Below, piece after piece: positions 1 through 64,000 of a DNA stretch of 64,000 bases. Source of the stretch: Planctomycetota bacterium (lineage in GTDB: Bacteria > Planctomycetota > Planctomycetia > Gemmatales > Gemmataceae); contig VGXS01000004.1 in assembly GCA_016873225.1 (NCBI GenBank), positions 62,001-126,000 of the forward strand, in the 5' to 3' direction. Every line of letters starts with the position of its first letter. Within the stretch, counting starts at the first letter, position 1. The notes beneath the pieces were generated by a model. That model did not search any database, was not told where the DNA came from, and was given only the letters and a program-made list of their open reading frames with translations. The position numbers were made by a program, and so were the translations under genes.

Positions 1-111
1 AATGCCAGAAAAGTGACCTTGTCGGACTGCGGGCATGTGCCTTGCTATACCGATGTCGAGGCCTTGGCGGCTCTCATGACAGGATTCATCGACGGGGTGG
101 CAGGGACCTAA
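1..111 (+). CDS. Alpha/beta hydrolase, C-terminal fragment (cut by window edge)
   Basis: The window opens inside a reading frame that runs for 36 codons to a TAA at 109-111. The residues include LSDCGHVPCYTDVEALA followed by a hydrophobic helix, which is the usual C-terminal pattern of alpha/beta-hydrolase-fold enzymes: the catalytic histidine lies in a GHxP motif and is followed by an acidic, leucine-rich last helix. The next gene starts two bases after the stop, so the two are probably co-transcribed. The substrate cannot be deduced from this fragment, and the nucleophile serine and the acid residue lie outside the window. Confidence 0.6.
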   Translation, partial: NARKVTLSDCGHVPCYTDVEALAALMTGFIDGVAGT

Positions 112-113
112 CC

Positions 114-1361
114 ATGGCGGATGCGGTGTGGCGAATGCCGATCGTGGGCGTCGGCAGTGATGGCATGTCCGGCCTGACAAGCCGGGAAAGGCAGGCTCTC
201 GCCGAATCCGAGGCGATCATCGGCCAAAATCAGGTGCTGGCCCAGTTGGGTGCCACCTCGGCGGAACAGGTTCCACTGGATCCCGACCTGTCGGCGGCCG
301 GAAGGGAAATCGCTTCGAGGGTGAATCGCCAACGGCTGGCCTTTGTTGTCTCCGGCGACCCGCTTTTCTACGGATTGGCGGGCTGGCTCTTCGACAACTT
401 TGGAAAAGACCGGTTTGAGGTTCTGCCCCATGTCTCCAGCATGCAGACCGCGTTCGCCCGCATCAAGGAATCCTGGGAAGACGCCTACCTGAGCAATCTC
501 CAGTCGCAACCCCTGCCAACCGTCATCGAGCGAATGAGGCAGGCTCGCACCGTTGGCCTTTTCACCACTCCGGAAGTCGGACCGGCGGCGATCGCTCGAG
601 CGCTCCTCGCCAGGGGAATCACCGGATACCGCGCCCATGTTTGCGAAAACCTCGGCACACCCCGCGAGCGCCTCACGCAAGGCACGCTCGACGAGATCGC
701 TTCCCTCGACTTCGATCCACTCAACATTCTCATCCTTTGCAAGCTTCCCGGCGCGGGGGAAAACCATTCAACGCGCTCCCAATCCGCTCTCTTTGGCAAT
801 CCAGAGGGCGACTACGCCGTTGATTCACCCGGCAAGGCGCTAGTCACACCCGGGGAAATCAGGTCCATCGCGCTGGGAATGCTCCGTTTGCAACCCGGCC
901 TGACTGTCTGGGACATAGGCGCCGGTTCAGGAAGCGTGGCCATCGAGGCCGCAAGGCTTGTCCGTCCCGGCAAGGTGGTTGCCATCGAGGAGGATGCGGG
1001 AGACTTCCAAAAGCTCATCGCCAACCTCGCCAATCATGCGTCCGATGGCGTTGTTCCCGTCAGGGGTTCTGCGCCTGCGGCGTTCGCGGGCCTTGCCCCG
1101 CCCGATGCGGTTTTCATTGGCGGCATCAGCCATGAGGTGGTCAGGCTCATCGAACCCGTATGGGCCGTTCTCAAACCAGGCGGAACCCTGGTCGCGCATC
1201 TCGGATCAATCGAGGGAGTCGCCTCGGTTCAAGCCAAGTTGAGGTCCCATTCCGAGCAGGTCGACTTGGTCCAGATCATGCTTGCACGCGGCGTCGACCA
1301 ACTCGGCACCACGCGACTGGATCCGCTTTCGCCATCCTTCATCCTGCGGGCTGGCCGCTGA
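114..1361 (+). CDS. cobL: Precorrin-6Y C5,15-methyltransferase (CbiE-CbiT fusion, CobL type)
   Basis: 415 aa from the ATG at 114. An in-frame TTG at 42 would overlap the preceding hydrolase and lacks family similarity. The N-terminal half (about residues 8-210) is a CbiE-type tetrapyrrole methylase with the VSGDPLFYG motif. The C-terminal half (about 225-410) is a CbiT-type Rossmann methyltransferase with the SAM motif VWDIGAGSGSVAIEAARL. In known CobL/CbiET proteins the two halves methylate C5 and C15 of precorrin-6B or its cobalt form and decarboxylate the C12 acetate in cobalamin synthesis. No other corrin gene lies in the window, so the rest of the pathway must be elsewhere. Its stop overlaps nothing; the next gene begins one base later. 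Confidence 0.9.
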   Translation: MADAVWRMPIVGVGSDGMSGLTSRERQALAESEAIIGQNQVLAQLGATSAEQVPLDPDLSAAGREIASRVNRQRLAFVVSGDPLFYGLAGWLFDNFGKDRFEVLPHVSSMQTAFARIKESWEDAYLSNLQSQPLPTVIERMRQARTVGLFTTPEVGPAAIARALLARGITGYRAHVCENLGTPRERLTQGTLDEIASLDFDPLNILILCKLPGAGENHSTRSQSALFGNPEGDYAVDSPGKALVTPGEIRSIALGMLRLQPGLTVWDIGAGSGSVAIEAARLVRPGKVVAIEEDAGDFQKLIANLANHASDGVVPVRGSAPAAFAGLAPPDAVFIGGISHEVVRLIEPVWAVLKPGGTLVAHLGSIEGVASVQAKLRSHSEQVDLVQIMLARGVDQLGTTRLDPLSPSFILRAGR

Positions 1362-1362
1362 C

Positions 1363-1812
1363 ATGGACTCCTGCGCGGAAGGCCGGTTTTTATTGGACCG
1401 CTTTCTTGAAGCCCAGGAACCCGTTTTCGAAACGGTCAAACGGGAACTGGGGGCTGGCCGAAAGGAATCCCACTGGATTTGGTACATCTTTCCACAATTG
1501 GAAGGACTGGTTCCGTTTCCCAGCGAAAACACGCGGTTTTATTCAATCAAGGGGCCCGCGGAGGCCCGCGCCTACTTGAATCATCCAATTCTGGGTTCAC
1601 GGTTGGTGGAATGCGTCAACGCCGTGCTGGCCCATCGGGATCGTTCGGCCCTCCAAATCTTCGGGAAGGTCGATGAGCAAAAACTGTTCTCCAGCGCGAC
1701 TTTGTTCGCCGCGGTTTCCGAGCCCTCATCCGTCTTCCATCAGTTGCTGGAATCACATTTCCAAGGCGGTAAAGACGCGACAACACTCAGGTTGCTAAGC
1801 CAGCCCGGCTGA
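1363..1812 (+). CDS. DUF1810 family protein
   Basis: 149 aa, starting at the ATG one base after the stop of the CbiE-CbiT gene; upstream in-frame starts lie inside that gene. The sequence matches the DUF1810 pattern: an N-terminal RFLEAQ helix, then SHWIWYIFPQLEGL, then YSIKGPAEARAYLNHPILGSRL and a C-terminal SSATLFAAVS segment. The length is normal for this small soluble family, whose biochemical function is unknown to me. The tight spacing suggests translation from the cobL transcript, but a functional link with cobalamin is not implied because DUF1810 genes occur in many contexts. Confidence 0.85.
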   Translation: MDSCAEGRFLLDRFLEAQEPVFETVKRELGAGRKESHWIWYIFPQLEGLVPFPSENTRFYSIKGPAEARAYLNHPILGSRLVECVNAVLAHRDRSALQIFGKVDEQKLFSSATLFAAVSEPSSVFHQLLESHFQGGKDATTLRLLSQPG

Positions 1813-1819
1813 ATTTGAA

Positions 1820-2074
1820 TCAAAACCTCGGATGGGGGCGTTCCCAAGAGGCGTCATAGGGCAAGGAAAAAAGTTCCTGAATCTTCTCGGCCCTGTCATG
1901 TTTTCCCGCCAATATCGACAGGCCTTCCATCACCTGCTTCATACGGGTGTCGTTGCTTGCTCCGCCCCCTCGCTCGACCCTGTCTAGCAACGCCGCCAAG
2001 TCCAGCAGACGGCAGCGAATCTCAAGGAACGACTGCTCGAGCACCTTGGCGGCTGGCATGGGGCTTAACGACAT
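1820..2074 (-). CDS. Small conserved hypothetical protein downstream of larE
   Basis: 84 aa from the ATG at 2074; the longer reading frame to 2146 would run into larE. A purine-rich GGGAGA stretch sits a few bases upstream of this ATG. The protein is mostly helical, with EIRCRLLDLAALLDRVERGGG followed by a second helix and a C-terminal LFSLPYDASWERPHPRF tail. The pattern reminds me of a conserved hypothetical family in planctomycetes; I know of no function. It follows larE by 25 bases on the same strand and ends seven bases from the converging DUF1810 gene. Confidence 0.65.
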   Translation of the reverse strand: MSLSPMPAAKVLEQSFLEIRCRLLDLAALLDRVERGGGASNDTRMKQVMEGLSILAGKHDRAEKIQELFSLPYDASWERPHPRF

Positions 2075-2099
2075 CGGTTTCTCCCGGTTTGGATTTGTT

Positions 2100-2891
2100 T
2101 CAGGGTCGACTGAATCGGGCGCGAATCTCCAACGGCACGAGTTCATTCATTCCACCGGAGTTCAAGCCGCCCAAGTCGATGGTGACGAAGCGGAAACCCA
2201 ACTCCGTCATTTTTCTTCTCGCCTCGACTCCATGCCCCTTCAGGAAGAAGCTTTCGATATCTCCCGGGGGAATCTCAATCCGAGCCAATTCTCCCGCGTG
2301 CACCCGCAACCGGCAATCGGCGTATCCCAACTCCCGCAGGAATGTCTCGGCGTCTTCGACACGCGCCACTCGCTCGGCCGTCGCCTCCACCCCGGGCGCC
2401 AAACGGCTTGAGAGGCATGGAGAAGCGGGCTTTTGCCAAACAGGCAATTCCCAGGCCTTGGCCAACGCGCGCACCTCGGCCTTGCCAATCCCGGCTTCAA
2501 TCAGGGGGTGACGAACTCCTCGCTCAGCGGCGGCGGCCAAACCCGGCCGATAATCGCCAAGGTCATCCCGGTTGGCCCCACTGCAAACCACAGCCAAGCC
2601 AAACTCACTCAGGCGAGCGGCCACTTGGAGGTACAGTTCGCTTTTGCAGTGATAACATCGGGTTCCGTCGTTGGCCCGATACGCGGCCTTCTCGAATTCG
2701 GTGGTCTTGAGCACCTCATGCCGCATCCCGATGGTGGAGGCCACCAGATGCGCGGCTTCCAAGTCGCGCCTCGCGACACTTGGACTGTCGGCCGTGAAGG
2801 CAACCGCCCTGTCTCCAAGAGCCAAATAAGCGGCCTTGGCTACAACCGCGCTGTCAACACCTCCACTGAGTGCCACCGCGACCGAATTCAT
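2100..2891 (-). CDS. larE: LarE-type ATP-dependent sacrificial sulfur transferase
   Basis: 263 aa. The PP-loop ATPase motif LSGGVDS lies at about residues 8-14, and SGANRDDLGDYRPG at about 104-117 is the characteristic LarE segment. Known LarE proteins insert sulfur into pyridinium biscarboxylate mononucleotide to build the nickel-pincer cofactor of lactate racemase. In one subtype the protein's own cysteine is the donor; in another a [4Fe-4S] cluster held by cysteines is used. Cysteines here are C79 and C82 (TRCYHC), C103 and C159 (ASPCLSSR); C159 sits where the sacrificial cysteine is expected. No larA, larB or larC lies in the window. The gene is divergent from groES across 301 bases. Confidence 0.88.
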   Translation of the reverse strand: MNSVAVALSGGVDSAVVAKAAYLALGDRAVAFTADSPSVARRDLEAAHLVASTIGMRHEVLKTTEFEKAAYRANDGTRCYHCKSELYLQVAARLSEFGLAVVCSGANRDDLGDYRPGLAAAAERGVRHPLIEAGIGKAEVRALAKAWELPVWQKPASPCLSSRLAPGVEATAERVARVEDAETFLRELGYADCRLRVHAGELARIEIPPGDIESFFLKGHGVEARRKMTELGFRFVTIDLGGLNSGGMNELVPLEIRARFSRP

Positions 2892-3192
2892 TTCGGCCAG
2901 GATCGTAATCAGGCGATCTGCAGACTCGATGGCTTATCCTCCAATATCTCGGATGAGATTATAAACGACTTCGCCAATGGTGACAGCCTGCGAGCAATGA
3001 CTCACCACCAATCTGCCATAATGACAGACGGCGCCAAACCCACTGTTGGCGAATGACAGAACTGGCAGACCTCCGCTTGAAACAAAACATCACAAACATT
3101 GGCGCAGTATAGGCTTGCACCAATCACTCCAATGGCACGCCGCTTGCATTCAAGATTGCAAGCCAATAGGCCGTGTTTGGAGAACATTAAAT
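2892..3192. promoter_or_regulatory. Divergent intergenic region between larE and groES
   Basis: This 301-base stretch must carry the larE and groES promoters. I see no convincing gene in it. Toward groES there is a CTTGAAA at 3076-3082, which resembles the -35 half of heat-shock sigma promoters, but no matching -10 element at the right distance. A perfect inverted repeat lies at 3142-3163 and a third copy of its half-site at 3113-3119. A GGAGA at 3179-3183, ten bases before the groES ATG, is the likely ribosome binding site. The CIRCE consensus (TTAGCACTC and its complement) is not present. Confidence 0.5.
3142..3163. promoter_or_regulatory. Inverted repeat GCTTGCA-N8-TGCAAGC upstream of groES
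   Basis: Seven-base perfect inverted repeat with an eight-base spacer, ending 29 bases before the groES ATG. A further direct copy of GCTTGCA lies at 3113-3119. It could be a repressor operator for the chaperonin operon, or an RNA hairpin in the leader if transcription starts upstream. No known heat-shock operator (CIRCE, HAIR) matches it that I recall. Confidence 0.4.
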
Positions 3193-3492
3193 ATGAAGAC
3201 ATCCATCAAGCCGCTGAACGACCGCGTGGTCATCGAGCGATTCGCCGCCGAAGAGAAGACCTCGTCAGGCCTCTACCTGCCTGAGAACGCCAAGAGCAAA
3301 CCCCAAAAAGGGAAAATTCTGGCAGTTGGCCCGGGAAAGCTTCTGAAGGACGGAAGTCGGAAACAGCCCGGCCTAAAGGTTGGTGATATTGTGCTTTTCA
3401 CCAACTGGGCTGGCGACGAGTTCAAGCAAAGCCACGGTGAAGATGTTCTTTTGATGCGCGAAGAGGATGTCCTTGCCGTCGTGGACGGCTGA
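3193..3492 (+). CDS. groES: Co-chaperonin GroES
   Basis: 99 aa, normal for GroES. The start is the ATG at 3193 with a GGAG ten bases upstream; a longer frame exists but its extra residues have no family similarity. The sequence begins [17 protein letters not shown], and the mobile loop region reads [20 protein letters not shown], followed by [12 protein letters not shown], the standard GroES core. It forms the heptameric lid of the GroEL chamber in the cytoplasm. groEL follows after 67 bases on the same strand, so the two form the usual operon. Regulation may involve the inverted repeat 30 bases upstream. Confidence 0.97.
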
Positions 3493-3532
3493 TGCCGCAA
3501 CGAATTTCAATACCCCCTTTTCATTTGAATAG

Positions 3533-5188
<1,656 letters not shown>

Positions 5189-5215
5189 TCGCTTAGCACA
5201 AAATGAAAATCTCAT

Positions 5216-5237
5216 GGGGCGCCCTTTCGGGCGCCCC
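5216..5237 (+). terminator. Hairpin terminator after groEL
   Basis: A nine-base-pair stem of GGGGCGCCC and its exact complement surrounds a TTTC loop, starting 28 bases after the groEL stop. It is followed by GCTTATTTC, which is T-rich but not a pure T-tract. The position suggests termination of the groESL transcript before the next gene. Confidence 0.7.
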
Positions 5238-5261
5238 GCTTATTTCTGGAGTGCTTGGAGC

Positions 5262-6194
5262 TTGCTGAATCGCAGATTCTTTCTTGCCATGCCCGCGCTG
5301 TCGCCCTTGGCCATGGCGGCCCCCTTGTCGGGCGAAAGTTCGATCAGGGGAATGGCGGGATCGTCGGAAATCGTCATCACGACAACGACACGCCTTGCCG
5401 GTGCCATCCATTCCTTGCGCTGGAATGAAATGGAATTCATCGACAGCGCTGACCACGGCCGGCAGTTACAATCGGCATCGTCCTTCGACTTGGCGAAACC
5501 CGGACCATTTTGGGCGGAGTGCTACAACCCGACAGAAGCCGGTTCCCGTCGTGACGGCGCCGGAGACCGGTCAACCAGCCGACTGCACTCCATCGACTTT
5601 GCCAAAAACAAGCTGAGCACGCGCTCCACCATGGCGTTTTGGCTGAACCCGGGCGAGCGCTCCGAGGGGCGCCCTGCCCTGAATCAGACGGACTTGTCCA
5701 GGCACCATCTGGAAAAGAAAGTGGCCATCGGGATGTTGGGACTGCCCCACGCCATCGATTATCAAGTCACCTTTCATGTGCCGCCGGGGGAACGCCACAC
5801 GATGGGTCAGTTCGAGGCCCTGACCGGTTACATGCCCTCCGTTTTCAACCGATTCCTGACATGGAATCGATCCACTGGCAAAACCGCTCCACTTGATGAC
5901 GGACCCGGAGAACAGACCTTGCCGGTGATTTTCACCATGCGGGAAGAGACCCATGCCATGGGAATTTTCACCCCGGAGAATCCTCAGATTCCAAACGGAG
6001 CGCCCAAGGCCAGCAGGCCCTCTTATGGTCGTTTCCGGTTTCTTCGGGAAAAAGTGGTCAAGTGGAATTGCGTCTTCAGGGTCAGCGACCCGGCTGGAAT
6101 TCCCTCGGGCGCCTATTCATTGCGCATGTTTGTGGCCGTTGGTTCCCTGAACCAAGTGACAGAAACCCTTGCGGCTTTGGCTAAACGGACCTGA
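5262..6194 (+). CDS. Secreted protein of unknown function
   Basis: About 310 aa. No ATG lies at a sensible position: the ATG at 5214 falls within the groEL terminator and the ATG at 5289 would remove the basic start of a signal peptide. A TTG at 5262, ten bases after GGAG (5248-5251), gives MLNRRFFLAMPALSPLAMAA, a good export signal with a Tat-like RRFFLA and a plausible cleavage after AMA. The mature part has HAIDYQVTFHVP, then GQFEALTGYMP and PLDDGPGEQTLPV, and ends in a beta-rich region. It resembles planctomycete secreted hypothetical proteins; I do not recognise the family. The orientation matches groEL but the hairpin probably separates them. Confidence 0.65.
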   Translation: MLNRRFFLAMPALSPLAMAAPLSGESSIRGMAGSSEIVITTTTRLAGAIHSLRWNEMEFIDSADHGRQLQSASSFDLAKPGPFWAECYNPTEAGSRRDGAGDRSTSRLHSIDFAKNKLSTRSTMAFWLNPGERSEGRPALNQTDLSRHHLEKKVAIGMLGLPHAIDYQVTFHVPPGERHTMGQFEALTGYMPSVFNRFLTWNRSTGKTAPLDDGPGEQTLPVIFTMREETHAMGIFTPENPQIPNGAPKASRPSYGRFRFLREKVVKWNCVFRVSDPAGIPSGAYSLRMFVAVGSLNQVTETLAALAKRT

Positions 6195-6355
6195 CCGCCG
6201 GCAATTGACAGGTCGTCCACAAACGGCTGATTCACCCAACAACCTTGCACCTAAGTTCCCTGATGCCCGACATCATGAGGTGACGGATAGCCTGTTTTCA
6301 GTTCAATCAGCTCCAGGCGCAGGCGCCGGGTTCGTCAGAAGGGTAGAGTGCCCAT

Positions 6356-6373
6356 GACAAATCAAAATTTGTC
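6356..6373 (-). terminator. Possible weak terminator after secDF
   Basis: GACAAAT and ATTTGTC form a seven-base-pair, AT-rich stem with a four-base loop, 30 bases beyond the secDF stop. No T-tract follows on the minus strand, so it may be only a weak terminator or an mRNA 3' end structure. Confidence 0.3.
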
Positions 6374-6402
6374 TATCCAGGCCGGTAAATTCCCGTTGGA
6401 AA

Positions 6403-9400
6403 TCAGGTTGCGGCATCCTCGGCGACCACGATCTGACGGGTGGCCTCTTCGGTGACGGCGCGTCCTTCACCAAACATCAGCAGCAGTGGGCTCGCGATGT
6501 AAATTGAACTGTATGTTCCAACGATCACGCCAATCACCATCACGAAGGCGAAGAGGTGAATCCCCTCGGCGCCGCTGAAATAGAGCACCACGACCACCAG
6601 CCATGTGGTCAGCGATGCCAACACCGTTCGGCTGAGGGTCTGGTTGACGCTGTCGTTGATCATTTCCTCGGTGAGAAGCGGATTACGGCCGCGCACCTCA
6701 CGGATTCGGTCGAAAACCACGATGGTGTCGTTGACCGAATACCCGACAAGGGTCAACAGCGCCGCCACGGCTGGAAGGTCAATCTTGAAGTCCTGAATCT
6801 GGAAGATTGTCGACAAGCCGGGAATACCGACGAGGTAATGACAAATGGCGATGGCTCCGAGCGTGAAAAACAAGTCATGAACCAGGCACAGCAGCGCGGC
6901 CAGGCCGAATGTCCAGTTGCCAAAGCGGAGCCACAGGTAAAGCACGATGGCCAGCCATGAGGCCACGATCGCCCCCATGGCTTTCCCTTGCGTCGCGCCC
7001 GCCATGCTGGCGTTGAAGTTATCCAGCCTCTCAGGCTGTGGATTGGCGGCATATCGAGCCTTGACATCCTCGAAGACAGCGGCCAATTCCGTCGTTGACA
7101 CGGGTTCAAGAAACACGAGTTGGAAGTCGGAGTGACGCCCCGCCGTGCTCTTGCCAACAGGATCGACCCTCGCGCTGGCCAGCGCGGATGAGGGTATCTG
7201 GTTTCCTTTCTTGGCCCTGGCCTGAAGCGAATCCTTGACAACCCTCGAGACCTGGTCGAGTGTCGCCTCGGTGGAAAAGCTGAACTGAACCGTTGAAGCT
7301 GAAGATCCGGCCTTGCCCTTCTCACCGACTTGGAAACTGGCGAGGCTGTTCTTTTCAAGGTCATCGCCCAGAACACGGGCCACCTCGGAAGCCACCTTGT
7401 CGGTAGAGATTTCGGAGGTTCGCACGGTGAAGAACTTGCTCGCCGCCCCTTCCGAGGAACCAGCGATGAAAATCTGCTCGACCTTCCTGTCAGGCAGGCT
7501 GGATGAGTTGAACCTGTCGACAATCCAGGCCATGTCGCGGGGCGTCTTCAAGGCCCCTGTGTAGGCTGTTCCTCCATTGAAATCGATGTCGAGTCCCTGC
7601 TTTCCGCGAGCCAGGAACAGGGCCCCGCCGGCAACCGTCAGGAAAAGGGTGATGTAGAACATGGCCCAGCGAATGCGCATGAAGTTGATGCGGGGATTCC
7701 TGAACATGTGGAGCATGTTGAGTTCGGTTGGGCGGGACACATGCAGCCACATGTTGAACATCGTGCGGGTGAGGTACAGCGAGGTGAAAAGGCTGATGAT
7801 CAGCCCGGCGGTGAGGCTGATGCCGAACCCCTTGAGTTGGTCGTTGCCCACCACATAAAGCACGATCGCGGTGAAGATGCTGCTCAGGTGGGTGTCGATG
7901 ATCGTGGGCAGGGCCCTGTCGTAGCCGTTCCGGATGGCAACCACAAGACTGGCGCCATTCTGCCTTTCCTCCCGAAGTCGCTCGTATATGAGCACATTCG
8001 CGTCAACCGCCATTCCAAGGGTCAGCACGAGACCGGCGAGGCCTGGCAGGGTGAATGTCGCCTGAACCAGCAGCATGAACGCCACCGTCAGGGTGAGGTT
8101 GGCGAAAAGCGCGATGCAGGCGACCACGCCGGCGAATCGGTAGTAGTACACCATGAAGGCCAGCACGGCGATGAAAGCGCCGATGATGGCATAGGCGCCC
8201 CGGAGGATTGTCTCAGCGCCCAGGGTCGCGCCCATGTTGGCCTCGCTGGCCGGCCGGTTGCTCAAGGTGGCCGGCAAGGCGCCGGCGCGAAGGATGCGGA
8301 TCAAGTCGTCGAGTTCCGCCTGGGTGAAGTCGCCCGTGATTTGGCCGGAATCGCTGATCCCGGATTGGAGGGTAGGAGCCGAGTGGATCTGCCCGTCGAG
8401 GATGATGCTCAGGCGACTGCGGACATTTCGGGAAGTGAGGTCGTAGAACTTGCGGGCGCCTTCTCCGTCGAGGGAAAAGCCGACTGCCGGTTCGCCGCGG
8501 CCTCCCATCGTCCGGTAGACGGCCGTCAGCGATCCGCCATCAACAGCCTTGCCTTCTTCCGGCTCGCGAACAAGCACCCAGTATTCCGCCTGCTTTTGAT
8601 CCTCGACATCTTTCTTGCCAAGGTAAGGCGTCTGGCGAAGCTCGGGCTTGATGTCGCGCTTGTAAACAAGCATCCCCTCGAGTTCGCAGGGGCGGGTGCC
8701 GTCGGCCAATTTCCAGTTGGCCGAATCCCGGGCGGCGTTGTTGAGTTGGAGGCCGGTGGTCACCCCGCCATCGGTTCGCCCGTAAAGCATCGCCTTGCCG
8801 AGTTCAACCCAGCGGTAGCGATGGCGATTGGCGGCCGAACCCGACCGCACCGTGAACAACCCGGGATCCTGTCCGGCGGTATTGCCCGTCCTTCGGGGAG
8901 GCTCAGGGGCCTGCCCGGGAAGTTTGCCACTTTCACGGGCCTGGAACTCGGCGTTTGTTTTCAGGGAAGAGAAGTACGCCTTGGCGGCCTCGAACGCCTC
9001 GGCATCATCATCGGCGCGCGCCAGGATGGCGAATTGAAGCAAACCCTGCTGGGTGATGCGTGACTTGATTCGCTCGATGTCATTTTCAGACAAGCCAACC
9101 TTCCCGCCCGTGGCGGCGCGGTAGGCCGCAACCTTGGCCTTGACGGCATCAGCATCCTTGGCCAATCCGGTCGCCACCTGTTCGAGCCGGGCGGTTTCAT
9201 CGAGTGCGATCGAGGCGAGGTCATTCCTTGCCTCCTGCGGAATCAGCTGGCCTACTTGCTCGACCAACTGTTCCCAACGCTTGAGACGGGCCTGCTCCTG
9301 GTTCCGGCCGCCAAAAGGCAGCACGATTTCAATGCGGGGGGGGTCACCGGGAATCGGGCGGACCGTGATGTTGTAAAGGTCGGCGGGATCGATTCGGCGC

Positions 9401-9675
9401 TTGAGGGCGGTGGTGAGTTCCTCCAGTCGGGCGTTGAGGTCCTCGTTCCGCCCCACTCCACCTTGGTTTCGCGATTGGTCCAGTTCATAAACGAGGGTTG
9501 TTCCCCCGCTAAGGTCGACACCCATGCGGAATGTCAGGCCCGGATCCCCGGTGAGATAGTGCGACAAGGCGACACCGATCACCACAAGGGAAATGATGAA
9601 CGGCACAAGACAGATCACCAAGCGACCTGCGGTGACGCCCAGGCGATCCTGCAAACGCTGAAAGAACCTTTCCAA
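6403..9675 (-). CDS. secDF: Fused protein translocase SecD-SecF
   Basis: 1090 aa, carrying both accessory subunits of the Sec translocon in one chain. The SecD half has a first membrane helix at about 20-42, the D1 motif VDLSGGTTLVYEL near 53-65, a long extracytoplasmic domain, and a helix bundle with GMAVDANVLIYERLREE near 548. The SecF half begins near residue 657 (FRNPRINF), has DIDFNGGTAY in its own first periplasmic segment, and GYSVNDTIVVFDRIREV near 977. Known SecDF uses the proton gradient to pull exported proteins outward. It is the last gene of a tgt-yajC-secDF cluster, 27 bases after yajC. Confidence 0.96.
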   Translation of the reverse strand: MERFFQRLQDRLGVTAGRLVICLVPFIISLVVIGVALSHYLTGDPGLTFRMGVDLSGGTTLVYELDQSRNQGGVGRNEDLNARLEELTTALKRRIDPADLYNITVRPIPGDPPRIEIVLPFGGRNQEQARLKRWEQLVEQVGQLIPQEARNDLASIALDETARLEQVATGLAKDADAVKAKVAAYRAATGGKVGLSENDIERIKSRITQQGLLQFAILARADDDAEAFEAAKAYFSSLKTNAEFQARESGKLPGQAPEPPRRTGNTAGQDPGLFTVRSGSAANRHRYRWVELGKAMLYGRTDGGVTTGLQLNNAARDSANWKLADGTRPCELEGMLVYKRDIKPELRQTPYLGKKDVEDQKQAEYWVLVREPEEGKAVDGGSLTAVYRTMGGRGEPAVGFSLDGEGARKFYDLTSRNVRSRLSIILDGQIHSAPTLQSGISDSGQITGDFTQAELDDLIRILRAGALPATLSNRPASEANMGATLGAETILRGAYAIIGAFIAVLAFMVYYYRFAGVVACIALFANLTLTVAFMLLVQATFTLPGLAGLVLTLGMAVDANVLIYERLREERQNGASLVVAIRNGYDRALPTIIDTHLSSIFTAIVLYVVGNDQLKGFGISLTAGLIISLFTSLYLTRTMFNMWLHVSRPTELNMLHMFRNPRINFMRIRWAMFYITLFLTVAGGALFLARGKQGLDIDFNGGTAYTGALKTPRDMAWIVDRFNSSSLPDRKVEQIFIAGSSEGAASKFFTVRTSEISTDKVASEVARVLGDDLEKNSLASFQVGEKGKAGSSASTVQFSFSTEATLDQVSRVVKDSLQARAKKGNQIPSSALASARVDPVGKSTAGRHSDFQLVFLEPVSTTELAAVFEDVKARYAANPQPERLDNFNASMAGATQGKAMGAIVASWLAIVLYLWLRFGNWTFGLAALLCLVHDLFFTLGAIAICHYLVGIPGLSTIFQIQDFKIDLPAVAALLTLVGYSVNDTIVVFDRIREVRGRNPLLTEEMINDSVNQTLSRTVLASLTTWLVVVVLYFSGAEGIHLFAFVMVIGVIVGTYSSIYIASPLLLMFGEGRAVTEEATRQIVVAEDAAT

Positions 9676-9702
9676 TCCGGTACCCTCCGCCCTGAATGGG
9701 CG

Positions 9703-10065
9703 TCATTTTTTTTTGTCCCGCGCCGCGGCGGCCTCTTCCTCGCGAGTCAAGTTCCGTCGGATGGAACCGCGGCTCACCCTGATCCGCGCGTTTTCGTCGA
9801 TCTTGAGCAAGACCTCGTCCCCTGTTTCAGGCAGCGCTGAAATTGTTCCATAAATGCCGGCGGCGGTCAGCACGCGATCGTTCTTGCGCAATCCTTTTTG
9901 GAACTCCTCAGCCTCGCGCCTGTCACGATTGCCTCGCATCAGCATGCTGACGGCAAGAACCACCAGGAGGATCCCGAAAGGAACGAGGTTCCACCAAACC
10001 GGGGCAGCCGGTTGCTCACCGGAGCTTTCCGCTTGCGCCAGCAGGATGAAAGCCGGGATGATCAT
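9703..10065 (-). CDS. yajC: Preprotein translocase subunit YajC
   Basis: 120 aa from the ATG at 10065; the longer reading frame would cover the end of tgt. One membrane helix (NLVPFGILLVVLAVSMLM) is followed by a basic, charged cytoplasmic domain with LRKNDRVLTAAGIYGTISAL, the YajC hallmark, and a lysine-rich tail. The stretch before the helix is longer than in many YajC proteins and begins with a second hydrophobic segment (MIIPAFILLAQA), perhaps a cleaved signal. YajC associates with SecDF. It lies between tgt (46 bases upstream) and secDF (27 bases downstream), the usual order. Confidence 0.92.
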   Translation of the reverse strand: MIIPAFILLAQAESSGEQPAAPVWWNLVPFGILLVVLAVSMLMRGNRDRREAEEFQKGLRKNDRVLTAAGIYGTISALPETGDEVLLKIDENARIRVSRGSIRRNLTREEEAAAARDKKK

Positions 10066-10111
10066 GCAAGGCGGGCCATCACCAGTAAACCCTGTGCGAC
10101 AAACCATTAAC

Positions 10112-11221
10112 TTAAAGGTCGCATGGGTCAGCGACAAGCCAGCCTGATCGCCATGCCGAGAATGATCCGGCGGTAATCGCTTCCCGCGCTCCAGCCATCA
10201 TGCGCTGATAAAATCTTATATTGTGAGCACTAAGCAATATCGGCCCCAGCATCTCGCGACTTGCAAGCATATGGTGAATATAGGCCCTGCTAAAGCCAGA
10301 ACATGCCGGACAATCACACTCCGCATCCAATGGGCGAGCATCATCCCGAAAGGCCGCGTTCCTCAGCCTGAGTTCTCCATCGCGTGTGAAGGCCTGGCCG
10401 TTCCGACCGTTTCGGGTGGGCAGCACGCAGTCAAACATATCGATGCCTGAAGCGACGGCGGCGAGGATATCTTCCGGCCTTCCAACACCCATTAGGTAAC
10501 GCGGTTTCAACTCGGGCAGCGCGGCGGCGCAGGCGGGTAGCGCCTCAACCATGGCTCCGGCCTTCTCCCCAACGGAAAAACCTCCCAAGGCATATCCGGG
10601 AAAGTCCATCGCAACCAACGCTTGGGCGCATTGCCTTCTCAAGTCCATGTTGAGGCCGCCTTGAACAATGGCGAACTGGGCTTGGTCGAGTCGGGTTTGG
10701 GCGTCGCGGCACCTCTTGGCCCAGGAAATGGTGCGGGCCACGGCGCGCTCCAGTTCCGTTTCCTGACACTCCGCGGGTGGGCACTCGTCCAAGACCATGG
10801 CGATGTCGGAGCCCAGATTTTCCTGGATGGCAATCGCCTTTTCTGGCGTCAAATCAATCATTCGTCCATCGACATGGGAGCGAAAAACAACGCCCGAATC
10901 GGAGATCGACCGGGTTTCAGCCAGGCTGAAGACTTGATAGCCACCCGAGTCAGTGAGAATGGAGCCTTGCCAGTTCATGAAACGGTGCAAGCCGCCCAGC
11001 CTTGCGATGCGGTCATCACCGGGCCGAAGATGCAAATGGTAGGTGTTGCCAAGCACGATCGAGGCGCCGGCTTGCCATACTTGGCCAGGCAAAAGTCCCT
11101 TAACCGTGCCCAAGGTGCCAACGGGCATGAAGGCGGGCGTTTCAACTTCGCCATGGCCGGTACGAAGAAGCCCGCGACGGGCGGCGCCGTCGCGGGCCTT
11201 GAGTTCAAATGAAATCGCCAT
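10112..11221 (-). CDS. tgt: Queuine tRNA-ribosyltransferase (tRNA-guanine transglycosylase)
   Basis: 369 aa, normal length. It exchanges guanine at position 34 of His, Asp, Asn and Tyr tRNAs for preQ1. Visible motifs are GNTYHLHLRPG, ILTDSGGYQVFSL with the catalytic aspartate, ALGGFSVGE, and MFDCVLPTRNGRNG with the nucleophile aspartate. The zinc site is CDCPAC followed by a distant histidine in LSAHN. It precedes yajC and secDF as in many bacteria, and follows the TPR/alpha-CTD gene by 27 bases, so all four are probably one transcript. Confidence 0.96.
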   Translation of the reverse strand: MAISFELKARDGAARRGLLRTGHGEVETPAFMPVGTLGTVKGLLPGQVWQAGASIVLGNTYHLHLRPGDDRIARLGGLHRFMNWQGSILTDSGGYQVFSLAETRSISDSGVVFRSHVDGRMIDLTPEKAIAIQENLGSDIAMVLDECPPAECQETELERAVARTISWAKRCRDAQTRLDQAQFAIVQGGLNMDLRRQCAQALVAMDFPGYALGGFSVGEKAGAMVEALPACAAALPELKPRYLMGVGRPEDILAAVASGIDMFDCVLPTRNGRNGQAFTRDGELRLRNAAFRDDARPLDAECDCPACSGFSRAYIHHMLASREMLGPILLSAHNIRFYQRMMAGAREAITAGSFSAWRSGWLVADPCDL

Positions 11222-11248
11222 GGCAATGGCCGGCGCTGGTGGAAGAAG

Positions 11249-12568
11249 TCACTCCCCGCGAAGGGCCAAGCCCCTTTCCCGAAGCTTTTCGCGAACCTCG
11301 TTCAGCGATGTGATGCCGAAATTCCTGGCTTCAAGAAGTTCGTCCGCCGATTTGGCAACCAACTCGCCAATGCTGTTGAGAGCCAACCGGCTCATGCACT
11401 TTCGGGCTCGAACCGACAGCTGGAGGTCGGATGTCGGAGCTGCCAACTTGATTTGCTCGGCTTCGGTGAGTTCGAGGGGTGGCCGATAGGTGCTTCCTTC
11501 ACCACCCGCCTCCAAGGACTGCCCCAAGCGGAGGTTTTTGGCATCGAGGATTTTCTTGACCTCGTCGAGCGAGGTTTCACCAAAGTTCTTGTTGTTGAGC
11601 AACTGGTCTTCGGTGACACGGGTCAGGTCGCCAATCGTCTTGATGTTCAGCCTCTTCAGGCAATTCCTCGCCCTCACCGAAAGCTCGAAATCAAAGATCG
11701 AGACTTCGAAAATGTGGCTGGGAACGGCCGCGGCCGTCGTGCCATCGGCTGAAACGACCATCGAGATCGATGCCTGGGCGTCCCGGGCCAGCAGCCGCGC
11801 GGTCTCATTGGCGGGTTGCCCGACCTGCACTTGACGGAAGCATTCAAACGCCTTTTCAAACCTGCCCTGGTCCTCGTAAAGGATGCCAAGGTTGGTCAAG
11901 GTCCCGGCCTGGACGGGGGGCTGTTGGCGGCATCGCTCATAAAAGGCGATCGCGTCATCATCGTTGCCGGCAATGTCGTTGAGCCGGCCAAGCTGGAACA
12001 GGGATGCGGCATGGCCCGGGTCGTTCTTGATCGCGGCCTCGAATGCCTCGGCACCCTTGGCCAAGTGGCCCTGATTCAGAAGCAGGCGTCCGTTCTGGTA
12101 GTGGTATTCAGCGGAATGGCTCGCCAAGTCCTTGTGCTTGTCAAGAATCTCCCGGCACTTGTCATGCTTGCCGGTTTCCCTGAACAAGCCTACTCTCTGG
12201 AGGTTCACCTGGGCGGCGTTGTATCCGCTCTTCTCTGCCTTTTCGAAAGACTTGAAGGCCTCTTCATACTTGCCGGCAGAGGCCTGCAGCCTTCCAAGGT
12301 AAAAGGCGGCCAATGGACCTTCGGCCTGGGCCAGATATTGGGAAGCCTCGTTGCCATGCCCAAGAAAATAAAGCGAGATTCCAAGCTTGAGGCAAAGCTT
12401 CTTGGCGGCGTCAGGTTGGGCGTTGCCCAATTTCTTTTTCAAGGTGTCCGCGGCGTCGCGCAGGACCTTGGCCTGCGTCTTGTCTGTCTGCAGCGCGTTT
12501 CGCAACTGCTGGACGGTGCCGGCGTCACAATCCTCTTTTTCGACCATCAAAACCTTCAGGTCGATCAT
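11249..12568 (-). CDS. TPR protein with two RNA polymerase alpha C-terminal-like domains
   Basis: 439 aa. Residues about 60-255 form a series of tetratricopeptide helix pairs (for example FYLGRLQASAGKYEEAFKSF and LGILYEDQGRFEKAFECF). Two alpha-CTD-like domains follow, at about 290-350 and 380-437. Each reads LSVRAR-x-C, then IG-L, then NFG-x-TSL-EV, the helix-hairpin-helix core of the polymerase alpha subunit's DNA-binding domain. The arginine equivalent to E. coli R265 is kept in both (R299, R387). The N268 equivalent is N302 in the first copy but K390 in the second, and the K298 position is threonine in both. No alpha N-terminal dimerisation domain is present. Function unknown; a transcription-linked or nucleic-acid-binding scaffold is inference. 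It is first in the tgt-yajC-secDF direction. Confidence 0.85.
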   Translation of the reverse strand: MIDLKVLMVEKEDCDAGTVQQLRNALQTDKTQAKVLRDAADTLKKKLGNAQPDAAKKLCLKLGISLYFLGHGNEASQYLAQAEGPLAAFYLGRLQASAGKYEEAFKSFEKAEKSGYNAAQVNLQRVGLFRETGKHDKCREILDKHKDLASHSAEYHYQNGRLLLNQGHLAKGAEAFEAAIKNDPGHAASLFQLGRLNDIAGNDDDAIAFYERCRQQPPVQAGTLTNLGILYEDQGRFEKAFECFRQVQVGQPANETARLLARDAQASISMVVSADGTTAAAVPSHIFEVSIFDFELSVRARNCLKRLNIKTIGDLTRVTEDQLLNNKNFGETSLDEVKKILDAKNLRLGQSLEAGGEGSTYRPPLELTEAEQIKLAAPTSDLQLSVRARKCMSRLALNSIGELVAKSADELLEARNFGITSLNEVREKLRERGLALRGE

Positions 12569-12715
12569 GCCATTCCACCTCGTGGGAGTTGTTCGCTGCT
12601 AGTGTGAATGCCTTGGAGGACCGGATGAACCGGTCGCTACGCAAGATGTTATTGTATCTCAAAGCGGGCATTCCGGGCAAGGGGCACTCTCCCTCCCGGC
12701 GTCGGAGACCCACCC

Positions 12716-13828
12716 ATGGCACCGCGCCGCCCCGCCGAAACTCGCAACCCCGCCTGCTATGCCCAAACCACACCCGGACTGGAAACGGTGGCTGCCGCGG
12801 AAATCCGGGAAAGGCTAGGCGGGGAGATTGTAAGAACAGCGTCGGGCTTGGTGGTTTTCAGGGTCGAAGAAATTGATGACCAGTTGCTCGAACTGCAAAC
12901 CGTCGAGGATGTCTTTCTTTTGGCTTGGGGAACAAATGACCTGACGAGGAGGGCGGCCGACCTCGACCTTATCGAGAATTGGACGGCCGAGAAGCCGGAT
13001 TGGCCCAACCTGCTCAAAATCCACCATGCCATAAGGCCAAAGCCCAAGGGTACGCCCAGCTATTGGCTCGTGGTCCAGCAGGAAGGTCGACATGTCTATC
13101 AGAGGCACTCGGCAAGAAAATCGCTGATTCGAGGTTTGGGTGCCGTCATTCATCCGCGATGGAAGGTCCAGGAGGAATTGGCGGACCTCGAAATCTGGCT
13201 TTCCATCCATGAGCAGCAGGCGGTTTGCGGAGTCAGGCTCTCGGATCGCACGATGCGCCACCGACAATGGAAAAAGGAACATCGCCCCGCCTCCCTCAGG
13301 CCGGTTGTCGCGGCAGCGATGGCTCGCCAGATCGGCGCGCGGCCCGGCTTGAGAATCCTTGATCCGATGTGCGGGGTGGGAACGGTGCTGGCGGAGTCGC
13401 TGCGATTGGCGAGACAGTCGCGTGAAAGGGCCGATCCCGTTTTGGCGGGGGGCGACATCGACCCCGACGCGCTCCAATGCTCCGCCATCAACCTTCGAAG
13501 TTGGACGCCGGCGCTCCTATGCCGTTGGAATGCGCGGCGACTCCCGCTCGCCGACAGCTCGTTCGATGCGGTGGCATCCAACCTGCCTTTCGGCAAGCAA
13601 TACGCGGCCGGACAAGACCTCGGAGATCTTTACGGCGGCGTGCTGGCGGAAGCCGACAGGGTGCTGGTTCCGGGGGGAGTGGCGTGCTTCCTGACCAGCG
13701 AGGCCGCCCTCGCGAAGGAAGTCGCTTCCGCCCGGGGTTGGAAACCCAAGGAAACCATCCATGTCGAGGTTCTTGGCCAACGCGCCGCGATCATGACTTG
13801 GCGCATCCCCGCGGATAGATTGGACTGA
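12716..13828 (+). CDS. THUMP-type class I SAM-dependent RNA methyltransferase
   Basis: 370 aa. The N-terminal 170 residues look like a ferredoxin-like plus THUMP module (CYAQTTPGLETVAAAEI at the start, SARKSLIRGLG before the catalytic domain). The methyltransferase domain has SAM motif DPMCGVGTVLAE near residue 220, GGDIDPDAL, and the catalytic motif SNLPFG near residue 285, in the style of guanine-N2 RNA methyltransferases. The closest families I recall are Trm14/TrmN (m2G6 in tRNA) and RlmL-type 23S rRNA enzymes; I cannot separate them by eye. It is divergent from the TPR/alpha-CTD gene across 147 bases that must hold both promoters. Confidence 0.8.
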   Translation: MAPRRPAETRNPACYAQTTPGLETVAAAEIRERLGGEIVRTASGLVVFRVEEIDDQLLELQTVEDVFLLAWGTNDLTRRAADLDLIENWTAEKPDWPNLLKIHHAIRPKPKGTPSYWLVVQQEGRHVYQRHSARKSLIRGLGAVIHPRWKVQEELADLEIWLSIHEQQAVCGVRLSDRTMRHRQWKKEHRPASLRPVVAAAMARQIGARPGLRILDPMCGVGTVLAESLRLARQSRERADPVLAGGDIDPDALQCSAINLRSWTPALLCRWNARRLPLADSSFDAVASNLPFGKQYAAGQDLGDLYGGVLAEADRVLVPGGVACFLTSEAALAKEVASARGWKPKETIHVEVLGQRAAIMTWRIPADRLD

Positions 13829-13863
13829 TCGGATCACTAACAGCGACACGGGAGATCCCGCCG

Positions 13864-14877
13864 ATGGCCAGCCCCACCCTTGATTGCCCCCACTGCAAGG
13901 CCGTGCTACGCCCGGCCAATCCGGTTCCAGCGGGCAAGAAGGTGGCTTGCCCCAAGTGCAAGCAGTCGTTCACCGCGGGCGGGGAAGCGCCGGCACCGGC
14001 ACCCGCCCCGAAGCATGACGACGAGGATGACAAGAACATCACCTCCTACGGCGTTTCCGCCGTGGACGACGCTCCCTATGAGGAGCCCGACAAGAAGGGT
14101 GACGCCGATGGCAAAAAGAAGAAAAAGAAAAAGAAGGAGGAGATCAACTACGGCCCCGACACCTCGCTCAAGGACCTGAGGGGCCCGGCCATTGGCATCG
14201 TCACGCCCATCGCCAACAACTACCTATGGCACTGCGCCATCATGATCATCCTGTCCTTCGCCAGCATGATGATCGGGGTGTGGCCATTCATTTTCGCGGA
14301 CCGCCTGCTGACACCCATGCAGTCGCTCAAGGAGTTTTACACGGCGAAAATCGCCGCTGAGGGAAAGGGCGGCGGCAGCCAATGGACCCAAAGGCTCAAG
14401 GATGCCGAACTCGACAAGCTTGAATGGCCCATTGCCGTGGACCGGAACGGAAAGAAGGCCCGCGAACCAGACTACGGCAAGCAGGAAATGTCCAAGGAGG
14501 AGGCCGAAGCGGGCGAGGCTTACATCGGACGGGCTGAAAAGCCCACCCGGCTCGCCTGGGTTCTCACAAGCCTCGGGGTTTTGGTCTGGGCGTTCGTGAT
14601 GGCGATCGGAGGAGTCAAGATGGTGACCCTCGAATCCTACAACTGGGCGATGACCAGCGCGATCATGGCCTTGGTTCCGGTCAACCTTCTCGGCTGGATC
14701 ATGCTCATGTGGAAGCCATGGGACCTGCTCCATGAGGACCTGTTCTGCTGGATCTCCTTCTACATCCTGCCGATCATGAACATTTTCTCGATCCTATTTG
14801 GGATCTGGATGCTGACGGCCCTCACCGACCAGAAGGTGATTGACGGGTTCAACTTCAAGGGAACCGACAACGAGTGA
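13864..14877 (+). CDS. Membrane protein with N-terminal zinc ribbon and poly-lysine stretch
   Basis: 337 aa. The first 40 residues hold two CxxC pairs (CPHC and CPKC), a zinc-ribbon of the kind found at the start of many planctomycete proteins. A disordered Ala/Pro and acidic linker follows, with a run of eight lysines near residue 80. Four membrane helices come next, at about residues 120-140, 225-250, 260-280 and 295-320, with a charged loop between the first two. The zinc ribbon is presumably cytoplasmic. I do not recognise a function. It starts 35 bases after the methyltransferase gene on the same strand and ends ten bases before a converging gene. Confidence 0.75.
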   Translation: MASPTLDCPHCKAVLRPANPVPAGKKVACPKCKQSFTAGGEAPAPAPAPKHDDEDDKNITSYGVSAVDDAPYEEPDKKGDADGKKKKKKKKEEINYGPDTSLKDLRGPAIGIVTPIANNYLWHCAIMIILSFASMMIGVWPFIFADRLLTPMQSLKEFYTAKIAAEGKGGGSQWTQRLKDAELDKLEWPIAVDRNGKKAREPDYGKQEMSKEEAEAGEAYIGRAEKPTRLAWVLTSLGVLVWAFVMAIGGVKMVTLESYNWAMTSAIMALVPVNLLGWIMLMWKPWDLLHEDLFCWISFYILPIMNIFSILFGIWMLTALTDQKVIDGFNFKGTDNE

Positions 14878-14887
14878 GCCTCGCGGC

Positions 14888-15916
14888 TCAAGGCTTCGCC
14901 AAAGCCAACTCGACGGCTTTCTTCAGCGCTGCGTTGTCCTGGTCGATCGACTTTTCGCGCCTGGCGTTGAACAGCACGGCGACATCCAGGCCTCCTGGAA
15001 GTTGGCGCGCCATGGCCGTGGATCCCGGAAGGCTTCCAAAAGCCGTCCAGTCGAGGCGCCCACCCGAAACCCGCTTCTCGCCGTTGAGCATGAAATGCCT
15101 CATGAAAACGCAAAGGGCGGGGGCTGAAGCGACCATGCCGCCGTTGGCGTCCATCAATTCAATCGAAAACTGGCGCGCCTCCGGAGGATATTCAACCTCG
15201 CGGGAATCGCGCTTCGAAACGGTGTCGCTGCCCAGCTTGATGTCCCTGATGGCAAACGGCCCCACGACAAGTTCATCAAGGCAGCCGCCGAAAGATTTCC
15301 CCATTTTTTTCTCGAGCACCCTGCCAAGCACGCAGTAACCGAAATTCGAGTAAACCGCCTTGGTGCCTGGTTCGAAGTCCAACGGTTGGGTGTGCATGAA
15401 ACGAACCACATCACCGGGATTCACGGCGCGCGCGAGTTTCAGTTCCGACTTGATCCTTGGAACGGCGAACATCGGGTCGAATCCCGCCCCGCGATCCCAT
15501 CCCGCCTTGTGGTCGAGGAGTTGCTTGATGGTGATCTTGTCCAGTTCGGGATCAACCTTGGCGTTCTTGGGGGCCTTGAGGCCGAGGATGACGAAGGCCT
15601 TGTCGTCGAATGAAAGCTTGCCCGAGAAAACGGCCTCCCGAACCGCCGCGGCGGTGACAGGCTTGCTGACACTGGCCACGCGCATCAGCGCCCCGGGTTG
15701 GCACGGCTTTTTGCCGAATTGATCCTGGCTGCCGAAACCCTTAGAATGGAGGATTTCTCCATTCCTTGACACCGCCAAAGTCGCCGCTCGCGCCCCCAGC
15801 AATTTCATGTGCCCGGCAACGGCTTCGTCCAGCTTCGCGAAAGCCGATTCACTTTCGGCTGGAACGGTTGCCTGGCAGCAAGCCAGCGCCACGCAAGCGA
15901 TGAAGCACGCTTCCAT
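14888..15916 (-). CDS. Exported serine beta-lactamase-like hydrolase
   Basis: 342 aa from the ATG at 15916, whose A is the last base of the preceding gene's TGA, so translation is probably coupled. An N-terminal hydrophobic signal segment (FIACVALACC) precedes a class C beta-lactamase/transpeptidase-like fold. The nucleophile motif is S82-V-S-K85, the second motif is YSNFGY (YxN), and LLDHKAGWDRG lies between them. Families like this include esterases, D-aminopeptidases and penicillin-binding-like proteins; the substrate cannot be assigned and a role in resistance is not implied. A free extracytoplasmic or lipid-anchored protein is likely. Confidence 0.85.
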   Translation of the reverse strand: MEACFIACVALACCQATVPAESESAFAKLDEAVAGHMKLLGARAATLAVSRNGEILHSKGFGSQDQFGKKPCQPGALMRVASVSKPVTAAAVREAVFSGKLSFDDKAFVILGLKAPKNAKVDPELDKITIKQLLDHKAGWDRGAGFDPMFAVPRIKSELKLARAVNPGDVVRFMHTQPLDFEPGTKAVYSNFGYCVLGRVLEKKMGKSFGGCLDELVVGPFAIRDIKLGSDTVSKRDSREVEYPPEARQFSIELMDANGGMVASAPALCVFMRHFMLNGEKRVSGGRLDWTAFGSLPGSTAMARQLPGGLDVAVLFNARREKSIDQDNAALKKAVELALAKP

Positions 15917-17400
15917 CAGACTTCTCCCTGTCGTTTTTGCCGACTCCGCCACCAGCGCAGGGCATGGCCGGGCAATGTCATCGCGGCGACAATCCTTGCG
16001 CGGAGTCCCCCTGCGTGGCCAGCCTGCAAAAGGGCTTCCAGCATATCCCCCATGTCCGGATGCCCGGGTACGGCAAGCTCATAGTGCGGCCTGAATGAGC
16101 CATGGCTTACCCTGACGACCTGATGAACCGTCATTTCAAGGAGCCCTTCCGCACCCTGAGTGGCGCCCCAACCGCTGGAACCGCTTCCGCCAATCGGCGT
16201 GTCGGGATGCCCAGCTCCCACCAGCACATCATTCACCGTCACCATGCCGGCCCGCAACTTCGTCAGGAAAGATTTGGCCGGGCCGGGACTTCCGAAAACC
16301 GCGGCCCCCAAGGCAAACGGGCAAGCCAAGTCCGCCTCGATCATCGACCTTTCATCAGCGCATTCCATCATGGCCAAAAGGGGGGCGAAGCAGTCCTCGC
16401 GCCAAATTCGCATCCGCTCGTTGACATTTCCAACCACGAACGGAGGCTTGTCCGGTGAGTTTCCAAGCCAGCGCGCACCCATGGATACCGCTTCCATGGC
16501 AAGGCTTTTCGCATGGTCGATCCGCTCTTGGAAACCGGCGGGTTTGGCCAATTCCAGTGGTGGAACATCAAGGATCAATCTCGCGATTTCATCCCGGAAC
16601 GGAATCATCAGCGACGAGTCCAAAAGGCACCGTCGGGTTGCCAGGCAGGTTCGGCCCGAATTAGCAATGGTTCCAAACCAGGCGGCGCGAGCGGCCGCGA
16701 TCGGGTTCCCTCCCGGCAGCAGGAACAACGCGTCATGCCCTGAAAGCTCAAGGGTGCTTGAGACCAGGCGGGGAGCCAGCGCCGAGGCGATGCGTGCCCC
16801 CACAGCCCGGCTGCCCGTGAACACGACATAATCGACGGAGGAGTTCACCAGTTCCTCGCCCGCCGCGATCTCAGCATCGAGCAACTGGATCAGGCCGCGG
16901 GGCAATCCGCTCCCCGCGATTCCATCCGCGAGCAAGCGGCAGGTCTCCGGAGCCTTTTCCGAAGGTTTGAAAATCACGGCGTTTCCCGCGACCAGCGCCT
17001 GGGCTATCTGGGTTCCCGAGAGCACCAGCGGATAGTTCCAGGTACCGATGATTCCCACCACGCCGCGCGGCCGGCGATGAACATGATCGCTTCCCCCGGC
17101 CAAATACCAAGGAGTTCCACGGGCCCGACGAGGCGCCAAAATTTCGGGAGCGATTCGGGAGAGGTGGGCGCATCCGCTGGCCAGTGGATGAATCTCGGAC
17201 GCCAGGCATTCCTCGCGCGGCTTTCCCACCTCGCGGTCGATCGTCTCGCATATTTGTCTTGAATGGCTGGCCAGCCAGGCCCGAAACACGGATAGCCATC
17301 GGCAGCGTCGGCGGACGGACATGGCGGCCCAATCCGCTTGCGCGGTCCGCGCCAACTCGATTGTTTTCCGCATGCGATCCGGCACGCTCGCTTGGATCAT
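15916..17400 (-). CDS. Aldehyde dehydrogenase family protein
   Basis: About 494 aa from the ATG at 17400, which has a weak purine-rich AGGGA upstream; ATG 17427 is an alternative, and still longer versions would overlap truD. Family motifs are clear: GTWNYPLVLSGTQIAQAL, FKPSEKAPET, VFTGSRAVG, the general-base glutamate in LELSGHDALF and the catalytic cysteine in NSGRTCLATRR. The enzyme should oxidise an aldehyde with NAD(P)+ in the cytoplasm. The specific substrate is unknown. The last 70 residues are longer than usual and include a basic helix. It overlaps the serine hydrolase gene by one base and is divergent from truD. Confidence 0.88.
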   Translation of the reverse strand: MIQASVPDRMRKTIELARTAQADWAAMSVRRRCRWLSVFRAWLASHSRQICETIDREVGKPREECLASEIHPLASGCAHLSRIAPEILAPRRARGTPWYLAGGSDHVHRRPRGVVGIIGTWNYPLVLSGTQIAQALVAGNAVIFKPSEKAPETCRLLADGIAGSGLPRGLIQLLDAEIAAGEELVNSSVDYVVFTGSRAVGARIASALAPRLVSSTLELSGHDALFLLPGGNPIAAARAAWFGTIANSGRTCLATRRCLLDSSLMIPFRDEIARLILDVPPLELAKPAGFQERIDHAKSLAMEAVSMGARWLGNSPDKPPFVVGNVNERMRIWREDCFAPLLAMMECADERSMIEADLACPFALGAAVFGSPGPAKSFLTKLRAGMVTVNDVLVGAGHPDTPIGGSGSSGWGATQGAEGLLEMTVHQVVRVSHGSFRPHYELAVPGHPDMGDMLEALLQAGHAGGLRARIVAAMTLPGHALRWWRSRQKRQGEV

Positions 17401-17456
17401 CGGTGGCGCATCCCTACCGTGGGCCATTGGGAATCGGACTTCGGAGGTCAAGCGAC

Positions 17457-18521
17457 ATGTCATCAGGTTACGGAGTCCGGCGGATTCTTGGCGACTTGCC
17501 GCCTCTTGGCGGTCGTATCAAGGCGTTGCCAGAGGATTTTGTCGTCGAGGAGTTGCCCGCGTACGAACCGTGCGGTTTAGGCGGTTTCCTTTACCTTTGG
17601 GTCCAGAAACGGGATTTCCCCGCGGAACGATTGGCAAGGGAAGTCGGCCACAGGCTGGGCATCAGGCCTCAGGATGTTGGAATCGCCGGCCTGAAGGACC
17701 GCCGCGCGGTTAGCCGCCAATGGATTTCCGTTCCGGACTCCTGCTCCGACCGCCTGACGGACTTTGATGACGAATCATTGAAAATATTGGCGGTCAACCG
17801 ACATGGGAACAAGCTTCGCGCCGGGCACACCCGCGGAAACAGATTCCAAATCCGCATCCGTGACTTGCCAGGCGAAAGCGTGGGCGAACTTCAGCGCCGG
17901 ACCGAATCGCTTCGGGCCAAAGGAATGCCAAACGCGTTCGGACCGCAACGATTCGGACATGGGGGTGAAACCGCCAGACTTGGCTGGGCCCTGGTGCGGG
18001 GCGAGCGTCCCCGATTGAATCCATGGTTGAAAAAATTGGCCTGCTCCGCCGTTCAGTCGGACTTGTTCAATTCCTGGCTGGACAGGCGTATCGCCGACGG
18101 GCTTGAAAGGCGGGCCCTTGAAGGGGATGTGCTGGCCCACAGTCCGAGGGGCGGGATGTTCGTTTGCTCCGATCCTGCATCCGATCAGCCGCGGCTTGAC
18201 AGGCTTGAGGTCGTTCCCGCGGGCCCCATGTTCGGTCAGAAGATGCTTCCGGCATCATCCTCGGCGCTAGAACGGGAGCGAGAGCTGTTGCTTGCGCGGG
18301 ATCTGGATGCCGGCTGGTTGCCCGAGGGCTCTCTTTTCGCCGGCACTCGGCGGCGCGCCCTCGTGCCCGTTCCCGACCTCGCCATGAGCCACGATCAAGA
18401 GGGCGTGACCTTGGGCTTCAGCCTTCCTTCCGGCAGCTATGCCACCGTGCTGCTAGCTGAACTGCTGGGGATTGATAGCAAGACTTCGGGTGGAGAAATA
18501 CTGGATGAAGACGGGGAATGA
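17457..18521 (+). CDS. truD: tRNA pseudouridine(13) synthase TruD
   Basis: 354 aa from the ATG at 17457, nine bases after GGAGG (17443-17447); the longer frame would run antisense into the aldehyde dehydrogenase. TruD motifs are present: LPEDFVVEELPAYEP at the N-terminus, GIAGLKDRRAVSRQW with the catalytic aspartate, NAFGPQRFGHGG in the TRUD insertion domain and LPSGSYATVLLAELL at the C-terminus. The enzyme isomerises U13 in tRNA. A hairpin with a following T-rich stretch lies 27 bases after the stop. Promoters for truD and the aldehyde dehydrogenase must share the short divergent gap. Confidence 0.94.
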   Translation: MSSGYGVRRILGDLPPLGGRIKALPEDFVVEELPAYEPCGLGGFLYLWVQKRDFPAERLAREVGHRLGIRPQDVGIAGLKDRRAVSRQWISVPDSCSDRLTDFDDESLKILAVNRHGNKLRAGHTRGNRFQIRIRDLPGESVGELQRRTESLRAKGMPNAFGPQRFGHGGETARLGWALVRGERPRLNPWLKKLACSAVQSDLFNSWLDRRIADGLERRALEGDVLAHSPRGGMFVCSDPASDQPRLDRLEVVPAGPMFGQKMLPASSSALERERELLLARDLDAGWLPEGSLFAGTRRRALVPVPDLAMSHDQEGVTLGFSLPSGSYATVLLAELLGIDSKTSGGEILDEDGE

Positions 18522-18548
18522 CGAATGGTCGGGTCGTGCCGGGTAAAC

Positions 18549-18571
18549 CAGCTGGCAACCAGCTGCTGTTT
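18549..18571 (+). terminator. Likely terminator after truD
   Basis: CAGCTGG and CCAGCTG form a seven-base-pair stem with a CAA loop (18549-18565), followed by CTGTTTTG. It begins 27 bases after the truD stop. The stem contains two CAGCTG hexamers. Confidence 0.55.
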
Positions 18572-18660
18572 TGTCGAACTCGAAAAAAAAGGTTGAGCAG
18601 CGGGGCAACATTTCCCACAATCGCTCCTACCCAGCAGGCCCCTTGCCCCCCGGAAGGATC

Positions 18661-19440
18661 ATGTCACCCAAGTCAGCAACTTCAACCGGACACGATCTCG
18701 ACAACTTCACCGTCCCCGAGAAGATCCTTCTCGCGGGGGACGAACTTGTCCGGACGACGGGCCAACCATCGTTTACCGCCGAAGCCCTGATCGTGGCCTC
18801 GTGGCGCAAGTATCCCCAGACCTTCGGGCTCAAGGGCTTCGCCGATCTTTATCCCGATTCCAACAAGATTCTCGCGAGCATCATGGGCGAGAAGGGCCTG
18901 GCCAAGAAAGGCTGGCTTAACAAAGTGGGACAAAAGCTTTACGAATTGACCAAGGAAGGCAGGGATGCGGTGAAGCGCCTCAAGGCCGGGGAGCAAGCCC
19001 CCGCCCCGGCGCCCGCCAAGGTCCAGCCCGCGCCGGCGGCACCGGCAGCCGAGGCGAAGCCGACGCCTCCCGCCGCGACGGCGCGTTCGGTGAAATCCGC
19101 GTTCCCGCTCCCAGTGGATGCCGCGCTTCTGCGCCTCCTCGACGGGGCGGTATTCAGCAAGCACATGGAAGACCGGACCTCGGACATCAGCTTCGCCGAC
19201 GCCTGTGAGTTCTGGGATGCCGACCCGGCCTCCGGCGCCGAGAGCGTCAAGGAGAAACTGTCCAGCCTTCGTCCGGAACTTGAAAAGGCCGAAACGATGC
19301 TGTCATCGGGCCCGCTTGAGCTAAGCAACGGCAGGAGTGTCGAATCAGCCGATGTCTCGCTGCTGAAGACGCTTAACAATTACCTACTGGAGAGGTTTTC
19401 ACGGCACATCAACCTCGTTCGCAGCAGGTCGGGCAAATGA
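18661..19440 (+). CDS. Unrecognised protein with winged-helix-like N-terminal domain
   Basis: 259 aa from the ATG at 18661, just after GGAAGGA. Residues about 15-95 look like a winged helix: a helix in SFTAEALIVASWRKYP, a second in SNKILASIMGEKGL, a wing, then LYELTKEGRDAVKRL as in many small DNA-binding regulators. An Ala/Pro-rich linker (about 97-150) leads to a helical C-terminal domain with VDAALLRLLDGAVFSKHM and a last helix ending in RSRSGK. I do not recognise the family. Its stop is one base from the stop of the converging DNA methyltransferase. A link with that enzyme is possible only by position. Confidence 0.7.
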   Translation: MSPKSATSTGHDLDNFTVPEKILLAGDELVRTTGQPSFTAEALIVASWRKYPQTFGLKGFADLYPDSNKILASIMGEKGLAKKGWLNKVGQKLYELTKEGRDAVKRLKAGEQAPAPAPAKVQPAPAAPAAEAKPTPPAATARSVKSAFPLPVDAALLRLLDGAVFSKHMEDRTSDISFADACEFWDADPASGAESVKEKLSSLRPELEKAETMLSSGPLELSNGRSVESADVSLLKTLNNYLLERFSRHINLVRSRSGK

Positions 19441-19441
19441 A

Positions 19442-20413
19442 TCATCCGGCGGTCTTGCGCTTGGCTGGATGGTCGAACCTGAGCCTTGATCCCTCGACAT
19501 ATTCAGGATTGATTTCCATTCCGAGCCACCGCCTCCCGAGGGTCTCGGCCATATAACCGACCGTGTTGCTTCCCGCGAAGGGATCCAGCACCAGATGGTT
19601 TTCATCGCTGAGAAACTTGATGAAGAACTCGGGAACAGGCAACGGAAACCTGGCCGGATGGATTTGCAACCCGGCGGCCCGGCACTTGGCGAAATAAGGA
19701 TCAGCCGACCTGGTGTTGGGAACCATGAGCATGTTGGGCGGAATCGCCCCGCCGTTGTCCTTCTGGAATACCTTGCTCAATTCATGCTGGGATGGGCGCA
19801 TCGCCGGATCATAGCCGTCACGCAGCAAACGCTTCATGGAGGGGCTGTAAGGTCGCAAGACCTTGCGGTTGTCAGCGCGCGGTTCGGTGGTCTTCGACAA
19901 CCACCAAACCAGGTTGACGGCATCTTTCACGCGAGTGCGCCGGATCGTCACCCATTGGGCTGGGGTGGGAAGCTTGCTCGGATTGAACCAGTAGAAGTCC
20001 TGCGCCAAAAAAAAGATCCTCGAAAGCTGCAGAAGCAGCTCATACTGGTACAGCGACCTTGTGCCGGATCCCCTGTTCCAGGCGCCGCCAAGTTCCAGCA
20101 CGAAGCTGCCTTTTGGATGCAGCACCCGGTGGATCTGTTCCACATACGGCCAAAGCCAGGCGGCGTAATCGGCCGGTTCGACATTGCCATAAGCCTTCCG
20201 GCGCCGAAGGGCGAATGGAGGCGAAGTGACGACCAGGTCGATGGAGGCGTCGGCAAGCGCGCTCATGCCATCAAGGGAATTGACATTCCAGCATTGGCCC
20301 AGCGGCGTGGAATAGGCCGCCTCGGGAGCCTTGGCCCCCGGCCTCACGGGAATGAGCGACTGTGTGACCAACGGATCCTTCCCCCCGGATGGATGCGAGG
20401 GGCGCCAGTACAC
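19442..20413 (-). CDS. Site-specific DNA methyltransferase, PvuII-like (N4-cytosine type)
   Basis: 323 aa with a GTG start at 20413; a shorter start is possible. The catalytic motif TSPPFALRRRKAYGN comes before the SAM motif DPFAGSNTVGYMAE, the beta order of amino-methyltransferases. SPPF is typical of N4-cytosine enzymes. Between them, FYWFNPSKLPTPAQWV and RVKDAVNLVWWLSKT closely resemble what I remember of M.PvuII, which modifies CAGCTG; the match is from memory, not an alignment. No restriction endonuclease or C protein is visible on either side, so it seems an orphan enzyme, perhaps for genome marking. It follows the dus gene by 36 bases. Confidence 0.85.
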   Translation of the reverse strand: MYWRPSHPSGGKDPLVTQSLIPVRPGAKAPEAAYSTPLGQCWNVNSLDGMSALADASIDLVVTSPPFALRRRKAYGNVEPADYAAWLWPYVEQIHRVLHPKGSFVLELGGAWNRGSGTRSLYQYELLLQLSRIFFLAQDFYWFNPSKLPTPAQWVTIRRTRVKDAVNLVWWLSKTTEPRADNRKVLRPYSPSMKRLLRDGYDPAMRPSQHELSKVFQKDNGGAIPPNMLMVPNTRSADPYFAKCRAAGLQIHPARFPLPVPEFFIKFLSDENHLVLDPFAGSNTVGYMAETLGRRWLGMEINPEYVEGSRLRFDHPAKRKTAG

Positions 20414-20449
20414 GAACTATGACTGGCATGTCCATACCAGTTTGGGATT

Positions 20450-21538
20450 TCACCAGTGGGCAATCGGGCCATCCGGCACCGGCACGGCATGGTCCACCGG
20501 TTCCCAGGCGTCGCCGGCGCGCTGGGCGACCCTTTCCTCGACCCTGTTGGCCAAAGTTTCGAAATGATCGATGCTCCGCAGCATCACCAGTTCCTGCTGG
20601 AGGTCGTGCCCTGGCTTGAGCGCCTTGCAATACCAGCCGGCAACTTTTCGGAAGGTGAGGCAGGCAAACCGCTCGTCCCGGATGGTCGAGAGAAGGTGGA
20701 AATGCCTCCGCATGAATCGCAGCCTTTCAATGGGATCGGGGCCAGGGCCGGGGTCGCCAGTGCGGTCCCACGCGTCAAGCTGCCTGAAAAACCAAGGGTT
20801 CAAGAACGCTCCCCGACCTATGGCCAACCCCGCGCAACCGGTTTCCGCAAGCATGCGGGCGGCATCGGCGAGTGTCTTCACATCACCGTTTCCAAGAACG
20901 GGAATGCCACGGGCCGCCTCCACCACCTTCCGGATTCCGGCAAGGTCGACACCCCCGGAAAAACCCTGTTCGCGCGTCCGGCCATGGATGGTGATGGCCT
21001 TGACCCCGACAAGCTGGAAAGCGCGCGCGAGGTCCGGCGCGGTATGGCTGGCGGCATCCCAACCCAGTCGCATCTTCACCGTCACGGGCACGGCGACCGA
21101 TTCGACCACGGATCGAACCAGGTCGACCGCCTTCCCCACATGGCAAAGGAGGGCCGAACCACCGCCTCCCTTGGTGACCTTGTTGACCGGACAGCCCATG
21201 TTGATGTCGATGCTGCTGGCTCCAAGCGACTCGACCTTGCGAGCGGCCGCGGCAAGTTCCCCTGGGTCGGCACCATAGATTTGCACGGCCCAAGGCCGAT
21301 CTTCCGGGGCTGTCATGACAAGGTCGAGCGTTTTGGCCGAACCCAGAAGCAGGGCGCGCGCGTTCACGAGGTCGGTGGTGGCCAAACCCAACCCACCCAT
21401 TTCCCTCACCGCGAGCCTGAATGGCAGGTTGGTGTATCCGGCCAACGGGGCAAGACAGAACCGGCTCGGGAGTTCGAGGTCTCCCAGGCACAGCGGTTCG
21501 CCCGGAACGCGCGAAGGAATAGCCAGTTCCAGGGGCAT
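20450..21538 (-). CDS. dus: tRNA-dihydrouridine synthase
   Basis: 362 aa from the ATG at 21538, eleven bases after AAGGAG in the last codons of the preceding gene; the longer frame would overlap that gene heavily. It is an FMN-dependent TIM-barrel enzyme: APLAGYTNLPFR at the start, VQIYGADPGELAAAA, INMGCPVNKVTKGGGGSALL with the catalytic cysteine, ITIHGRTREQGFSG, VLGNGDVKT and AIGRGAFLNPW. It reduces uridines in the tRNA D-loop using NADPH. It resembles the DusB group most, but the target position cannot be assigned. It follows the pterin dehydratase gene by seven bases. Confidence 0.93.
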   Translation of the reverse strand: MPLELAIPSRVPGEPLCLGDLELPSRFCLAPLAGYTNLPFRLAVREMGGLGLATTDLVNARALLLGSAKTLDLVMTAPEDRPWAVQIYGADPGELAAAARKVESLGASSIDINMGCPVNKVTKGGGGSALLCHVGKAVDLVRSVVESVAVPVTVKMRLGWDAASHTAPDLARAFQLVGVKAITIHGRTREQGFSGGVDLAGIRKVVEAARGIPVLGNGDVKTLADAARMLAETGCAGLAIGRGAFLNPWFFRQLDAWDRTGDPGPGPDPIERLRFMRRHFHLLSTIRDERFACLTFRKVAGWYCKALKPGHDLQQELVMLRSIDHFETLANRVEERVAQRAGDAWEPVDHAVPVPDGPIAHW

Positions 21539-21545
21539 TCCCGGG

Positions 21546-21908
21546 CTACTCCTTGTCGTGAACGAACTTGCCGGGATTTCCCTTGAGGGCGGAACCCGCA
21601 CTTGGGCGCCAAAGGGCGACATCCTCGATCTTTCGAGCCAGTTCGATGTCCATTTCGGTGAGCCCCCGGTGGCTATGGGTTTTCAGCTTCACGACCAACC
21701 TCCCCCAAGTCACCTCAAGGTCGGCATGGTGCCATGCCGCCTCGCACGCATATCCCACCGCGTTGACCAACATCAGGGTGGCCGGCCATCCATCGGTGCT
21801 GTATTTCCGCCGGATCCAGCCATTTTCAATGAACCAATTGGCCAAGCCGGCCTGGTCGAGTTTTTCCCGAACCACATCCTCGGCCAGCACCTGAATGTCT
21901 CTGGACAT
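21546..21908 (-). CDS. phhB: 4a-hydroxytetrahydrobiopterin dehydratase (pterin carbinolamine dehydratase)
   Basis: 120 aa from the ATG at 21908; a start six codons earlier is less likely. The family core is WHHADLEVTWGRLVVKLKTH then RGLTEMDIELARKIE. The first histidine pair is followed by Ala-Asp where most members have HHP. The C-terminal extension of about 25 residues is unusual. The enzyme dehydrates the 4a-carbinolamine of tetrahydropterin; no phenylalanine hydroxylase lies near, and many bacteria use such proteins in other pterin or molybdopterin contexts. It is the first gene of a dus-methyltransferase run on the minus strand. Confidence 0.85.
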   Translation of the reverse strand: MSRDIQVLAEDVVREKLDQAGLANWFIENGWIRRKYSTDGWPATLMLVNAVGYACEAAWHHADLEVTWGRLVVKLKTHSHRGLTEMDIELARKIEDVALWRPSAGSALKGNPGKFVHDKE

Positions 21909-21981
21909 GTCACAAGGCTCCTGCACACCATGTTGTTGTCAATTCATGGTACCGGGGCGTGTCTTCCAGACGCGATAGCGC

Positions 21982-22377
21982 ATGCGCCTGATGGCTGTTT
22001 CAAGCCTGCTGCTGCCCTTGTTCGCGAGTGGCTGCGGAAAGGATCCCGAACGGCTTGGAGCCATGGCCGGAAAGGTTGCGGCACGCGTCGGATCCGCCAC
22101 CAGCGCCCTGAAAGCCCGACTGGCAAACCAAACGCTGCTGATTCCGGGATTTGTCGAGGGCTTGGACCTTTCGCAGAAAGTGAGGATGCGAATCCTCCTC
22201 GACGGCAGGCTTTCCGGTTGCGATGTGCAGGCCAGGGTTTTGGAAGGTGATGTCGTGGAACTCACCGGATCACTGCCGCTTGAAAACCTTCGTCCTCTCG
22301 TCCTTCAGTCGGTTGAGTCCGTTCCGGGAGTCAAGGGCGTGGCGGATGCCATGAAAACCACCCCACCAACGCCATAA
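21982..22377 (+). CDS. Predicted lipoprotein with BON domain
   Basis: 131 aa. The N-terminus MRLMAVSSLLLPLFASGC is a lipoprotein-like signal, with cysteine at residue 18 and a relaxed lipobox (ASGC). Residues about 65-125 form a BON domain: RMRILLDGRLSGCDVQARVLEGDVVELTG then LVLQSVESVPGVKGVAD. BON domains bind membranes or phospholipid in known proteins. Position suggests an envelope protein, but the job is unknown. It is divergent from the pterin dehydratase gene across 73 bases. Confidence 0.7.
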   Translation: MRLMAVSSLLLPLFASGCGKDPERLGAMAGKVAARVGSATSALKARLANQTLLIPGFVEGLDLSQKVRMRILLDGRLSGCDVQARVLEGDVVELTGSLPLENLRPLVLQSVESVPGVKGVADAMKTTPPTP

Positions 22378-22399
22378 TCACCTTGCCATCAATCTGGCC

Positions 22400-22421
22400 G
22401 GGAGTCGCCCCGATGACTCCC
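22400..22421 (+). terminator. Possible terminator after the BON gene
   Basis: GGGAGTC and GACTCCC form a seven-base-pair stem with an eight-base loop, starting 22 bases after the BON gene stop. No T-tract follows, so support is positional only. The remaining 165 bases to the next gene hold no gene I can see. Confidence 0.35.
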
Positions 22422-22586
22422 CGAATCATCACTCGGGAAAATCAATCCAACCACATGGTTTCATGGTTGCCGCACCCAAAGTTTGCCGAGCATCAATTAT
22501 TCCAGTTGGAGCCTTCTCGTTTTTTGGCGGTTGCCCTTGATCCCAAGTAGCATTGATTACTTGGCGAGAATCGATGGAAGAATGGC

Positions 22587-25148
22587 ATGACCCAATCCGC
22601 ATCACGAATGGCCATGGCGCTTTCCACCGCGGCGCTTCTGTTTCTCACCCGCTCAAGGGGGGACGAACCTTTATCAGCCACTGATATCAGGAAGTACTTT
22701 GATGTTTATTGCGTTTCATGCCACGGCGAGGAAAAGCCCAAGGCTGACTTCACGATCACCCCGAAACGATTGACAGGCGAATTCAAGGATCCGGTCATGG
22801 CCGGACGCTGGAAGGAAATCGCGCGGGTTCTTGGCAGCCATGAAATGCCGCCTCGCAAGGCGAAGCAACCGCCAGCGGTCGAAACCTCGAAGGCCATCGA
22901 CTGGATCACAAGGCAGATTGTGCAGGCCGAGGAGGCCTCGCGCTCAAGAACCGTCACGCTCAGGCGACTCAACAGGGAGGAATACAGGAACACCATCCGG
23001 GATTTGGTGGGTGTCGACTTTGATGTCTCGGGGTTCCCCCAGGATCCCCCCGCTGGTGGATTCGACAATAACGGCGGCGCCTTGTCCTTTTCACCTCTTC
23101 AGGCGGAACTGTATCTGTCCGCGGCGCGGCAGATTCTCGACCGCGCCTTGGTGGATGGTGAAAAGCCACCCGTCGTGAAGTGGAGGTTCCTCCCCAAGGC
23201 GGGTCCAGCCGACCGTACCCGCATGCGCCTCGACGCCAAAAACAATCCGATCGTCAACGGCGGCAACAATCGGCAGCAGGGAAGATTCGTCGCCGTTCAT
23301 GTCGACTCATGGGACAAGGCCGTCGGTACCCGGGATTTCAAGGTGTCCCATCCCGGCATGTACGCGATCAGGGTCTCAGCCGCGGGGATGGTTCCAGACA
23401 GGAATTCCGTTGTCGAATCAGCCGGAAAAATCCTGGAATCGAGGCGGGACGAGCAAAACGCGAGGCAGCCCAATCGGGCCAGGCAAAATCAGGAACAAAT
23501 GGATAGGGATCTGGAGCATTTCCGCACCGATCCCATGTACGACTATGGCCCGGCACGGGCCCGCCTCGTCCTGCAACTGGGACCCCAGCCACGGACCCTC
23601 GCCGAATTCGACGCGACAGGCACCGCTGAGAAGCCCTTGGTGCATGAATTCATGGCTCGCTTCACGACCGAGCATGCCGGCATCAATTTCCAATACGACT
23701 ATGCCATTCCGAAGGTCCTCGAAAACTTCTGGATGCAGCGGAGGGACGAGTTTGCTCGTCCGGAACTCCTTGTCGAATGGTTTGAAATCGAGGGTCCCAT
23801 CCACGAATCATGGCCCCCGGCATCCCACTCCGGAATACTTGTTGATTCACCGCTGAAAGCCGCCCAAGGCGCCGAATATGCCACGGAGGTGATCGGCCGT
23901 TTCATGCGCAAGGCCTACAGGAGGCCCGTCGGCAAGGACGAGGTGGAGGCAAAGGTCGGTCGGTTCAAGGCGGCGCGATCCTCGGGAGCCTCGTTCATCG
24001 AATCCATCAGGCAGGCGCTCGCTTCAGTTTTGGTTTCTCCCCATTTCCTATTCCTTGCCGAGGCCGGATCTTTGCCCGGGGAACCGCTGAGCCCCCATGA
24101 AATCGCCTCCCGCATGTCGTATTTCATTTGGTCCAGCATTCCCGACGCCGAACTGGAGGCCGCGGCCGACAGCGGATCGCTTGCCAAACCGGGGGAACGG
24201 ATCAGGCAGGCCAGGCGGATGCTTCGCGACCCGAAATGCCATGCTTTTGTCCGCAACTTTGCCGGCCAATGGCTCGGGCTGCGGGAAGTCGGAAGCAACC
24301 CGCCGGCACCCGATTTGTATCCGCAATACGACAGGCACCTTGAAACCTCAATGGTTGGCGAAAGTGAAGCGTTTTTCCGCGAGATCCTGGCGAATGACCT
24401 CGACGCCATGAAACTGGTCAAGTCGGATTTCGTGATGGTGAATGAGCGCCTCGCAAGGTTTTATGGCATCAACACCAACTCGGCCCCGGCATCGGCAGGG
24501 GTAAGGGGCGATCACTTCCGGAAGGTCGCCGTGCCGCATGGAATCCATCGTGGTGGAGTTGTCACCCAGGCCTCGATCCTCTGCGTGACATCCAACGGAA
24601 CTCGCACTTCCCCCGTGAGGCGAGGCACCTGGATCCTGAAAAACCTGCTCGGAATGGATCCCGGCCTTCCCGTCGCGAATGTGGGTGATATCGCTCCCAA
24701 GGTACCTGGAGTTGACAAGGCCACCGTCCGGCAAAGGCTTGAGGTTCACAGGTCGATGGAACAGTGCGCCCGTTGCCACAACAGGATCGATCCCCTCGGC
24801 TTCGCGCTTGAGAATTACAACGCAGCGGGAGAATGGCGCGAGCGGGAGGGCTTTGGTTACAAGGGACGCGTCCAAAAAAACGATCCGCTTATCGACGCCC
24901 GTTCCGAAATGATCGATGGCACGCCCATAGATGGCGTCAGGGGGCTTCAACAAGCCCTTCTCGACCGTTCCGATTTGTTCCTCACCTGTCTCGCCAACAA
25001 GATGTTCACCTATGCCTTGGGACGGGAGACTGGCCTTTCAGACCAACCGCTGGTGCGCCAAGCCGTTGCGCGGATGAACAAGGATGGCAACACACTCAGG
25101 TCCTTGATTGAGGCGATTGTCACCTCACCCGCGTTCGGCAGCCATTGA
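22587..25148 (+). CDS. Planctomycete cytochrome c protein (DUF1587/1595/1592/1588/1585 type)
   Basis: 853 aa with an N-terminal hydrophobic export segment (about 8-21). A heme c motif CVSCH at 42-46 opens the protein, as in planctomycete-specific cytochromes. The DUF1587-like segment is TLRRLNREEYRNTIRDLVGV near residue 125. Later come LVSPHFLFLAEAG and EIASRMSYFIWSSIPDAEL (DUF1592), then HRGGVVTQASILCVTSNGTRTSPV with CARCHNRIDPLGFALENY near 725 (DUF1588), and a DUF1585-like end. It should be periplasmic with one or two covalent hemes. Function in the family is unknown. The Tat-exported DUF1552 gene follows after 14 bases, the usual pairing. Confidence 0.93.
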   Translation: MTQSASRMAMALSTAALLFLTRSRGDEPLSATDIRKYFDVYCVSCHGEEKPKADFTITPKRLTGEFKDPVMAGRWKEIARVLGSHEMPPRKAKQPPAVETSKAIDWITRQIVQAEEASRSRTVTLRRLNREEYRNTIRDLVGVDFDVSGFPQDPPAGGFDNNGGALSFSPLQAELYLSAARQILDRALVDGEKPPVVKWRFLPKAGPADRTRMRLDAKNNPIVNGGNNRQQGRFVAVHVDSWDKAVGTRDFKVSHPGMYAIRVSAAGMVPDRNSVVESAGKILESRRDEQNARQPNRARQNQEQMDRDLEHFRTDPMYDYGPARARLVLQLGPQPRTLAEFDATGTAEKPLVHEFMARFTTEHAGINFQYDYAIPKVLENFWMQRRDEFARPELLVEWFEIEGPIHESWPPASHSGILVDSPLKAAQGAEYATEVIGRFMRKAYRRPVGKDEVEAKVGRFKAARSSGASFIESIRQALASVLVSPHFLFLAEAGSLPGEPLSPHEIASRMSYFIWSSIPDAELEAAADSGSLAKPGERIRQARRMLRDPKCHAFVRNFAGQWLGLREVGSNPPAPDLYPQYDRHLETSMVGESEAFFREILANDLDAMKLVKSDFVMVNERLARFYGINTNSAPASAGVRGDHFRKVAVPHGIHRGGVVTQASILCVTSNGTRTSPVRRGTWILKNLLGMDPGLPVANVGDIAPKVPGVDKATVRQRLEVHRSMEQCARCHNRIDPLGFALENYNAAGEWREREGFGYKGRVQKNDPLIDARSEMIDGTPIDGVRGLQQALLDRSDLFLTCLANKMFTYALGRETGLSDQPLVRQAVARMNKDGNTLRSLIEAIVTSPAFGSH

Positions 25149-25162
25149 AAGGAGCCAACTTC

Positions 25163-26500
25163 ATGAATCGAGCCGTCGTTTCTCGCCGGATGGTCCTCGG
25201 CGGGACTGGCGCCTCACTGGCACTTCCCCTGCTGGAAGCCATGCTTCCTGATGCCAGTGCCGCTCCATCCCAATTCAAGCCGTGGGAAAAATCCAAGTCA
25301 GTCCCCGTTCCCCGCATGCTGTGCTGCTATGTTCCCAACGGCGTCAACATCATCGATTGGGTTCCCAAGCAGGCAGGCCACGCTTACGAACTCTCCCCCA
25401 CCTTGGCGGTTCTCCGTGATCACAAGGCGGATTTCACCGTTGTCAGCGGATTGGGACATCCGGCTTCCCAAGGTGGCCATAGCGGTGCGGATACCTGGTT
25501 GACGGGTGCCAACCTGAAAGCGAAGCCCGGGTCGGATTACTCCAACTCGATATCGGTGGATCAGGTGGTTGCTGAAACCCATGGCCCCAAGACACGGTTC
25601 ACCTCCCTGCAGCTTTCCGACATGAGCGGAACCGGTTCCGCTGGCCATTCCCACACTCTTTCATTCGACATCAACGGCACTCCGATCCCCGCGGAAAACT
25701 CCCCGCGAAGGCTGTTCGAACGCCTCTTTGTGCCGGAAACCGCGGCCGATAGGCAGGCCCTGCTCAAGCGGTATGCCGAGCGTAGGTCGGTGCTTGACGA
25801 TGTCGCCAGCGAGGCCAGGGCCCTGACCGCTCGGCTGGGAACGCGGGATCGTCAAAAAATGGACGAGTATTTTTCCAGTGTGCGGGCCACCGAAAAGCAG
25901 ATCGAACGAATGGCGGGATGGGTGGATATCCCCAAGCCCAAGGTCAGCGATGCCGGGCTCCAACTAGGCTCCAAGCCAATGGACGGGCATGACCGCCCCA
26001 TGTGGATTGATGTGATGCTTGAACTGGTTTATCTGGCTTTCGTGACCGACCTGACACGGGTCGTGACATTCGAATGGAGCCGGGAGGCGGGTGGTTATGG
26101 TGGCGGTGGGGAGAATCACCATGAGCTTTCCCATCATGGAGGTGACGCCGGGATGCTGGGGAAACTCGCGGAAATCGACCGGTTCCACCTTTCAAAATTG
26201 GCTCGCTTCATCGGCATGCTCAAGGGTACGGCCGAAGGGGAAGGCGCCCTGCTCGACCACACCGCGATCCTGTATGGATCCGGAATGAATAGCGGTGCCG
26301 GGGGTGAACATTCACCGCGAAACCTGCCCTTGCTTGTGGCGGGTGGCGGCAGGCTGGGACTCAGGCATGGCAAGCATCTGGCGCATGATCCGGGCAAGGG
26401 GCCTCCCCTTGCCAATCTGCTACTGACCTTGGCCAAGGCCGCTGGAGTCCCGCTCACCCGTTTCGCCGATTCAACCGGCACCTTGGCCGGGCTTGCCTGA
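25163..26500 (+). CDS. Tat-exported DUF1552 family protein
   Basis: 445 aa from the ATG at 25163, eight bases after AAGGAG (25149-25154); the TTG at 25145 overlaps the previous stop and is not needed. A twin-arginine signal (SRRMVLGGTGASLALPLLEAM) is clear at residues 7-28. DUF1552 features follow: PRMLCCYVPNGVN, SGLGHPASQGGHSGADTWLTGA, and ENHHELSHHGGDA. The distant resemblance is to sulfatase/alkaline-phosphatase-like proteins. It almost always neighbours a DUF1592-type cytochrome in planctomycetes, and here the stop and start are 14 bases apart. The 3' end overlaps the converging GIY-YIG gene by 30 bases. Confidence 0.93.
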   Translation: MNRAVVSRRMVLGGTGASLALPLLEAMLPDASAAPSQFKPWEKSKSVPVPRMLCCYVPNGVNIIDWVPKQAGHAYELSPTLAVLRDHKADFTVVSGLGHPASQGGHSGADTWLTGANLKAKPGSDYSNSISVDQVVAETHGPKTRFTSLQLSDMSGTGSAGHSHTLSFDINGTPIPAENSPRRLFERLFVPETAADRQALLKRYAERRSVLDDVASEARALTARLGTRDRQKMDEYFSSVRATEKQIERMAGWVDIPKPKVSDAGLQLGSKPMDGHDRPMWIDVMLELVYLAFVTDLTRVVTFEWSREAGGYGGGGENHHELSHHGGDAGMLGKLAEIDRFHLSKLARFIGMLKGTAEGEGALLDHTAILYGSGMNSGAGGEHSPRNLPLLVAGGGRLGLRHGKHLAHDPGKGPPLANLLLTLAKAAGVPLTRFADSTGTLAGLA

Positions 26501-26764
26501 ACCCGCGCCACTCCGTCGGGCCAGGAGAAGTTTTGCCCGCCTTGTCATTCTCTTGATCGCGGCCTCCCGGCTCAGGGCGCCACCGCGAGTGTGGCCCTCC
26601 TCACGGAAAACGATTGTCACGGGCCGGCGGACACGGGTGTATTTCGAGGCCTTGCCGGCATTGTGCTGACGCAGGCGCCGCTCGGGATCGGTCGTGACGC
26701 CAGTGTAAAGCGAGCCATCAGCGCACCGCAGCATGTAAACGAACCAAGTCTCTTTTGCTGTCAT
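26471..26764 (-). CDS. GIY-YIG nuclease domain protein (UPF0213/YhbQ type)
   Basis: 97 aa, the normal size of single-domain GIY-YIG proteins. WFVYMLRCADGSLYTGVTTD carries the GIY-YIG core (the second motif reads YTG), followed by the arginine in PERRLRQHNAG and the glutamate in SREAAIKRM, the catalytic set. A short basic and Gly-rich tail follows. These proteins are presumed DNA nucleases of uncertain role. The start has AAGGAAGC just upstream. The gene's 3' end runs 30 bases into the DUF1552 gene on the other strand. Confidence 0.9.
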   Translation of the reverse strand: MTAKETWFVYMLRCADGSLYTGVTTDPERRLRQHNAGKASKYTRVRRPVTIVFREEGHTRGGALSREAAIKRMTRRAKLLLARRSGAGSGKPGQGAG

Positions 26765-26783
26765 GGCCGCTTCCTTGAATGAA

Positions 26784-26814
26784 GAAGCCGCGAGGTCCTG
26801 GTCCTCGCGGCTTC
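26784..26814 (-). terminator. Strong hairpin between the TolC-type and GIY-YIG genes
   Basis: GAAGCCGCGAGG and its exact complement form a 12-base-pair stem around a seven-base loop. On the minus strand it lies 82 bases after the TolC-type stop and is followed by TTCATTC, then the GIY-YIG start. It probably ends the TolC-type transcript. Confidence 0.6.
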
Positions 26815-26895
26815 GGTCAACCTTTGGTCGGGATGGCAGGCCGGGCTGGCGGGTGTCCGAAATCCGCGGGCCCTGGACCGGCCATTGGACCGGCC

Positions 26896-29250
26896 TCAGG
26901 GTTGAGCGGGCACCATGGGGAGCAGGGAGCCGATTGGAACCGGTGGAACCGGTGGAACCGCGGCATTGAGAAGGGCGGGCTTTTCCTCCCGAATCCTCGC
27001 GGAAACCGGTGTGGCCTCACGGGCGGCACCGGGACCGGAGGATGTCATGGCGGATGAGGGGCCGGCAGCGGGAAGATCAAGCATCGCCCCCCCGGCGCGG
27101 GCGGGAACCGCCGAAGGCACCATTGTCCCAGGCGCCATGCTCAGGCCGGGTTGAGCCATCGGATTGGCTGGAACGCCGGGCTTGGCGGGTTTGGCGGGCT
27201 TGAGATCCTCCCCTTCCACCGCGGGCAGGTTTGCCGGAACACCGGGAGCTTTCTCGAAAAGAGCCGGCAAGCTGGGCACATCGTTCTTAGGAAGGTTTGG
27301 CAGGCCCACCTGGCCAGCGTCGGGAACAAATTCCTCATGGGGCACCGGGCGGGAAACCTCGCGCAGCACAAGGGCCTTGCTGCGCTCGCGCTGATGCTCG
27401 ACCGCGCGCACCTGCGCGACTCCCGGCAGGGCGCCTTCTGCGATGACCACATTATTGTGCTGCAGCAGGGTGCCCTTGCCGAACTCAAAGTTCACAAGCG
27501 CGTTGTTGTACTTGACGATGGCGTCATATTCGTTGGCCAGGGCGTCGGCCCAGAACCGCTGCGCTTCCAGCAGGATGTCGATGGTATCGCGCCTGCCGTC
27601 GCCACCGGCGCTGCGACCGGCGAGAAACTCCTGGAACCGAATACGCAACTGCTCGCCGAACGCCTCGCGCTGGGCGCGTTGCACTTTGATCTGCTCGTAG
27701 CTGGTGAACATCCGGCGGTATGCCTGTGACAGGGTGCGGCCCACGCGCAATTCCTGGTCATGAAGAATCTCGTAGGCCCGTGCCAGTTCCAACTTGGCGA
27801 TGCGGACATTCGCGTTGGCCACGCGGAAGCCGATCGGAACATTGAGACGAAGCCCCATCGACCAGTTGTTGAAGTGGTTGCTGGCAAGGTTGCGAAGGGC
27901 GTTGTCGGTATTGGGACCATCGAGCCCCGTTCCGATCGAGTTCACATCATAGGTGCTTGTGAAGCGCAAATCGGGAAGCAGGTTGTTGCGCTGGTTGATC
28001 AGTTCCAACTGCCGAACCTTGACTTCCTTTCGGGCAAGGGAGAGTTCCGGCCTCAGGTTGATGCACTCCTCGTAGGCTGAATCCCAGTCTGGCTCGAAGC
28101 GGGCGAGCGTCGGGGCGTCGACCGGAATGATGCGGGTGCCATCCTCAGCCGAGAGCCCCATCAGGTTGCGCAATTGCCGTTCGTTTTCAAGAACCTGGTC
28201 AAGGGCCGCGAGGCGCTGGCCGCGGAAAAGCTCGTATTGGCCCCTGGTCTGAGCGACATCGGCGAGGGTGACCCGGCCGGCGTCGAGGCGTGCCTTGCTG
28301 ATGCGCCAAGCCTCGTAGCCCTGGCGCATCGCCTGCTCGCGGGCATAGAGCGCCCAATAAGACCCGTAAAGGTTCCAGTACGCCGTTTCCGCGTTGAGGA
28401 GCAGCACCGCCACGATGCGCTCAAGTTCCGCGCGCGACTGGTCGTAGCGGAGTCGGGTGATCAGGATGCCGTCTGAAGCCGTGGTGGCGTTAAGGATGCC
28501 GGGGCTGATGAGGCTGTTCACGCCACCCGCGCGCAACTGGTTGATTTCCGTGCCAAAGTCGCGCAACAACGGCTGCTCGAACTGGAACTGGAGGTTGGGA
28601 CGGTACGACGGATTCACCCGGGCCGGCAGGTTGGTGAACTGGTAGTCCGTCTTGAATGTGATGCCCGCGACACCACCTGATGCCAACGGCTTCAAGACAC
28701 CGGTGCTGAAAGATGAATCGTGCTGCCGGATGGCATTCAGGCCGGTCGCCCCAGCCTGGAAAGAATCCAGCGGCGTTCCAACGGGGCGGTCGGTGTTTTG
28801 CCAGTTCATGCTGGTTGTCCACACCGCGTCAAAACGGGCCATCGCGTTTTCGATGTTGGTGCCGGCGACGGCGGGATCAAGTTGAAGGACGCGGATGTTG
28901 TCCGAACCGCCGATCACGCGCCCTTGGAATGTGACAAGGTTGTCGAAGGCGACGCCGGCGTTACCCGCGCTTTGGCTGCCGATGTTACCCTGCTCGAGCG
29001 ACACGGCGAGCGTCTCGGCAAGCGACAGATACCGTGGCTTGCGGTCGGGATCCACCACCGTGGCAGGCCGAACCACGACAGGAGTCACCGGTTTGGCCGT
29101 GGCCCTGGGGTCCAGCTCATAAACAACCGCTGGCATCAGGTTCTTGTAATGCTCGTAGTCGAACTCGGTGAGGAAGGTGTTCTGCTTGCAACCGGCAAAT
29201 AACGCCAGGAGCGCGAAAACCCCTCCGGTCGACATCCAGTTCCGACGCAT
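26896..29250 (-). CDS. TolC-family outer membrane efflux protein (lipoprotein)
   Basis: 784 aa, longer than the usual 450-500. The N-terminus MRRNWMSTGGVFALLALFAGC is a lipoprotein-like signal with Cys21. The TolC-like helical barrel covers about residues 70-600: SLAETLAVSLEQGNIG at the start, later RLDAGRVTLADVAQTRGQYELFRGQRLAALDQV and RQLRNLMGLSAEDG, and a second repeat with RFQEFLAGRSAG and YDAIVKYNNALVNFEFGKGTLL. The last 150 residues are Pro/Ala-rich and probably disordered, ending in PPV repeats. TolC proteins form export channels with inner-membrane pumps, but no pump or adaptor gene is nearby. The gene stands alone, bounded by a hairpin downstream. Confidence 0.85.
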   Translation of the reverse strand: MRRNWMSTGGVFALLALFAGCKQNTFLTEFDYEHYKNLMPAVVYELDPRATAKPVTPVVVRPATVVDPDRKPRYLSLAETLAVSLEQGNIGSQSAGNAGVAFDNLVTFQGRVIGGSDNIRVLQLDPAVAGTNIENAMARFDAVWTTSMNWQNTDRPVGTPLDSFQAGATGLNAIRQHDSSFSTGVLKPLASGGVAGITFKTDYQFTNLPARVNPSYRPNLQFQFEQPLLRDFGTEINQLRAGGVNSLISPGILNATTASDGILITRLRYDQSRAELERIVAVLLLNAETAYWNLYGSYWALYAREQAMRQGYEAWRISKARLDAGRVTLADVAQTRGQYELFRGQRLAALDQVLENERQLRNLMGLSAEDGTRIIPVDAPTLARFEPDWDSAYEECINLRPELSLARKEVKVRQLELINQRNNLLPDLRFTSTYDVNSIGTGLDGPNTDNALRNLASNHFNNWSMGLRLNVPIGFRVANANVRIAKLELARAYEILHDQELRVGRTLSQAYRRMFTSYEQIKVQRAQREAFGEQLRIRFQEFLAGRSAGGDGRRDTIDILLEAQRFWADALANEYDAIVKYNNALVNFEFGKGTLLQHNNVVIAEGALPGVAQVRAVEHQRERSKALVLREVSRPVPHEEFVPDAGQVGLPNLPKNDVPSLPALFEKAPGVPANLPAVEGEDLKPAKPAKPGVPANPMAQPGLSMAPGTMVPSAVPARAGGAMLDLPAAGPSSAMTSSGPGAAREATPVSARIREEKPALLNAAVPPVPPVPIGSLLPMVPAQP
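26936..26960. repeat. Short tandem repeat GGAACCGGT in the 3' end of the TolC-type gene
   Basis: Nearly three copies of the nine-base unit GGAACCGGT lie at the end of the coding region. On the coding strand they encode repeated Pro-Pro-Val in the disordered tail. Confidence 0.7.
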
Positions 29251-29527
29251 GATTCCACCCCGTGGATGGAGGCAACCGGTTTCACCTGAACAGGGCTACA
29301 CCGATTCCCGGACCAAATCCGCCGCAGAAGAGGCGCCCCCAGGCGGGAAACCAATCCGGCAACGAATGGCGGGGTGACAACCAAGGTCATCCCCTCCGCC
29401 ACCTTGTTCATCGGCGTATCGGTCGCGCAGATTCAGAAAACAATTCGGGTTATGCCTGATTTTCCGGCTGGACATGCGTTTTTGCTGGGATTTTCAAGAT
29501 ATTGCGAATTTTAACTCAAGTTTCCAA
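29251..29527. promoter_or_regulatory. Gap upstream of the TolC-type gene
   Basis: 277 bases separate the TolC-type start from the stop of the Mpo1-like gene upstream on the same strand. The distal half is AT-rich, as expected of a promoter, but I could not pick a -35/-10 pair with correct spacing. I see no gene, RNA or strong hairpin. Confidence 0.3.
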
Positions 29528-29851
29528 TCACAGCTGGTTGGGATCGGAAGGGTTCCATCTGGGGGAAATGCCCACATAGGGCAAACCAAGCAATTTCTTG
29601 ATGAACGCCCACTCCCCCATGTCATTCCCTTCCCAGCAATGGCCGATCCATTGCAGGAAATAGCCTTGTACAAACAACGATGCCGAAACCCACCACAAGT
29701 CCCATGGCAGTACCGCCAGCAGCCCCAGGGCCACGACCGTCATGGGAATCCCAACCATATGAATCCTGAAATTCGAGGGCAATTGATGGCGCAGCATCCA
29801 GCCATGGAGACGACGGGCAAGGAAGCCCCGTCGGGGTTGGGACTCGGTCAT
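29528..29851 (-). CDS. DUF962/Mpo1-like membrane protein
   Basis: 107 aa from the ATG at 29851; the longer frame would overlap argS. The pattern is that of the YGL010w/Mpo1 family: HMVGIPM near residue 30, two hydrophobic helices (VVALGLLAVLPW and a second ending in GYFLQWIGH) and WEGNDMGEWAF. The histidines in the HxxG and QWIGH segments are the presumed iron ligands of yeast Mpo1, which oxidises 2-hydroxy fatty acids. Bacterial members are mostly uncharacterised. It follows argS by 16 bases on the same strand. Confidence 0.8.
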   Translation of the reverse strand: MTESQPRRGFLARRLHGWMLRHQLPSNFRIHMVGIPMTVVALGLLAVLPWDLWWVSASLFVQGYFLQWIGHCWEGNDMGEWAFIKKLLGLPYVGISPRWNPSDPNQL

Positions 29852-29867
29852 GTCCTGAACTCCCTGT

Positions 29868-31622
29868 TCACATTCGTTCGACGACCCGTATTCCCAGCAA
29901 TCCCAAAACCGTCCTGATGGTCCGCGAAACCAGATCGCAAAGCACAAGCCTGGAATCGCGCGAAAGCGCATCGGGAGCCTTCAGGACAGGGCAAGACTGG
30001 AAAAAGGCGCTGTAAGCCTTGGAAAGATCCCACAGGTAAGCGGTGAGCACATGCGGACGGAAATCCGCCGCGGCGGCATGCAGGGCTTCCCCCAGGCGAA
30101 GCAGATGGATGGCCAGGGACCTTTCAGCGGAATGCCCGATCAGTACCTTGGGCACCGATCGCGACAACGATTCGCTGGAAGCACCAGCCTTGCGGAGAAT
30201 GCTGCGACAACGCGCATAGGCGTACTGCATATAGGCGGCGGTGTTCCCATCCATCGCCAGCATCTTGTACCACGAGAATACATAATCCGAAACCCGGTTT
30301 TGCGAAAGGTCGGCGTATTTCACGGCACCAATTCCAACCGCCTCGGCGATCGCCGCACGATCGGCCCCCGGAAAGGAGGCGTCTTCCTCATCGCCATGGG
30401 AATCAAAGGTCTCTCCCGCCAGGCGAACAGCCTCGTCCAGCAATTGTTCGAGCGTGGCGCCCGCCTTGCCATCACGGGTCTTGATCGGCTTCCTGTCCTC
30501 GCCGAGCACCGATCCGAAGGCGACATGGGTCAATCGGGCCGAGGTCTTCCCCCATCTGCGGGCCACTTCGAAAATCTGCTTGAAATGAAGGGCCTGCCTG
30601 GAGTCGACCACATACAAAATGTCGGTCGGATTGAATTTCTCAAGGCGCCATGCGATCGCCGCCAGGTCGGATGTGGCGTATGTGAAAGCCCCGTCCCGCT
30701 TCCGCACCAGGGCGGGCGGTTCGTTCTCACCGAAAAACACCACCCGCGCGCCATGGCTTTCCTCGGCGATTCCAGAGCTTGACAAGTCAGCGGCCACGGG
30801 GGCGAGCATCGGCTGGTAAAAGCTTTCGCCAAGGACATGATCGAACCGCACATCCAGTCTGCGGTATACCCGCTCGATCTCCTCCAGGCAGGCAGGCATG
30901 AACGATCGCCAAAGCTCCATGTTCTCCGGATCTCCGGCATGGAGTTTGGCCACCTCGGCGCGACAGGCGTCCTGGACGGGATCGGAAGCCTGGTCATCAT
31001 CCTCATCGGCTCGGAATTGCTGTCGCACCGCGACATACAGCCTGGCCAATTCCCTCACGGGATCGAGGCGGAAGGCCTCGTCGTCCCGCATGTTCTTGTA
31101 CCCGTAAAGCAGCATTCCGAACTGGGTTCCCCAGTCGCCAAGATGGTTGTCCGTGATCACCTCATGTCCGAGGAACCTGAAAAGCCTGCTTAGCGCGTCA
31201 CCCAGAATCGTGGATCGCAGGTGGCCGACATGCATCGGCTTGGCGACATTCGGGCTGCTGAAATCGATCACCAATCGTCTCGGGCTTCCAACCGGGGCCA
31301 CAAGCAGGCGCTCATCACGGGACATTTCCGACAGTCGGTCCGCGAGCCATTCGTCTGAAAACCTGAAATTCAGGAATCCCGGGCCGGCTATCTCCGGGGC
31401 TGAAAAAGCGGCACCCAGGTCCAACCCTGCCACCAATAATTCGGCGACAGCCCGCGGTGGCTTGCCGACGGCCTTGGCCAACGCCATGGCCGCGTTGGCT
31501 TGGTAATCACCGTGCTTGGATTCACCCGCTGGCCTGACACTGGACTCCACCGAGGAAGGGTCGAAACCCGCCTTGAACGCCGAACGGCCCAGCGCCGCGC
31601 GCACCGTTTCAATCAGGATCAT
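29868..31622 (-). CDS. argS: Arginine--tRNA ligase
   Basis: 584 aa, normal length. The class I HIGH signature is present as HVGH in SSPNVAKPMHVGHLRSTILGD near residue 130. Other features are DNHLGDWGTQFGMLLYGY, YATSDLAAIAWRLEKFN, VVDSRQALHFKQIFEVA, and LSQNRVSDYVFSWYKMLAMDGNTAAYMQYAYAR; the C-terminal anticodon-binding domain ends in SQCPVL-like residues (SCPVLKAP). The KMSKS loop is degenerate, as in many ArgRS. The N-terminal Add1 domain is included. It starts three bases after the rsfS stop, so the two are co-translated or at least co-transcribed. Confidence 0.96.
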   Translation of the reverse strand: MILIETVRAALGRSAFKAGFDPSSVESSVRPAGESKHGDYQANAAMALAKAVGKPPRAVAELLVAGLDLGAAFSAPEIAGPGFLNFRFSDEWLADRLSEMSRDERLLVAPVGSPRRLVIDFSSPNVAKPMHVGHLRSTILGDALSRLFRFLGHEVITDNHLGDWGTQFGMLLYGYKNMRDDEAFRLDPVRELARLYVAVRQQFRADEDDDQASDPVQDACRAEVAKLHAGDPENMELWRSFMPACLEEIERVYRRLDVRFDHVLGESFYQPMLAPVAADLSSSGIAEESHGARVVFFGENEPPALVRKRDGAFTYATSDLAAIAWRLEKFNPTDILYVVDSRQALHFKQIFEVARRWGKTSARLTHVAFGSVLGEDRKPIKTRDGKAGATLEQLLDEAVRLAGETFDSHGDEEDASFPGADRAAIAEAVGIGAVKYADLSQNRVSDYVFSWYKMLAMDGNTAAYMQYAYARCRSILRKAGASSESLSRSVPKVLIGHSAERSLAIHLLRLGEALHAAAADFRPHVLTAYLWDLSKAYSAFFQSCPVLKAPDALSRDSRLVLCDLVSRTIRTVLGLLGIRVVERM

Positions 31623-31625
31623 GAG

Positions 31626-32042
31626 TCAGGCACCCTTTTCCGGGGCCGCCCAATCGACTCGGGGCGCCTCGGTCCACAATTCCTCTAGTTCATAAAAGGA
31701 GCGCGCTCCGGGCTCGAAAACATGCACCACGATGTCCCCATAATCTTGCAGAATCCAACGGCTTGCCACGTATCCCTCGATGCCGAGCCTCCTGTCCCCC
31801 ACCGCGTTCAACTCCCGGTCGGTTTCCTCGGCGATGGTTCGGATCTGCCGGCGACTGTTGCCCGTGGAAAGAACAAAGTAATCATAAATAGGAGTGATCT
31901 TCCTCATGTCGAGGATCACGATGTCGCGCCCCTTGTTGTCGCGGGCCACCTTGGCGGCAAGACGAGCCCTTTCAAGGGCGGTGGGCAGTTTGGGCTTGGC
32001 AGGGGCTTCCCCCGAATTGGCCGTTTGAATCACCTCTGACAA
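31626..32042 (-). CDS. rsfS: Ribosome silencing factor RsfS
   Basis: About 138 aa. No ATG is available; the TTG at 32042 has AGGGGG seven bases upstream and gives a short N-terminus. A TTG at 32093 is another possibility. The RsfS core is complete: KGRDIVILDMRKITPIYDYFVLSTGNSRRQIRTIAEE then GYVASRWILQDYGDIVVHVFEPGARSFYELEELW. RsfS binds ribosomal protein uL14 and blocks subunit joining in stationary phase. Its stop lies three bases before the argS start, on the same strand. Confidence 0.92.
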   Translation of the reverse strand: MSEVIQTANSGEAPAKPKLPTALERARLAAKVARDNKGRDIVILDMRKITPIYDYFVLSTGNSRRQIRTIAEETDRELNAVGDRRLGIEGYVASRWILQDYGDIVVHVFEPGARSFYELEELWTEAPRVDWAAPEKGA

Positions 32043-32163
32043 TCCAAGATCCCCCTGATGCTGCCCTGAACCGTTTCTTGACGACGCCGCCAATAACGCA
32101 TCATATCATCAGCTACATTCCTTCACTACCGGCAACCGACCGGCCAATCAGGGATCAACGGCC

Positions 32164-33603
32164 TTGAACGAACGAAAACCGCCTGTCGGTCCTTATTGGT
32201 TGTGGACGCTTTGCGGCTTCCTTCTCATGGCGACCGCCGTGAACTACCTGGACCGTCTGGTCCTGAATCAGGCAGCCACCCAGATCAAGCGTGAATTGTC
32301 ATTTGATTCTTTCAGGTTTCCTTGGCTGGACAGTTCAACCTCGCCGGACGCCCGCTTGGCGGATCGGAATTACGGAATCCTCGAAGGCATGTTCGGGGTG
32401 TTTTTCGCCATGGGAGCAATCTTCTTTGGCTGGCTTGCCGACAAAACCTGCGTTGTCTGGCTCTATCCTTTGGCCGTGGTCGCCTGGTCGGCAGCGGGTT
32501 ACGGGTCCGGCCTTGCCGGATCTTACGAACAGCTCCTGGTTTGCCGCTGTGCGCTCGGTTTCTTTGAGGCCGCCAACTGGCCCTGCGGACTCATCACGAC
32601 CCGGCTGCTTTTCCAGGCAAGCCAGCGCAATCTGGGAAACGGAATTCTCCAAAGCGGCACCGCGTTGGGAGCGGTCCTGACCCCTCCGCTTCTTCTGCTC
32701 ATGACGCTTGGATTCTCCGGGATGCCCGATTCGTTGGCCGCGGCGGGCCAACTCCTTGCCCGGAAGGATCTTCCCCTGGCGTGGCGGGAAAGCTTTCGGG
32801 TCGTAGGCTTCGCGGGAGTGGCTTGGGCCTTCGCATGGCTGCTTTTTGTTCGCGGCAAATGGTCGCTTTGGGACAAGCCGCCGATGCCGGGCGGAGTCGC
32901 CGACAGCACCATCTCGATGGTTTCCCGCTTCGTGCGCGACAGGCGCTTTTGGATCTTGCTGACGATGGTGGTGACGATCAATGCCTCATGGCAGTTCCTC
33001 AGGGCTTGGATGCCGCCATTTCTGGTAGAGGCGAGGGGATACAGTCCCGTCGCCGTGAGCCTTTTTTCCAGCCTCTACTACCTGGTTGCCGACATGGGCT
33101 CGATCGCCTCGGGAGCGACGGCACTGTATCTTTCGGCAACTTGGGGTGTGGTGGGAGCCCGCAAGCTGGTTTTTCTGGCCGGCGCCCTGGCCTGCCTGGC
33201 CTCCATACCCATGTCGATGCTGCCGCCTGGCCGACTGCTCGAGGCCAGCATGCTGCTTTTCGGATTCGGCGCCCTGGGCGTCTTCCCCATCTACTATTCG
33301 CAAAGTCAGGAATTTCCGGCGCGCTGGCAGGGCCGTGTCTCGGGATTCCTGGGCGGAATCACATGGTTCATGGTGTTCCTGTTCCAGTTTGCCATGGGGG
33401 CGATGGTTTCGGCGAAGAAGGCCGAGTTCCTGGCGTCTGCCGCCGCTTTGGGCCTGTCTCCCGAGGATGCGGCACGGGCCGCCGCGGCGCACGCCTACAC
33501 ATTGGGGGTGGCGTTGGCGGGCGTGCCTCCCCTCGCTGGATTTGCGGCGCTCATGCTTTGGCCGGCGGAAAAACCCGATCAGGATCCGAGTGGAACGGCG
33601 TAA
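32164..33603 (+). CDS. MFS transporter (hexuronate/anion:cation symporter-like)
   Basis: 479 aa with a TTG start at 32164 after AGGGATC; no ATG occurs before the first membrane helix is well under way. Twelve hydrophobic helices can be counted, beginning TLCGFLLMATAVNYLDRLVLN. The loop 2-3 motif reads FFGWLADK, and RCALGFFEAANWPCG in helix 4 resembles the ACS (organic anion) group. The insert SFRFPWLDSSTSPDARLADRNYG between helices 1 and 2 is longer than usual. Substrate unknown; sugar acids are the most common for this group. Its 3' end overlaps the converging GT-C gene by 25 bases. Confidence 0.85.
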   Translation: MNERKPPVGPYWLWTLCGFLLMATAVNYLDRLVLNQAATQIKRELSFDSFRFPWLDSSTSPDARLADRNYGILEGMFGVFFAMGAIFFGWLADKTCVVWLYPLAVVAWSAAGYGSGLAGSYEQLLVCRCALGFFEAANWPCGLITTRLLFQASQRNLGNGILQSGTALGAVLTPPLLLLMTLGFSGMPDSLAAAGQLLARKDLPLAWRESFRVVGFAGVAWAFAWLLFVRGKWSLWDKPPMPGGVADSTISMVSRFVRDRRFWILLTMVVTINASWQFLRAWMPPFLVEARGYSPVAVSLFSSLYYLVADMGSIASGATALYLSATWGVVGARKLVFLAGALACLASIPMSMLPPGRLLEASMLLFGFGALGVFPIYYSQSQEFPARWQGRVSGFLGGITWFMVFLFQFAMGAMVSAKKAEFLASAAALGLSPEDAARAAAAHAYTLGVALAGVPPLAGFAALMLWPAEKPDQDPSGTA

Positions 33604-35138
33604 ACCACCACGCCGTCCCCGGTCCTCCGCCGGGAAGACTCGAAGGTGAACACGGGTGTCCCGCCTTTCTCCTTGAGCTTGTCCTCGCTTTGCACTGGCA
33701 ACCTTTCATGCTTGCTGGCTGAACGGTCGACGACAACGAGCAACCGCCTGGGGTGGGTGATCGGCAACCCCTTGGTTTCCGCCTCAAGGAACAACCTGCC
33801 GGCATAAAAGTGAGTCCAGCAGAACGGGTCGACAACCGGATCGCCAATCGGAGTGTTTGCCGCGATCCATTTTCCGGCCTGCTTGAAGCCGGCGCGATTC
33901 GCGTGCAAGGGCTCCACAGTCCTGTAGATGCCCACCGCGAAAACAGGAACCACGAGGACTCCCGCCACCAAGATCCGGCGCCATCCCAAAAATCGCTTGC
34001 AGAATTCGCTGATTCCACCTCCCGCAAGGATGGCCGCGAAAGCCACGATCACAATCATGTGCCGGTCGGACAAGTATCCCATGGTCGCGGCGACCCGTTG
34101 CAGCAACACTTCAAGGCCCGTGCAAGCGATTACGACGGCGATGGTTCCAGGCTGCGTCCAAACATGATTCCGACAGAAAATCATCGTTAGCAAGGCAGGC
34201 AGCCAAAGCACGAACAAGGTTCCCCTGGCCAGCATTCCCAGGAAAATCCAAAAGGCCCACGCTTCCCGCCCCATGCCGTGGGAGGAACTTGTGAACCAAG
34301 AGGCGATCAGCGGGGAATCGGGCGGAACGGGGGCCGAGACGCTGTCCGCCGTGAGAACCCGGTTGGCTGTCGGCTTGCTGGTCAGCTTACCGACAATCGC
34401 GACAAACGGGACCGCCATGATCAGGAATCCGAGCGCCAAAGCCGTCGCCTGCCTCCACCAAGGAGCGCCAGCCCGCTGAACAGTCATGCCTAACAGCACC
34501 AATCCAAAGGCAACTGGAAACAAGGCGCCTTCGGGCCTCACAAGGTAGGCCATGCCACCCGACAAACCGCACAAGGCATAGGGCCACAATTTTTGCCCGC
34601 GCAAGGCGATATAGCCGAACAACATGGATGACATGACCAGCAGGAGGAAAAGGGCCTCGGATAGTCCGTCGGCAAACAATCGGGCCATGGCTGGCAGCAC
34701 TTGGATGAACAGGCAAGCCAGAAACGCCCCCCATGAAGAGAACATCTGCCTTGAAAGCATGTAAGCCACGGGTACGAGTGCGACGCTGGCAATGATGCTG
34801 GCGACCTGGGACGATCTCTGATAACGCTCCGCCAACGATCCCGGCATCAGGGGACCTATCACCGTGTCAACGGCGCAAATCCAAAACGGGTAACCCGGAT
34901 GCTGTTCGGAATTGCGAATGGCATGAATGACACGACCTTGGGAAATATCCCACGCCATCCGGATGTAATGAATGCTGTCGCGCGATGTCACCTCGGTCGT
35001 TGCGAAATGCCACGAACGGATTCCGAGGGCCAATCCCATGAGGATCAACACCAAGCGGAAGTCCAGCGACATCAAGAGGCCAAGGTGGCCAGGCGGCGAT
35101 TCTTCCTTGGAACCTAAGGCTGGGGTGCAATCATCCAT
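33579..35138 (-). CDS. Polytopic membrane protein, GT-C glycosyltransferase-like
   Basis: 519 aa from the ATG at 35138; a start at 35072 is also possible. Longer versions would overlap the small exported protein upstream. About ten to twelve hydrophobic helices fill the chain. The first loop carries SRDSIHYIRMAWD, in the place where GT-C enzymes (ArnT, PMT, PglB-like) keep a catalytic acidic residue, followed by NSEQHPGYPFWICAVD. The soluble C-terminal part has WIAANTPIGDPVVDPFCWTHFYAG, as in many GT39-like proteins. It should transfer a sugar from a polyprenyl-phosphate donor outside the cytoplasm; donor and acceptor are unknown. Confidence 0.75.
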   Translation of the reverse strand: MDDCTPALGSKEESPPGHLGLLMSLDFRLVLILMGLALGIRSWHFATTEVTSRDSIHYIRMAWDISQGRVIHAIRNSEQHPGYPFWICAVDTVIGPLMPGSLAERYQRSSQVASIIASVALVPVAYMLSRQMFSSWGAFLACLFIQVLPAMARLFADGLSEALFLLLVMSSMLFGYIALRGQKLWPYALCGLSGGMAYLVRPEGALFPVAFGLVLLGMTVQRAGAPWWRQATALALGFLIMAVPFVAIVGKLTSKPTANRVLTADSVSAPVPPDSPLIASWFTSSSHGMGREAWAFWIFLGMLARGTLFVLWLPALLTMIFCRNHVWTQPGTIAVVIACTGLEVLLQRVAATMGYLSDRHMIVIVAFAAILAGGGISEFCKRFLGWRRILVAGVLVVPVFAVGIYRTVEPLHANRAGFKQAGKWIAANTPIGDPVVDPFCWTHFYAGRLFLEAETKGLPITHPRRLLVVVDRSASKHERLPVQSEDKLKEKGGTPVFTFESSRRRTGDGVVVYAVPLGS

Positions 35139-35193
35139 GCACCGATATTCACGGCTTTGGGCCTTTGAAATCAACGGGAACAGGCGGCGGCAA

Positions 35194-35616
35194 TCAGCGG
35201 TTGTAGTTGGTGTATCCAAACTGGTTCAGGTACGCCCGTCCGGGCAGTTGGGCCTGGGTTGGAAATGTACTGCGACCGATTGTCGGAGTGTTCGAGATGA
35301 TGGTGTTGTTGGCGGGCTTGAAGAAGAAATCGGAAAGTTTCTTGCTTCCCCTGTTCACATACATGGGAGAAGCGATGGGAGCGCTTGAAGGCAGATTGAA
35401 GGCGTTGGTGCCTTGGCCCAAGGGAGATGTCGCGGGGGAGTTGCCATTGTTGAAGCCAAGAAACTTGGCCATGTAGCTCATGATCGAATTGACGGTGGAA
35501 TTGGAACCGTTTGACCGCGAAACCAATGTCGGAACATTATTGATCGTCTGGGCTTGCGCGCCTTGCATGCCTAGGCCCATCAGGGTTAACGCGGCCAGAG
35601 TGTGCCAAATTTTCAT
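35194..35616 (-). CDS. Small exported protein, Asn/Ser/Thr-rich
   Basis: 140 aa from the ATG at 35616, eight bases after GGGGA; ATG 35622 is too close to that site. The signal peptide MKIWHTLAALTLMGLGMQGAQAQT ends at a good AQA cleavage site. The mature chain of about 118 residues is rich in Asn, Ser, Thr, Pro and Gly, without cysteine, and ends in NQFGYTNYNR. No domain is recognised. It is divergent from the kinase gene across 171 bases and lies upstream of the GT-C-like gene on the same strand. Confidence 0.65.
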   Translation of the reverse strand: MKIWHTLAALTLMGLGMQGAQAQTINNVPTLVSRSNGSNSTVNSIMSYMAKFLGFNNGNSPATSPLGQGTNAFNLPSSAPIASPMYVNRGSKKLSDFFFKPANNTIISNTPTIGRSTFPTQAQLPGRAYLNQFGYTNYNR

Positions 35617-35787
35617 GACCATATTCCCCAACAAGGCCCATGGTTTTCCCTGTTCGTTTCCGGCAATGCCCATTCTTCGTCCAGCAGGTCAAGTGAACTT
35701 GGGCTGATTTTGACGGTTTTGCAGCTTTTTCACGACACGACCTTGGTTGTCTCAAGTCGCGTCCTTTTGAGTGACGATGGCCCCTTC

Positions 35788-36630
35788 ATGGAAGCCGAAC
35801 ACAGCCTGCTACCGATGGAATTGTTGGGGCGCGGTCCCGTCACGGAAGTTTGGAAGGCCATCAATCTTTCAACCGGCCGTCATGTGGCGCTGAAAAAACC
35901 TCGAGACAACACCGATGACGCCGCCTTGGCCCAAAGGCTGATCAGCCATGAAGCGCTGGTCTGCCAAACCGTGGCGCATCGATCCCTTCCCCGTATTCTC
36001 AATTTTGAATCCTCCGGCCCGGAGCCCTTTCTTTGCCTCAAGCTGCTGCGCGGAGAAAACCTAGACCACCGAAAAATCAGCGCGCGTCCTTGGACGCTTC
36101 TTGAACTGATCGACATGGTTTCCCATGTCGCCGAAGCACTGGAATCCCTTCACAAGGCAGGTTGGGTGCATGGTGATGTCCAGCCGGCAAACATCTTTCA
36201 GGAGTTCAATGGCAATAACCGGCTGATCGACATGGGTGGTGCCCACTTGGCGGGTCGGCACCCCTTCGATGGTACGGCAATGGAAATCGAACTCGTCGGC
36301 TCGGCGGATTACTGGGCGCCCGAGATTTGCAGATGCAATGGTGTTGGCGCACCCCCAGCCGACATCTTCGCACTTGGAGTCGTGGCGTTTGAAACCCTCG
36401 CTGAGAGGCGCCCTTGGCCCGGCGGAAGCCTTCGGGAAACCATCAAAAGGCACCACGGAGACCCTGCAGGCCCCTTGTCGAGCCGTTGGTGCCGAATTCC
36501 CGCCAAGGTGGCGCGCTTGGTGAACTCAATGCTGGCGCGAGATCCAATATCGAGGCCAACAGCCGCGGCCGTGGCTGACGAGTTGGGATCGGTGGCCATC
36601 AGGCTGATGGAACTCGGCGCGGTAGCCTGA
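35788..36630 (+). CDS. Stand-alone serine/threonine protein kinase-like protein
   Basis: 280 aa from the ATG at 35788. Kinase elements in order: glycine loop GRGPVTEVWKA (about 14-24, third glycine replaced), VALKKP with Lys36/37, the catalytic loop HGDVQPANI with Asp130, a DMG in place of DFG at 148-150, and YWAPEI as the APE motif. The catalytic loop is of the HGD (non-RD) kind. Planctomycete Ser/Thr kinases are usually followed by membrane helices or sensor repeats; this one has none and should be cytosolic. Lysine and both aspartates are kept, so activity is plausible. Its stop is ten bases from the converging ACT gene. Confidence 0.85.
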   Translation: MEAEHSLLPMELLGRGPVTEVWKAINLSTGRHVALKKPRDNTDDAALAQRLISHEALVCQTVAHRSLPRILNFESSGPEPFLCLKLLRGENLDHRKISARPWTLLELIDMVSHVAEALESLHKAGWVHGDVQPANIFQEFNGNNRLIDMGGAHLAGRHPFDGTAMEIELVGSADYWAPEICRCNGVGAPPADIFALGVVAFETLAERRPWPGGSLRETIKRHHGDPAGPLSSRWCRIPAKVARLVNSMLARDPISRPTAAAVADELGSVAIRLMELGAVA

Positions 36631-36640
36631 CTCAAGGAAC

Positions 36641-37150
36641 TCAGCTGAGTCCCTCTTCTCCCAGAAGATCATCCTCGGTGTAAAGCATGAATCCACGATT
36701 GGCAAGAATCCGGGCCGCCATCTCAAAATCTTCCACATGCATGGCCAAGGCGGCGCTTCCTTTTGGACCTATCAGCAAAGGATAGGCATAGTGAATGTTG
36801 ATCTCAGCCTGCAGCAGCGACTTGCACATTCCCAAAAGCGGTTCCTGAATATCGGGCAGACGAACGATCAACAGGTCACTTTCGGAAAACATCAACTCGG
36901 CGAGCGAAAGAATTTCCCTCGCCCTTTCGGGATCGCTCAGCACGAGGCGGATGATGGCGCAATCGGCGGAGTTGACAACCGAGATCGAAACGATGCGGAC
37001 GGATGTTGTTTCAAAATGCTGGACAACCCTGGCCAATCCGCCGATCTGGTTTTTCACAAAGACATTGAACTGGCGTACACCAGGCCAATCGCGACCGCGC
37101 GCGGTTCCAAGGCCGGAGTGGGATCCGGAGTCACCGCCCATGGTTGGCAT
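36641..37150 (-). CDS. Tandem ACT-domain protein
   Basis: 169 aa from the ATG at 37150, which has GGGGAG upstream. Residues about 28-95 form one ACT domain (QFNVFVKNQIGGLARVVQHFETTSVRIVSISVVNSADCAIIRLVLS) and about 100-165 a second (LLIVRLPDIQEPLLGMCKSLLQAEINIHYAYPLL). ACT domains bind amino acids and regulate their metabolism. No catalytic domain is attached. The gene is divergent from an aminotransferase gene across 154 bases, which suggests amino-acid-linked control, though this is inference. Confidence 0.8.
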   Translation of the reverse strand: MPTMGGDSGSHSGLGTARGRDWPGVRQFNVFVKNQIGGLARVVQHFETTSVRIVSISVVNSADCAIIRLVLSDPERAREILSLAELMFSESDLLIVRLPDIQEPLLGMCKSLLQAEINIHYAYPLLIGPKGSAALAMHVEDFEMAARILANRGFMLYTEDDLLGEEGLS

Positions 37151-37304
37151 GTCTGCTCCCCGCCCAGTCCGATTCGGCCCGGATCGCGCCGGCAAGGCGC
37201 TTGGTAAAATGGGATTGGAATGAACTCCTCTTCAACTTATGAGGAAAAAGGGTCGCCAACACGAACCTCGGGCCATTTGTCGCGCGCTTTTTCGGGGCCG
37301 AAAC

Positions 37305-38534
37305 ATGCAGAGCGAACCGAATACTCCGCAAACGCCGTTCAAAATCGAGGTCGCGGACCGCGTGAAGCGCCTGCCTCCCTACCTGTTCGGAAAAATCAAC
37401 GCCTTGAAATACCAAAAGCGCCGGGATGGGATCGATGTCATCGACCTGGGCATGGGCAACCCCTCGGACATGCCTCATCCCCAGGTGATTGAGAAACTGA
37501 TCGAGGCGGCAAAAGACGAGCGCAACCACGGGTATTCGGTCAGCAACGGACTGCGCAACCTACGCAAGGAAGTTGCTCTTCGCTACAAGCGTCGGCACGA
37601 TGTCAACCTCGACCCAGACACGGACATCATTGCCGGTTTGGGGTCCAAGGAGGTTTTCAGCCATATGTGCCTGGCTCTTCTGGGGCCGGGCGACACGGCG
37701 ATGGTTCCGGCGCCGTCGTTTCCCATCCATGTCTATGCTGTCATGCTTGCCTCGGGCAATGTGATCAGCCTCGACTGCACCGCTCCCGACCGATTCCTTT
37801 CCCAAGTGGCCACCGTCGCCGAGCATCTTTACCCCCGGCCCAAGGTGCTCATCCTCAACTATCCCCATAATCCGTCGACCACGGTCATCGAAAAAGATTT
37901 CTTTGTCGATGTCGTCGCCCTGGCCCGCAAGCATGGCTTCATGGTCATCCACGATTTCGCCTATGGCGATGTCTGCTACGACGGATATCAGGCCCCCAGC
38001 TTCCTCAGCGCCCCCGGCGCCCGGGATGTGGGGGTGGAAACCACGACGATGAGCAAGGGTTACAACATGGCCGGATGGCGCGTGGGATTCGCCGCGGGCA
38101 ATCCGGAAATGATTCGCGCCTTGGCCACCATCAAGGGGTATTACGACTACGGCCTTTTCGCGCCTATCCAGATCGCGGGTATCGTGGCCCTGCGCCATTG
38201 CGAGGACCTCGTCACGGAACAGGCTATGATCTACCAGCGGCGACGGGATGTGCTGGTTGATGGCCTGAGGCGGCTTGGCTGGCAGGTCGACGCTCCCAAG
38301 GCCACCATGTTCGTTTGGGCCAAATATCCCGATGAATGGCAGCAGCGATTGGGATCCATCGACTTCGCGATGAAACTCCTCGAGGAGGCAGAGGTCGCCG
38401 TCAGCCCTGGTCGCGGCTTCGGCGAGGCTGGGGAAGGCTACCTCCGCCTCGCGTTGGTTGAAAATGAGCAGCGCCTCAAACAGGCCGTCAGGAATATCGG
38501 GCGTTGCCTGCGCCCCGAGACGGTTTCAGGCTGA
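37305..38534 (+). CDS. Class I/II PLP-dependent aminotransferase (AlaC/DapL-like)
   Basis: 409 aa from the ATG at 37305; the longer frame adds a basic stretch with no similarity. Fold-type I motifs are clear: [16 protein letters not shown] at the start, [10 protein letters not shown] for the substrate pocket, [13 protein letters not shown] with the aspartate that contacts the pyridine nitrogen, and [17 protein letters not shown] with the Schiff-base lysine. It resembles AlaC, which forms alanine from pyruvate, and LL-diaminopimelate aminotransferase. A clear hairpin follows the stop by 25 bases. Confidence 0.9.
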
Positions 38535-38559
38535 TTGAATCGTTCCCCCTCCCCTCTCA

Positions 38560-38597
38560 GGCCCCGGTGATCAACTCTCCGGGGCCGAACTGTTTTC
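38560..38597 (+). terminator. Terminator after the aminotransferase gene
   Basis: GGCCCCGG and CCGGGGCC form an eight-base-pair stem with an 11-base loop (38560-38586), followed by GAACTGTTTTC. It is placed 25 bases after the aminotransferase stop. Confidence 0.65.
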
Positions 38598-38660
38598 CCA
38601 ACCGTATACTGGCCATCGGTGTTCGGCACATGCAGCCCGCCAAGGCCACGGAGTCGATCG

Positions 38661-40805
38661 ATGTCCACCGTCCCATCCTCGAGCCAGCGAACATTCCTTG
38701 GCCATCCGGTCGGACTCTATTTTCTGTTCTTCACGGAAATGTGGGAACGGTTCAGCTACTACGGCATGCGGGCCCTGCTGATGCTGTACATGGTCAACCA
38801 CTTCAAGTGGGCCGCGTCAAGTTCGGCCTCCATTTACAAGTGGTATACGACCCTGGTCTATGTGACCCCCATCATTGGCGGCCTCCTTGCCGATCGGTAC
38901 CTGGGCAACCGCGTTGCCGTGATCATCGGCGCCGTGCTCATGGCTGTCGGCCATTTCCTGATGGCCTTCGAGGCGCAATCCATCTTCTTTGCGGCGCTCG
39001 TGTTCCTCGTGATAGGCAATGGTTTCTTCAAGCCCAACATGTCCACGCAGGTGGGACAGCTTTATCCGGTTGGCGACAGCAGGCGTGATGGCGCCTACAC
39101 GATTTTTTACATGGGAATCAATTTGGGAGCCTTCCTTTCTCCTCTTGCCTGCGGATGGCTGCAGGAAAACACAAGGGGCGGCTTCCACTCCGGTTTCGCC
39201 CTGGCGGGCATCGGCATGGTTCTTGGGTTGGTCACCTATCTCGTCGGCCAACCCTTCATCACTGAGGTGTCAGGCAAGGTCGGACAAGGCGAAGACAACT
39301 CCGTTGAAGGGCGGCCGAGTGCGATCGGCGCGATTTCTGCCTTGGCGCCGTTCATCGTCGGTCTTGGCGGCCTTGCCCTGCTCGCCCATGGCGCCTGGAA
39401 CGGGTTCGCCGGACAATACAAGGAAATGGCTCCCGGCCTCATCAGCGGTGCCTCCCTCCTCTTGGTCGGCTGGATCACATGGACCGTCACCGGCGCCTCG
39501 CGCGACCGCGTGCTTGTGATCGTGGTGATAGGGCTTTTCGCCGTGTTCTTCTGGGCCGCCTTCGAACAGGCCGGCACCGCGCTCAACCTCTGGGCCGACA
39601 AGACCACCAACCGCTATCTCACCGAAAGCCCGCCACCGGCCACCCCGTTCCCGCCCCAGGAATCATCGCCTCCCGCTACCCCGGCCGGCGGGCAAGCCTC
39701 GGCCGCCTCGGTGTTCGAAATGTTCCTTCCCAAGGAGACAGCTTCCGGCGAGGCTGAAATATCAACGCTCAACCCGGTGCCGACCGCGTGGTTCCAGTCG
39801 ATCAACGCCCTGGCGATTTTTCTCCTGGCGCCCTTCTTTGCCTGGTTGTGGCTGGTTTGGCGCATTTCCACTCCACTCAAGATGGTCCTCGGGATTTTCC
39901 TGATGGGCTGCTCGTTCTTCGTCATGGCCGCCGCCGGCATCGCTGAAAACCGCCCAGCCACCACGCCGTTGTCGGCCCTCCCGGCAACCGATGGCCTGCG
40001 CCTCGATGCCGCGGGAGCCATTCATGTTCGTGAGGAAACCCGCAAGAGGCTGGCCGGGGAACCCGATCCGGAAGCCGGCGAGGAAATCGCCCACGCGGGC
40101 AGGCTGGTGTTCGCGGGCGGAAGCCTCAGGTCCACGGGGGTTTTTCCTGACATCGAACGCGATCGGCTTGTTGCGGCCAGCGCCCCAGCCTCTTTCCGCC
40201 AGGCCCTTGCGGCCGCCCGCGCCACGCTCGCCGCCGACAACGCGCCGAAGGAGATTTCGATAGTGGTTGATGAATCGGTCAGGCAACTCGACCTGCGCTA
40301 CACCGGATGGAGCCCATCCAAGGCCGCGTACGAACCGGCCACCAGGACGCTGACAATCAAGGCTAGGCTGGCGGATCGGGACATCAAGGCGCTGCTCGTC
40401 GCCGCTGGCGCGCCCGAATGGCGCCATTCCCTCGATTCCATCATGATCGAATCGGCCGGTTTCAAGGTTTCGGCATGGTGGCTTTTCCTCTGCTACCTTC
40501 TCGCCACATTGGGGGAATTATGCCTTTCCCCTGTCGGTTTGTCCATGACAAGCAAGCTGGCACCCGCCAAATACGCCACCGTTCTCATGGGCATGTGGCT
40601 GCTGGTCAGCGCCTTCGGCAACTATGCCGCCGGCGCCCTGGGCGAACTCTACTCGGTCGTCCCGCCTGTCCCCTACTTTGGATACACGGGGGCCACCTTG
40701 GCTGCCGCGGCGATCATTCTCCTGCTGTTCGCGAAAATCGTCGCGGCCATGATGCATGCCGCCGACGATGCCACACCTGCCAGGAAGGAGTCCCAGGCAT
40801 CGTGA
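38661..40805 (+). CDS. POT/PTR-family peptide transporter with a large soluble insertion
   Basis: 714 aa from the ATG at 38661, against 450-520 for typical bacterial POT proteins. The proton-coupling motif E26-x-x-E29-R30 lies in TEMWERFSYYG at the start, and GNGFFKPNMSTQVGQLY and YMGINLGAFLSPL follow. One extra stretch (about residues 325-365) is Pro/Ala-rich. A second, about 430-600, is a soluble alpha/beta segment before AWWLFLCYLLATLGELCLSPVGLSM. Members import di- and tripeptides using the proton gradient; substrates of planctomycete versions are unknown. Its stop overlaps the start of the DUF4432 gene (GTGA). Confidence 0.88.
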   Translation: MSTVPSSSQRTFLGHPVGLYFLFFTEMWERFSYYGMRALLMLYMVNHFKWAASSSASIYKWYTTLVYVTPIIGGLLADRYLGNRVAVIIGAVLMAVGHFLMAFEAQSIFFAALVFLVIGNGFFKPNMSTQVGQLYPVGDSRRDGAYTIFYMGINLGAFLSPLACGWLQENTRGGFHSGFALAGIGMVLGLVTYLVGQPFITEVSGKVGQGEDNSVEGRPSAIGAISALAPFIVGLGGLALLAHGAWNGFAGQYKEMAPGLISGASLLLVGWITWTVTGASRDRVLVIVVIGLFAVFFWAAFEQAGTALNLWADKTTNRYLTESPPPATPFPPQESSPPATPAGGQASAASVFEMFLPKETASGEAEISTLNPVPTAWFQSINALAIFLLAPFFAWLWLVWRISTPLKMVLGIFLMGCSFFVMAAAGIAENRPATTPLSALPATDGLRLDAAGAIHVREETRKRLAGEPDPEAGEEIAHAGRLVFAGGSLRSTGVFPDIERDRLVAASAPASFRQALAAARATLAADNAPKEISIVVDESVRQLDLRYTGWSPSKAAYEPATRTLTIKARLADRDIKALLVAAGAPEWRHSLDSIMIESAGFKVSAWWLFLCYLLATLGELCLSPVGLSMTSKLAPAKYATVLMGMWLLVSAFGNYAAGALGELYSVVPPVPYFGYTGATLAAAAIILLLFAKIVAAMMHAADDATPARKESQAS

Positions 40806-41947
40806 CAGCCCAAATCATTCCCTTGCCGGCCAGCGGCGCCGGGTTCAAAATCGACGCGACGACCCACCGCGAGGTGCCTGGCGCTTGGTCAATCTCGGGG
40901 GGGCCTTGCCATCAGGGACTTGCCGGAGGGATGACCGTGGCGCAAGTCGACTCGGGCGCCCTGTCGGCAACCATACTTCCCGGCAAGGGGATGGGAATCT
41001 GGAAGGCCGAGGGCGCCGGCCACGCTTTGGGTTGGAAATCACCGGTCCGTTCCGGCCCGGTCCATCCCGCCCTTGTCAACGCGCACCGGAGGGGCGGAAT
41101 TGGTTGGCTTGACGGTTTCGACGAACTTCTTTGCCGCTGCGGCTTGGCGGCCAATGGCCCACCCGGCAAGGATGACAATGGAGGTGAAATCACACTGCAT
41201 GGGCGGATCGCGAATCTTCCGGCATGGAAACTCGAGGCGGTCGTCGAGGCCGGGCCTCGACCGCGAATCGGCCTTCGGGGAGTTGTCGACGAATGTTCGC
41301 TCTTTGATTCCTGCCTCAGGCTCACCACGACATACTTCATTGAACCGGGTTCCCTAGTCCTTCGGGTTGAGGACCGGATTGAAAATCTCGGAGCTCGGCC
41401 GGCGGAATTCCAGCTTCTTTACCATCTGAACATCGGTTTTCCCTTTCTTGGCGCGGGAAGCCGGGCCCATGTGCGCTTTGCTGAAATGGCGCCTCAAACC
41501 CCCAGGGCCGCCGAAGGCATTTCCTCATGGCAAACCTATGGCCCGCCGGAAACCGGCTTCGCGGAGCAGGTCTACCTCTTTCATCCCCGCGCGGATGCCA
41601 ATGGCCAAGGCCTGGCCGTGCTTGAAAAATCTGATGGATGCAGCGCGCTGGTGGTACGGTTTCCCGTCGAAAGCCTTCCGTTTTTCACTCTCTGGAAAAA
41701 TTCAGGCGCCTTGGAAGATGGTTATGTCACGGGACTGGAACCAGCGACGGGTTTTCCGAATTTCAAGGCGTTTGAGCGGGCGCATGATCGAGTTCCGGTG
41801 CTGGCCCCGGGAACATCCTGGAACGCTTCATGGACCATCGAATTGGTTTCAGAAGCCTCGAAAGTGAAAGCCGCTGTTGCGGAGTGCGGCATTCATGGCA
41901 CCGTGCATGGCTTGCCTGTCCGTGGATTCAGCCCCCAGGGCGGCTGA
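40802..41947 (+). CDS. DUF4432 family protein (aldose 1-epimerase-like fold)
   Basis: 381 aa. The GTG at 40802 overlaps the transporter's TGA by four bases and has GGAG 11 bases upstream (40787-40790); a longer frame inside the transporter gene is spurious. Motifs of the galactose-mutarotase-like DUF4432 family are visible: GMGIWKAEGAGHALGWKSP, GIGWLDGFDELLCRCGL, ITLHGRIANLPAW and FQLLYHLNIGFPFLG. The catalytic chemistry of the family is not established; sugar binding or epimerisation is likely. Tight coupling to the transporter and a DUF1080 gene suggests carbohydrate work. Confidence 0.85.
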   Translation: MTAQIIPLPASGAGFKIDATTHREVPGAWSISGGPCHQGLAGGMTVAQVDSGALSATILPGKGMGIWKAEGAGHALGWKSPVRSGPVHPALVNAHRRGGIGWLDGFDELLCRCGLAANGPPGKDDNGGEITLHGRIANLPAWKLEAVVEAGPRPRIGLRGVVDECSLFDSCLRLTTTYFIEPGSLVLRVEDRIENLGARPAEFQLLYHLNIGFPFLGAGSRAHVRFAEMAPQTPRAAEGISSWQTYGPPETGFAEQVYLFHPRADANGQGLAVLEKSDGCSALVVRFPVESLPFFTLWKNSGALEDGYVTGLEPATGFPNFKAFERAHDRVPVLAPGTSWNASWTIELVSEASKVKAAVAECGIHGTVHGLPVRGFSPQGG

Positions 41948-41959
41948 CTGGAGTTGTTC

Positions 41960-43015
41960 ATGTTGATGTCATGCATCCTCATTTCAGTGTTCATGCAACC
42001 TCTTTCCGAAAAGGAAGCGATCGATGGCTGGCTTGAACTCATCGACAAGGATGGGTTCGGATGGCCGGTTCGAAACGGATGGATGACAGCCGAGGGGGGA
42101 TGGCGGGCTGGAAAGAACTGCACCGCCCGGCACGGCGCCGTGATGGGACCTTGCAAGGCCGAGGTCAGGATGAAGGCCTTTGGTGATACGGCGAGCCTTG
42201 CCCTGAGGTGGATCGCGACCGATGGCAAGGTTCAGGTTCTCGAAGCCCCCATCAACGCAAAAGCTGGCGCCGAATCGAAATGGGAACCCGACCTGTCCCG
42301 GGTGACCCCTGGTTCGATTGAGCTGGCCGCGACAGATCTTGTCGTGACTTCTGTCCGGATACTCCCCACGGTGAAGGAAAGGCTCATCAATGGCAAGGAT
42401 CTTTCGGGATGGACCATATTCCCCGACAAAAAATCGCGTTATTCCATCGCGGCGGGCGGATGGCTCCATGTGGAGGATGGCCCCGGCGACATCCAAAGCG
42501 ACTTTCAGGCAGCCGACTTCGTGGCGCGCCTCACCCTTCGCACCAATGGCAAGCATCTCAACAGCGGGCTATTCTTCCGCGCCATTCCCGGCCAGTTCAC
42601 CCAGGCCTACGAGGCCCAGATCCGCAACCAGTTCACTCCAGGGGAATCTCGGGAATACAAGGTCGATCGGTTCGATCCCGCCACGGGCGCTCCATGGACC
42701 CCGATCGTGTTCAGGTCGGAGGCCGTTGATTTCGGCACGGGTGCCATTTACAGGCGGGTTCCGGCCCGCTCCCAAACCGCCAGCGATGGATCCTGGTTCA
42801 CGATGACCGTCGCGACGCATGGCCGCCGCTTCGCCACTTGGGTAAATGGCATCCAGCAGGTCGACTGGATCGACAATCGTCCCGCCAACGACAATCCGAG
42901 GCAGGGCTATCGCGCCGCCAAGGGCGCCTTTAGCCTCCAGGGACACGATCCGACAACCAACATCGACTTTCGATCACTCAACATCCAGGTCCTTGATTCA
43001 TCGACCCGGCGCTGA
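41960..43015 (+). CDS. Secreted DUF1080 protein (3-keto-disaccharide hydrolase-like)
   Basis: 351 aa from the ATG at 41960, seven bases after GGAG (41949-41952). A short hydrophobic start (MLMSCILISVFMQPL) may be an export signal. Two concanavalin-like domains can be seen: the second begins ERLINGKDLSGWTIFPDKK and contains NSGLFFRAIPGQFTQAYEAQIRNQ, the conserved DUF1080 core, and ends with LQGHDPTTNIDFRSLNI. Characterised members hydrolyse 3-keto-O-glucosides. The gene follows DUF4432 by 12 bases, precedes a YbjN-like gene by 16, and faces a Gfo/Idh/MocA gene. Confidence 0.88.
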   Translation: MLMSCILISVFMQPLSEKEAIDGWLELIDKDGFGWPVRNGWMTAEGGWRAGKNCTARHGAVMGPCKAEVRMKAFGDTASLALRWIATDGKVQVLEAPINAKAGAESKWEPDLSRVTPGSIELAATDLVVTSVRILPTVKERLINGKDLSGWTIFPDKKSRYSIAAGGWLHVEDGPGDIQSDFQAADFVARLTLRTNGKHLNSGLFFRAIPGQFTQAYEAQIRNQFTPGESREYKVDRFDPATGAPWTPIVFRSEAVDFGTGAIYRRVPARSQTASDGSWFTMTVATHGRRFATWVNGIQQVDWIDNRPANDNPRQGYRAAKGAFSLQGHDPTTNIDFRSLNIQVLDSSTRR

Positions 43016-43031
43016 AAAAGGAAATACCGCC

Positions 43032-43577
43032 ATGCAAGACAACGATCCCGAACCCCTCTCGCTGATCGAAATAATCGAGCAAGTGCTTGTCGAGGATGAC
43101 TGGCATTATGAGCGTGACGAGGAACGGGATGTCGTCATGCTGGGGGTGAAATGCCGCAACGCCTCACTTCGACTGGCTTTTGATGCCAAGGAGGACAAGG
43201 GCGTCGTGGTTCTATACGGGCTCATCGACGGTCGAGTGCCGTCTCAGAAACATGTCGAGGCAGCAGAATTCATCACCCGTGCCAACTACGGACTCTTGGT
43301 TGGCAACTTTGAGATGGATTACGGGGATGGCGAAGTCCGGTTCAAGGTGAGCGTCGATGTCGAAGGGGCCGAACTCACCCCAACAATGATCCGCAACATG
43401 ATCAATTATTGCGTCGTCACCCTCAACCGTTATTATCCCGGCCTCATGGGGGTCCTTTTCGGCAACCTCGACCCGGCGGAAGCCGCCTCGGAGGCGGAGG
43501 CGAGCGAAGACGACGATGATGTCAACGGCGACGATTGCGACCACGAACACGACGAGAATGATGATCAGAAGGAGTGA
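43032..43577 (+). CDS. YbjN domain-containing protein with acidic tail
   Basis: 181 aa from the ATG at 43032; the longer reading frame lies inside the DUF1080 gene. Residues 8-150 have the YbjN pattern: IIEQVLVEDDWHYERDEERDVVMLGVKCRN then LRLAFDAKEDKGVVVLYGLI and EFITRANYGLLVGNFEMDYGDGEVRFKVSVDVEG. These are chaperone-like alpha/beta folds of uncertain role. The last 30 residues are almost wholly Asp/Glu/His. A 12-base-pair hairpin spans the stop codon and the following bases. Confidence 0.8.
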   Translation: MQDNDPEPLSLIEIIEQVLVEDDWHYERDEERDVVMLGVKCRNASLRLAFDAKEDKGVVVLYGLIDGRVPSQKHVEAAEFITRANYGLLVGNFEMDYGDGEVRFKVSVDVEGAELTPTMIRNMINYCVVTLNRYYPGLMGVLFGNLDPAEAASEAEASEDDDDVNGDDCDHEHDENDDQKE

Positions 43578-43600
43578 GGCGGGCCAAGTTGGCCCGCCTC
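43576..43600. terminator. Bidirectional terminator between YbjN and Gfo/Idh/MocA genes
   Basis: GAGGCGGGCCAA and its exact complement form a 12-base stem around a single central base (effectively ten pairs with a five-base loop), starting inside the YbjN stop codon. It lies between converging genes and could end both transcripts. There is no T-tract. Confidence 0.65.
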
Positions 43601-43645
43601 TCAAGCACGATAACAATTCGGTTCGCGCGACCCCTTGGGAATCCG

Positions 43646-45295
43646 TCAAGTCACATTGAGCCTGGGCTTCGTGTCCTTGTCGGGAACCTCGGGAGCGTCG
43701 CCCTTGAACCAGTTCTCATTGAACTCGATTCTCTGACGGCTTTTCATGCTGAGGTTCGCGGTGAGGGCGATGATGGCATCGGCCATCGCGACTTCGCCGT
43801 GGCACCGGGGCAGCCTCTGCTTGAATCGGCCCGCCGGGTCCTTCTCGTAACCGAGCTTGGAGTCCCATTCGCGGATGCAATACGCGAAGTCCTCCATTTC
43901 CTCCTTGTAACCCCTGCTGACCGCGGCACCAGGGCCGCCCGCCGCGGGGGCGCCGCCGCCCGCCGCGGGTGGTCCTGCTCCCGGGCCCCAGGTGGATGAG
44001 GCTTCCATGGCGGGCTTGCCGCCCGGACCGGTTGTCACGGAAACTTCCGTCGACCTCGCATCCGTCGCCTTCTTGTTCGGATCGCGCTCGGTGTAGAGGT
44101 AAATCGACTGTTCCTGCTCGACAACCATGCTGCCCCGGCTTCCCATCACGCACTCGCCATAAGACTCGAACGAGTTGGTGTTGAGCGATGAGTAAGTCAC
44201 GACCACGATGTCGTCGCTATCCTTGCCCTTGTTCTTGCCTAAAGGATGGTTGGGCCCCGGGAATTCGTAGGTGATGAAGATCGAGTCGTCGGACTCCCGG
44301 TCATTCCGGCCCGGGCCATAGAAGAACTTGCCTCCAACCCCGGTCACGGCCAGGGGATGGACCTTGCCGAGGAAAATGCTGCAGGCGTCCATCTGGTGGC
44401 TGCCGAGTTCGGCCATCAATCCGCCGCCCGTTTCGTTGTAAAGCCTCCAGCGGACAAGTTCCTCCACGCTCTTGAAGCCATGCTCTTCGGTTTTCCCTTT
44501 CAGTTCCTTCTCGTCGATGTCGTAAATGGGCGGATACCAACCATCACGGAAATGGGGTTGGGCGTAACCCTCGGCCAGCTTGTATCCTGCCGCCGATTCG
44601 TCACGGAAAGGCCAGGAATTGTTGCGGTGCCATAGTGCCCGGATATGCCTGACTTCGCCAAGGATTCCAGCCTCAAGGATTTCATGGGCGTGGGCGTACA
44701 GCATGCTGTAGTGCCGCTGGTGCCCGATGGAGAGAATGCGTCCGGTTTCCTTGGCCACTTGGATCATTTTCTTGCACTGGGAAATGTTCCAGGCCATGAG
44801 CTTTTCACAAAGCACATGCTTGCCCGCCCGCATGCAATCAATGGCGATCTTCGCGTGAGTCGATAACGGCGTGGCGATCACCACAGCCTCGATGTCCTTG
44901 TTGTCAAGGATTTTCCGGTAATCGTCGTAAATCGCGATATCCTTGGATTCCGGTCCATAAAGTTTGTTGAAGCCGGGACGAAGGGGAACCTTCGGATCAC
45001 CCTTCATGATCCGCTCGCGGTTGTATGGCCGTATGTCGGCCACTGCGACAAACTTGAGGAAGTCGGGATTGTGGGCCCCAACGAGAATGCCTCCCTCATC
45101 ACCTCCACCGATCAACGCCGCCTTGACCGGTTTGCCGATCGACTTGTAACCGAAATAAACAAGTGGAGAGGCGGCGGCGACCGACGCGCCCACACCCATG
45201 CTTTTCATGAAACCGCGGCGAGTCAGGTCGCCCGCGACCTGCTGGAAGTTGGCCTTTCCCGTCTCCCGCTGCTTGGGGTTCAAATCAATCGCCAT
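43646..45295 (-). CDS. Tat-exported Gfo/Idh/MocA oxidoreductase
   Basis: 549 aa. A twin-arginine signal DLTRRGFMKSMGVGASVAAASPLV lies at 23-46. The Rossmann domain begins VKAALIGGGDEGGILVGAH, and the family catalytic lysine is in CEKLMAWN. GGGLMAELGSHQMDACSIFLG is the substrate-side motif. A Gly/Ala/Pro-rich loop (about 455-485) is an odd insertion. Related enzymes oxidise sugar hydroxyls, including C3 of glycosides, with a tightly held NAD(P). Location outside the cytoplasm is inferred from the signal. Faces the DUF1080/DUF4432 genes across the hairpin; DoxX-like and ApbE genes lie upstream. Confidence 0.92.
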   Translation of the reverse strand: MAIDLNPKQRETGKANFQQVAGDLTRRGFMKSMGVGASVAAASPLVYFGYKSIGKPVKAALIGGGDEGGILVGAHNPDFLKFVAVADIRPYNRERIMKGDPKVPLRPGFNKLYGPESKDIAIYDDYRKILDNKDIEAVVIATPLSTHAKIAIDCMRAGKHVLCEKLMAWNISQCKKMIQVAKETGRILSIGHQRHYSMLYAHAHEILEAGILGEVRHIRALWHRNNSWPFRDESAAGYKLAEGYAQPHFRDGWYPPIYDIDEKELKGKTEEHGFKSVEELVRWRLYNETGGGLMAELGSHQMDACSIFLGKVHPLAVTGVGGKFFYGPGRNDRESDDSIFITYEFPGPNHPLGKNKGKDSDDIVVVTYSSLNTNSFESYGECVMGSRGSMVVEQEQSIYLYTERDPNKKATDARSTEVSVTTGPGGKPAMEASSTWGPGAGPPAAGGGAPAAGGPGAAVSRGYKEEMEDFAYCIREWDSKLGYEKDPAGRFKQRLPRCHGEVAMADAIIALTANLSMKSRQRIEFNENWFKGDAPEVPDKDTKPRLNVT

Positions 45296-45346
45296 GATCC
45301 CGGCCTCCTCTATGTCTTGTCCATCGATTCGATCACGAATTGGCTG

Positions 45347-46804
45347 TCAGTCCGCGCGTTCTTTTCCCGAATCCTCGTACCCGAAAAGGGTCGGCATGAA
45401 AACCGCATCAAACCCGAACCACCGCCCGCTAGGCGTCGCGGCGATCACCAGCAAGGCCATCATCTCCACGAAGTTCTTGTTGATGAAAACATAATTGCCT
45501 TCATTCAGTGGCGGATTCGGCAACCAGGGGAATGGCGGCACGGCAAGGTAGGTCAAAAGCAGGAAAGCCGCGCCACCAAGCGCCGCGAAACGGGTCAAGG
45601 TGCCCGTGAAAAGTCCGGCACCGATGGCCGTGATCGCCGCGATGGTCACCAGATCCATGATGTCGAGAAGTTTCATCTTGGCGGGAACGGCTTGAGCCGT
45701 GGCGCCCATGGATTGCAACTTCTTGACCAGGTCCGATTCCATCTTGTCGATATCCTCGGACAACTCGGCCCTCGACTTGGATTGCGCGGCCTTGGCGGAT
45801 GCGAGCGAGGCCTTGTCGACATCCTTCAGGAAATCCCAACTCCGGCGCGAACGCACTTGCTCGTCAAGGGCTTCCGTCAGCTTTTTGTGTCTCGCGATTC
45901 GTTCCGGAGTGGTGAGAACCTGCTTGAGGGCTCCTGTTTCTTTTCCATCGGGGGATGGTGTTTCCACCGACCTTTCCCCGAATCCGAGCCAAGCTTGCGT
46001 CTTGTCCGCCCAGTCGTCAGCAAGCCTCACGGCCTTGTCCATCCTGGACCATGTGCCTTCCTTTGCCGTGGCCTCTCCAGATTGGGAGGTAAGGTGGGTT
46101 CGAACGGAGTCCAAGGCTGATGATCGTATCGAACCTACGGTTGATGAATCCGTGAGGAAAAGGGGCAAGGCATCGGTTCCGGTTTCAGGTGAAACCTTGG
46201 GCAGCTTAAGCACATCCGCCGGCTTCATTCCGGCAAGGGCTCCCAATTCCGTGGCAAGGGCCTCCTGCTTTTTGCGGTAGGCGATTGACAGCTCAACACA
46301 TTCCTTCCGAGCCTTGTTGGCAGCTTCGAGGTCTGAAGAATTACCTGAGGATTCCCATCGAGCCAAGGCTTTCTGATAGGTTTTCCTGGCGACTGCGTTG
46401 CCTCCCGCAAGCCACTTGATGGCTTCGGACTGGGATGTGTCCCGGGCCGATTCTGCCTTGGCCCGAGCTTCACCGGACAGTTCCTCGATGTACGGGGCGG
46501 AGATATCCCTCCACCTCGCTTGGATTCCCTCCGGAGAGAGTTTCGCAGCCAATTCCTTCTCGGGGTCGGGAAGCAGCGGCTTCAATGATGACGAAAGCGG
46601 CCCCGCCGACTCCCTGAAATAAACAGCCGCCGAAAATGGCTTGGGGGTGAACAGCGAATAGACCTTCTGCAACCCTTCAAAAAGGAAGTGCCACCCGATC
46701 GAAAGTCGCAGCAACACCAGCAAGACCATGAGCAATCCAAGGCCTTGCCATGGGCGGGATAACCGTGTTGCCGGGGTGCCTGATTCGGTCAATCCTGAAG
46801 GCAT
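45347..46804 (-). CDS. DoxX-like membrane protein with long helical insertion
   Basis: 485 aa, far longer than the 130-180 of simple DoxX proteins. Helix 1 (LLMVLLVLLRLSIGWHFLFEGLQKVYSL) matches the DoxX start. A polar, strongly helical stretch of about 320 residues follows, rich in Lys, Glu, Ala and Ser. Then come three further helices (LDIMDLVTIAAITAIGAGLFTG, AALGGAAFLLLTYLAV, NKNFVEMMALLVIAATPSG), the DoxX end. Similar split DoxX proteins occur in planctomycetes; the insert probably lies outside the cytoplasm. Function is unknown. The gene follows apbE by 22 bases and precedes the Gfo/Idh/MocA gene by 51. Confidence 0.75.
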   Translation of the reverse strand: MPSGLTESGTPATRLSRPWQGLGLLMVLLVLLRLSIGWHFLFEGLQKVYSLFTPKPFSAAVYFRESAGPLSSSLKPLLPDPEKELAAKLSPEGIQARWRDISAPYIEELSGEARAKAESARDTSQSEAIKWLAGGNAVARKTYQKALARWESSGNSSDLEAANKARKECVELSIAYRKKQEALATELGALAGMKPADVLKLPKVSPETGTDALPLFLTDSSTVGSIRSSALDSVRTHLTSQSGEATAKEGTWSRMDKAVRLADDWADKTQAWLGFGERSVETPSPDGKETGALKQVLTTPERIARHKKLTEALDEQVRSRRSWDFLKDVDKASLASAKAAQSKSRAELSEDIDKMESDLVKKLQSMGATAQAVPAKMKLLDIMDLVTIAAITAIGAGLFTGTLTRFAALGGAAFLLLTYLAVPPFPWLPNPPLNEGNYVFINKNFVEMMALLVIAATPSGRWFGFDAVFMPTLFGYEDSGKERAD

Positions 46805-46826
46805 GGGAGAGATCCTTGAGGTTCAA

Positions 46827-47834
46827 TCAGGAGCAGCATACATGAAACCGGTGGGAATGTTGACCAATCACGCTGATTTTGCCGCTCTCCTCCATGAAGA
46901 GCGCCGATATTTCCGGCCATTGGCCCAGTATTTCTGCCGACTCTTCAACTCCAAGCACAAAAAATGCCGTTGAAAGGGCGTCGGCCATCCCGGCATCAGG
47001 CGCCAACACGGTGACAGTTGCGAGCCCCTCAGCCGGCCAGCCTGTTCGCGGGTCAAGAACATGGGGCAGTCGGCGACCTTCGTGAAGCAAGTGGCGAAAT
47101 GAACCGGCGGAAGTTCCAATGCTGGCATCCTTGACCACCACTTCCGCGATCACCTTTCCTTCAACCCAGGGATGCCGAACGGCAACTCGCCATCCCTCGA
47201 CCTCTCCCGGGCAAGGTCCCCAGGCCCGCGCGCTGCTTCCACCACATTGAATCATTCCGGCGGGGATTCCCCCTTCCGTTGAAAGGACCGCCGCCATTTC
47301 ATCCACCGTGAAGCCCTTTCCAACGCATCCAAGATTCAATTCGACGCCCGGGGACTTCCAAGTGAACATCTTGGATTCCGCAAGATATTCCAGCTTATCC
47401 ATGCCGTTGACTTCGACTTGGCTCGCCAGCGCGGAGGCCTCGGGGATTCCCGCCGGGCCGCGGAAAAAACCCCAAGACTTGATCATTCTTCCGCATGCGA
47501 TGTCGAAGGCCCCCCGGGTCTGGGCATGCCAGGCAACACAGCGTTCAAGCAGGCTGGCCAACATAGGCGACACTCGCGTCGCTTGGCCTTTGGCCAAACG
47601 GTTGAGCGATGAAACCTCGCTGTCCTCGAGGTAAACCGTCAACCGAGCTTCAATCTGATGCAGGAGTTCAAACGCCGAGTCGATCAGGTCCAACTGTCCT
47701 GCTCCGGCAGCGGGAACAACGATTTCCCAGGCTGTCGCCATTGCTGTTTGGCGGTAGCGGAAAAGGGAGATGGGCGGCTGTTGGGCTGGGATCGGGAGAG
47801 GTCGCGGGACAAGCAGGTCGCGACGGGAAAGCAT
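46827..47834 (-). CDS. apbE: ApbE-type FAD:protein FMN transferase
   Basis: 335 aa. ApbE motifs are in order: MATAWEIVVP near 32, the serine-rich EVSSLNRLA, CGRMIKSWGF, GVELNLGCVGKGFTVDEMA, GSFRHLLHEGRRLPHVLDPRTGWPA with the metal/flavin-binding segment, and ADALSTAFFVLG. Known ApbE attaches FMN to Thr/Ser in extracytoplasmic proteins. Here the N-terminus (MLSRRDLLVPRPLPIPAQQ) has twin arginines but no hydrophobic stretch, so export is unclear. I see no obvious flavinylation motif in the neighbours. It is followed by the DoxX-like gene 22 bases on. Confidence 0.9.
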   Translation of the reverse strand: MLSRRDLLVPRPLPIPAQQPPISLFRYRQTAMATAWEIVVPAAGAGQLDLIDSAFELLHQIEARLTVYLEDSEVSSLNRLAKGQATRVSPMLASLLERCVAWHAQTRGAFDIACGRMIKSWGFFRGPAGIPEASALASQVEVNGMDKLEYLAESKMFTWKSPGVELNLGCVGKGFTVDEMAAVLSTEGGIPAGMIQCGGSSARAWGPCPGEVEGWRVAVRHPWVEGKVIAEVVVKDASIGTSAGSFRHLLHEGRRLPHVLDPRTGWPAEGLATVTVLAPDAGMADALSTAFFVLGVEESAEILGQWPEISALFMEESGKISVIGQHSHRFHVCCS

Positions 47835-47873
47835 GGGAAACCTTCAGTGGCCCTAGAAGCGAGGTTAGCGCAA

Positions 47874-49067
47874 CTATTCCTCGTCCTCATGGACAACGGG
47901 TTCCATCTGCTTGGTGTTGCGCTCCACCGCGAGGACGATGGTTCGCTCTTCCATTCCGGTGGCGGAAAACGCCAGGGCCGGAAGAATGTGCCGGCCATCG
48001 GCGAGCCGGAACCTGAGGCTGAAGCTGCCATCCGGCCTCAGCGTGACCGGCTCACCTTGGAAGGTGACGCGGGCGTTGGGTTCCGTGGAGCCGTAAACAA
48101 CCAGGTCGGCATCGATGTTGAAGAAAAACTGCCGTCCTTTCCCCAAGTGCCCGAATCCGCCCGATCCAAGGCTCGTCAGGGTAGGCGAACCGGGAACGCG
48201 CCCCATCCGTTCCTCGAAGAATTGACGAACTTCCGCGCTGTTGCCATGCCCGTTCAGTCCCGTTGAGAGGGCAAAAAGCTTGTCGGCGGATTTGGCATCC
48301 TGCTCCGTCCAGTTTTGGGAAGGGGCGCTTCCAAGTTCGGCCCGCGGCGTGGCGACGGCGTTGGAGCGGGCCATCGAGTAAAAACGCCCCCCCTGCGTCT
48401 TGAAGCCGATTTCCACTTGGTAGTTCGAGCCGGAATTAGGCACATCGATATACCAATTATGCGATTCTTCCGGCAGGAATATGTCCTTGATGATGGATTC
48501 GGCGCTGGATGTACCTTCCAATCCACCGACCCCCACAAGCCTAAGCGCGCGACGGGCCGTGGCCCAATCGACTCCAAGGGCCGCTTCAGCCTGCCTGCTT
48601 GTCTGTGCCGAGATTTCCCAGTAACAGTGGAGCCAATACGGATCCCTGACCAGAAGAACAAGCCTGTCGCGTCCATAGGAGCGCGGCAGGTCGGCGGGGG
48701 CCTTGGCCGATGAATGCCTGGGTTGAAAAATCGGAGAAGACATGATGCCGCCATTAAGACGGTTGCCCTCAGCCGTCGTGTCGCGTGCCGCCTGCCTTTG
48801 CAAGGGCGCCTTGGCTGCACGGCCCGATTTTTTGGATGAAACGCTTGCAGATGCGGGTTTGGCAGGTGATGATTTTACCGGATCCTTCGGAGCGGGTTTG
48901 CTTGCCTTTGTCTTGGAGGAAGATGCCGTTGGCTTTGCAGGTGCCTGGGAAGTAAGCTGCGAAATTAATTGTTCGCGGGTCATTCGGATGGCACCGGCAA
49001 TCTTGCGACGACGCGCCATATCGACGAGGGATTCCTTGTTGCGGCTACGCAGATCCTTACGAGTCAT
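47874..49067 (-). CDS. DUF4912 protein with N-terminal Rho-N/SAP-like helix pair
   Basis: 397 aa. The start MTRKDLRSRNKESLVDMARRRKIAGAIRMTREQLI looks like a Rho N-terminal or SAP-like helix-extended-helix that can bind nucleic acid. A Lys/Ala/Ser/Pro-rich linker spans about 45-100. DUF4912 follows: DRLVLLVRDPYWLHCYWEIS near 132, then ALRLVGV, NWYIDVP and YQVEIGF. The C-terminal part has a beta domain with VVYGSTEPNARVTFQGEPVTLRPDGSFSLRFRL. Function is unknown to me. It stands first in the minus-strand direction toward apbE (39 bases) and is divergent from the ATP synthase operon. Confidence 0.8.
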   Translation of the reverse strand: MTRKDLRSRNKESLVDMARRRKIAGAIRMTREQLISQLTSQAPAKPTASSSKTKASKPAPKDPVKSSPAKPASASVSSKKSGRAAKAPLQRQAARDTTAEGNRLNGGIMSSPIFQPRHSSAKAPADLPRSYGRDRLVLLVRDPYWLHCYWEISAQTSRQAEAALGVDWATARRALRLVGVGGLEGTSSAESIIKDIFLPEESHNWYIDVPNSGSNYQVEIGFKTQGGRFYSMARSNAVATPRAELGSAPSQNWTEQDAKSADKLFALSTGLNGHGNSAEVRQFFEERMGRVPGSPTLTSLGSGGFGHLGKGRQFFFNIDADLVVYGSTEPNARVTFQGEPVTLRPDGSFSLRFRLADGRHILPALAFSATGMEERTIVLAVERNTKQMEPVVHEDEE

Positions 49068-49323
49068 GCGGCGGGCTCCCGCTTGATTGATTAGCGGCGT
49101 GGTAAGTCGTTGTCCCGAACCAATAGTCTGGGTCGCTAGGTTAAAGTGACCTCAAATTGGCAAGAGTTTTTCTTCTCCCTCCGGAACAATCGCATCATAC
49201 AAAATTAACATGACTGACTGTCAACGCTTTCGGCCTGAAAATCGGCATATTTTCCCCGGAATTTTCGTTTTGATCGGTTCAACCCGACAAACTCGCCCGA
49301 AATGGCCCCGGTAGAATCTCATC

Positions 49324-49590
49324 ATGATTTCGTCAAACGGCTCAAAACAAGGCCCTAAAGTCATCAATCCCACGGAAATGGCTGGCTTGGGAATGGAAAT
49401 CGCCGCACCAATCTGCTTGGGCGTATGGATTTCCTCACAATGGTCGTTGGGAATCTGGCCGATTTTGGCCGGCTTGCTGATCGGTTTGGTGGGTGGCACG
49501 GCTCATGTGATTGTTTTCCTCAAAAGGCAACAGGACAGCCTTCGGTCAAGGCCAAGCGGTGTAACCGGAGACAAGCGCTTTGGCCCCTGA
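49324..49590 (+). CDS. atpZ: AtpZ-like small membrane protein
   Basis: 88 aa. Two hydrophobic helices (MEIAAPICLGVWISSQW and GIWPILAGLLIGLVGGTAHVIVF) are joined by a short loop. Position at the head of the ATP synthase operon and the two-helix layout fit AtpZ/AtpQ, which with AtpI is thought to aid assembly or ion supply of F-type ATP synthase. A TAGAAT lies only seven bases before the ATG; if it were a -10 element the mRNA would be almost leaderless. The 3' end overlaps the next gene by 11 bases. Confidence 0.7.
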   Translation: MISSNGSKQGPKVINPTEMAGLGMEIAAPICLGVWISSQWSLGIWPILAGLLIGLVGGTAHVIVFLKRQQDSLRSRPSGVTGDKRFGP

Positions 49591-49951
49591 TGAGAAATGG
49601 CCAGCGAAATCGATGTTGGCCTTGGTCGCGATCGTGGGACTTGGGTTGGTTGGCGCCTCGTTCACTTTGTTGTTTATCCCCGAAAAGTTTTCCGCTGTTT
49701 TGATCGGATGGTTGGTAGCCTCATCGATTTTTGCCGTTCCGATGTTGGCCCGCATGGCCCTTCCGTCACTTGGCCAACCTGTTTCGATTCTTGCCGTTTC
49801 CGGCTTCAGGCTTGTTTCACTTCCGATGATTTTGCTCTGCCTGAAAAGGCCGGATGAAAACCTAGAACCTTTCTTGTTGGGTTGGACACTGTCCGTTTAT
49901 GTCCTTAACTTATTTGTCGTGACGATGATCGAATCGAAGGCGCCAGCTTGA
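49580..49951 (+). CDS. AtpI-like membrane protein
   Basis: 123 aa from the TTG at 49580, nine bases after GGAG (49567-49570); the only early ATG (49613) would cut into the first helix. Four hydrophobic helices fill the chain: LALVAIVGLGLVGASFTLLFI, AVLIGWLVASSIFAVPML, VSGFRLVSLPMILLCL and PFLLGWTLSVYVLNLFVVTMI. Helix number, size and place between atpZ and atpB are those of the ATP synthase protein I family, but sequence identity is not obvious by eye. The gene precedes atpB by 36 bases. Confidence 0.6.
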   Translation: MAPDEKWPAKSMLALVAIVGLGLVGASFTLLFIPEKFSAVLIGWLVASSIFAVPMLARMALPSLGQPVSILAVSGFRLVSLPMILLCLKRPDENLEPFLLGWTLSVYVLNLFVVTMIESKAPA

Positions 49952-49987
49952 TGGGCGTGCTTCTTACCGAGTGCGGAGCGCTGCACC

Positions 49988-50926
49988 ATGCTGTCCAGTC
50001 TCTTGGCTAGCGGTGACAACCTTATTCAGCATGCTTTGGAGGAACCCAAGGACGGCAAAGGTGGCAAATGGGTTTTGTTCGAGCATGGCGGAATTTTTCA
50101 TGACGGCCTTGAGATCGACCTTCCCGGTATTCCCGGCTTTCAACTCACCAAGTTCAAAATCCTGATCTTGGTTGCCGCAATTCTCGTCTGGTGGTTATTC
50201 ACTCGATTGGCCAATCGAATTTCATCGAATGAACGCCCCCAGGGCCGGCTTGACAATGCCCTTGAAGCCATGCTTCTCATGATCAGGGACCAGATTGCCC
50301 GCCCAAACCTTGGCGACAAGACGGAAAAATTCCTTCCCTTTCTTTGGACCGTGTTTCCCTTCTTGTTGGTGATCAACCTGATTGGAATGCTGCCCGCCCC
50401 CGTATTCGGATGTGCCAACGCCAGCATCGCCGTCACGACGGCATGGGCGATCTACACCTTCATTTTCATCCTGATCAACGGAATTGGCACAAGCGGCGTC
50501 GTGGGCTACATGAAGGGATTCTGGATCCCTATCGATGTCCCGGTCCTCGGGCCCATCATCAGTTCACTTCTTTATGTCATTGAGTTTTTTGGAGTTTTCC
50601 TCAGAATCGGCGTTTTGACCTTGCGTCTTTTCGCCAACATGCTGGGAGGTCACATCACCCTCAGCATTCTCCTCACCTTCATTCTGATGGCATCGAAAAT
50701 TTCACTCATTCACCATGTGGGCATTGGTTTCGCGTCAATTTTTGGAGCTTACCTGCTCAGTTTCCTCGAACTTTTCGTGGCTTTCCTGCAGGCCTTTGTT
50801 TTCACGACTCTCTCGGCCGTGTTCATTGGCACCGCGGTTCATTCCCACGATCATGCTCATGATGATGAACATGGGCACGACAGTCATCATGATGCCAAAA
50901 CAGGCCATCATCCGGTCGGCGCCTGA
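49988..50926 (+). CDS. atpB: ATP synthase F0 subunit a
   Basis: 312 aa with GGAG nine bases before the ATG. Five to six membrane helices. The essential arginine is R213 in GVLTLRLFANMLGGH, and ISSLLYVIEFFGVFLRIG and LELFVAFLQAFVFTTLSAVFIG match the family. The subunit forms the proton half-channels facing the c-ring. The C-terminus after residue 284 is an extra His/Asp-rich tail with ten histidines in 24 residues, absent from E. coli subunit a. The loop before helix 1 is also longer than usual. The 115 bases after the stop lead to atpE. Confidence 0.95.
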   Translation: MLSSLLASGDNLIQHALEEPKDGKGGKWVLFEHGGIFHDGLEIDLPGIPGFQLTKFKILILVAAILVWWLFTRLANRISSNERPQGRLDNALEAMLLMIRDQIARPNLGDKTEKFLPFLWTVFPFLLVINLIGMLPAPVFGCANASIAVTTAWAIYTFIFILINGIGTSGVVGYMKGFWIPIDVPVLGPIISSLLYVIEFFGVFLRIGVLTLRLFANMLGGHITLSILLTFILMASKISLIHHVGIGFASIFGAYLLSFLELFVAFLQAFVFTTLSAVFIGTAVHSHDHAHDDEHGHDSHHDAKTGHHPVGA

Positions 50927-50990
50927 TTGATGAAATGAAACTTGTTGGCTTGAGTTGCCGATCCAAAGCCAATTCGTAATCAATTATTGA

Positions 50991-51335
<345 letters not shown>

Positions 51336-51376
51336 GCTGTTTCGGGGATCCGCTACCGCCGGGCTGGAATGACACC

Positions 51377-52036
51377 ATGATCCGTTTAATGTGCCTGATG
51401 CTGATAGCTGCCCTGTGCATGGGCTCCCGAGCCGAGGAAGTGGTCGCCAATGCGGCCAACAAGGCTCCCGAAGGCCACGCGCATTCAGCACATGAAGGCC
51501 CGGCCCCGGCCCATGAAGGCGGATATGACCCGTTTGGCTGGTCGACCGACACTTTTGTCTGGTCCTTTGTGGTTTTCGGTCTCCTTGTTGGCACGCTCTG
51601 GTCAACAGCTTGGCCGAAAATCGCCAAGGCCTTGGATGACCGTGAAAACCTCATCCGCGAAGGCGTTGAATCGGCTCACAAGGCCCGAGAGGAGGCTGCC
51701 CGGGCCCAAGCCCAATTCGAGGCGAGGCTCAGGGAGGCTTCCGATCAGGCCCGCCAAATTCTTGATGAGGCCCGCAGGGACGGGCAGGCCCTCCGTGAGC
51801 GAATGGTCTCCGACACCAAGGAGGAGATTGCCGCCGAGCGTGAGCGGATGCAGCGGGAAATGCGCAGCGCCACAGACCAAGCCCTCCAGGAAATCATGCA
51901 CAAGGCCGCGACTTTGGCTGTTGAGGTCGCGCGGAAAGCGCTGCGAGAGCAGCTCACCCCCGATTTGCAGGCTTCAATCCAGAAAAGTGCGGTTGATGAA
52001 TTGAAGTGCCAATCCGGCAGCTTCAGCGCAAACTGA
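51377..52036 (+). CDS. atpF: ATP synthase F0 subunit b
   Basis: 219 aa, longer than E. coli b (156). The N-terminus MIRLMCLMLIAALCMGSRAEE is a signal-like segment, then a His/Pro-rich stretch (GHAHSAHEGPAPAHEGG, about 33-50). The true membrane helix is TFVWSFVVFGLLVGTLWSTAWP near 56-78, followed by the long charged coiled coil (ALDDRENLIREGVESAHKAREEAARAQAQFEARLREA) that forms the peripheral stalk. The double N-terminal feature, seen also in other planctomycete b subunits as I recall, suggests a processed export signal. It lies 41 bases after atpE. Confidence 0.93.
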   Translation: MIRLMCLMLIAALCMGSRAEEVVANAANKAPEGHAHSAHEGPAPAHEGGYDPFGWSTDTFVWSFVVFGLLVGTLWSTAWPKIAKALDDRENLIREGVESAHKAREEAARAQAQFEARLREASDQARQILDEARRDGQALRERMVSDTKEEIAAERERMQREMRSATDQALQEIMHKAATLAVEVARKALREQLTPDLQASIQKSAVDELKCQSGSFSAN

Positions 52037-52678
52037 CCTTGTAACAAGCGAAAACGAGACGAGTGAACGACCCTATGAGCACTGCCGCAGCGAAAGGCCT
52101 GGAAGGCGAGGCGGCTCCGTCCTATGTGGGCGGGGCCGAACAAAGGCTTTCCGGTATTTACGCCCAGGCACTTCTCGATGCCGCCTCCCGCAAGGGCGAC
52201 TTGGATGAAACCCTCGCCGAACTCAACGGTCTTTTGGAACTTGTGCCAGGGTCAGCCAACCCCTTTGGCCCATTCGTGGACAACCCGCTGGCGACGCGGG
52301 ATGTCATCTCGGGAGTCATCGACCGGTCTTTCCAAGGAAAGTCATCCGAATCTGTGATCAATTTCCTCCATGTTCTCAACGACCATGGAAGGCTCTCCCT
52401 CCTGCCGCACATCGTCAAGGCCTTCGAAAGGCTGGTCGACCAAAAGAAGGGCAGGATCGCGGTGCATGTTCGCTCCGCGACCCCGCTCGACCCGGCCGCC
52501 CGTTCGGAACTTGAACAAGTGCTGCGGGGTGCGCTTGGCAAGGAACCCGTGCTTCATGGCTCGGTGGATCCCGAACTTATCGGAGGGCTCGTCGTGCGCG
52601 TGGGCGACCGCGTGTGGGACGGAAGCCTTTCATGGCAGATTCGTCGTCTTCAAGATCAACTGATGGAACGAGGCAACC

Positions 52679-54379
<1,701 letters not shown>

Positions 54380-54406
54380 TCGTCATTACGGGGAAGACTC
54401 CAAGCC

Positions 54407-55288
54407 ATGGCCAAGACCCGCGAACTCGTCGGCCGTCGCAAGGCGATCAGGAACATCCGCAAGATCACGCGGACAATGGAACTGATCGCCACCGCGAGGT
54501 TCAAGAAGGCGCTCGACAGGGCGCAGGAAGCCCAGGCTTACACCGCCAAGATCGCGGAACTCGCCAGGGATCTCGCCGCATCGGGGGCCTCCTCCAGCCA
54601 TCCGCTGCTTGAGGATCGGCCCAAGCCGAAGAAATCCCTGCTTCTTGTCGTCTGTTCGAATCGCGGGCTTTGCGGTGGATACAACGCGTCGATCCTTCGC
54701 GAGGCCAACGGTTCGCTCCGCAAGAACCGCGAAGGTGGAGTCGAAACCCGGCTTGAGCTTTCCGGAAAGCGCGCCATCGCCTACTTCCGGTTCCAGCGGG
54801 TCGCCGCCGATGAGTCCTACACCCAATTCGAGGACAAGCCCCGCTTCGATCAGGTTGAGGAAATTGCCGACAAATATCTCAAGTTGTTCCTCTCGGGCGA
54901 GGTTGACCGGGTTGAAGTGGCTTCGATGAAGTTCATCAGCCCGGCCCGCCAGACGGCATCGGTGCAAACCCTGCTCCCCCTTGGCGGCATTCCTCGGAAA
55001 GATGAAGCTGGCGCCCCCGGGGCCAAGCAGGTTGAATACGAGTTCGCCCCATCCGCCCAGGCCATACTCGATGACCTCCTTCCCGCTTCCTTCAAGCAGC
55101 GCTTGTTCAAGTGCTTCCTTGACGCGGCGGTCAGCGAGCAGATCGCGCGCCGGGTCACCATGAAAGCCGCGACGGAAAACGCCGACGGCATGATCAAGTC
55201 GATCAGCAGGCAGTACAACAGGGCGCGCCAGGCCCAAATCACCAAGGAAATCGCCGAGGTCATCGGCGGCGCCGCCGCCCTGGAGTGA
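54407..55288 (+). CDS. atpG: ATP synthase F1 subunit gamma
   Basis: 293 aa. The N-terminal helix RELVGRRKAIRNIRKITRTMELIATARFKKA and the C-terminal helix MKAATENADGMIKSISRQYNRARQAQITKEIAEVIGGAAAL are the two coiled-coil halves of the central shaft. The Rossmann-like middle begins LLLVVCSNRGLCGGYNASI. It lies 27 bases after atpA and 68 bases before atpD. Confidence 0.96.
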   Translation: MAKTRELVGRRKAIRNIRKITRTMELIATARFKKALDRAQEAQAYTAKIAELARDLAASGASSSHPLLEDRPKPKKSLLLVVCSNRGLCGGYNASILREANGSLRKNREGGVETRLELSGKRAIAYFRFQRVAADESYTQFEDKPRFDQVEEIADKYLKLFLSGEVDRVEVASMKFISPARQTASVQTLLPLGGIPRKDEAGAPGAKQVEYEFAPSAQAILDDLLPASFKQRLFKCFLDAAVSEQIARRVTMKAATENADGMIKSISRQYNRARQAQITKEIAEVIGGAAALE

Positions 55289-55353
55289 TTCCCGAAGAAA
55301 TCGACGCGCCAATGGAAAACGGAACACGCAGGAAACCAACGATAGGAGCTTGA

Positions 55354-56805
<1,452 letters not shown>

Positions 56806-56829
56806 GCAACCGACCGGGGAACTTGAAGC

Positions 56830-57225
56830 ATGGCCGCAAAGACTCTTCGATGCGTGGTGGTGACACCCGAATGCGCCGTCCTCGATGAAACGGCTGACTC
56901 CATTGTCATGCCGCTTTTCGACGGCGAATCCGGGGTGCTGCCCGGCAGGGAACCGCTCATGGGCAAGCTGCGATCCGGGGAACTTCGCCTGACAGGGGCC
57001 AAGACCCGAAGCCTGTTCGTCGATGGGGGATTCGTTCAGGTGGTTCGCGATACCGTGACGATACTCACCCCGCGCGCCCTGACTCCCTCGCAAATCGACC
57101 AGGCGGCGGCCCAGAAGACCTTGGAAGCGCCATCCGCCCCTGGCATATCCACGGCAGCGATGGAAGAACGCCAAGCCTCCATCTCCAAGGCCAGTGCCCA
57201 ACTCAAGGTGGCTCGATCGCGCTGA
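56830..57225 (+). CDS. atpC: ATP synthase F1 subunit epsilon
   Basis: 131 aa. The beta-sandwich domain starts TLRCVVVTPECAVLDETADSIVMPLFDGESGVLPGREPLMGKLRSGELRL, matching epsilon. The usual VPGxxGxFGVLPGHAPL segment reads GESGVLPGREPLM here. The C-terminal helices (QAAAQKTLEA and MEERQASISKASAQLKVARSR) form the inhibitory arm, though the usual DELSEED contact motif of epsilon is weak. It is the last gene of the operon; I see no clear terminator in the 73 bases before glgX. Confidence 0.92.
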   Translation: MAAKTLRCVVVTPECAVLDETADSIVMPLFDGESGVLPGREPLMGKLRSGELRLTGAKTRSLFVDGGFVQVVRDTVTILTPRALTPSQIDQAAAQKTLEAPSAPGISTAAMEERQASISKASAQLKVARSR

Positions 57226-57298
57226 CTTACTCCGCCCTCGCCGTTGGGCCAAACGCTTCCAAACTGACTGGGCGAATTTTACCAACCGGGACTCATTT

Positions 57299-59329
57299 TC
57301 AATCGGTCGCCAGAACCACTAGTGAGCGGTCCCAAATACGGTACTGGGCCCCGGCATCAACATGGGGGCCGGTTCCGAAATCGACAATGTCCTCGGGGCT
57401 TGGCAAGCCCGTATCCACCACCCTGCGCCACAACCGGCCAGTCGGGGAAGGTGGAATGACCGCCGTGATCGGTTGCATTCCCGCCCAAACGAGAACAAAG
57501 AGGTCAGGGCCCGACTCCCTTCCCGTTCGCGCCCCATCAAGCGCGAAGGCCAGAAATTGGCTTTCCGGGGAGAAATCCGGCTGCCCGGGGAGCCTTCCAT
57601 GCCAAACGACATCTCCCTCCTCGAGGAATTCACGCCTCCGTAGGGCGGGAACGCGCTTGCGCAATCCCGAGATGAGTCGGGTGAAGCGCAGGAAATCGTC
57701 ATGGAGGTCGGCTAGCGACCAATCGACCCACGAGATTTCATTGTCCTGGCACCAGGCATTGTTATTGCCTTGCTGCGTGCGGAGAAATTCATCCCCGGCA
57801 AGGATCATTGGAACGCCCTGGGACAGGAACAAGGTGCCCATCAGGTTGCGGGCCATGCGCGCCCTCAACGCGATCACGGCGGGATCATCCGTCGGCCCCT
57901 CATGGCCGCAATTGAAGGAATGGCTGTGGTTGCAGCCATCGCGGTTGTCCTCGCCGTTGGCCTTGTTGTGCTTGCGCTCAAAGCTCACAAGGTCGGCAAG
58001 TGTGAACCCATCGTGGCAAGTGATGAAATTCACCGAATGCATCGGCTTGCGGCCAGCACTCTCGTAAAGGTCGGCACTGCCGCACATGCGGGTGGCCAGG
58101 GGACCTGCCATGCCCGCGTCACCCTTCCAAAACCGCCTCACGATATCCCTGTATTGGCCATTCCATTCGCTCCACCTGCCCCCGTAGGGAAAAAGGCCCA
58201 CCTGATAAAGGCCGGCGGCATCCCAAGGTTCGGCGATCAGCTTGGTATCCGCCAGGACGCCATCCTCGGAAATGGTTTCCACGACGGGTGGGTCGACGAG
58301 GACCCGGCCCAAGCGGTCCCTTCCGAGGATGCTGGCAAGGTCGAAACGGAGGCCGTCGACATGCATGTCGGCCACCCAGTAGCGCAGGCATGTCAGGATC
58401 AGGTCGCGGACAAGTGGATGGTTGCAATTGACGGTGTTGCCGCAACCGGAAAAGTTGAGGTAATTCCCTGCGGAATCCAGCAGGTAAAAGATCTCGTTGT
58501 CAATGCCCCTGAAGGATGTCGTACGCCCGAGCGCGTTACCCTCCCCGGTATGGTTGAAAACGACATCCAGGATGACTTCGATCCCGGCCTGATGGAAGGC
58601 GCGAACCATTTCCCTGAATTCGGCGATCTGCCCGTTGGTTCCCCCGGTGGATGCATAGGCCGCCTTGACGGCCGCGAAGCCGATCGTGTTGTAACCCCAG
58701 AAATTCCGCAGCGGCGCGCCGGTATCCGGGTCCCTGAACGGGCAGTCGTTTTCATCAAACTCGTGGACAGGCAACAGTTCCACCGCCGTCACGCCCAAAC
58801 CCTTCAGGTGCGGAATTTTTTCCACCAGGCCCATGAAGGTGCCCGGATGCGCCACCATCGATGAGGGGTGGACCGTGAATCCCCTCACATGCAGTTCGTA
58901 TACGAGGGAATCTTCCAGGGGCAGGCACGGCGGCACATCGCCTTGCCAATCGAACGGCCTGCGGACAAACAGGCTCCGACGGTCCAGGGGAACCGCGCCC
59001 CAAGGATGGCCGCCGGCAATGGCTGTGCATGCGGGGTCGAAAAGGATCCGGTTTCCATCAAAGCGGTGCCTGCCGTCACGCGGACCATCGACACGCCAGC
59101 CGTAGGTGAATGTGTCTGGCAGGCCGATGACCTCGATATGCCAATGATCCCCGGTGCGATTGCCACGGGGATGGAGGGGAAACTCGCCGATGAGTTCACC
59201 GGAAACATCGCTGATCACGAGCCAGACACGGGTGCCGTGCCTAGTCAGGAGCACGAAATTCACGCCGCGGGGCGACTTGCTCGCTCCAAGCGGAAGGCAT
59301 CTTCCACGCGCATGATTCAGTGATCCCAT
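57299..59329 (-). CDS. glgX: Glycogen debranching enzyme GlgX (GH13)
   Basis: 676 aa from the ATG at 59329; a GTG at 59353 adds eight residues. A carbohydrate-binding CBM48-like domain (RGVNFVLLTRHGTRVWLVI) precedes the GH13 barrel. Barrel motifs: ILDVVFNHTGEG, VDGLRFDLASILGRD with the nucleophile aspartate, KLIAEPWDAAG with the acid glutamate and VNFITCHDGFT with the third aspartate. It hydrolyses alpha-1,6 branches of glycogen or limit dextrin in the cytoplasm. No other glycogen gene is nearby. It is divergent from rho across 257 bases. Confidence 0.93.
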   Translation of the reverse strand: MGSLNHARGRCLPLGASKSPRGVNFVLLTRHGTRVWLVISDVSGELIGEFPLHPRGNRTGDHWHIEVIGLPDTFTYGWRVDGPRDGRHRFDGNRILFDPACTAIAGGHPWGAVPLDRRSLFVRRPFDWQGDVPPCLPLEDSLVYELHVRGFTVHPSSMVAHPGTFMGLVEKIPHLKGLGVTAVELLPVHEFDENDCPFRDPDTGAPLRNFWGYNTIGFAAVKAAYASTGGTNGQIAEFREMVRAFHQAGIEVILDVVFNHTGEGNALGRTTSFRGIDNEIFYLLDSAGNYLNFSGCGNTVNCNHPLVRDLILTCLRYWVADMHVDGLRFDLASILGRDRLGRVLVDPPVVETISEDGVLADTKLIAEPWDAAGLYQVGLFPYGGRWSEWNGQYRDIVRRFWKGDAGMAGPLATRMCGSADLYESAGRKPMHSVNFITCHDGFTLADLVSFERKHNKANGEDNRDGCNHSHSFNCGHEGPTDDPAVIALRARMARNLMGTLFLSQGVPMILAGDEFLRTQQGNNNAWCQDNEISWVDWSLADLHDDFLRFTRLISGLRKRVPALRRREFLEEGDVVWHGRLPGQPDFSPESQFLAFALDGARTGRESGPDLFVLVWAGMQPITAVIPPSPTGRLWRRVVDTGLPSPEDIVDFGTGPHVDAGAQYRIWDRSLVVLATD

Positions 59330-59586
59330 CTTGTTGTTTGTGATAGTCGGCACCAGAGGAAGGTAAAGAGTGCTTGCCAGCGCATGCCCAAGCGCCTATG
59401 TTGTTGTTATTGAGTTAATCGGGTATTGTTGTATCTGGATTCCCTGATCGTACCAGTCAACAATTATCACAAGACTTCAATCGTTGCGAGTCAATCAATC
59501 TTTGCCTGATCCGGCCCAATTTCCGGCCGAAACCAACTGACAAACTGAATCAATGTGAGCGCGAATCTCAACAAAAGGAGCCGCAC
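59330..59586. promoter_or_regulatory. Divergent region between glgX and rho
   Basis: 257 AT-rich bases separate the two divergent starts. Close to rho lies AAGGAG (59574-59579), seven bases before its ATG. The rest is a long untranslated leader, which in other bacteria often carries Rho autoregulation; no specific element is recognised here, and I see no gene. Confidence 0.35.
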
Positions 59587-61242
59587 ATGACGGAAGGATC
59601 CGGAGACCAGCCGGTTTCCCCCTCCCAGGACGCCCCCGCCCCTCAGAATTCCGCTCCGCCCGAATCCGGCGACTCTGGCACCCATCCGCATCAGCACCAG
59701 GAACGGCAACAGCACGGGGGGCACCATCACCCCGGCCATCCCATGGCGCGTCGGCGCATGCCCCAGCAGCGCAAGGGAGGAGAAGGCGGCCCATCCACAC
59801 CATTGGCCAGCCGCCATGGCATACCCCATCGCCATGAACACCACCGTCACGACCGCCCGCCACGGGGGGACCGTCCTCATGGCCCGGGACGATTTGACCG
59901 TCATGACCACCGTGGAGATCGGGGCGGTTTCGACCGCGGTGAATTGCCCGACCAATCCCAACCGGTCGCGACCGGCCCAGGCATCAGGCTGGAAGATCTC
60001 TATCGGCTGCCCATGCCCGAACTTTTCAACCTTGCCGAGCAGGAGGGAATGCATGAGCACGCGGGAATGAACCGCGGGCAGCTCATAGTCGGTATCGCCC
60101 GCCGCCTCATTGAAAGGGGCGAGCCCGTGAGGGCCTCCGGCACCCTTGAGGTGCTACCCGACGGCTTTGGGTTTCTTCGCAGCACGGCCCATAACTATTT
60201 GGCCTCGCCCGAGGACATCTATGTCTCCCCCAGCCAGGTTCGTCGCGCCGCGCTGAGAACCGGGCAGGTCGTGGAAGGCCCGATCCGCCTGCCTATCGAG
60301 GGGCAGGAGAATTTCGCCCTTTACATGGTGGAAACGGTGGGTGGCAAGCCCGCCGAAAGCCGCGGAAGACCGAAAATTTTCGAGGAACTGACGCCGCTAC
60401 ATCCCAACAAGCGGGTCAAGCTTGAAACCAGCCACGACGAAATGGCGACGCGCGTGGTCGACCTCGTCACTCCCATCGGCAAAGGCCAACGCGCCCTCAT
60501 TGTCTCGCCTCCACGGGCCGGCAAGACGGTGCTCCTTTCCAAGATCGCCCAGGCGATTAGGCAGAACCACCCGGAGTGCTACCTCATTGTGCTGCTCATT
60601 GACGAGCGGCCCGAGGAAGTCACCGAAATGCGCAAACAGGTGAGCGGCCCGACCGTCGAGGTTGTCGCCAGCACCTTCGACGAACCTTCAGGCGAGCACA
60701 CCCATGTGAGCGAGATCGCCATCGAGAAGGCCAAGCGGATGGTCGAGGAGGGTCGCGATGTCATCATCCTTCTCGACTCCATCACCCGGCTGGCCCGCGC
60801 CCACAACACCGAGGCTCCGTCCGGTGGCAAATTGCTGTCGGGCGGCCTCGATTCCAACGCCATGCAGAAGCCCAAGAGGTTCTTCGGCGCGGCCCGGCAG
60901 GTCGAGGAAGGGGGCAGCCTGACCATCATCGCCACGGCCCTCATCGACACCGGATCCAAGATGGATGAAGTCATTTTCGAGGAGTTCAAGGGCACCGGAA
61001 ACATGGAACTCCATCTCGATCGGAGGCTGGTCGACAAGCGGGTTTGGCCCGCGATCGACATCAACCGGTCAGGAACCCGCAAGGAGGAACTTCTCCTCAC
61101 CGCCGACCAGGTGGAACGCATGCGGATGCTGCGCCGGGTGCTTGCCGACATGCCTCCCGTCGAGGCCATGGAACTCCTGTTGAGCAAGCTGAAGAAGAGC
61201 AAGTCGAACCACGACTTCCTCGCCAACCTCAACATGATGTGA
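59587..61242 (+). CDS. rho: Transcription termination factor Rho with long N-terminal extension
   Basis: 551 aa, against about 420 in E. coli. Residues 1-130 form a low-complexity segment rich in His, Arg, Gly and Pro (for example [12 protein letters not shown] and [17 protein letters not shown]). The Rho core starts near 133: a Rho-N domain, the RNA-binding [15 protein letters not shown], the P-loop [32 protein letters not shown], and [44 protein letters not shown] carries the R loop, and [36 protein letters not shown] closes it. The extension is probably disordered and may bind RNA. SD AAGGAG is clear. Confidence 0.96.
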
Positions 61243-61258
61243 CCGGAGCGGAATCGCC

Positions 61259-62740
61259 ATGACGCGGGAAGAAGCCAGGGAATTGTTCTTTTCCCGCTGG
61301 CGGGAAATGTCGTTGATCGACTCCACCGCGGCGGTCCTCGGATGGGACGAACAGGTCATGATGCCGCCAAGGGGCGCGTCGTGGCGCGCCTCCCAATTCG
61401 CCATGCTGGCGAAGCTGTCCCACGAAATCCTTGTTTCTCCATCGCTGGGAGAGGCTCTCAGGACCTTGGCCACTGATGGCCCAGACCCGGTCGTCTCGGC
61501 TCAGGCGAGGGAAGGACTCAGGCGGCACGAACGCGCGTCGCGACTGAGTCCGAGCCTTGTTTCGGAGATGGCCGAGGTCTGTTCACTCGCCCAACCGGAA
61601 TGGCGCAAGGCAAGGCATGATTCCGACCACGCCCGCTTTGCCCCGTGGCTGGAGCGGATCGTGCGACTGAAGAGGATGGAAGCCGATAGCGTGGGCTGGA
61701 AGGATCATCCCTACGACGCTCTCATCGACGAGTACGAACCGGGAACGACGACGGGTTCGATAAGATCCCTCTTCGCAAGCCTGGCGCCGGCCGTCAGCGC
61801 CATTGTGGCGCGCCGGGCGGCGGAACAGGGAGCGCAGGAACCCGCCGGCCATTATCCCGTGGAAGAACAGCGAAAACTTGGCGAAATGGCGGCCCGGTTC
61901 GTTGGTTTTTGCTTCGAATCGGGAAGACTTGATGTCTCAACACACCCCTTCTGTTCCGGTATCGCGCCAGGTGACTGCCGCCTGACCACGCGGTACAAGC
62001 CCACCGGCTTCGTTGAGAGTTTCTTTGGTGTTCTTCACGAAGCCGGCCACGGATTGTACGAACAGGGAATTCCCGCGGAATGGGCCGGCACACCGTTGGG
62101 CCAAGCCGCCTCACTGGGCATCCATGAATCCCAGTCCAGGCTATGGGAAAACCAGGTTGGCCGGTCGGCGCCCTTTTGGGCTTTCTGGTTTCCCATCGCC
62201 AAATCCTTCTTTCCCGGAGCGCTCAAGGAAACCAATCCGGCCGACTTCCTCAAAACCTTGCGCGTGGCCAAGCCGGGCTTCATACGCGTTGAAGCGGATG
62301 AGACAACTTACAATTTGCACATTGTCTTGCGCTTTGAGATGGAAACGGCGTTGCTTTCCGGAGACCTTTCGGTTTCCGGCTTGCCGGACGCCTGGAACCG
62401 GAGGTTCCTCGAATTGTTCGGCCTCGCCGTCCCCGATGATCGCCGGGGCTACCTTCAGGATGTCCACTGGAGCGGGGGAGGGCTGGGATACTTCCCGACC
62501 TACACGCTTGGAAACCTGTACGCCTCACAATTCATGGCCGCCGCCCGGCGAGAATTGCCAAGCCTCGAGCACGATATCTCACGCGGGGATGTCTCGGGTT
62601 TGCTGGATTGGCTGCGGAAGCATGTCCATTCCAAGGGACGCTCCGTGCGACCCGAGGAATTATGCCGACTCGCCACGGGCGAGGCCCCGACAACAGCTTA
62701 TCTACTGGCCCATCTTGGATCGCTGGCACCTACAGCCTGA
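61259..62740 (+). CDS. Carboxypeptidase M32 (Taq family)
   Basis: 493 aa, normal for the family. The zinc motif HEAGH lies in [16 protein letters not shown], near residue 260, and the family-specific [10 protein letters not shown] follows about 30 residues later. [12 protein letters not shown] near residue 28 and TTRY in the middle are also characteristic. The enzyme should remove C-terminal residues from peptides in the cytoplasm; there is no signal peptide. It starts 16 bases after rho on the same strand and ends 14 bases from a converging gene. Confidence 0.94.
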
Positions 62741-62754
62741 ACACCGGCTCAGGC

Positions 62755-63780
62755 CTAGGGTTCCTTGTCGGCGCGGGTCTGGTAATCCCAGGTTTTGCTG
62801 GCACCTGTCAGCTTCACGAAATACGAACTGCCATCAGCTTTCACTTCCAAACGGATTCCATGGGACTGGCACTCGGCATTTTGATTGGCGATCTTGTCGG
62901 GTTCAGTGTTCTCCGCGGCGTTGGCGGTTTCGTTTCTGTGAACCTGGAAGATTCCTTTGTTGGCATCGATCCGCCTCAAGGTCGCCAACACTTCGGGACT
63001 TCCCCCCTTGCGAGCCCCATTGTTGAATACCGCGACCGTGGGCCTGACTGAGCGGATGACGGCGGGGTTGTTGCTTACGGGCAAACCATGGTGCGTGGAC
63101 TGGTAAACATCCACTTCCCCCAAACGGTTGACGGGAAACACCAACCGCGACTCCATGTTCCATGTCAAATCTCCTAAATTCATGTACCGCCACTTACCCA
63201 GGGAAATCACGAATCCCAGGCTCTTGGCGTTGTCGGTCGGATCATCAGGCATCGGACGGGTTTCCCCTGCCTTCCCGTTGGGCCCCAACCCTTCCCTCGC
63301 CTTGATCACCTCGCCGGAGGCGCAGACGCAAGTCATGGAAACAGGTGCGGCCCCCTCGACCTGCTTCAGGGGAATGGTGTCACCCGGCTTGAGCATCCGT
63401 GACGCGCCCTTGCTGGCGCGCTTGTAGGCGCCGATGAGGGTGGAAAAATTGCCCTTGTCCTCATCCAGGCTTGCGGGAATACCGCGATCCCAGAATTGGC
63501 CGATGGGCACCAGGGCCGCCAAAGGCTCCGCTCCACCGTAGTGATCCAGATGCCAGTGGGTGATGACGAGGTGATCGAGACGGGTCAATCCCTCCTCCTT
63601 GATCGCCTTGGCAATCCGGCCGGCATCGCGCGCTCCGGGGTTGCCGCAGTCGATCAGGATGGACTCCCTGGCTGGAGTGATGACAAGTGTTCCGCCCCCC
63701 CCCTCGACATCAACGAGCCTGACGATGAGCGGGTCGGCGCCTTGGATCAGGCAAGACGCCACCATGGCGAACAAGTTCAT
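62755..63780 (-). CDS. MBL-fold metallo-hydrolase (ComEC-like domain)
   Basis: 341 aa with GGAGG before the ATG at 63780. The metal-binding motif THWHLDHYGG is near residue 74, preceded by the family strand ILIDCGNPG. Later STHHGLPVSNN carries a third histidine. The layout matches soluble beta-lactamase-fold proteins related to the ComEC C-terminal domain. A short hydrophobic N-terminus (MNLFAMVASCLIQG) with a lipobox-like VASC suggests export, though it is shorter than most signals. The substrate is unknown. A run of nine cytosines at 63695-63703 encodes glycines. Confidence 0.85.
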   Translation of the reverse strand: MNLFAMVASCLIQGADPLIVRLVDVEGGGGTLVITPARESILIDCGNPGARDAGRIAKAIKEEGLTRLDHLVITHWHLDHYGGAEPLAALVPIGQFWDRGIPASLDEDKGNFSTLIGAYKRASKGASRMLKPGDTIPLKQVEGAAPVSMTCVCASGEVIKAREGLGPNGKAGETRPMPDDPTDNAKSLGFVISLGKWRYMNLGDLTWNMESRLVFPVNRLGEVDVYQSTHHGLPVSNNPAVIRSVRPTVAVFNNGARKGGSPEVLATLRRIDANKGIFQVHRNETANAAENTEPDKIANQNAECQSHGIRLEVKADGSSYFVKLTGASKTWDYQTRADKEP

Positions 63781-63852
63781 GAAGTGGACCTCCGGAAGAT
63801 TGCGGCTATACTACGGTATCTTTCACGAGACGCCACCGTCCCGGAGATTGCG

Positions 63853-64000
63853 ATGCATTACCACCAAATCAATGTCACCCCAGCCGTTCCTACCGGCAGG
63901 GCCGAGGTTTATGCCTCTCCCGCCATTCAGGAGTCAATCGGCCTGATGAGACAGCTTGTTGATTTGGGCAAGGAACAGCACCAGTGTCTGAGGATACTTG
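63853..64000 (+). CDS. Start of an unrecognised gene (cut by window edge)
   Basis: An ATG at 63853, eight bases after GGAG in the upstream gap, opens a frame with no stop to the window end (49 codons). The start reads MHYHQINVTPAVPTGRAEVY, followed by a helical IQESIGLMRQLVDLGKEQHQC. No family is recognised. It is divergent from the MBL-fold gene across 72 bases. Confidence 0.55.
   Translation, partial: MHYHQINVTPAVPTGRAEVYASPAIQESIGLMRQLVDLGKEQHQCLRIL

Follow-up and report, generated by a model that had tools for sequence, protein, structure and literature searches.

The C-terminal domain of the RNA polymerase alpha subunit (alpha-CTD, PF03118) is a main docking site for the activation of transcription in bacteria. 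R265 and N268 of E. coli alpha are well-established residues of DNA binding, and changes at N268 abolish UP-element activation (PMC11434276). Outside RpoA, alpha-CTDs are carried by BREX PglW kinases (NF033442) and by small stand-alone alpha-CTD proteins (NF005841), both of which give weak model matches to the protein described here. TPR superhelices, such as those of O-GlcNAc transferase (OGT; 1w3b) and of designed consensus TPRs, are the closest known counterparts of its N-terminal half.

The gene is located at 12568..11249 on the minus strand of the window (the whole stretch of 64,000 nucleotides analysed), and its open reading frame of 439 codons translates to 439 aa. The AlphaFold model of the whole protein has a mean pLDDT of 93.5 and a pTM of 0.67. 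Its N-terminal half, approximately residues 1-270 (11759..12568), is a confident superhelix of model helices, which Foldseek places close to consensus TPR proteins and the OGT TPR domain. Several Pfam TPR families match this part, the best with an E-value of 7e-18, and membership is assigned to TPR_2 (63.7 bits, cut-off 27) and to other TPR families. The C-terminal 165 residues are occupied by two alpha-CTDs. Copy 1 (approximately residues 286-350, 11519..11713) is more conserved than any other region of the protein. A flexible linker (approximately residues 351-374, 11447..11518), whose pLDDT falls below 50 at residues 357-364 and which is the least conserved among the regions compared, separates it from copy 2 (approximately residues 375-437, 11258..11446). 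All of these features lie on the minus strand. The preliminary description of this DNA had proposed a TPR array followed by two alpha-CTDs with no polymerase assembly domain. Pfam, the PDB sequence search, AlphaFold and the Foldseek and VIA-align comparisons confirm the array and the two domains, and Pfam gives no alpha-NTD match.

PF03118 matches the protein in two stretches, with a whole-protein E-value of 8e-39 and a score of 131.6 bits. Taken alone, copy 1 scores 78.4 bits (E 3e-22) and copy 2 62.4 bits (E 3e-17), at a curated cut-off of 23.8. A better match to an unrelated helix-hairpin-helix family would have spoken against this identity, but the best such family in Pfam, POLH-Rev1_HhH, reaches only an E-value of 0.03. 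Searched with phmmer against the PDB, copy 2 matched nothing other than RNA polymerase alpha chains. When the C-terminal half is modelled on its own, both domains align to solved alpha-CTDs in VIA-align, the best rows giving a Z of 11-13 and an rmsd of 0.6-2 A across 57-78 residues, and Foldseek matches the same model to solved alpha-CTDs at an E-value of about 1e-5. Among the structure matches are alpha-CTDs solved on DNA (1lb2, 3n4m, 3n97, 9zum). By sequence and predicted fold, both C-terminal domains are genuine RNA polymerase alpha-CTDs.

In copy 1, R299, N302, N328, G330, T332, S333 and E336 correspond to E. coli R265, N268, N294, G296, K298, S299 and E302. In copy 2, R387 stands at the R265 position and K390 at the N268 position. 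These positions were surveyed in 184 copy-1, 181 copy-2 and 46 planctomycete RpoA domains. The preliminary description had placed the R265 equivalents correctly, and the arginine is found in 99% of copy 1 and 98% of copy 2. Its observation that the N268 equivalent is kept only in copy 1 holds phylum-wide: asparagine is present in 95% of copy 1, and copy 2 carries K (72%) or R (16%), 88% together. Copy 1 further keeps N294 in 98%, G296 in 100%, S299 in 97% and E302 in 98%, as well as the acidic residues D259 (88%) and E261 (91%). Position 261 of copy 2 is mostly N. All six DNA-contact positions are intact in 173 of the 184 copy-1 domains and, when K or R is allowed at 268, in 158 of the 181 copy-2 domains. 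Position 267 is arginine in 94% of copy 1, whereas RpoA has mostly T or S. The mean charge of the DNA-facing positions is +3.6 in copy 2, +2.6 in RpoA and +1.9 in copy 1.

The threonine at the K298 position, read earlier as a sign that the copies had diverged, is indeed present in both (in 95% of copy-1 and 90% of copy-2 domains). The divergence reading does not stand, because threonine is normal in planctomycete RpoA (97%, n=46); the RpoA of the source genome (L001 736..1731) has it too. Lysine occupies this position in the E. coli, Mycobacterium and Streptomyces sequences compared.

Copy 2 is absent from two genomes of one family (L092, L093), although the contig continues. A degenerate copy 2 that has lost DNA-contact residues was observed in L053, L054, L059, L060, L021, L024, L029 and L030. 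Copy 1 is intact in both groups. Thus, copy 2 looks dispensable in the lineages with a missing or degenerate copy. L115 was rejected as a further loss, since its sequence stops at the contig end.

A match to the protein at an E-value of 1e-25 or better was found in 277 of 294 sampled genomes, with one match in each; the survey covered genomes of the phylum Planctomycetota. A single full match is present in 152 of the 154 high-quality genomes. When 30 weakly matched genomes were searched with a family profile, all gave strong matches (E 1e-82 to 1e-139), most of them near full length. The 17 apparent absences gave partial matches only in the profile search, and most are fragmented assemblies. 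Among the matches listed, the named relatives belong to Gemmataceae, Isosphaeraceae, Pirellulaceae, Planctomycetaceae and the like, and the best 80 loci among named genomes are planctomycetes by record title. Therefore, the protein is near-universal and single-copy within the sampled Planctomycetota, a much stronger result than the earlier statement that similar planctomycete proteins exist. The order is constant across the orthologs, with the TPR part first, then copy 1 and the flexible linker, and copy 2 last, at the C-terminal end or close to it. At an E-value of 0.001, PF03118 matches three domains in all in the source genome, two of them in this gene and the third in RpoA, and three are also found in most of 59 genomes of the same genus, family, order and class.

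Several further observations were made in these searches. Two loci, L124 and L156, are both titled Candidatus Kuenenia stuttgartiensis; L124 is 83% identical to the protein and groups with Gemmataceae, and the titles look wrong. Weaker alpha-CTD matches were present in frames of about 1420-1470 aa (G121:C4:1479137, G315:C203:33943, G315:C46:17784, G309:C68:46327, G048:C1:825964), possibly BREX PglW-type kinases, as the PglW model carries such a domain. Frames of 99-155 aa with alpha-CTD matches (G167:C1:4088706, G205:C14:61784, G121:C4:337088, G313:C79:3769, G296:C1:5715151) are perhaps stand-alone alpha-CTD proteins. Among the matches listed for plasmids and phages there is no TPR fusion; they cover only 14-20% of the query, and several are annotated as RpoA. 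N-terminal fusions were considered as a clue to function and rejected: the long frames (up to 1202 aa) have Arg-rich, low-complexity extensions, a composition to be expected when frames in GC-rich DNA run too long, and inspection by eye gave no credible extra domain.

A tree built from 118 alpha-CTDs sets copy 1 and copy 2 apart, each being confined to one side of a branch (SH-aLRT 91 each); the deeper forks of this short domain lack resolution. The separation of the copies into two clades indicates a single ancient duplication, older than the radiation of the sampled phylum. The common threonine at position 298, compared with a small outgroup sample, points to planctomycete RpoA as the probable source of the tandem.

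As described previously, the gene leads the tgt-yajC-secDF cluster, with which it is co-directional. It ends 27 bp before tgt (queuine tRNA-ribosyltransferase; 10112..11221), which is followed by yajC (9703..10137) and secDF (6403..9675, start codon approximate), all on the minus strand and identified from their open reading frames and sequence. Among 138 loci with 2.5 kb or more of downstream sequence, tgt was present downstream in 57, yajC in 30 and secDF in 34. In 96 of these loci, co-directional subsets of ruvC-ruvA-ruvB-queH-spoIID-tgt-yajC-secDF follow the gene with their order kept. None of the ruv, queH, spoIID, tgt, yajC and secDF genes was detected downstream in the other 42, where the protein is still kept, and the neighbourhood is therefore a weak guide to function. 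In other bacteria yebC often precedes ruvC; a replacement of yebC by this gene is not indicated, as the source genome has a yebC homologue at another site. Upstream of the gene, a sigma-70-like promoter match lies at 12651-12680 on the minus strand (TTGCCC, 18 nt, TACAAT; 9/12), one occurrence against a mean of 0 in shuffles, as a consensus match only. The divergent neighbour at 12716-13828 on the plus strand looks, from its sequence, like a THUMP-type RNA methyltransferase. Rfam gave no RNA element match in the window.

The near-universal retention in single copy, including at loci without ruv or tgt neighbours, argues that the protein has a function of its own. We put at about even the chance that it is a phylum-wide DNA-binding adaptor, which would carry a TPR-bound partner to promoter-like DNA or to RNA polymerase. 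The two flexibly tethered alpha-CTDs would contact AT-rich, UP-element-like DNA in its minor groove, and the protein would act like an extra pair of polymerase alpha-CTDs in trans. Copy 1 would bind DNA canonically through its R265 residue set, and possibly sit beside sigma region 4 via its acidic 259 and 261 positions. Copy 2 would provide a second, more basic DNA contact. It may bind DNA differently, because it has K or R at the position where changes inactivate the E. coli domain at UP elements. The TPR superhelix would hold the partner, which would so be brought to promoters or RNA polymerase. We infer, in this model, that the protein binds DNA, that it is located at promoters and that there is a TPR partner, whatever its identity. 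The model is supported by the match of both domains to alpha-CTDs solved on DNA, by the retention of the contact residues, by the DNA-facing positions of copy 2 being more basic than those of RpoA, by copy 1 being the most conserved region, and by the TPR superhelix. Against it, the DNA-facing charge of copy 1 is slightly below that of RpoA, and one lineage has a decayed copy 2 or none; the conserved residues could instead serve protein contacts or the fold. A broader role is conceivable, though less likely than not: a previously undescribed general transcription factor of Planctomycetota, whose TPR adaptor presents an alpha-CTD pair in trans, which arose from planctomycete RpoA as the phylum began and has been kept by essentially all of its members.

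The acidic positions 259 and 261, which we take to belong to the sigma-contact surface of E. coli alpha, bear also on a different reading. Soluble alpha-CTDs might occupy activators, sigma factors or other contacts of the RpoA alpha-CTD, and so damp or redirect transcription, as the RpoA-like surfaces kept in copy 1 would allow. However, near-invariance of the complete DNA-contact set would not be required of a pure decoy, nor would a long conserved TPR scaffold, which makes this competitor role improbable.

The presence of RuvA downstream in 42 of the 138 loci, with RuvC or RuvB in some, would fit a DNA repair, recombination or nucleoid protein tied to RuvABC, whose alpha-CTDs serve as general minor-groove or junction binders; the alpha-CTD fold is helix-hairpin-helix-like. 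Nevertheless, tgt, yajC and secDF, whose functions are unrelated, belong to this string too, none of these genes was detected downstream at 42 of the 138 loci, and the fit of both domains to alpha-CTD far exceeds that to helix-hairpin-helix families of repair proteins, so that we judge such a role improbable. Equally improbable is an elongation or coupling factor, with alpha-CTDs docked on NusA, the RNA polymerase core or the ribosome and a TPR half linking transcription to translation or secretion: alpha-CTDs from NusA- and NusG-containing complexes (8y5l, 8y5t, 7ubn) are among the structure matches and yajC and secDF follow the gene at roughly one locus in four, but function cannot be read from a fold match, gene order guides only weakly, and the residues do not set this reading apart from DNA binding.

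A near-universal protein with two free-standing alpha-CTDs that keep their DNA-contact residues would represent a new means of recognising promoters or recruiting polymerase, and gene regulation in this phylum is poorly known. For Planctopirus limnophila, a genome-wide essential-gene map has been published (PMC10632474), which makes the question approachable there. No paper describing the TPR and two alpha-CTD architecture was found in a partial coverage of the literature, and no NCBIfam family fits the protein. As far as found, the domains are known, and their combination, the near-universality in the sampled phylum and the residue pattern are undescribed.

Similar to the alpha-CTD of RpoA, both copies possess the R265, N294, G296, S299 and E302 equivalents, and copy 1 also that of N268; with planctomycete RpoA, both share the threonine at the K298 position. 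The protein differs from RpoA in carrying two tandem alpha-CTDs on one chain, with a TPR scaffold instead of the alpha-NTD; in addition, K or R takes the N268 position in copy 2, and both copies have arginine in place of the T or S of RpoA at 267. It does not belong to RpoA, since the best RpoA model gives 120.7 bits at a cut-off of 302, the alpha-NTD is missing, and the genome encodes a separate RpoA. Its scores lie far from the cut-offs of NF033442 (30.4 against 990 bits) and NF005841 (38 against 115). Unlike BREX PglW and the stand-alone alpha-CTD proteins, it has no kinase domain, bears its copies in tandem on a TPR scaffold, and is retained near-universally in single copy. Compared with O-GlcNAc transferase, it lacks the catalytic domain and joins the TPR superhelix to a C-terminal alpha-CTD tandem.

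Follow-up and report, generated by a model that had tools for sequence, protein, structure and literature searches.

Regulation by N4-methylcytosine (m4C) is poorly understood, and to our knowledge most orphan methyltransferases have no known reader. In the CfrBI restriction-modification (R-M) system, methylation at the system's own site is reportedly involved in the control of its expression; that system is said to have a restriction enzyme, unlike the locus described here. Among orphan enzymes, the CTAG methylase family of Halobacteria (cHG U, HVO_0794) is presented, in the available part of the source, as conserved, with an under-represented target motif and a role that is left open (PMC6471742). 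In Synechocystis, the GGCC enzyme M.Ssp6803II (sll0729) produces m4C at sites that overlap the -35 region of two promoters, and a reporter test backed repression by methylation for one of the two, according to the accessible portion of that report (PMC6560206). The GGCC enzyme DmtB of Anabaena is reported, in the part of the source at hand, to be alpha-class (PMC3425538). The orphan CTAG methylases of Halobacteria and the m4C effects at -35 sites of Synechocystis are close parallels of the locus that we analysed here, which lies in a DNA stretch of 64,000 nucleotides (the window).

The methyltransferase and its neighbours

The features of the locus are collected in Table 1. The methyltransferase ORF is intact and encodes 323 aa as opened, and the plus-strand reading of the same interval is interrupted by a stop. 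The likelier start is the TTG at 20371, with GGGGGGAAGGA just 5' of it, which gives 309 aa. The protein matched the Pfam model N6_N4_Mtase (PF01555, E 5e-34), and when it was compared with solved structures by phmmer, M.PvuII (1boo) was the best match with E 9e-94, the second best having E 4e-12; across nearly its whole length it is nearer M.PvuII than other solved methyltransferases. The catalytic TSPPF motif is N-terminal to the cofactor motif DPFxGSN, which is the beta order. In the alignment with M.PvuII, 140 of 283 positions are identical, divided into 74 of 124 in the part from FFLAQDF to HPARFP, which we take to hold the specificity region of a beta-class enzyme, and 66 of 159 in the rest. 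By these sequence features the enzyme belongs to the M.PvuII subfamily of the beta-class N4-cytosine methyltransferases, in agreement with the original prediction. Judging from the homology to M.PvuII, the conserved 74/124 part and the CAGCTG sites before wh, its target is most likely the inner C of CAGCTG, which would be modified to m4C.

Table 1. Positions of the genes and of the CAGCTG pair in the window.
Feature	Position	Strand	Description
truD	17184..18521	plus	tRNA pseudouridine synthase D; upstream of wh; conserved neighbour
CAGCTG site 1	18549..18554	.	upstream of wh, between truD stop and wh start
CAGCTG site 2	18560..18565	.	11 bp from site 1, between truD stop and wh
wh	18661..19440	plus	259 aa; predicted DNA-binding protein of winged-helix type whose C-terminal part is helical; tail-to-tail with the methyltransferase
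Methyltransferase ORF	19442..20413	minus	beta-class M.PvuII-like N4-cytosine DNA methyltransferase (TSPPF motif first, DPFAGSN motif last)
dusB	20450..21622	minus	tRNA dihydrouridine synthase (TIGR00737, E 2e-91); just upstream of the methyltransferase, same direction

The flanking genes had been described as a tRNA-modifying enzyme and a winged-helix-like gene, and both descriptions held, the former being dusB, which probably forms one transcription unit with the methyltransferase, and the latter wh. The wh gene had then been passed over; it proved to be a partner that is conserved alongside the enzyme and has CAGCTG in front. Its ORF opens at 18571, and relatives favour the ATG at 18661 as the start. 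No significant match to wh was obtained in Pfam, NCBIfam or PADLOC. The AlphaFold2 model of wh reached pLDDT 86 and pTM 0.48, and owing to this pTM the mutual placement of its two parts is not fixed. Residues 15-112 resemble the winged helices of MukF, ORC1, PadR and MarR (Z about 9-11, low sequence identity), and Foldseek alone gave no match to the model with E <= 0.001; the resemblance places wh among the predicted winged-helix proteins. This part is also the most conserved one in wh. The C-terminal part is predicted to be helical, and no conserved acidic/lysine cluster or evident nuclease motif stood out in it. We found no description of the methyltransferase-wh pair in the literature searched, which was poor in subscription papers.

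The original prediction had also stated that no restriction partner is visible, and this was confirmed for the R.PvuII type. The R.PvuII model PF09225 gave no match in the assembly of this genome (4.25 Mb, 82% complete; the built-in controls of the search were silent), and the nine ORFs scanned with Pfam around the methyltransferase matched neither an endonuclease nor a helix-turn-helix controller family. As a positive control, the same model was matched in 3 of 30 other genomes (G013, G020 and G090), where an R.PvuII homologue lies within ~350 bp of an M.PvuII-like gene in divergent orientation, and all three of these PvuII-type R-M pairs are within the window's own family. These matches mean that the PF09225 search is able to detect such nucleases and that PvuII-type R-M pairs are evolutionarily near. 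The locus itself does not count as a PvuII-type R-M system by this search, in which the 82%-complete assembly gave no R.PvuII homologue, and an unrelated nuclease that cuts CAGCTG may be present in the genome.

Distribution, descent and pairing

Of the 95 family genomes, 41 encode the enzyme at close to full length and with 59% identity or more, and 44 encode wh (E < 1e-30). Both genes are present in 39 genomes, the wh-type enzyme alone in 2 (G029 and G049, where wh was not detected), wh alone in 5, and neither in 49; the enzyme adjoins wh in 34 of its 41 carriers. In Mantel tests, the distances among enzymes were correlated with those of wh (r 0.88, n=24), dusB (r 0.81, n=18) and truD (r 0.60, n=13), each with P 0.0005, and because they track those of all three genes, vertical descent of the enzyme is indicated. 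As judged from these comparisons, the methyltransferase is solitary and has been kept by descent across a lineage without an R.PvuII-type nuclease.

The arrangement varies in several genomes. For example, wh is kept between truD and dusB without the enzyme in G069, and the truD-wh adjacency is kept in G001, G033 and G093 though the enzyme sits elsewhere. A divergent form of both genes is tail-to-tail in G016, G087 and G092, with no truD or dusB in the stretch examined, and in G089 a divergent enzyme and wh are 4.5 kb apart. Between these two genes of G089 lies an Hsp90-like ATPase gene (L049:4662-7094, minus strand; PF13589 1.4e-8, PF00183 1.1e-6). Outside the family, a Sedimentisphaerales contig (L114) has a wh-methyltransferase operon with overlapping reading frames, and an Armatimonadetes contig (L173) has the two genes tail-to-tail. 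Directly upstream of wh on the latter is an ORF of 782 aa (L173:6586-8934, minus strand) without a Pfam match, presumably a GHKL-type ATPase by its motifs. Beyond the family wh is scarce, being found in 2 of the 392 phylum genomes sampled (this genome and G415), and an M.PvuII-like enzyme at E <= 1e-30 was found in 31 of the 392, including G415, in which the enzyme copies and wh are on different contigs.

In a tree of 63 enzymes, of which 25 rows fall in no group, the 30 wh-linked enzymes are on one side of a single branch (support 90/78, found in 94% of 200 bootstrap trees), and the three R.PvuII-linked enzymes make up a separate, fully supported group. In the 49 cyanobacterial loci the enzyme has no wh within the flanks examined, and other relatives likewise have no wh nearby. 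Cyanobacteria of the Nostocales type commonly carry a solitary M.PvuII-like enzyme of about 55-60% identity (L110-L172, 49 loci; e.g. L138:4947-5855), with a GDSL-lipase-like gene near it in 45 of the 49 loci and a psaA/psaB gene in 26; no R.PvuII homologue was found in the three cyanobacterial genomes tested. In addition, two genomes of genus g30 (G068 and G070; L040:4956-5939 and L041:4973-5929) have kept wh and carry a different M.PvuII-like enzyme elsewhere, for which no R.PvuII homologue was found; it looks as if the original enzyme had been replaced.

CAGCTG before wh, before a TPR-protein gene and across genomes

The CAGCTG positions listed in the original prediction were all correct, and the second site before wh had been missed. 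In this genome only 2 pairs of CAGCTG have a gap of 30 bp or less (0.43 expected), one of which is the pair before wh. This pair is conserved in G056 and G057, with different bases between the sites in G057. The genome's second close pair, at L208 and present in L209 too, showed no clear promoter role. A pair with fixed 11-bp spacing may serve as an operator throughout the family, but the evidence for this is no more than suggestive.

The question of CAGCTG before wh was raised by the window's own genus. In the 230 bp before wh, CAGCTG is present in 21 of 35 dereplicated loci, with 2.3 expected from tiles of the same loci, and it is the commonest 6-mer there, the next one reaching 14 loci. These upstream regions hold 27 sites in 8,050 bp, and the remaining intergenic DNA at these loci, 13,680 bp in all, holds 5 (P 2e-17; the P values ignore shared descent except where the genus is the unit). 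By genome, the site was found before wh in 26 of the 41 scored vs 1.9 expected, and by genus in 12 of 21 vs 1.2 expected. Three of the 44 genomes that have wh (E < 1e-30), namely G064, G070 and G079, are not among the 41, and the expected counts by genome and genus, for this promoter and for the TPR promoter below, were taken from genome-wide CAGCTG densities. Of the 26 hits, 2 fall inside the end of truD (G004 and G075), and the other 24 lie past the truD match or come from genomes in which truD gave no match for comparison. The position relative to wh varies among genera, 15 of the 41 genomes have no CAGCTG there, and G068, G069 and G031 have the site without a wh-type enzyme. On the coding strand, TGTAGC is also present in 10 of the 35 upstream regions of 230 bp (0 on the other strand), and it is a possible second element.

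A further promoter came from G058 and G085, which belong to different genera and have close CAGCTG pairs before homologous TPR-protein genes. CAGCTG is within 250 bp upstream of the TPR orthologue in 18 of 38 genomes vs 2.0 expected, and by genus in 8.5 of 21 vs 1.35 expected; the 38 comprise 37 of the 41 genomes with a wh-type enzyme and also G043, which has an enzyme fragment of 54% identity. The TPR gene had no match in G062 and G081 and only weak matches in G086 and G044. This gene was chosen post hoc, after the site pairs had been seen in G058 and G085, and the evidence from it is weaker than that from the wh promoter; when the two discovery genera (6 genomes, all with the site) are left out, 12 of 32 remain. 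There was no such site in G044 and G031, before the TPR genes of this genome (G000), G056 and G057, or in any of the 8 genomes of classes 2 and 3 plus G036, class 3 being a mixture of two R-M genomes and G088. Among genomes without the enzyme, 0 of 21 had the site before the TPR gene, which is weak evidence since these genomes are poor in CAGCTG anyway (median 43 vs 154 per Mb). Taken together, at least one of the two genes, wh or the TPR gene, has a site before it in 31 of 34 genomes, and G028, G051 and G043 have it before neither. In G085, G058 and G059, the TPR-upstream site is between apparent -35 and -10 boxes, as judged by eye.

The original prediction had seen no evident strong depletion of CAGCTG, and the counts contradict it. 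The window holds 6 sites vs 16.4 expected from dinucleotide shuffles, and 464 kb of this genome hold 17 vs 78 expected from a Markov model; no palindromic hexamer that is expected at least 10 times has a ratio below this 0.22. With the window excluded, the ratio is 0.17 (rank 1 of 49), and the entire assembly has 224 sites in 4.25 Mb. Depletion as a general product of the enzyme was rejected, however, as the pooled ratio is 0.33 over 18 stretches of 20 kb from ten genomes that lack the enzyme vs 0.97 at enzyme-bearing family loci and 0.90 at the 49 cyanobacterial loci. Within the family, depletion and the presence of the enzyme do not go together, so depletion is no proof of specificity. A deamination scar, in the form of an excess of CAGTTG/CAACTG, was not seen (ratios 0.85 and 0.93). 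The median density is 154 CAGCTG per Mb in the 41 carriers vs 43 in 37 genomes without the enzyme, 17 of the 95 genomes with other or partial enzymes or wh alone being left out. The residual sites are mostly coding, with 5 of 17 intergenic in G000 (13% non-coding DNA) and 7 of the 41 examined, out of 100, in G058 (15% non-coding DNA); these proportions give no support to a global CAGCTG promoter regulon. One 57-kb contig of G058 (C28) holds twelve of about 50 listed sites (100 in all) and is perhaps recently acquired DNA.

Possible roles of the pair and comparison with known systems

We propose that the solitary, vertically inherited m4C enzyme and wh make up a two-gene module that works as a methylation-coupled regulatory circuit, a proposal that we regard as about evenly balanced. 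The enzyme, probably co-produced with dusB, would mark CAGCTG throughout the genome, and its targets would include the single or double site ahead of wh as well as, in other genera, the site ahead of the TPR-protein gene. Whether these few promoter sites are methylated would then affect transcription, or how wh binds at its own promoter, and enzyme and wh together would act as a small methylation-coupled regulatory circuit. We infer the CAGCTG specificity, the methylation itself, the DNA binding by wh and the effect on transcription from sequence, and the pair is a candidate epigenetic switch. More tentatively, it may be an undescribed epigenetic module, present from Gemmatales to Sedimentisphaerales and Armatimonadota, in which wh reads CAGCTG methylation in its own promoter and in one or a few target promoters.

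It is also conceivable, if rather doubtful, that wh is a common transcription factor that regulates its own gene through an operator in which CAGCTG occurs by coincidence, and that the enzyme is a chance ancestral neighbour. The persistence of sites before wh in the three genomes without a wh-type enzyme (G068, G069 and G031) fits this, as does the truD-wh adjacency that outlasts the enzyme's presence there (G001, G033 and G093), whereas the recurrence of the pair anew in other settings and taxa (the L114 operon, L173, G016, G087 and G092) and the co-divergence of wh and enzyme (r 0.88) argue against it. Protection is an unlikely role: the enzyme might be kept as a 'vaccine' that shields CAGCTG against PvuII-type R-M systems circulating in the family, such as those of G013, G020 and G090, and the higher CAGCTG density of carriers (154 vs 43 per Mb, 41 vs 37 genomes) would agree with this. 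However, this density may reflect only lineage and composition, this genome itself is strongly depleted of CAGCTG, and both wh and the sites before it would be left unexplained.

We consider it very unlikely that wh acts as an effector of a kind not recognised so far, either restriction-like or abortive, in which case the pair would be a new R-M or toxin-like system guarded by methylation. The two-gene pairing across phyla with changed gene order does resemble R-M pairs, and the strong CAGCTG depletion of this genome fits such a reading, but the C-terminal part of wh is predicted to be helical and has no standout acidic/lysine cluster, wh has no PADLOC match and persists without the enzyme in G069, and the enzyme-bearing loci, when pooled, are not depleted (0.97). 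Still less credence can be given to the enzyme being the remnant of a PvuII R-M system whose endonuclease has been lost; the original prediction had entertained a restriction-system relic. Although the homology to M.PvuII and the depletion in this genome would suit a relic, the ORF is intact, the enzyme is vertically inherited in 41 of the 95 family genomes and conserved with its neighbours, and the R.PvuII-linked enzymes are a separate, fully supported group in the tree.

The methylation-coupled circuit that we favour can be compared with several known systems. With M.PvuII (1boo) the enzyme shares the beta-class motif order, the TSPPF motif and 140 of 283 residues, including 74 of 124 in the specificity-bearing part. 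It differs from M.PvuII of the PvuII R-M system in that the window genome has no R.PvuII homologue, and in that its conserved partner is a predicted winged-helix protein and it is inherited vertically with dusB. Within a single bacterial family, then, these enzymes are found side by side as members of PvuII-type R-M pairs and as solitary forms. A GGCC specificity was considered because many relatives of the enzyme are cyanobacterial, and it was set aside by comparison via DmtB, which is alpha-class in the available part of its report, whereas the family of the window enzyme is beta-class (PMC3425538). Like M.Ssp6803II, the window enzyme would be an m4C enzyme with sites at promoters, and it differs in that the GGCC motif of M.Ssp6803II is a frequent one (PMC6560206). 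With the CTAG methylases of Halobacteria it has in common a conserved orphan state and an under-represented target motif; the motif is another one, and the part of that report at hand describes no DNA-binding protein that is dedicated to the methylase and has the motif ahead of its gene (PMC6471742).

At this locus a conserved orphan enzyme is accompanied by an conserved partner, predicted to bind DNA, and the candidate target sites are very few and precisely placed. With such a partner and so few sites, the reading of an m4C mark in a bacterium can be addressed with two proteins and two promoters.
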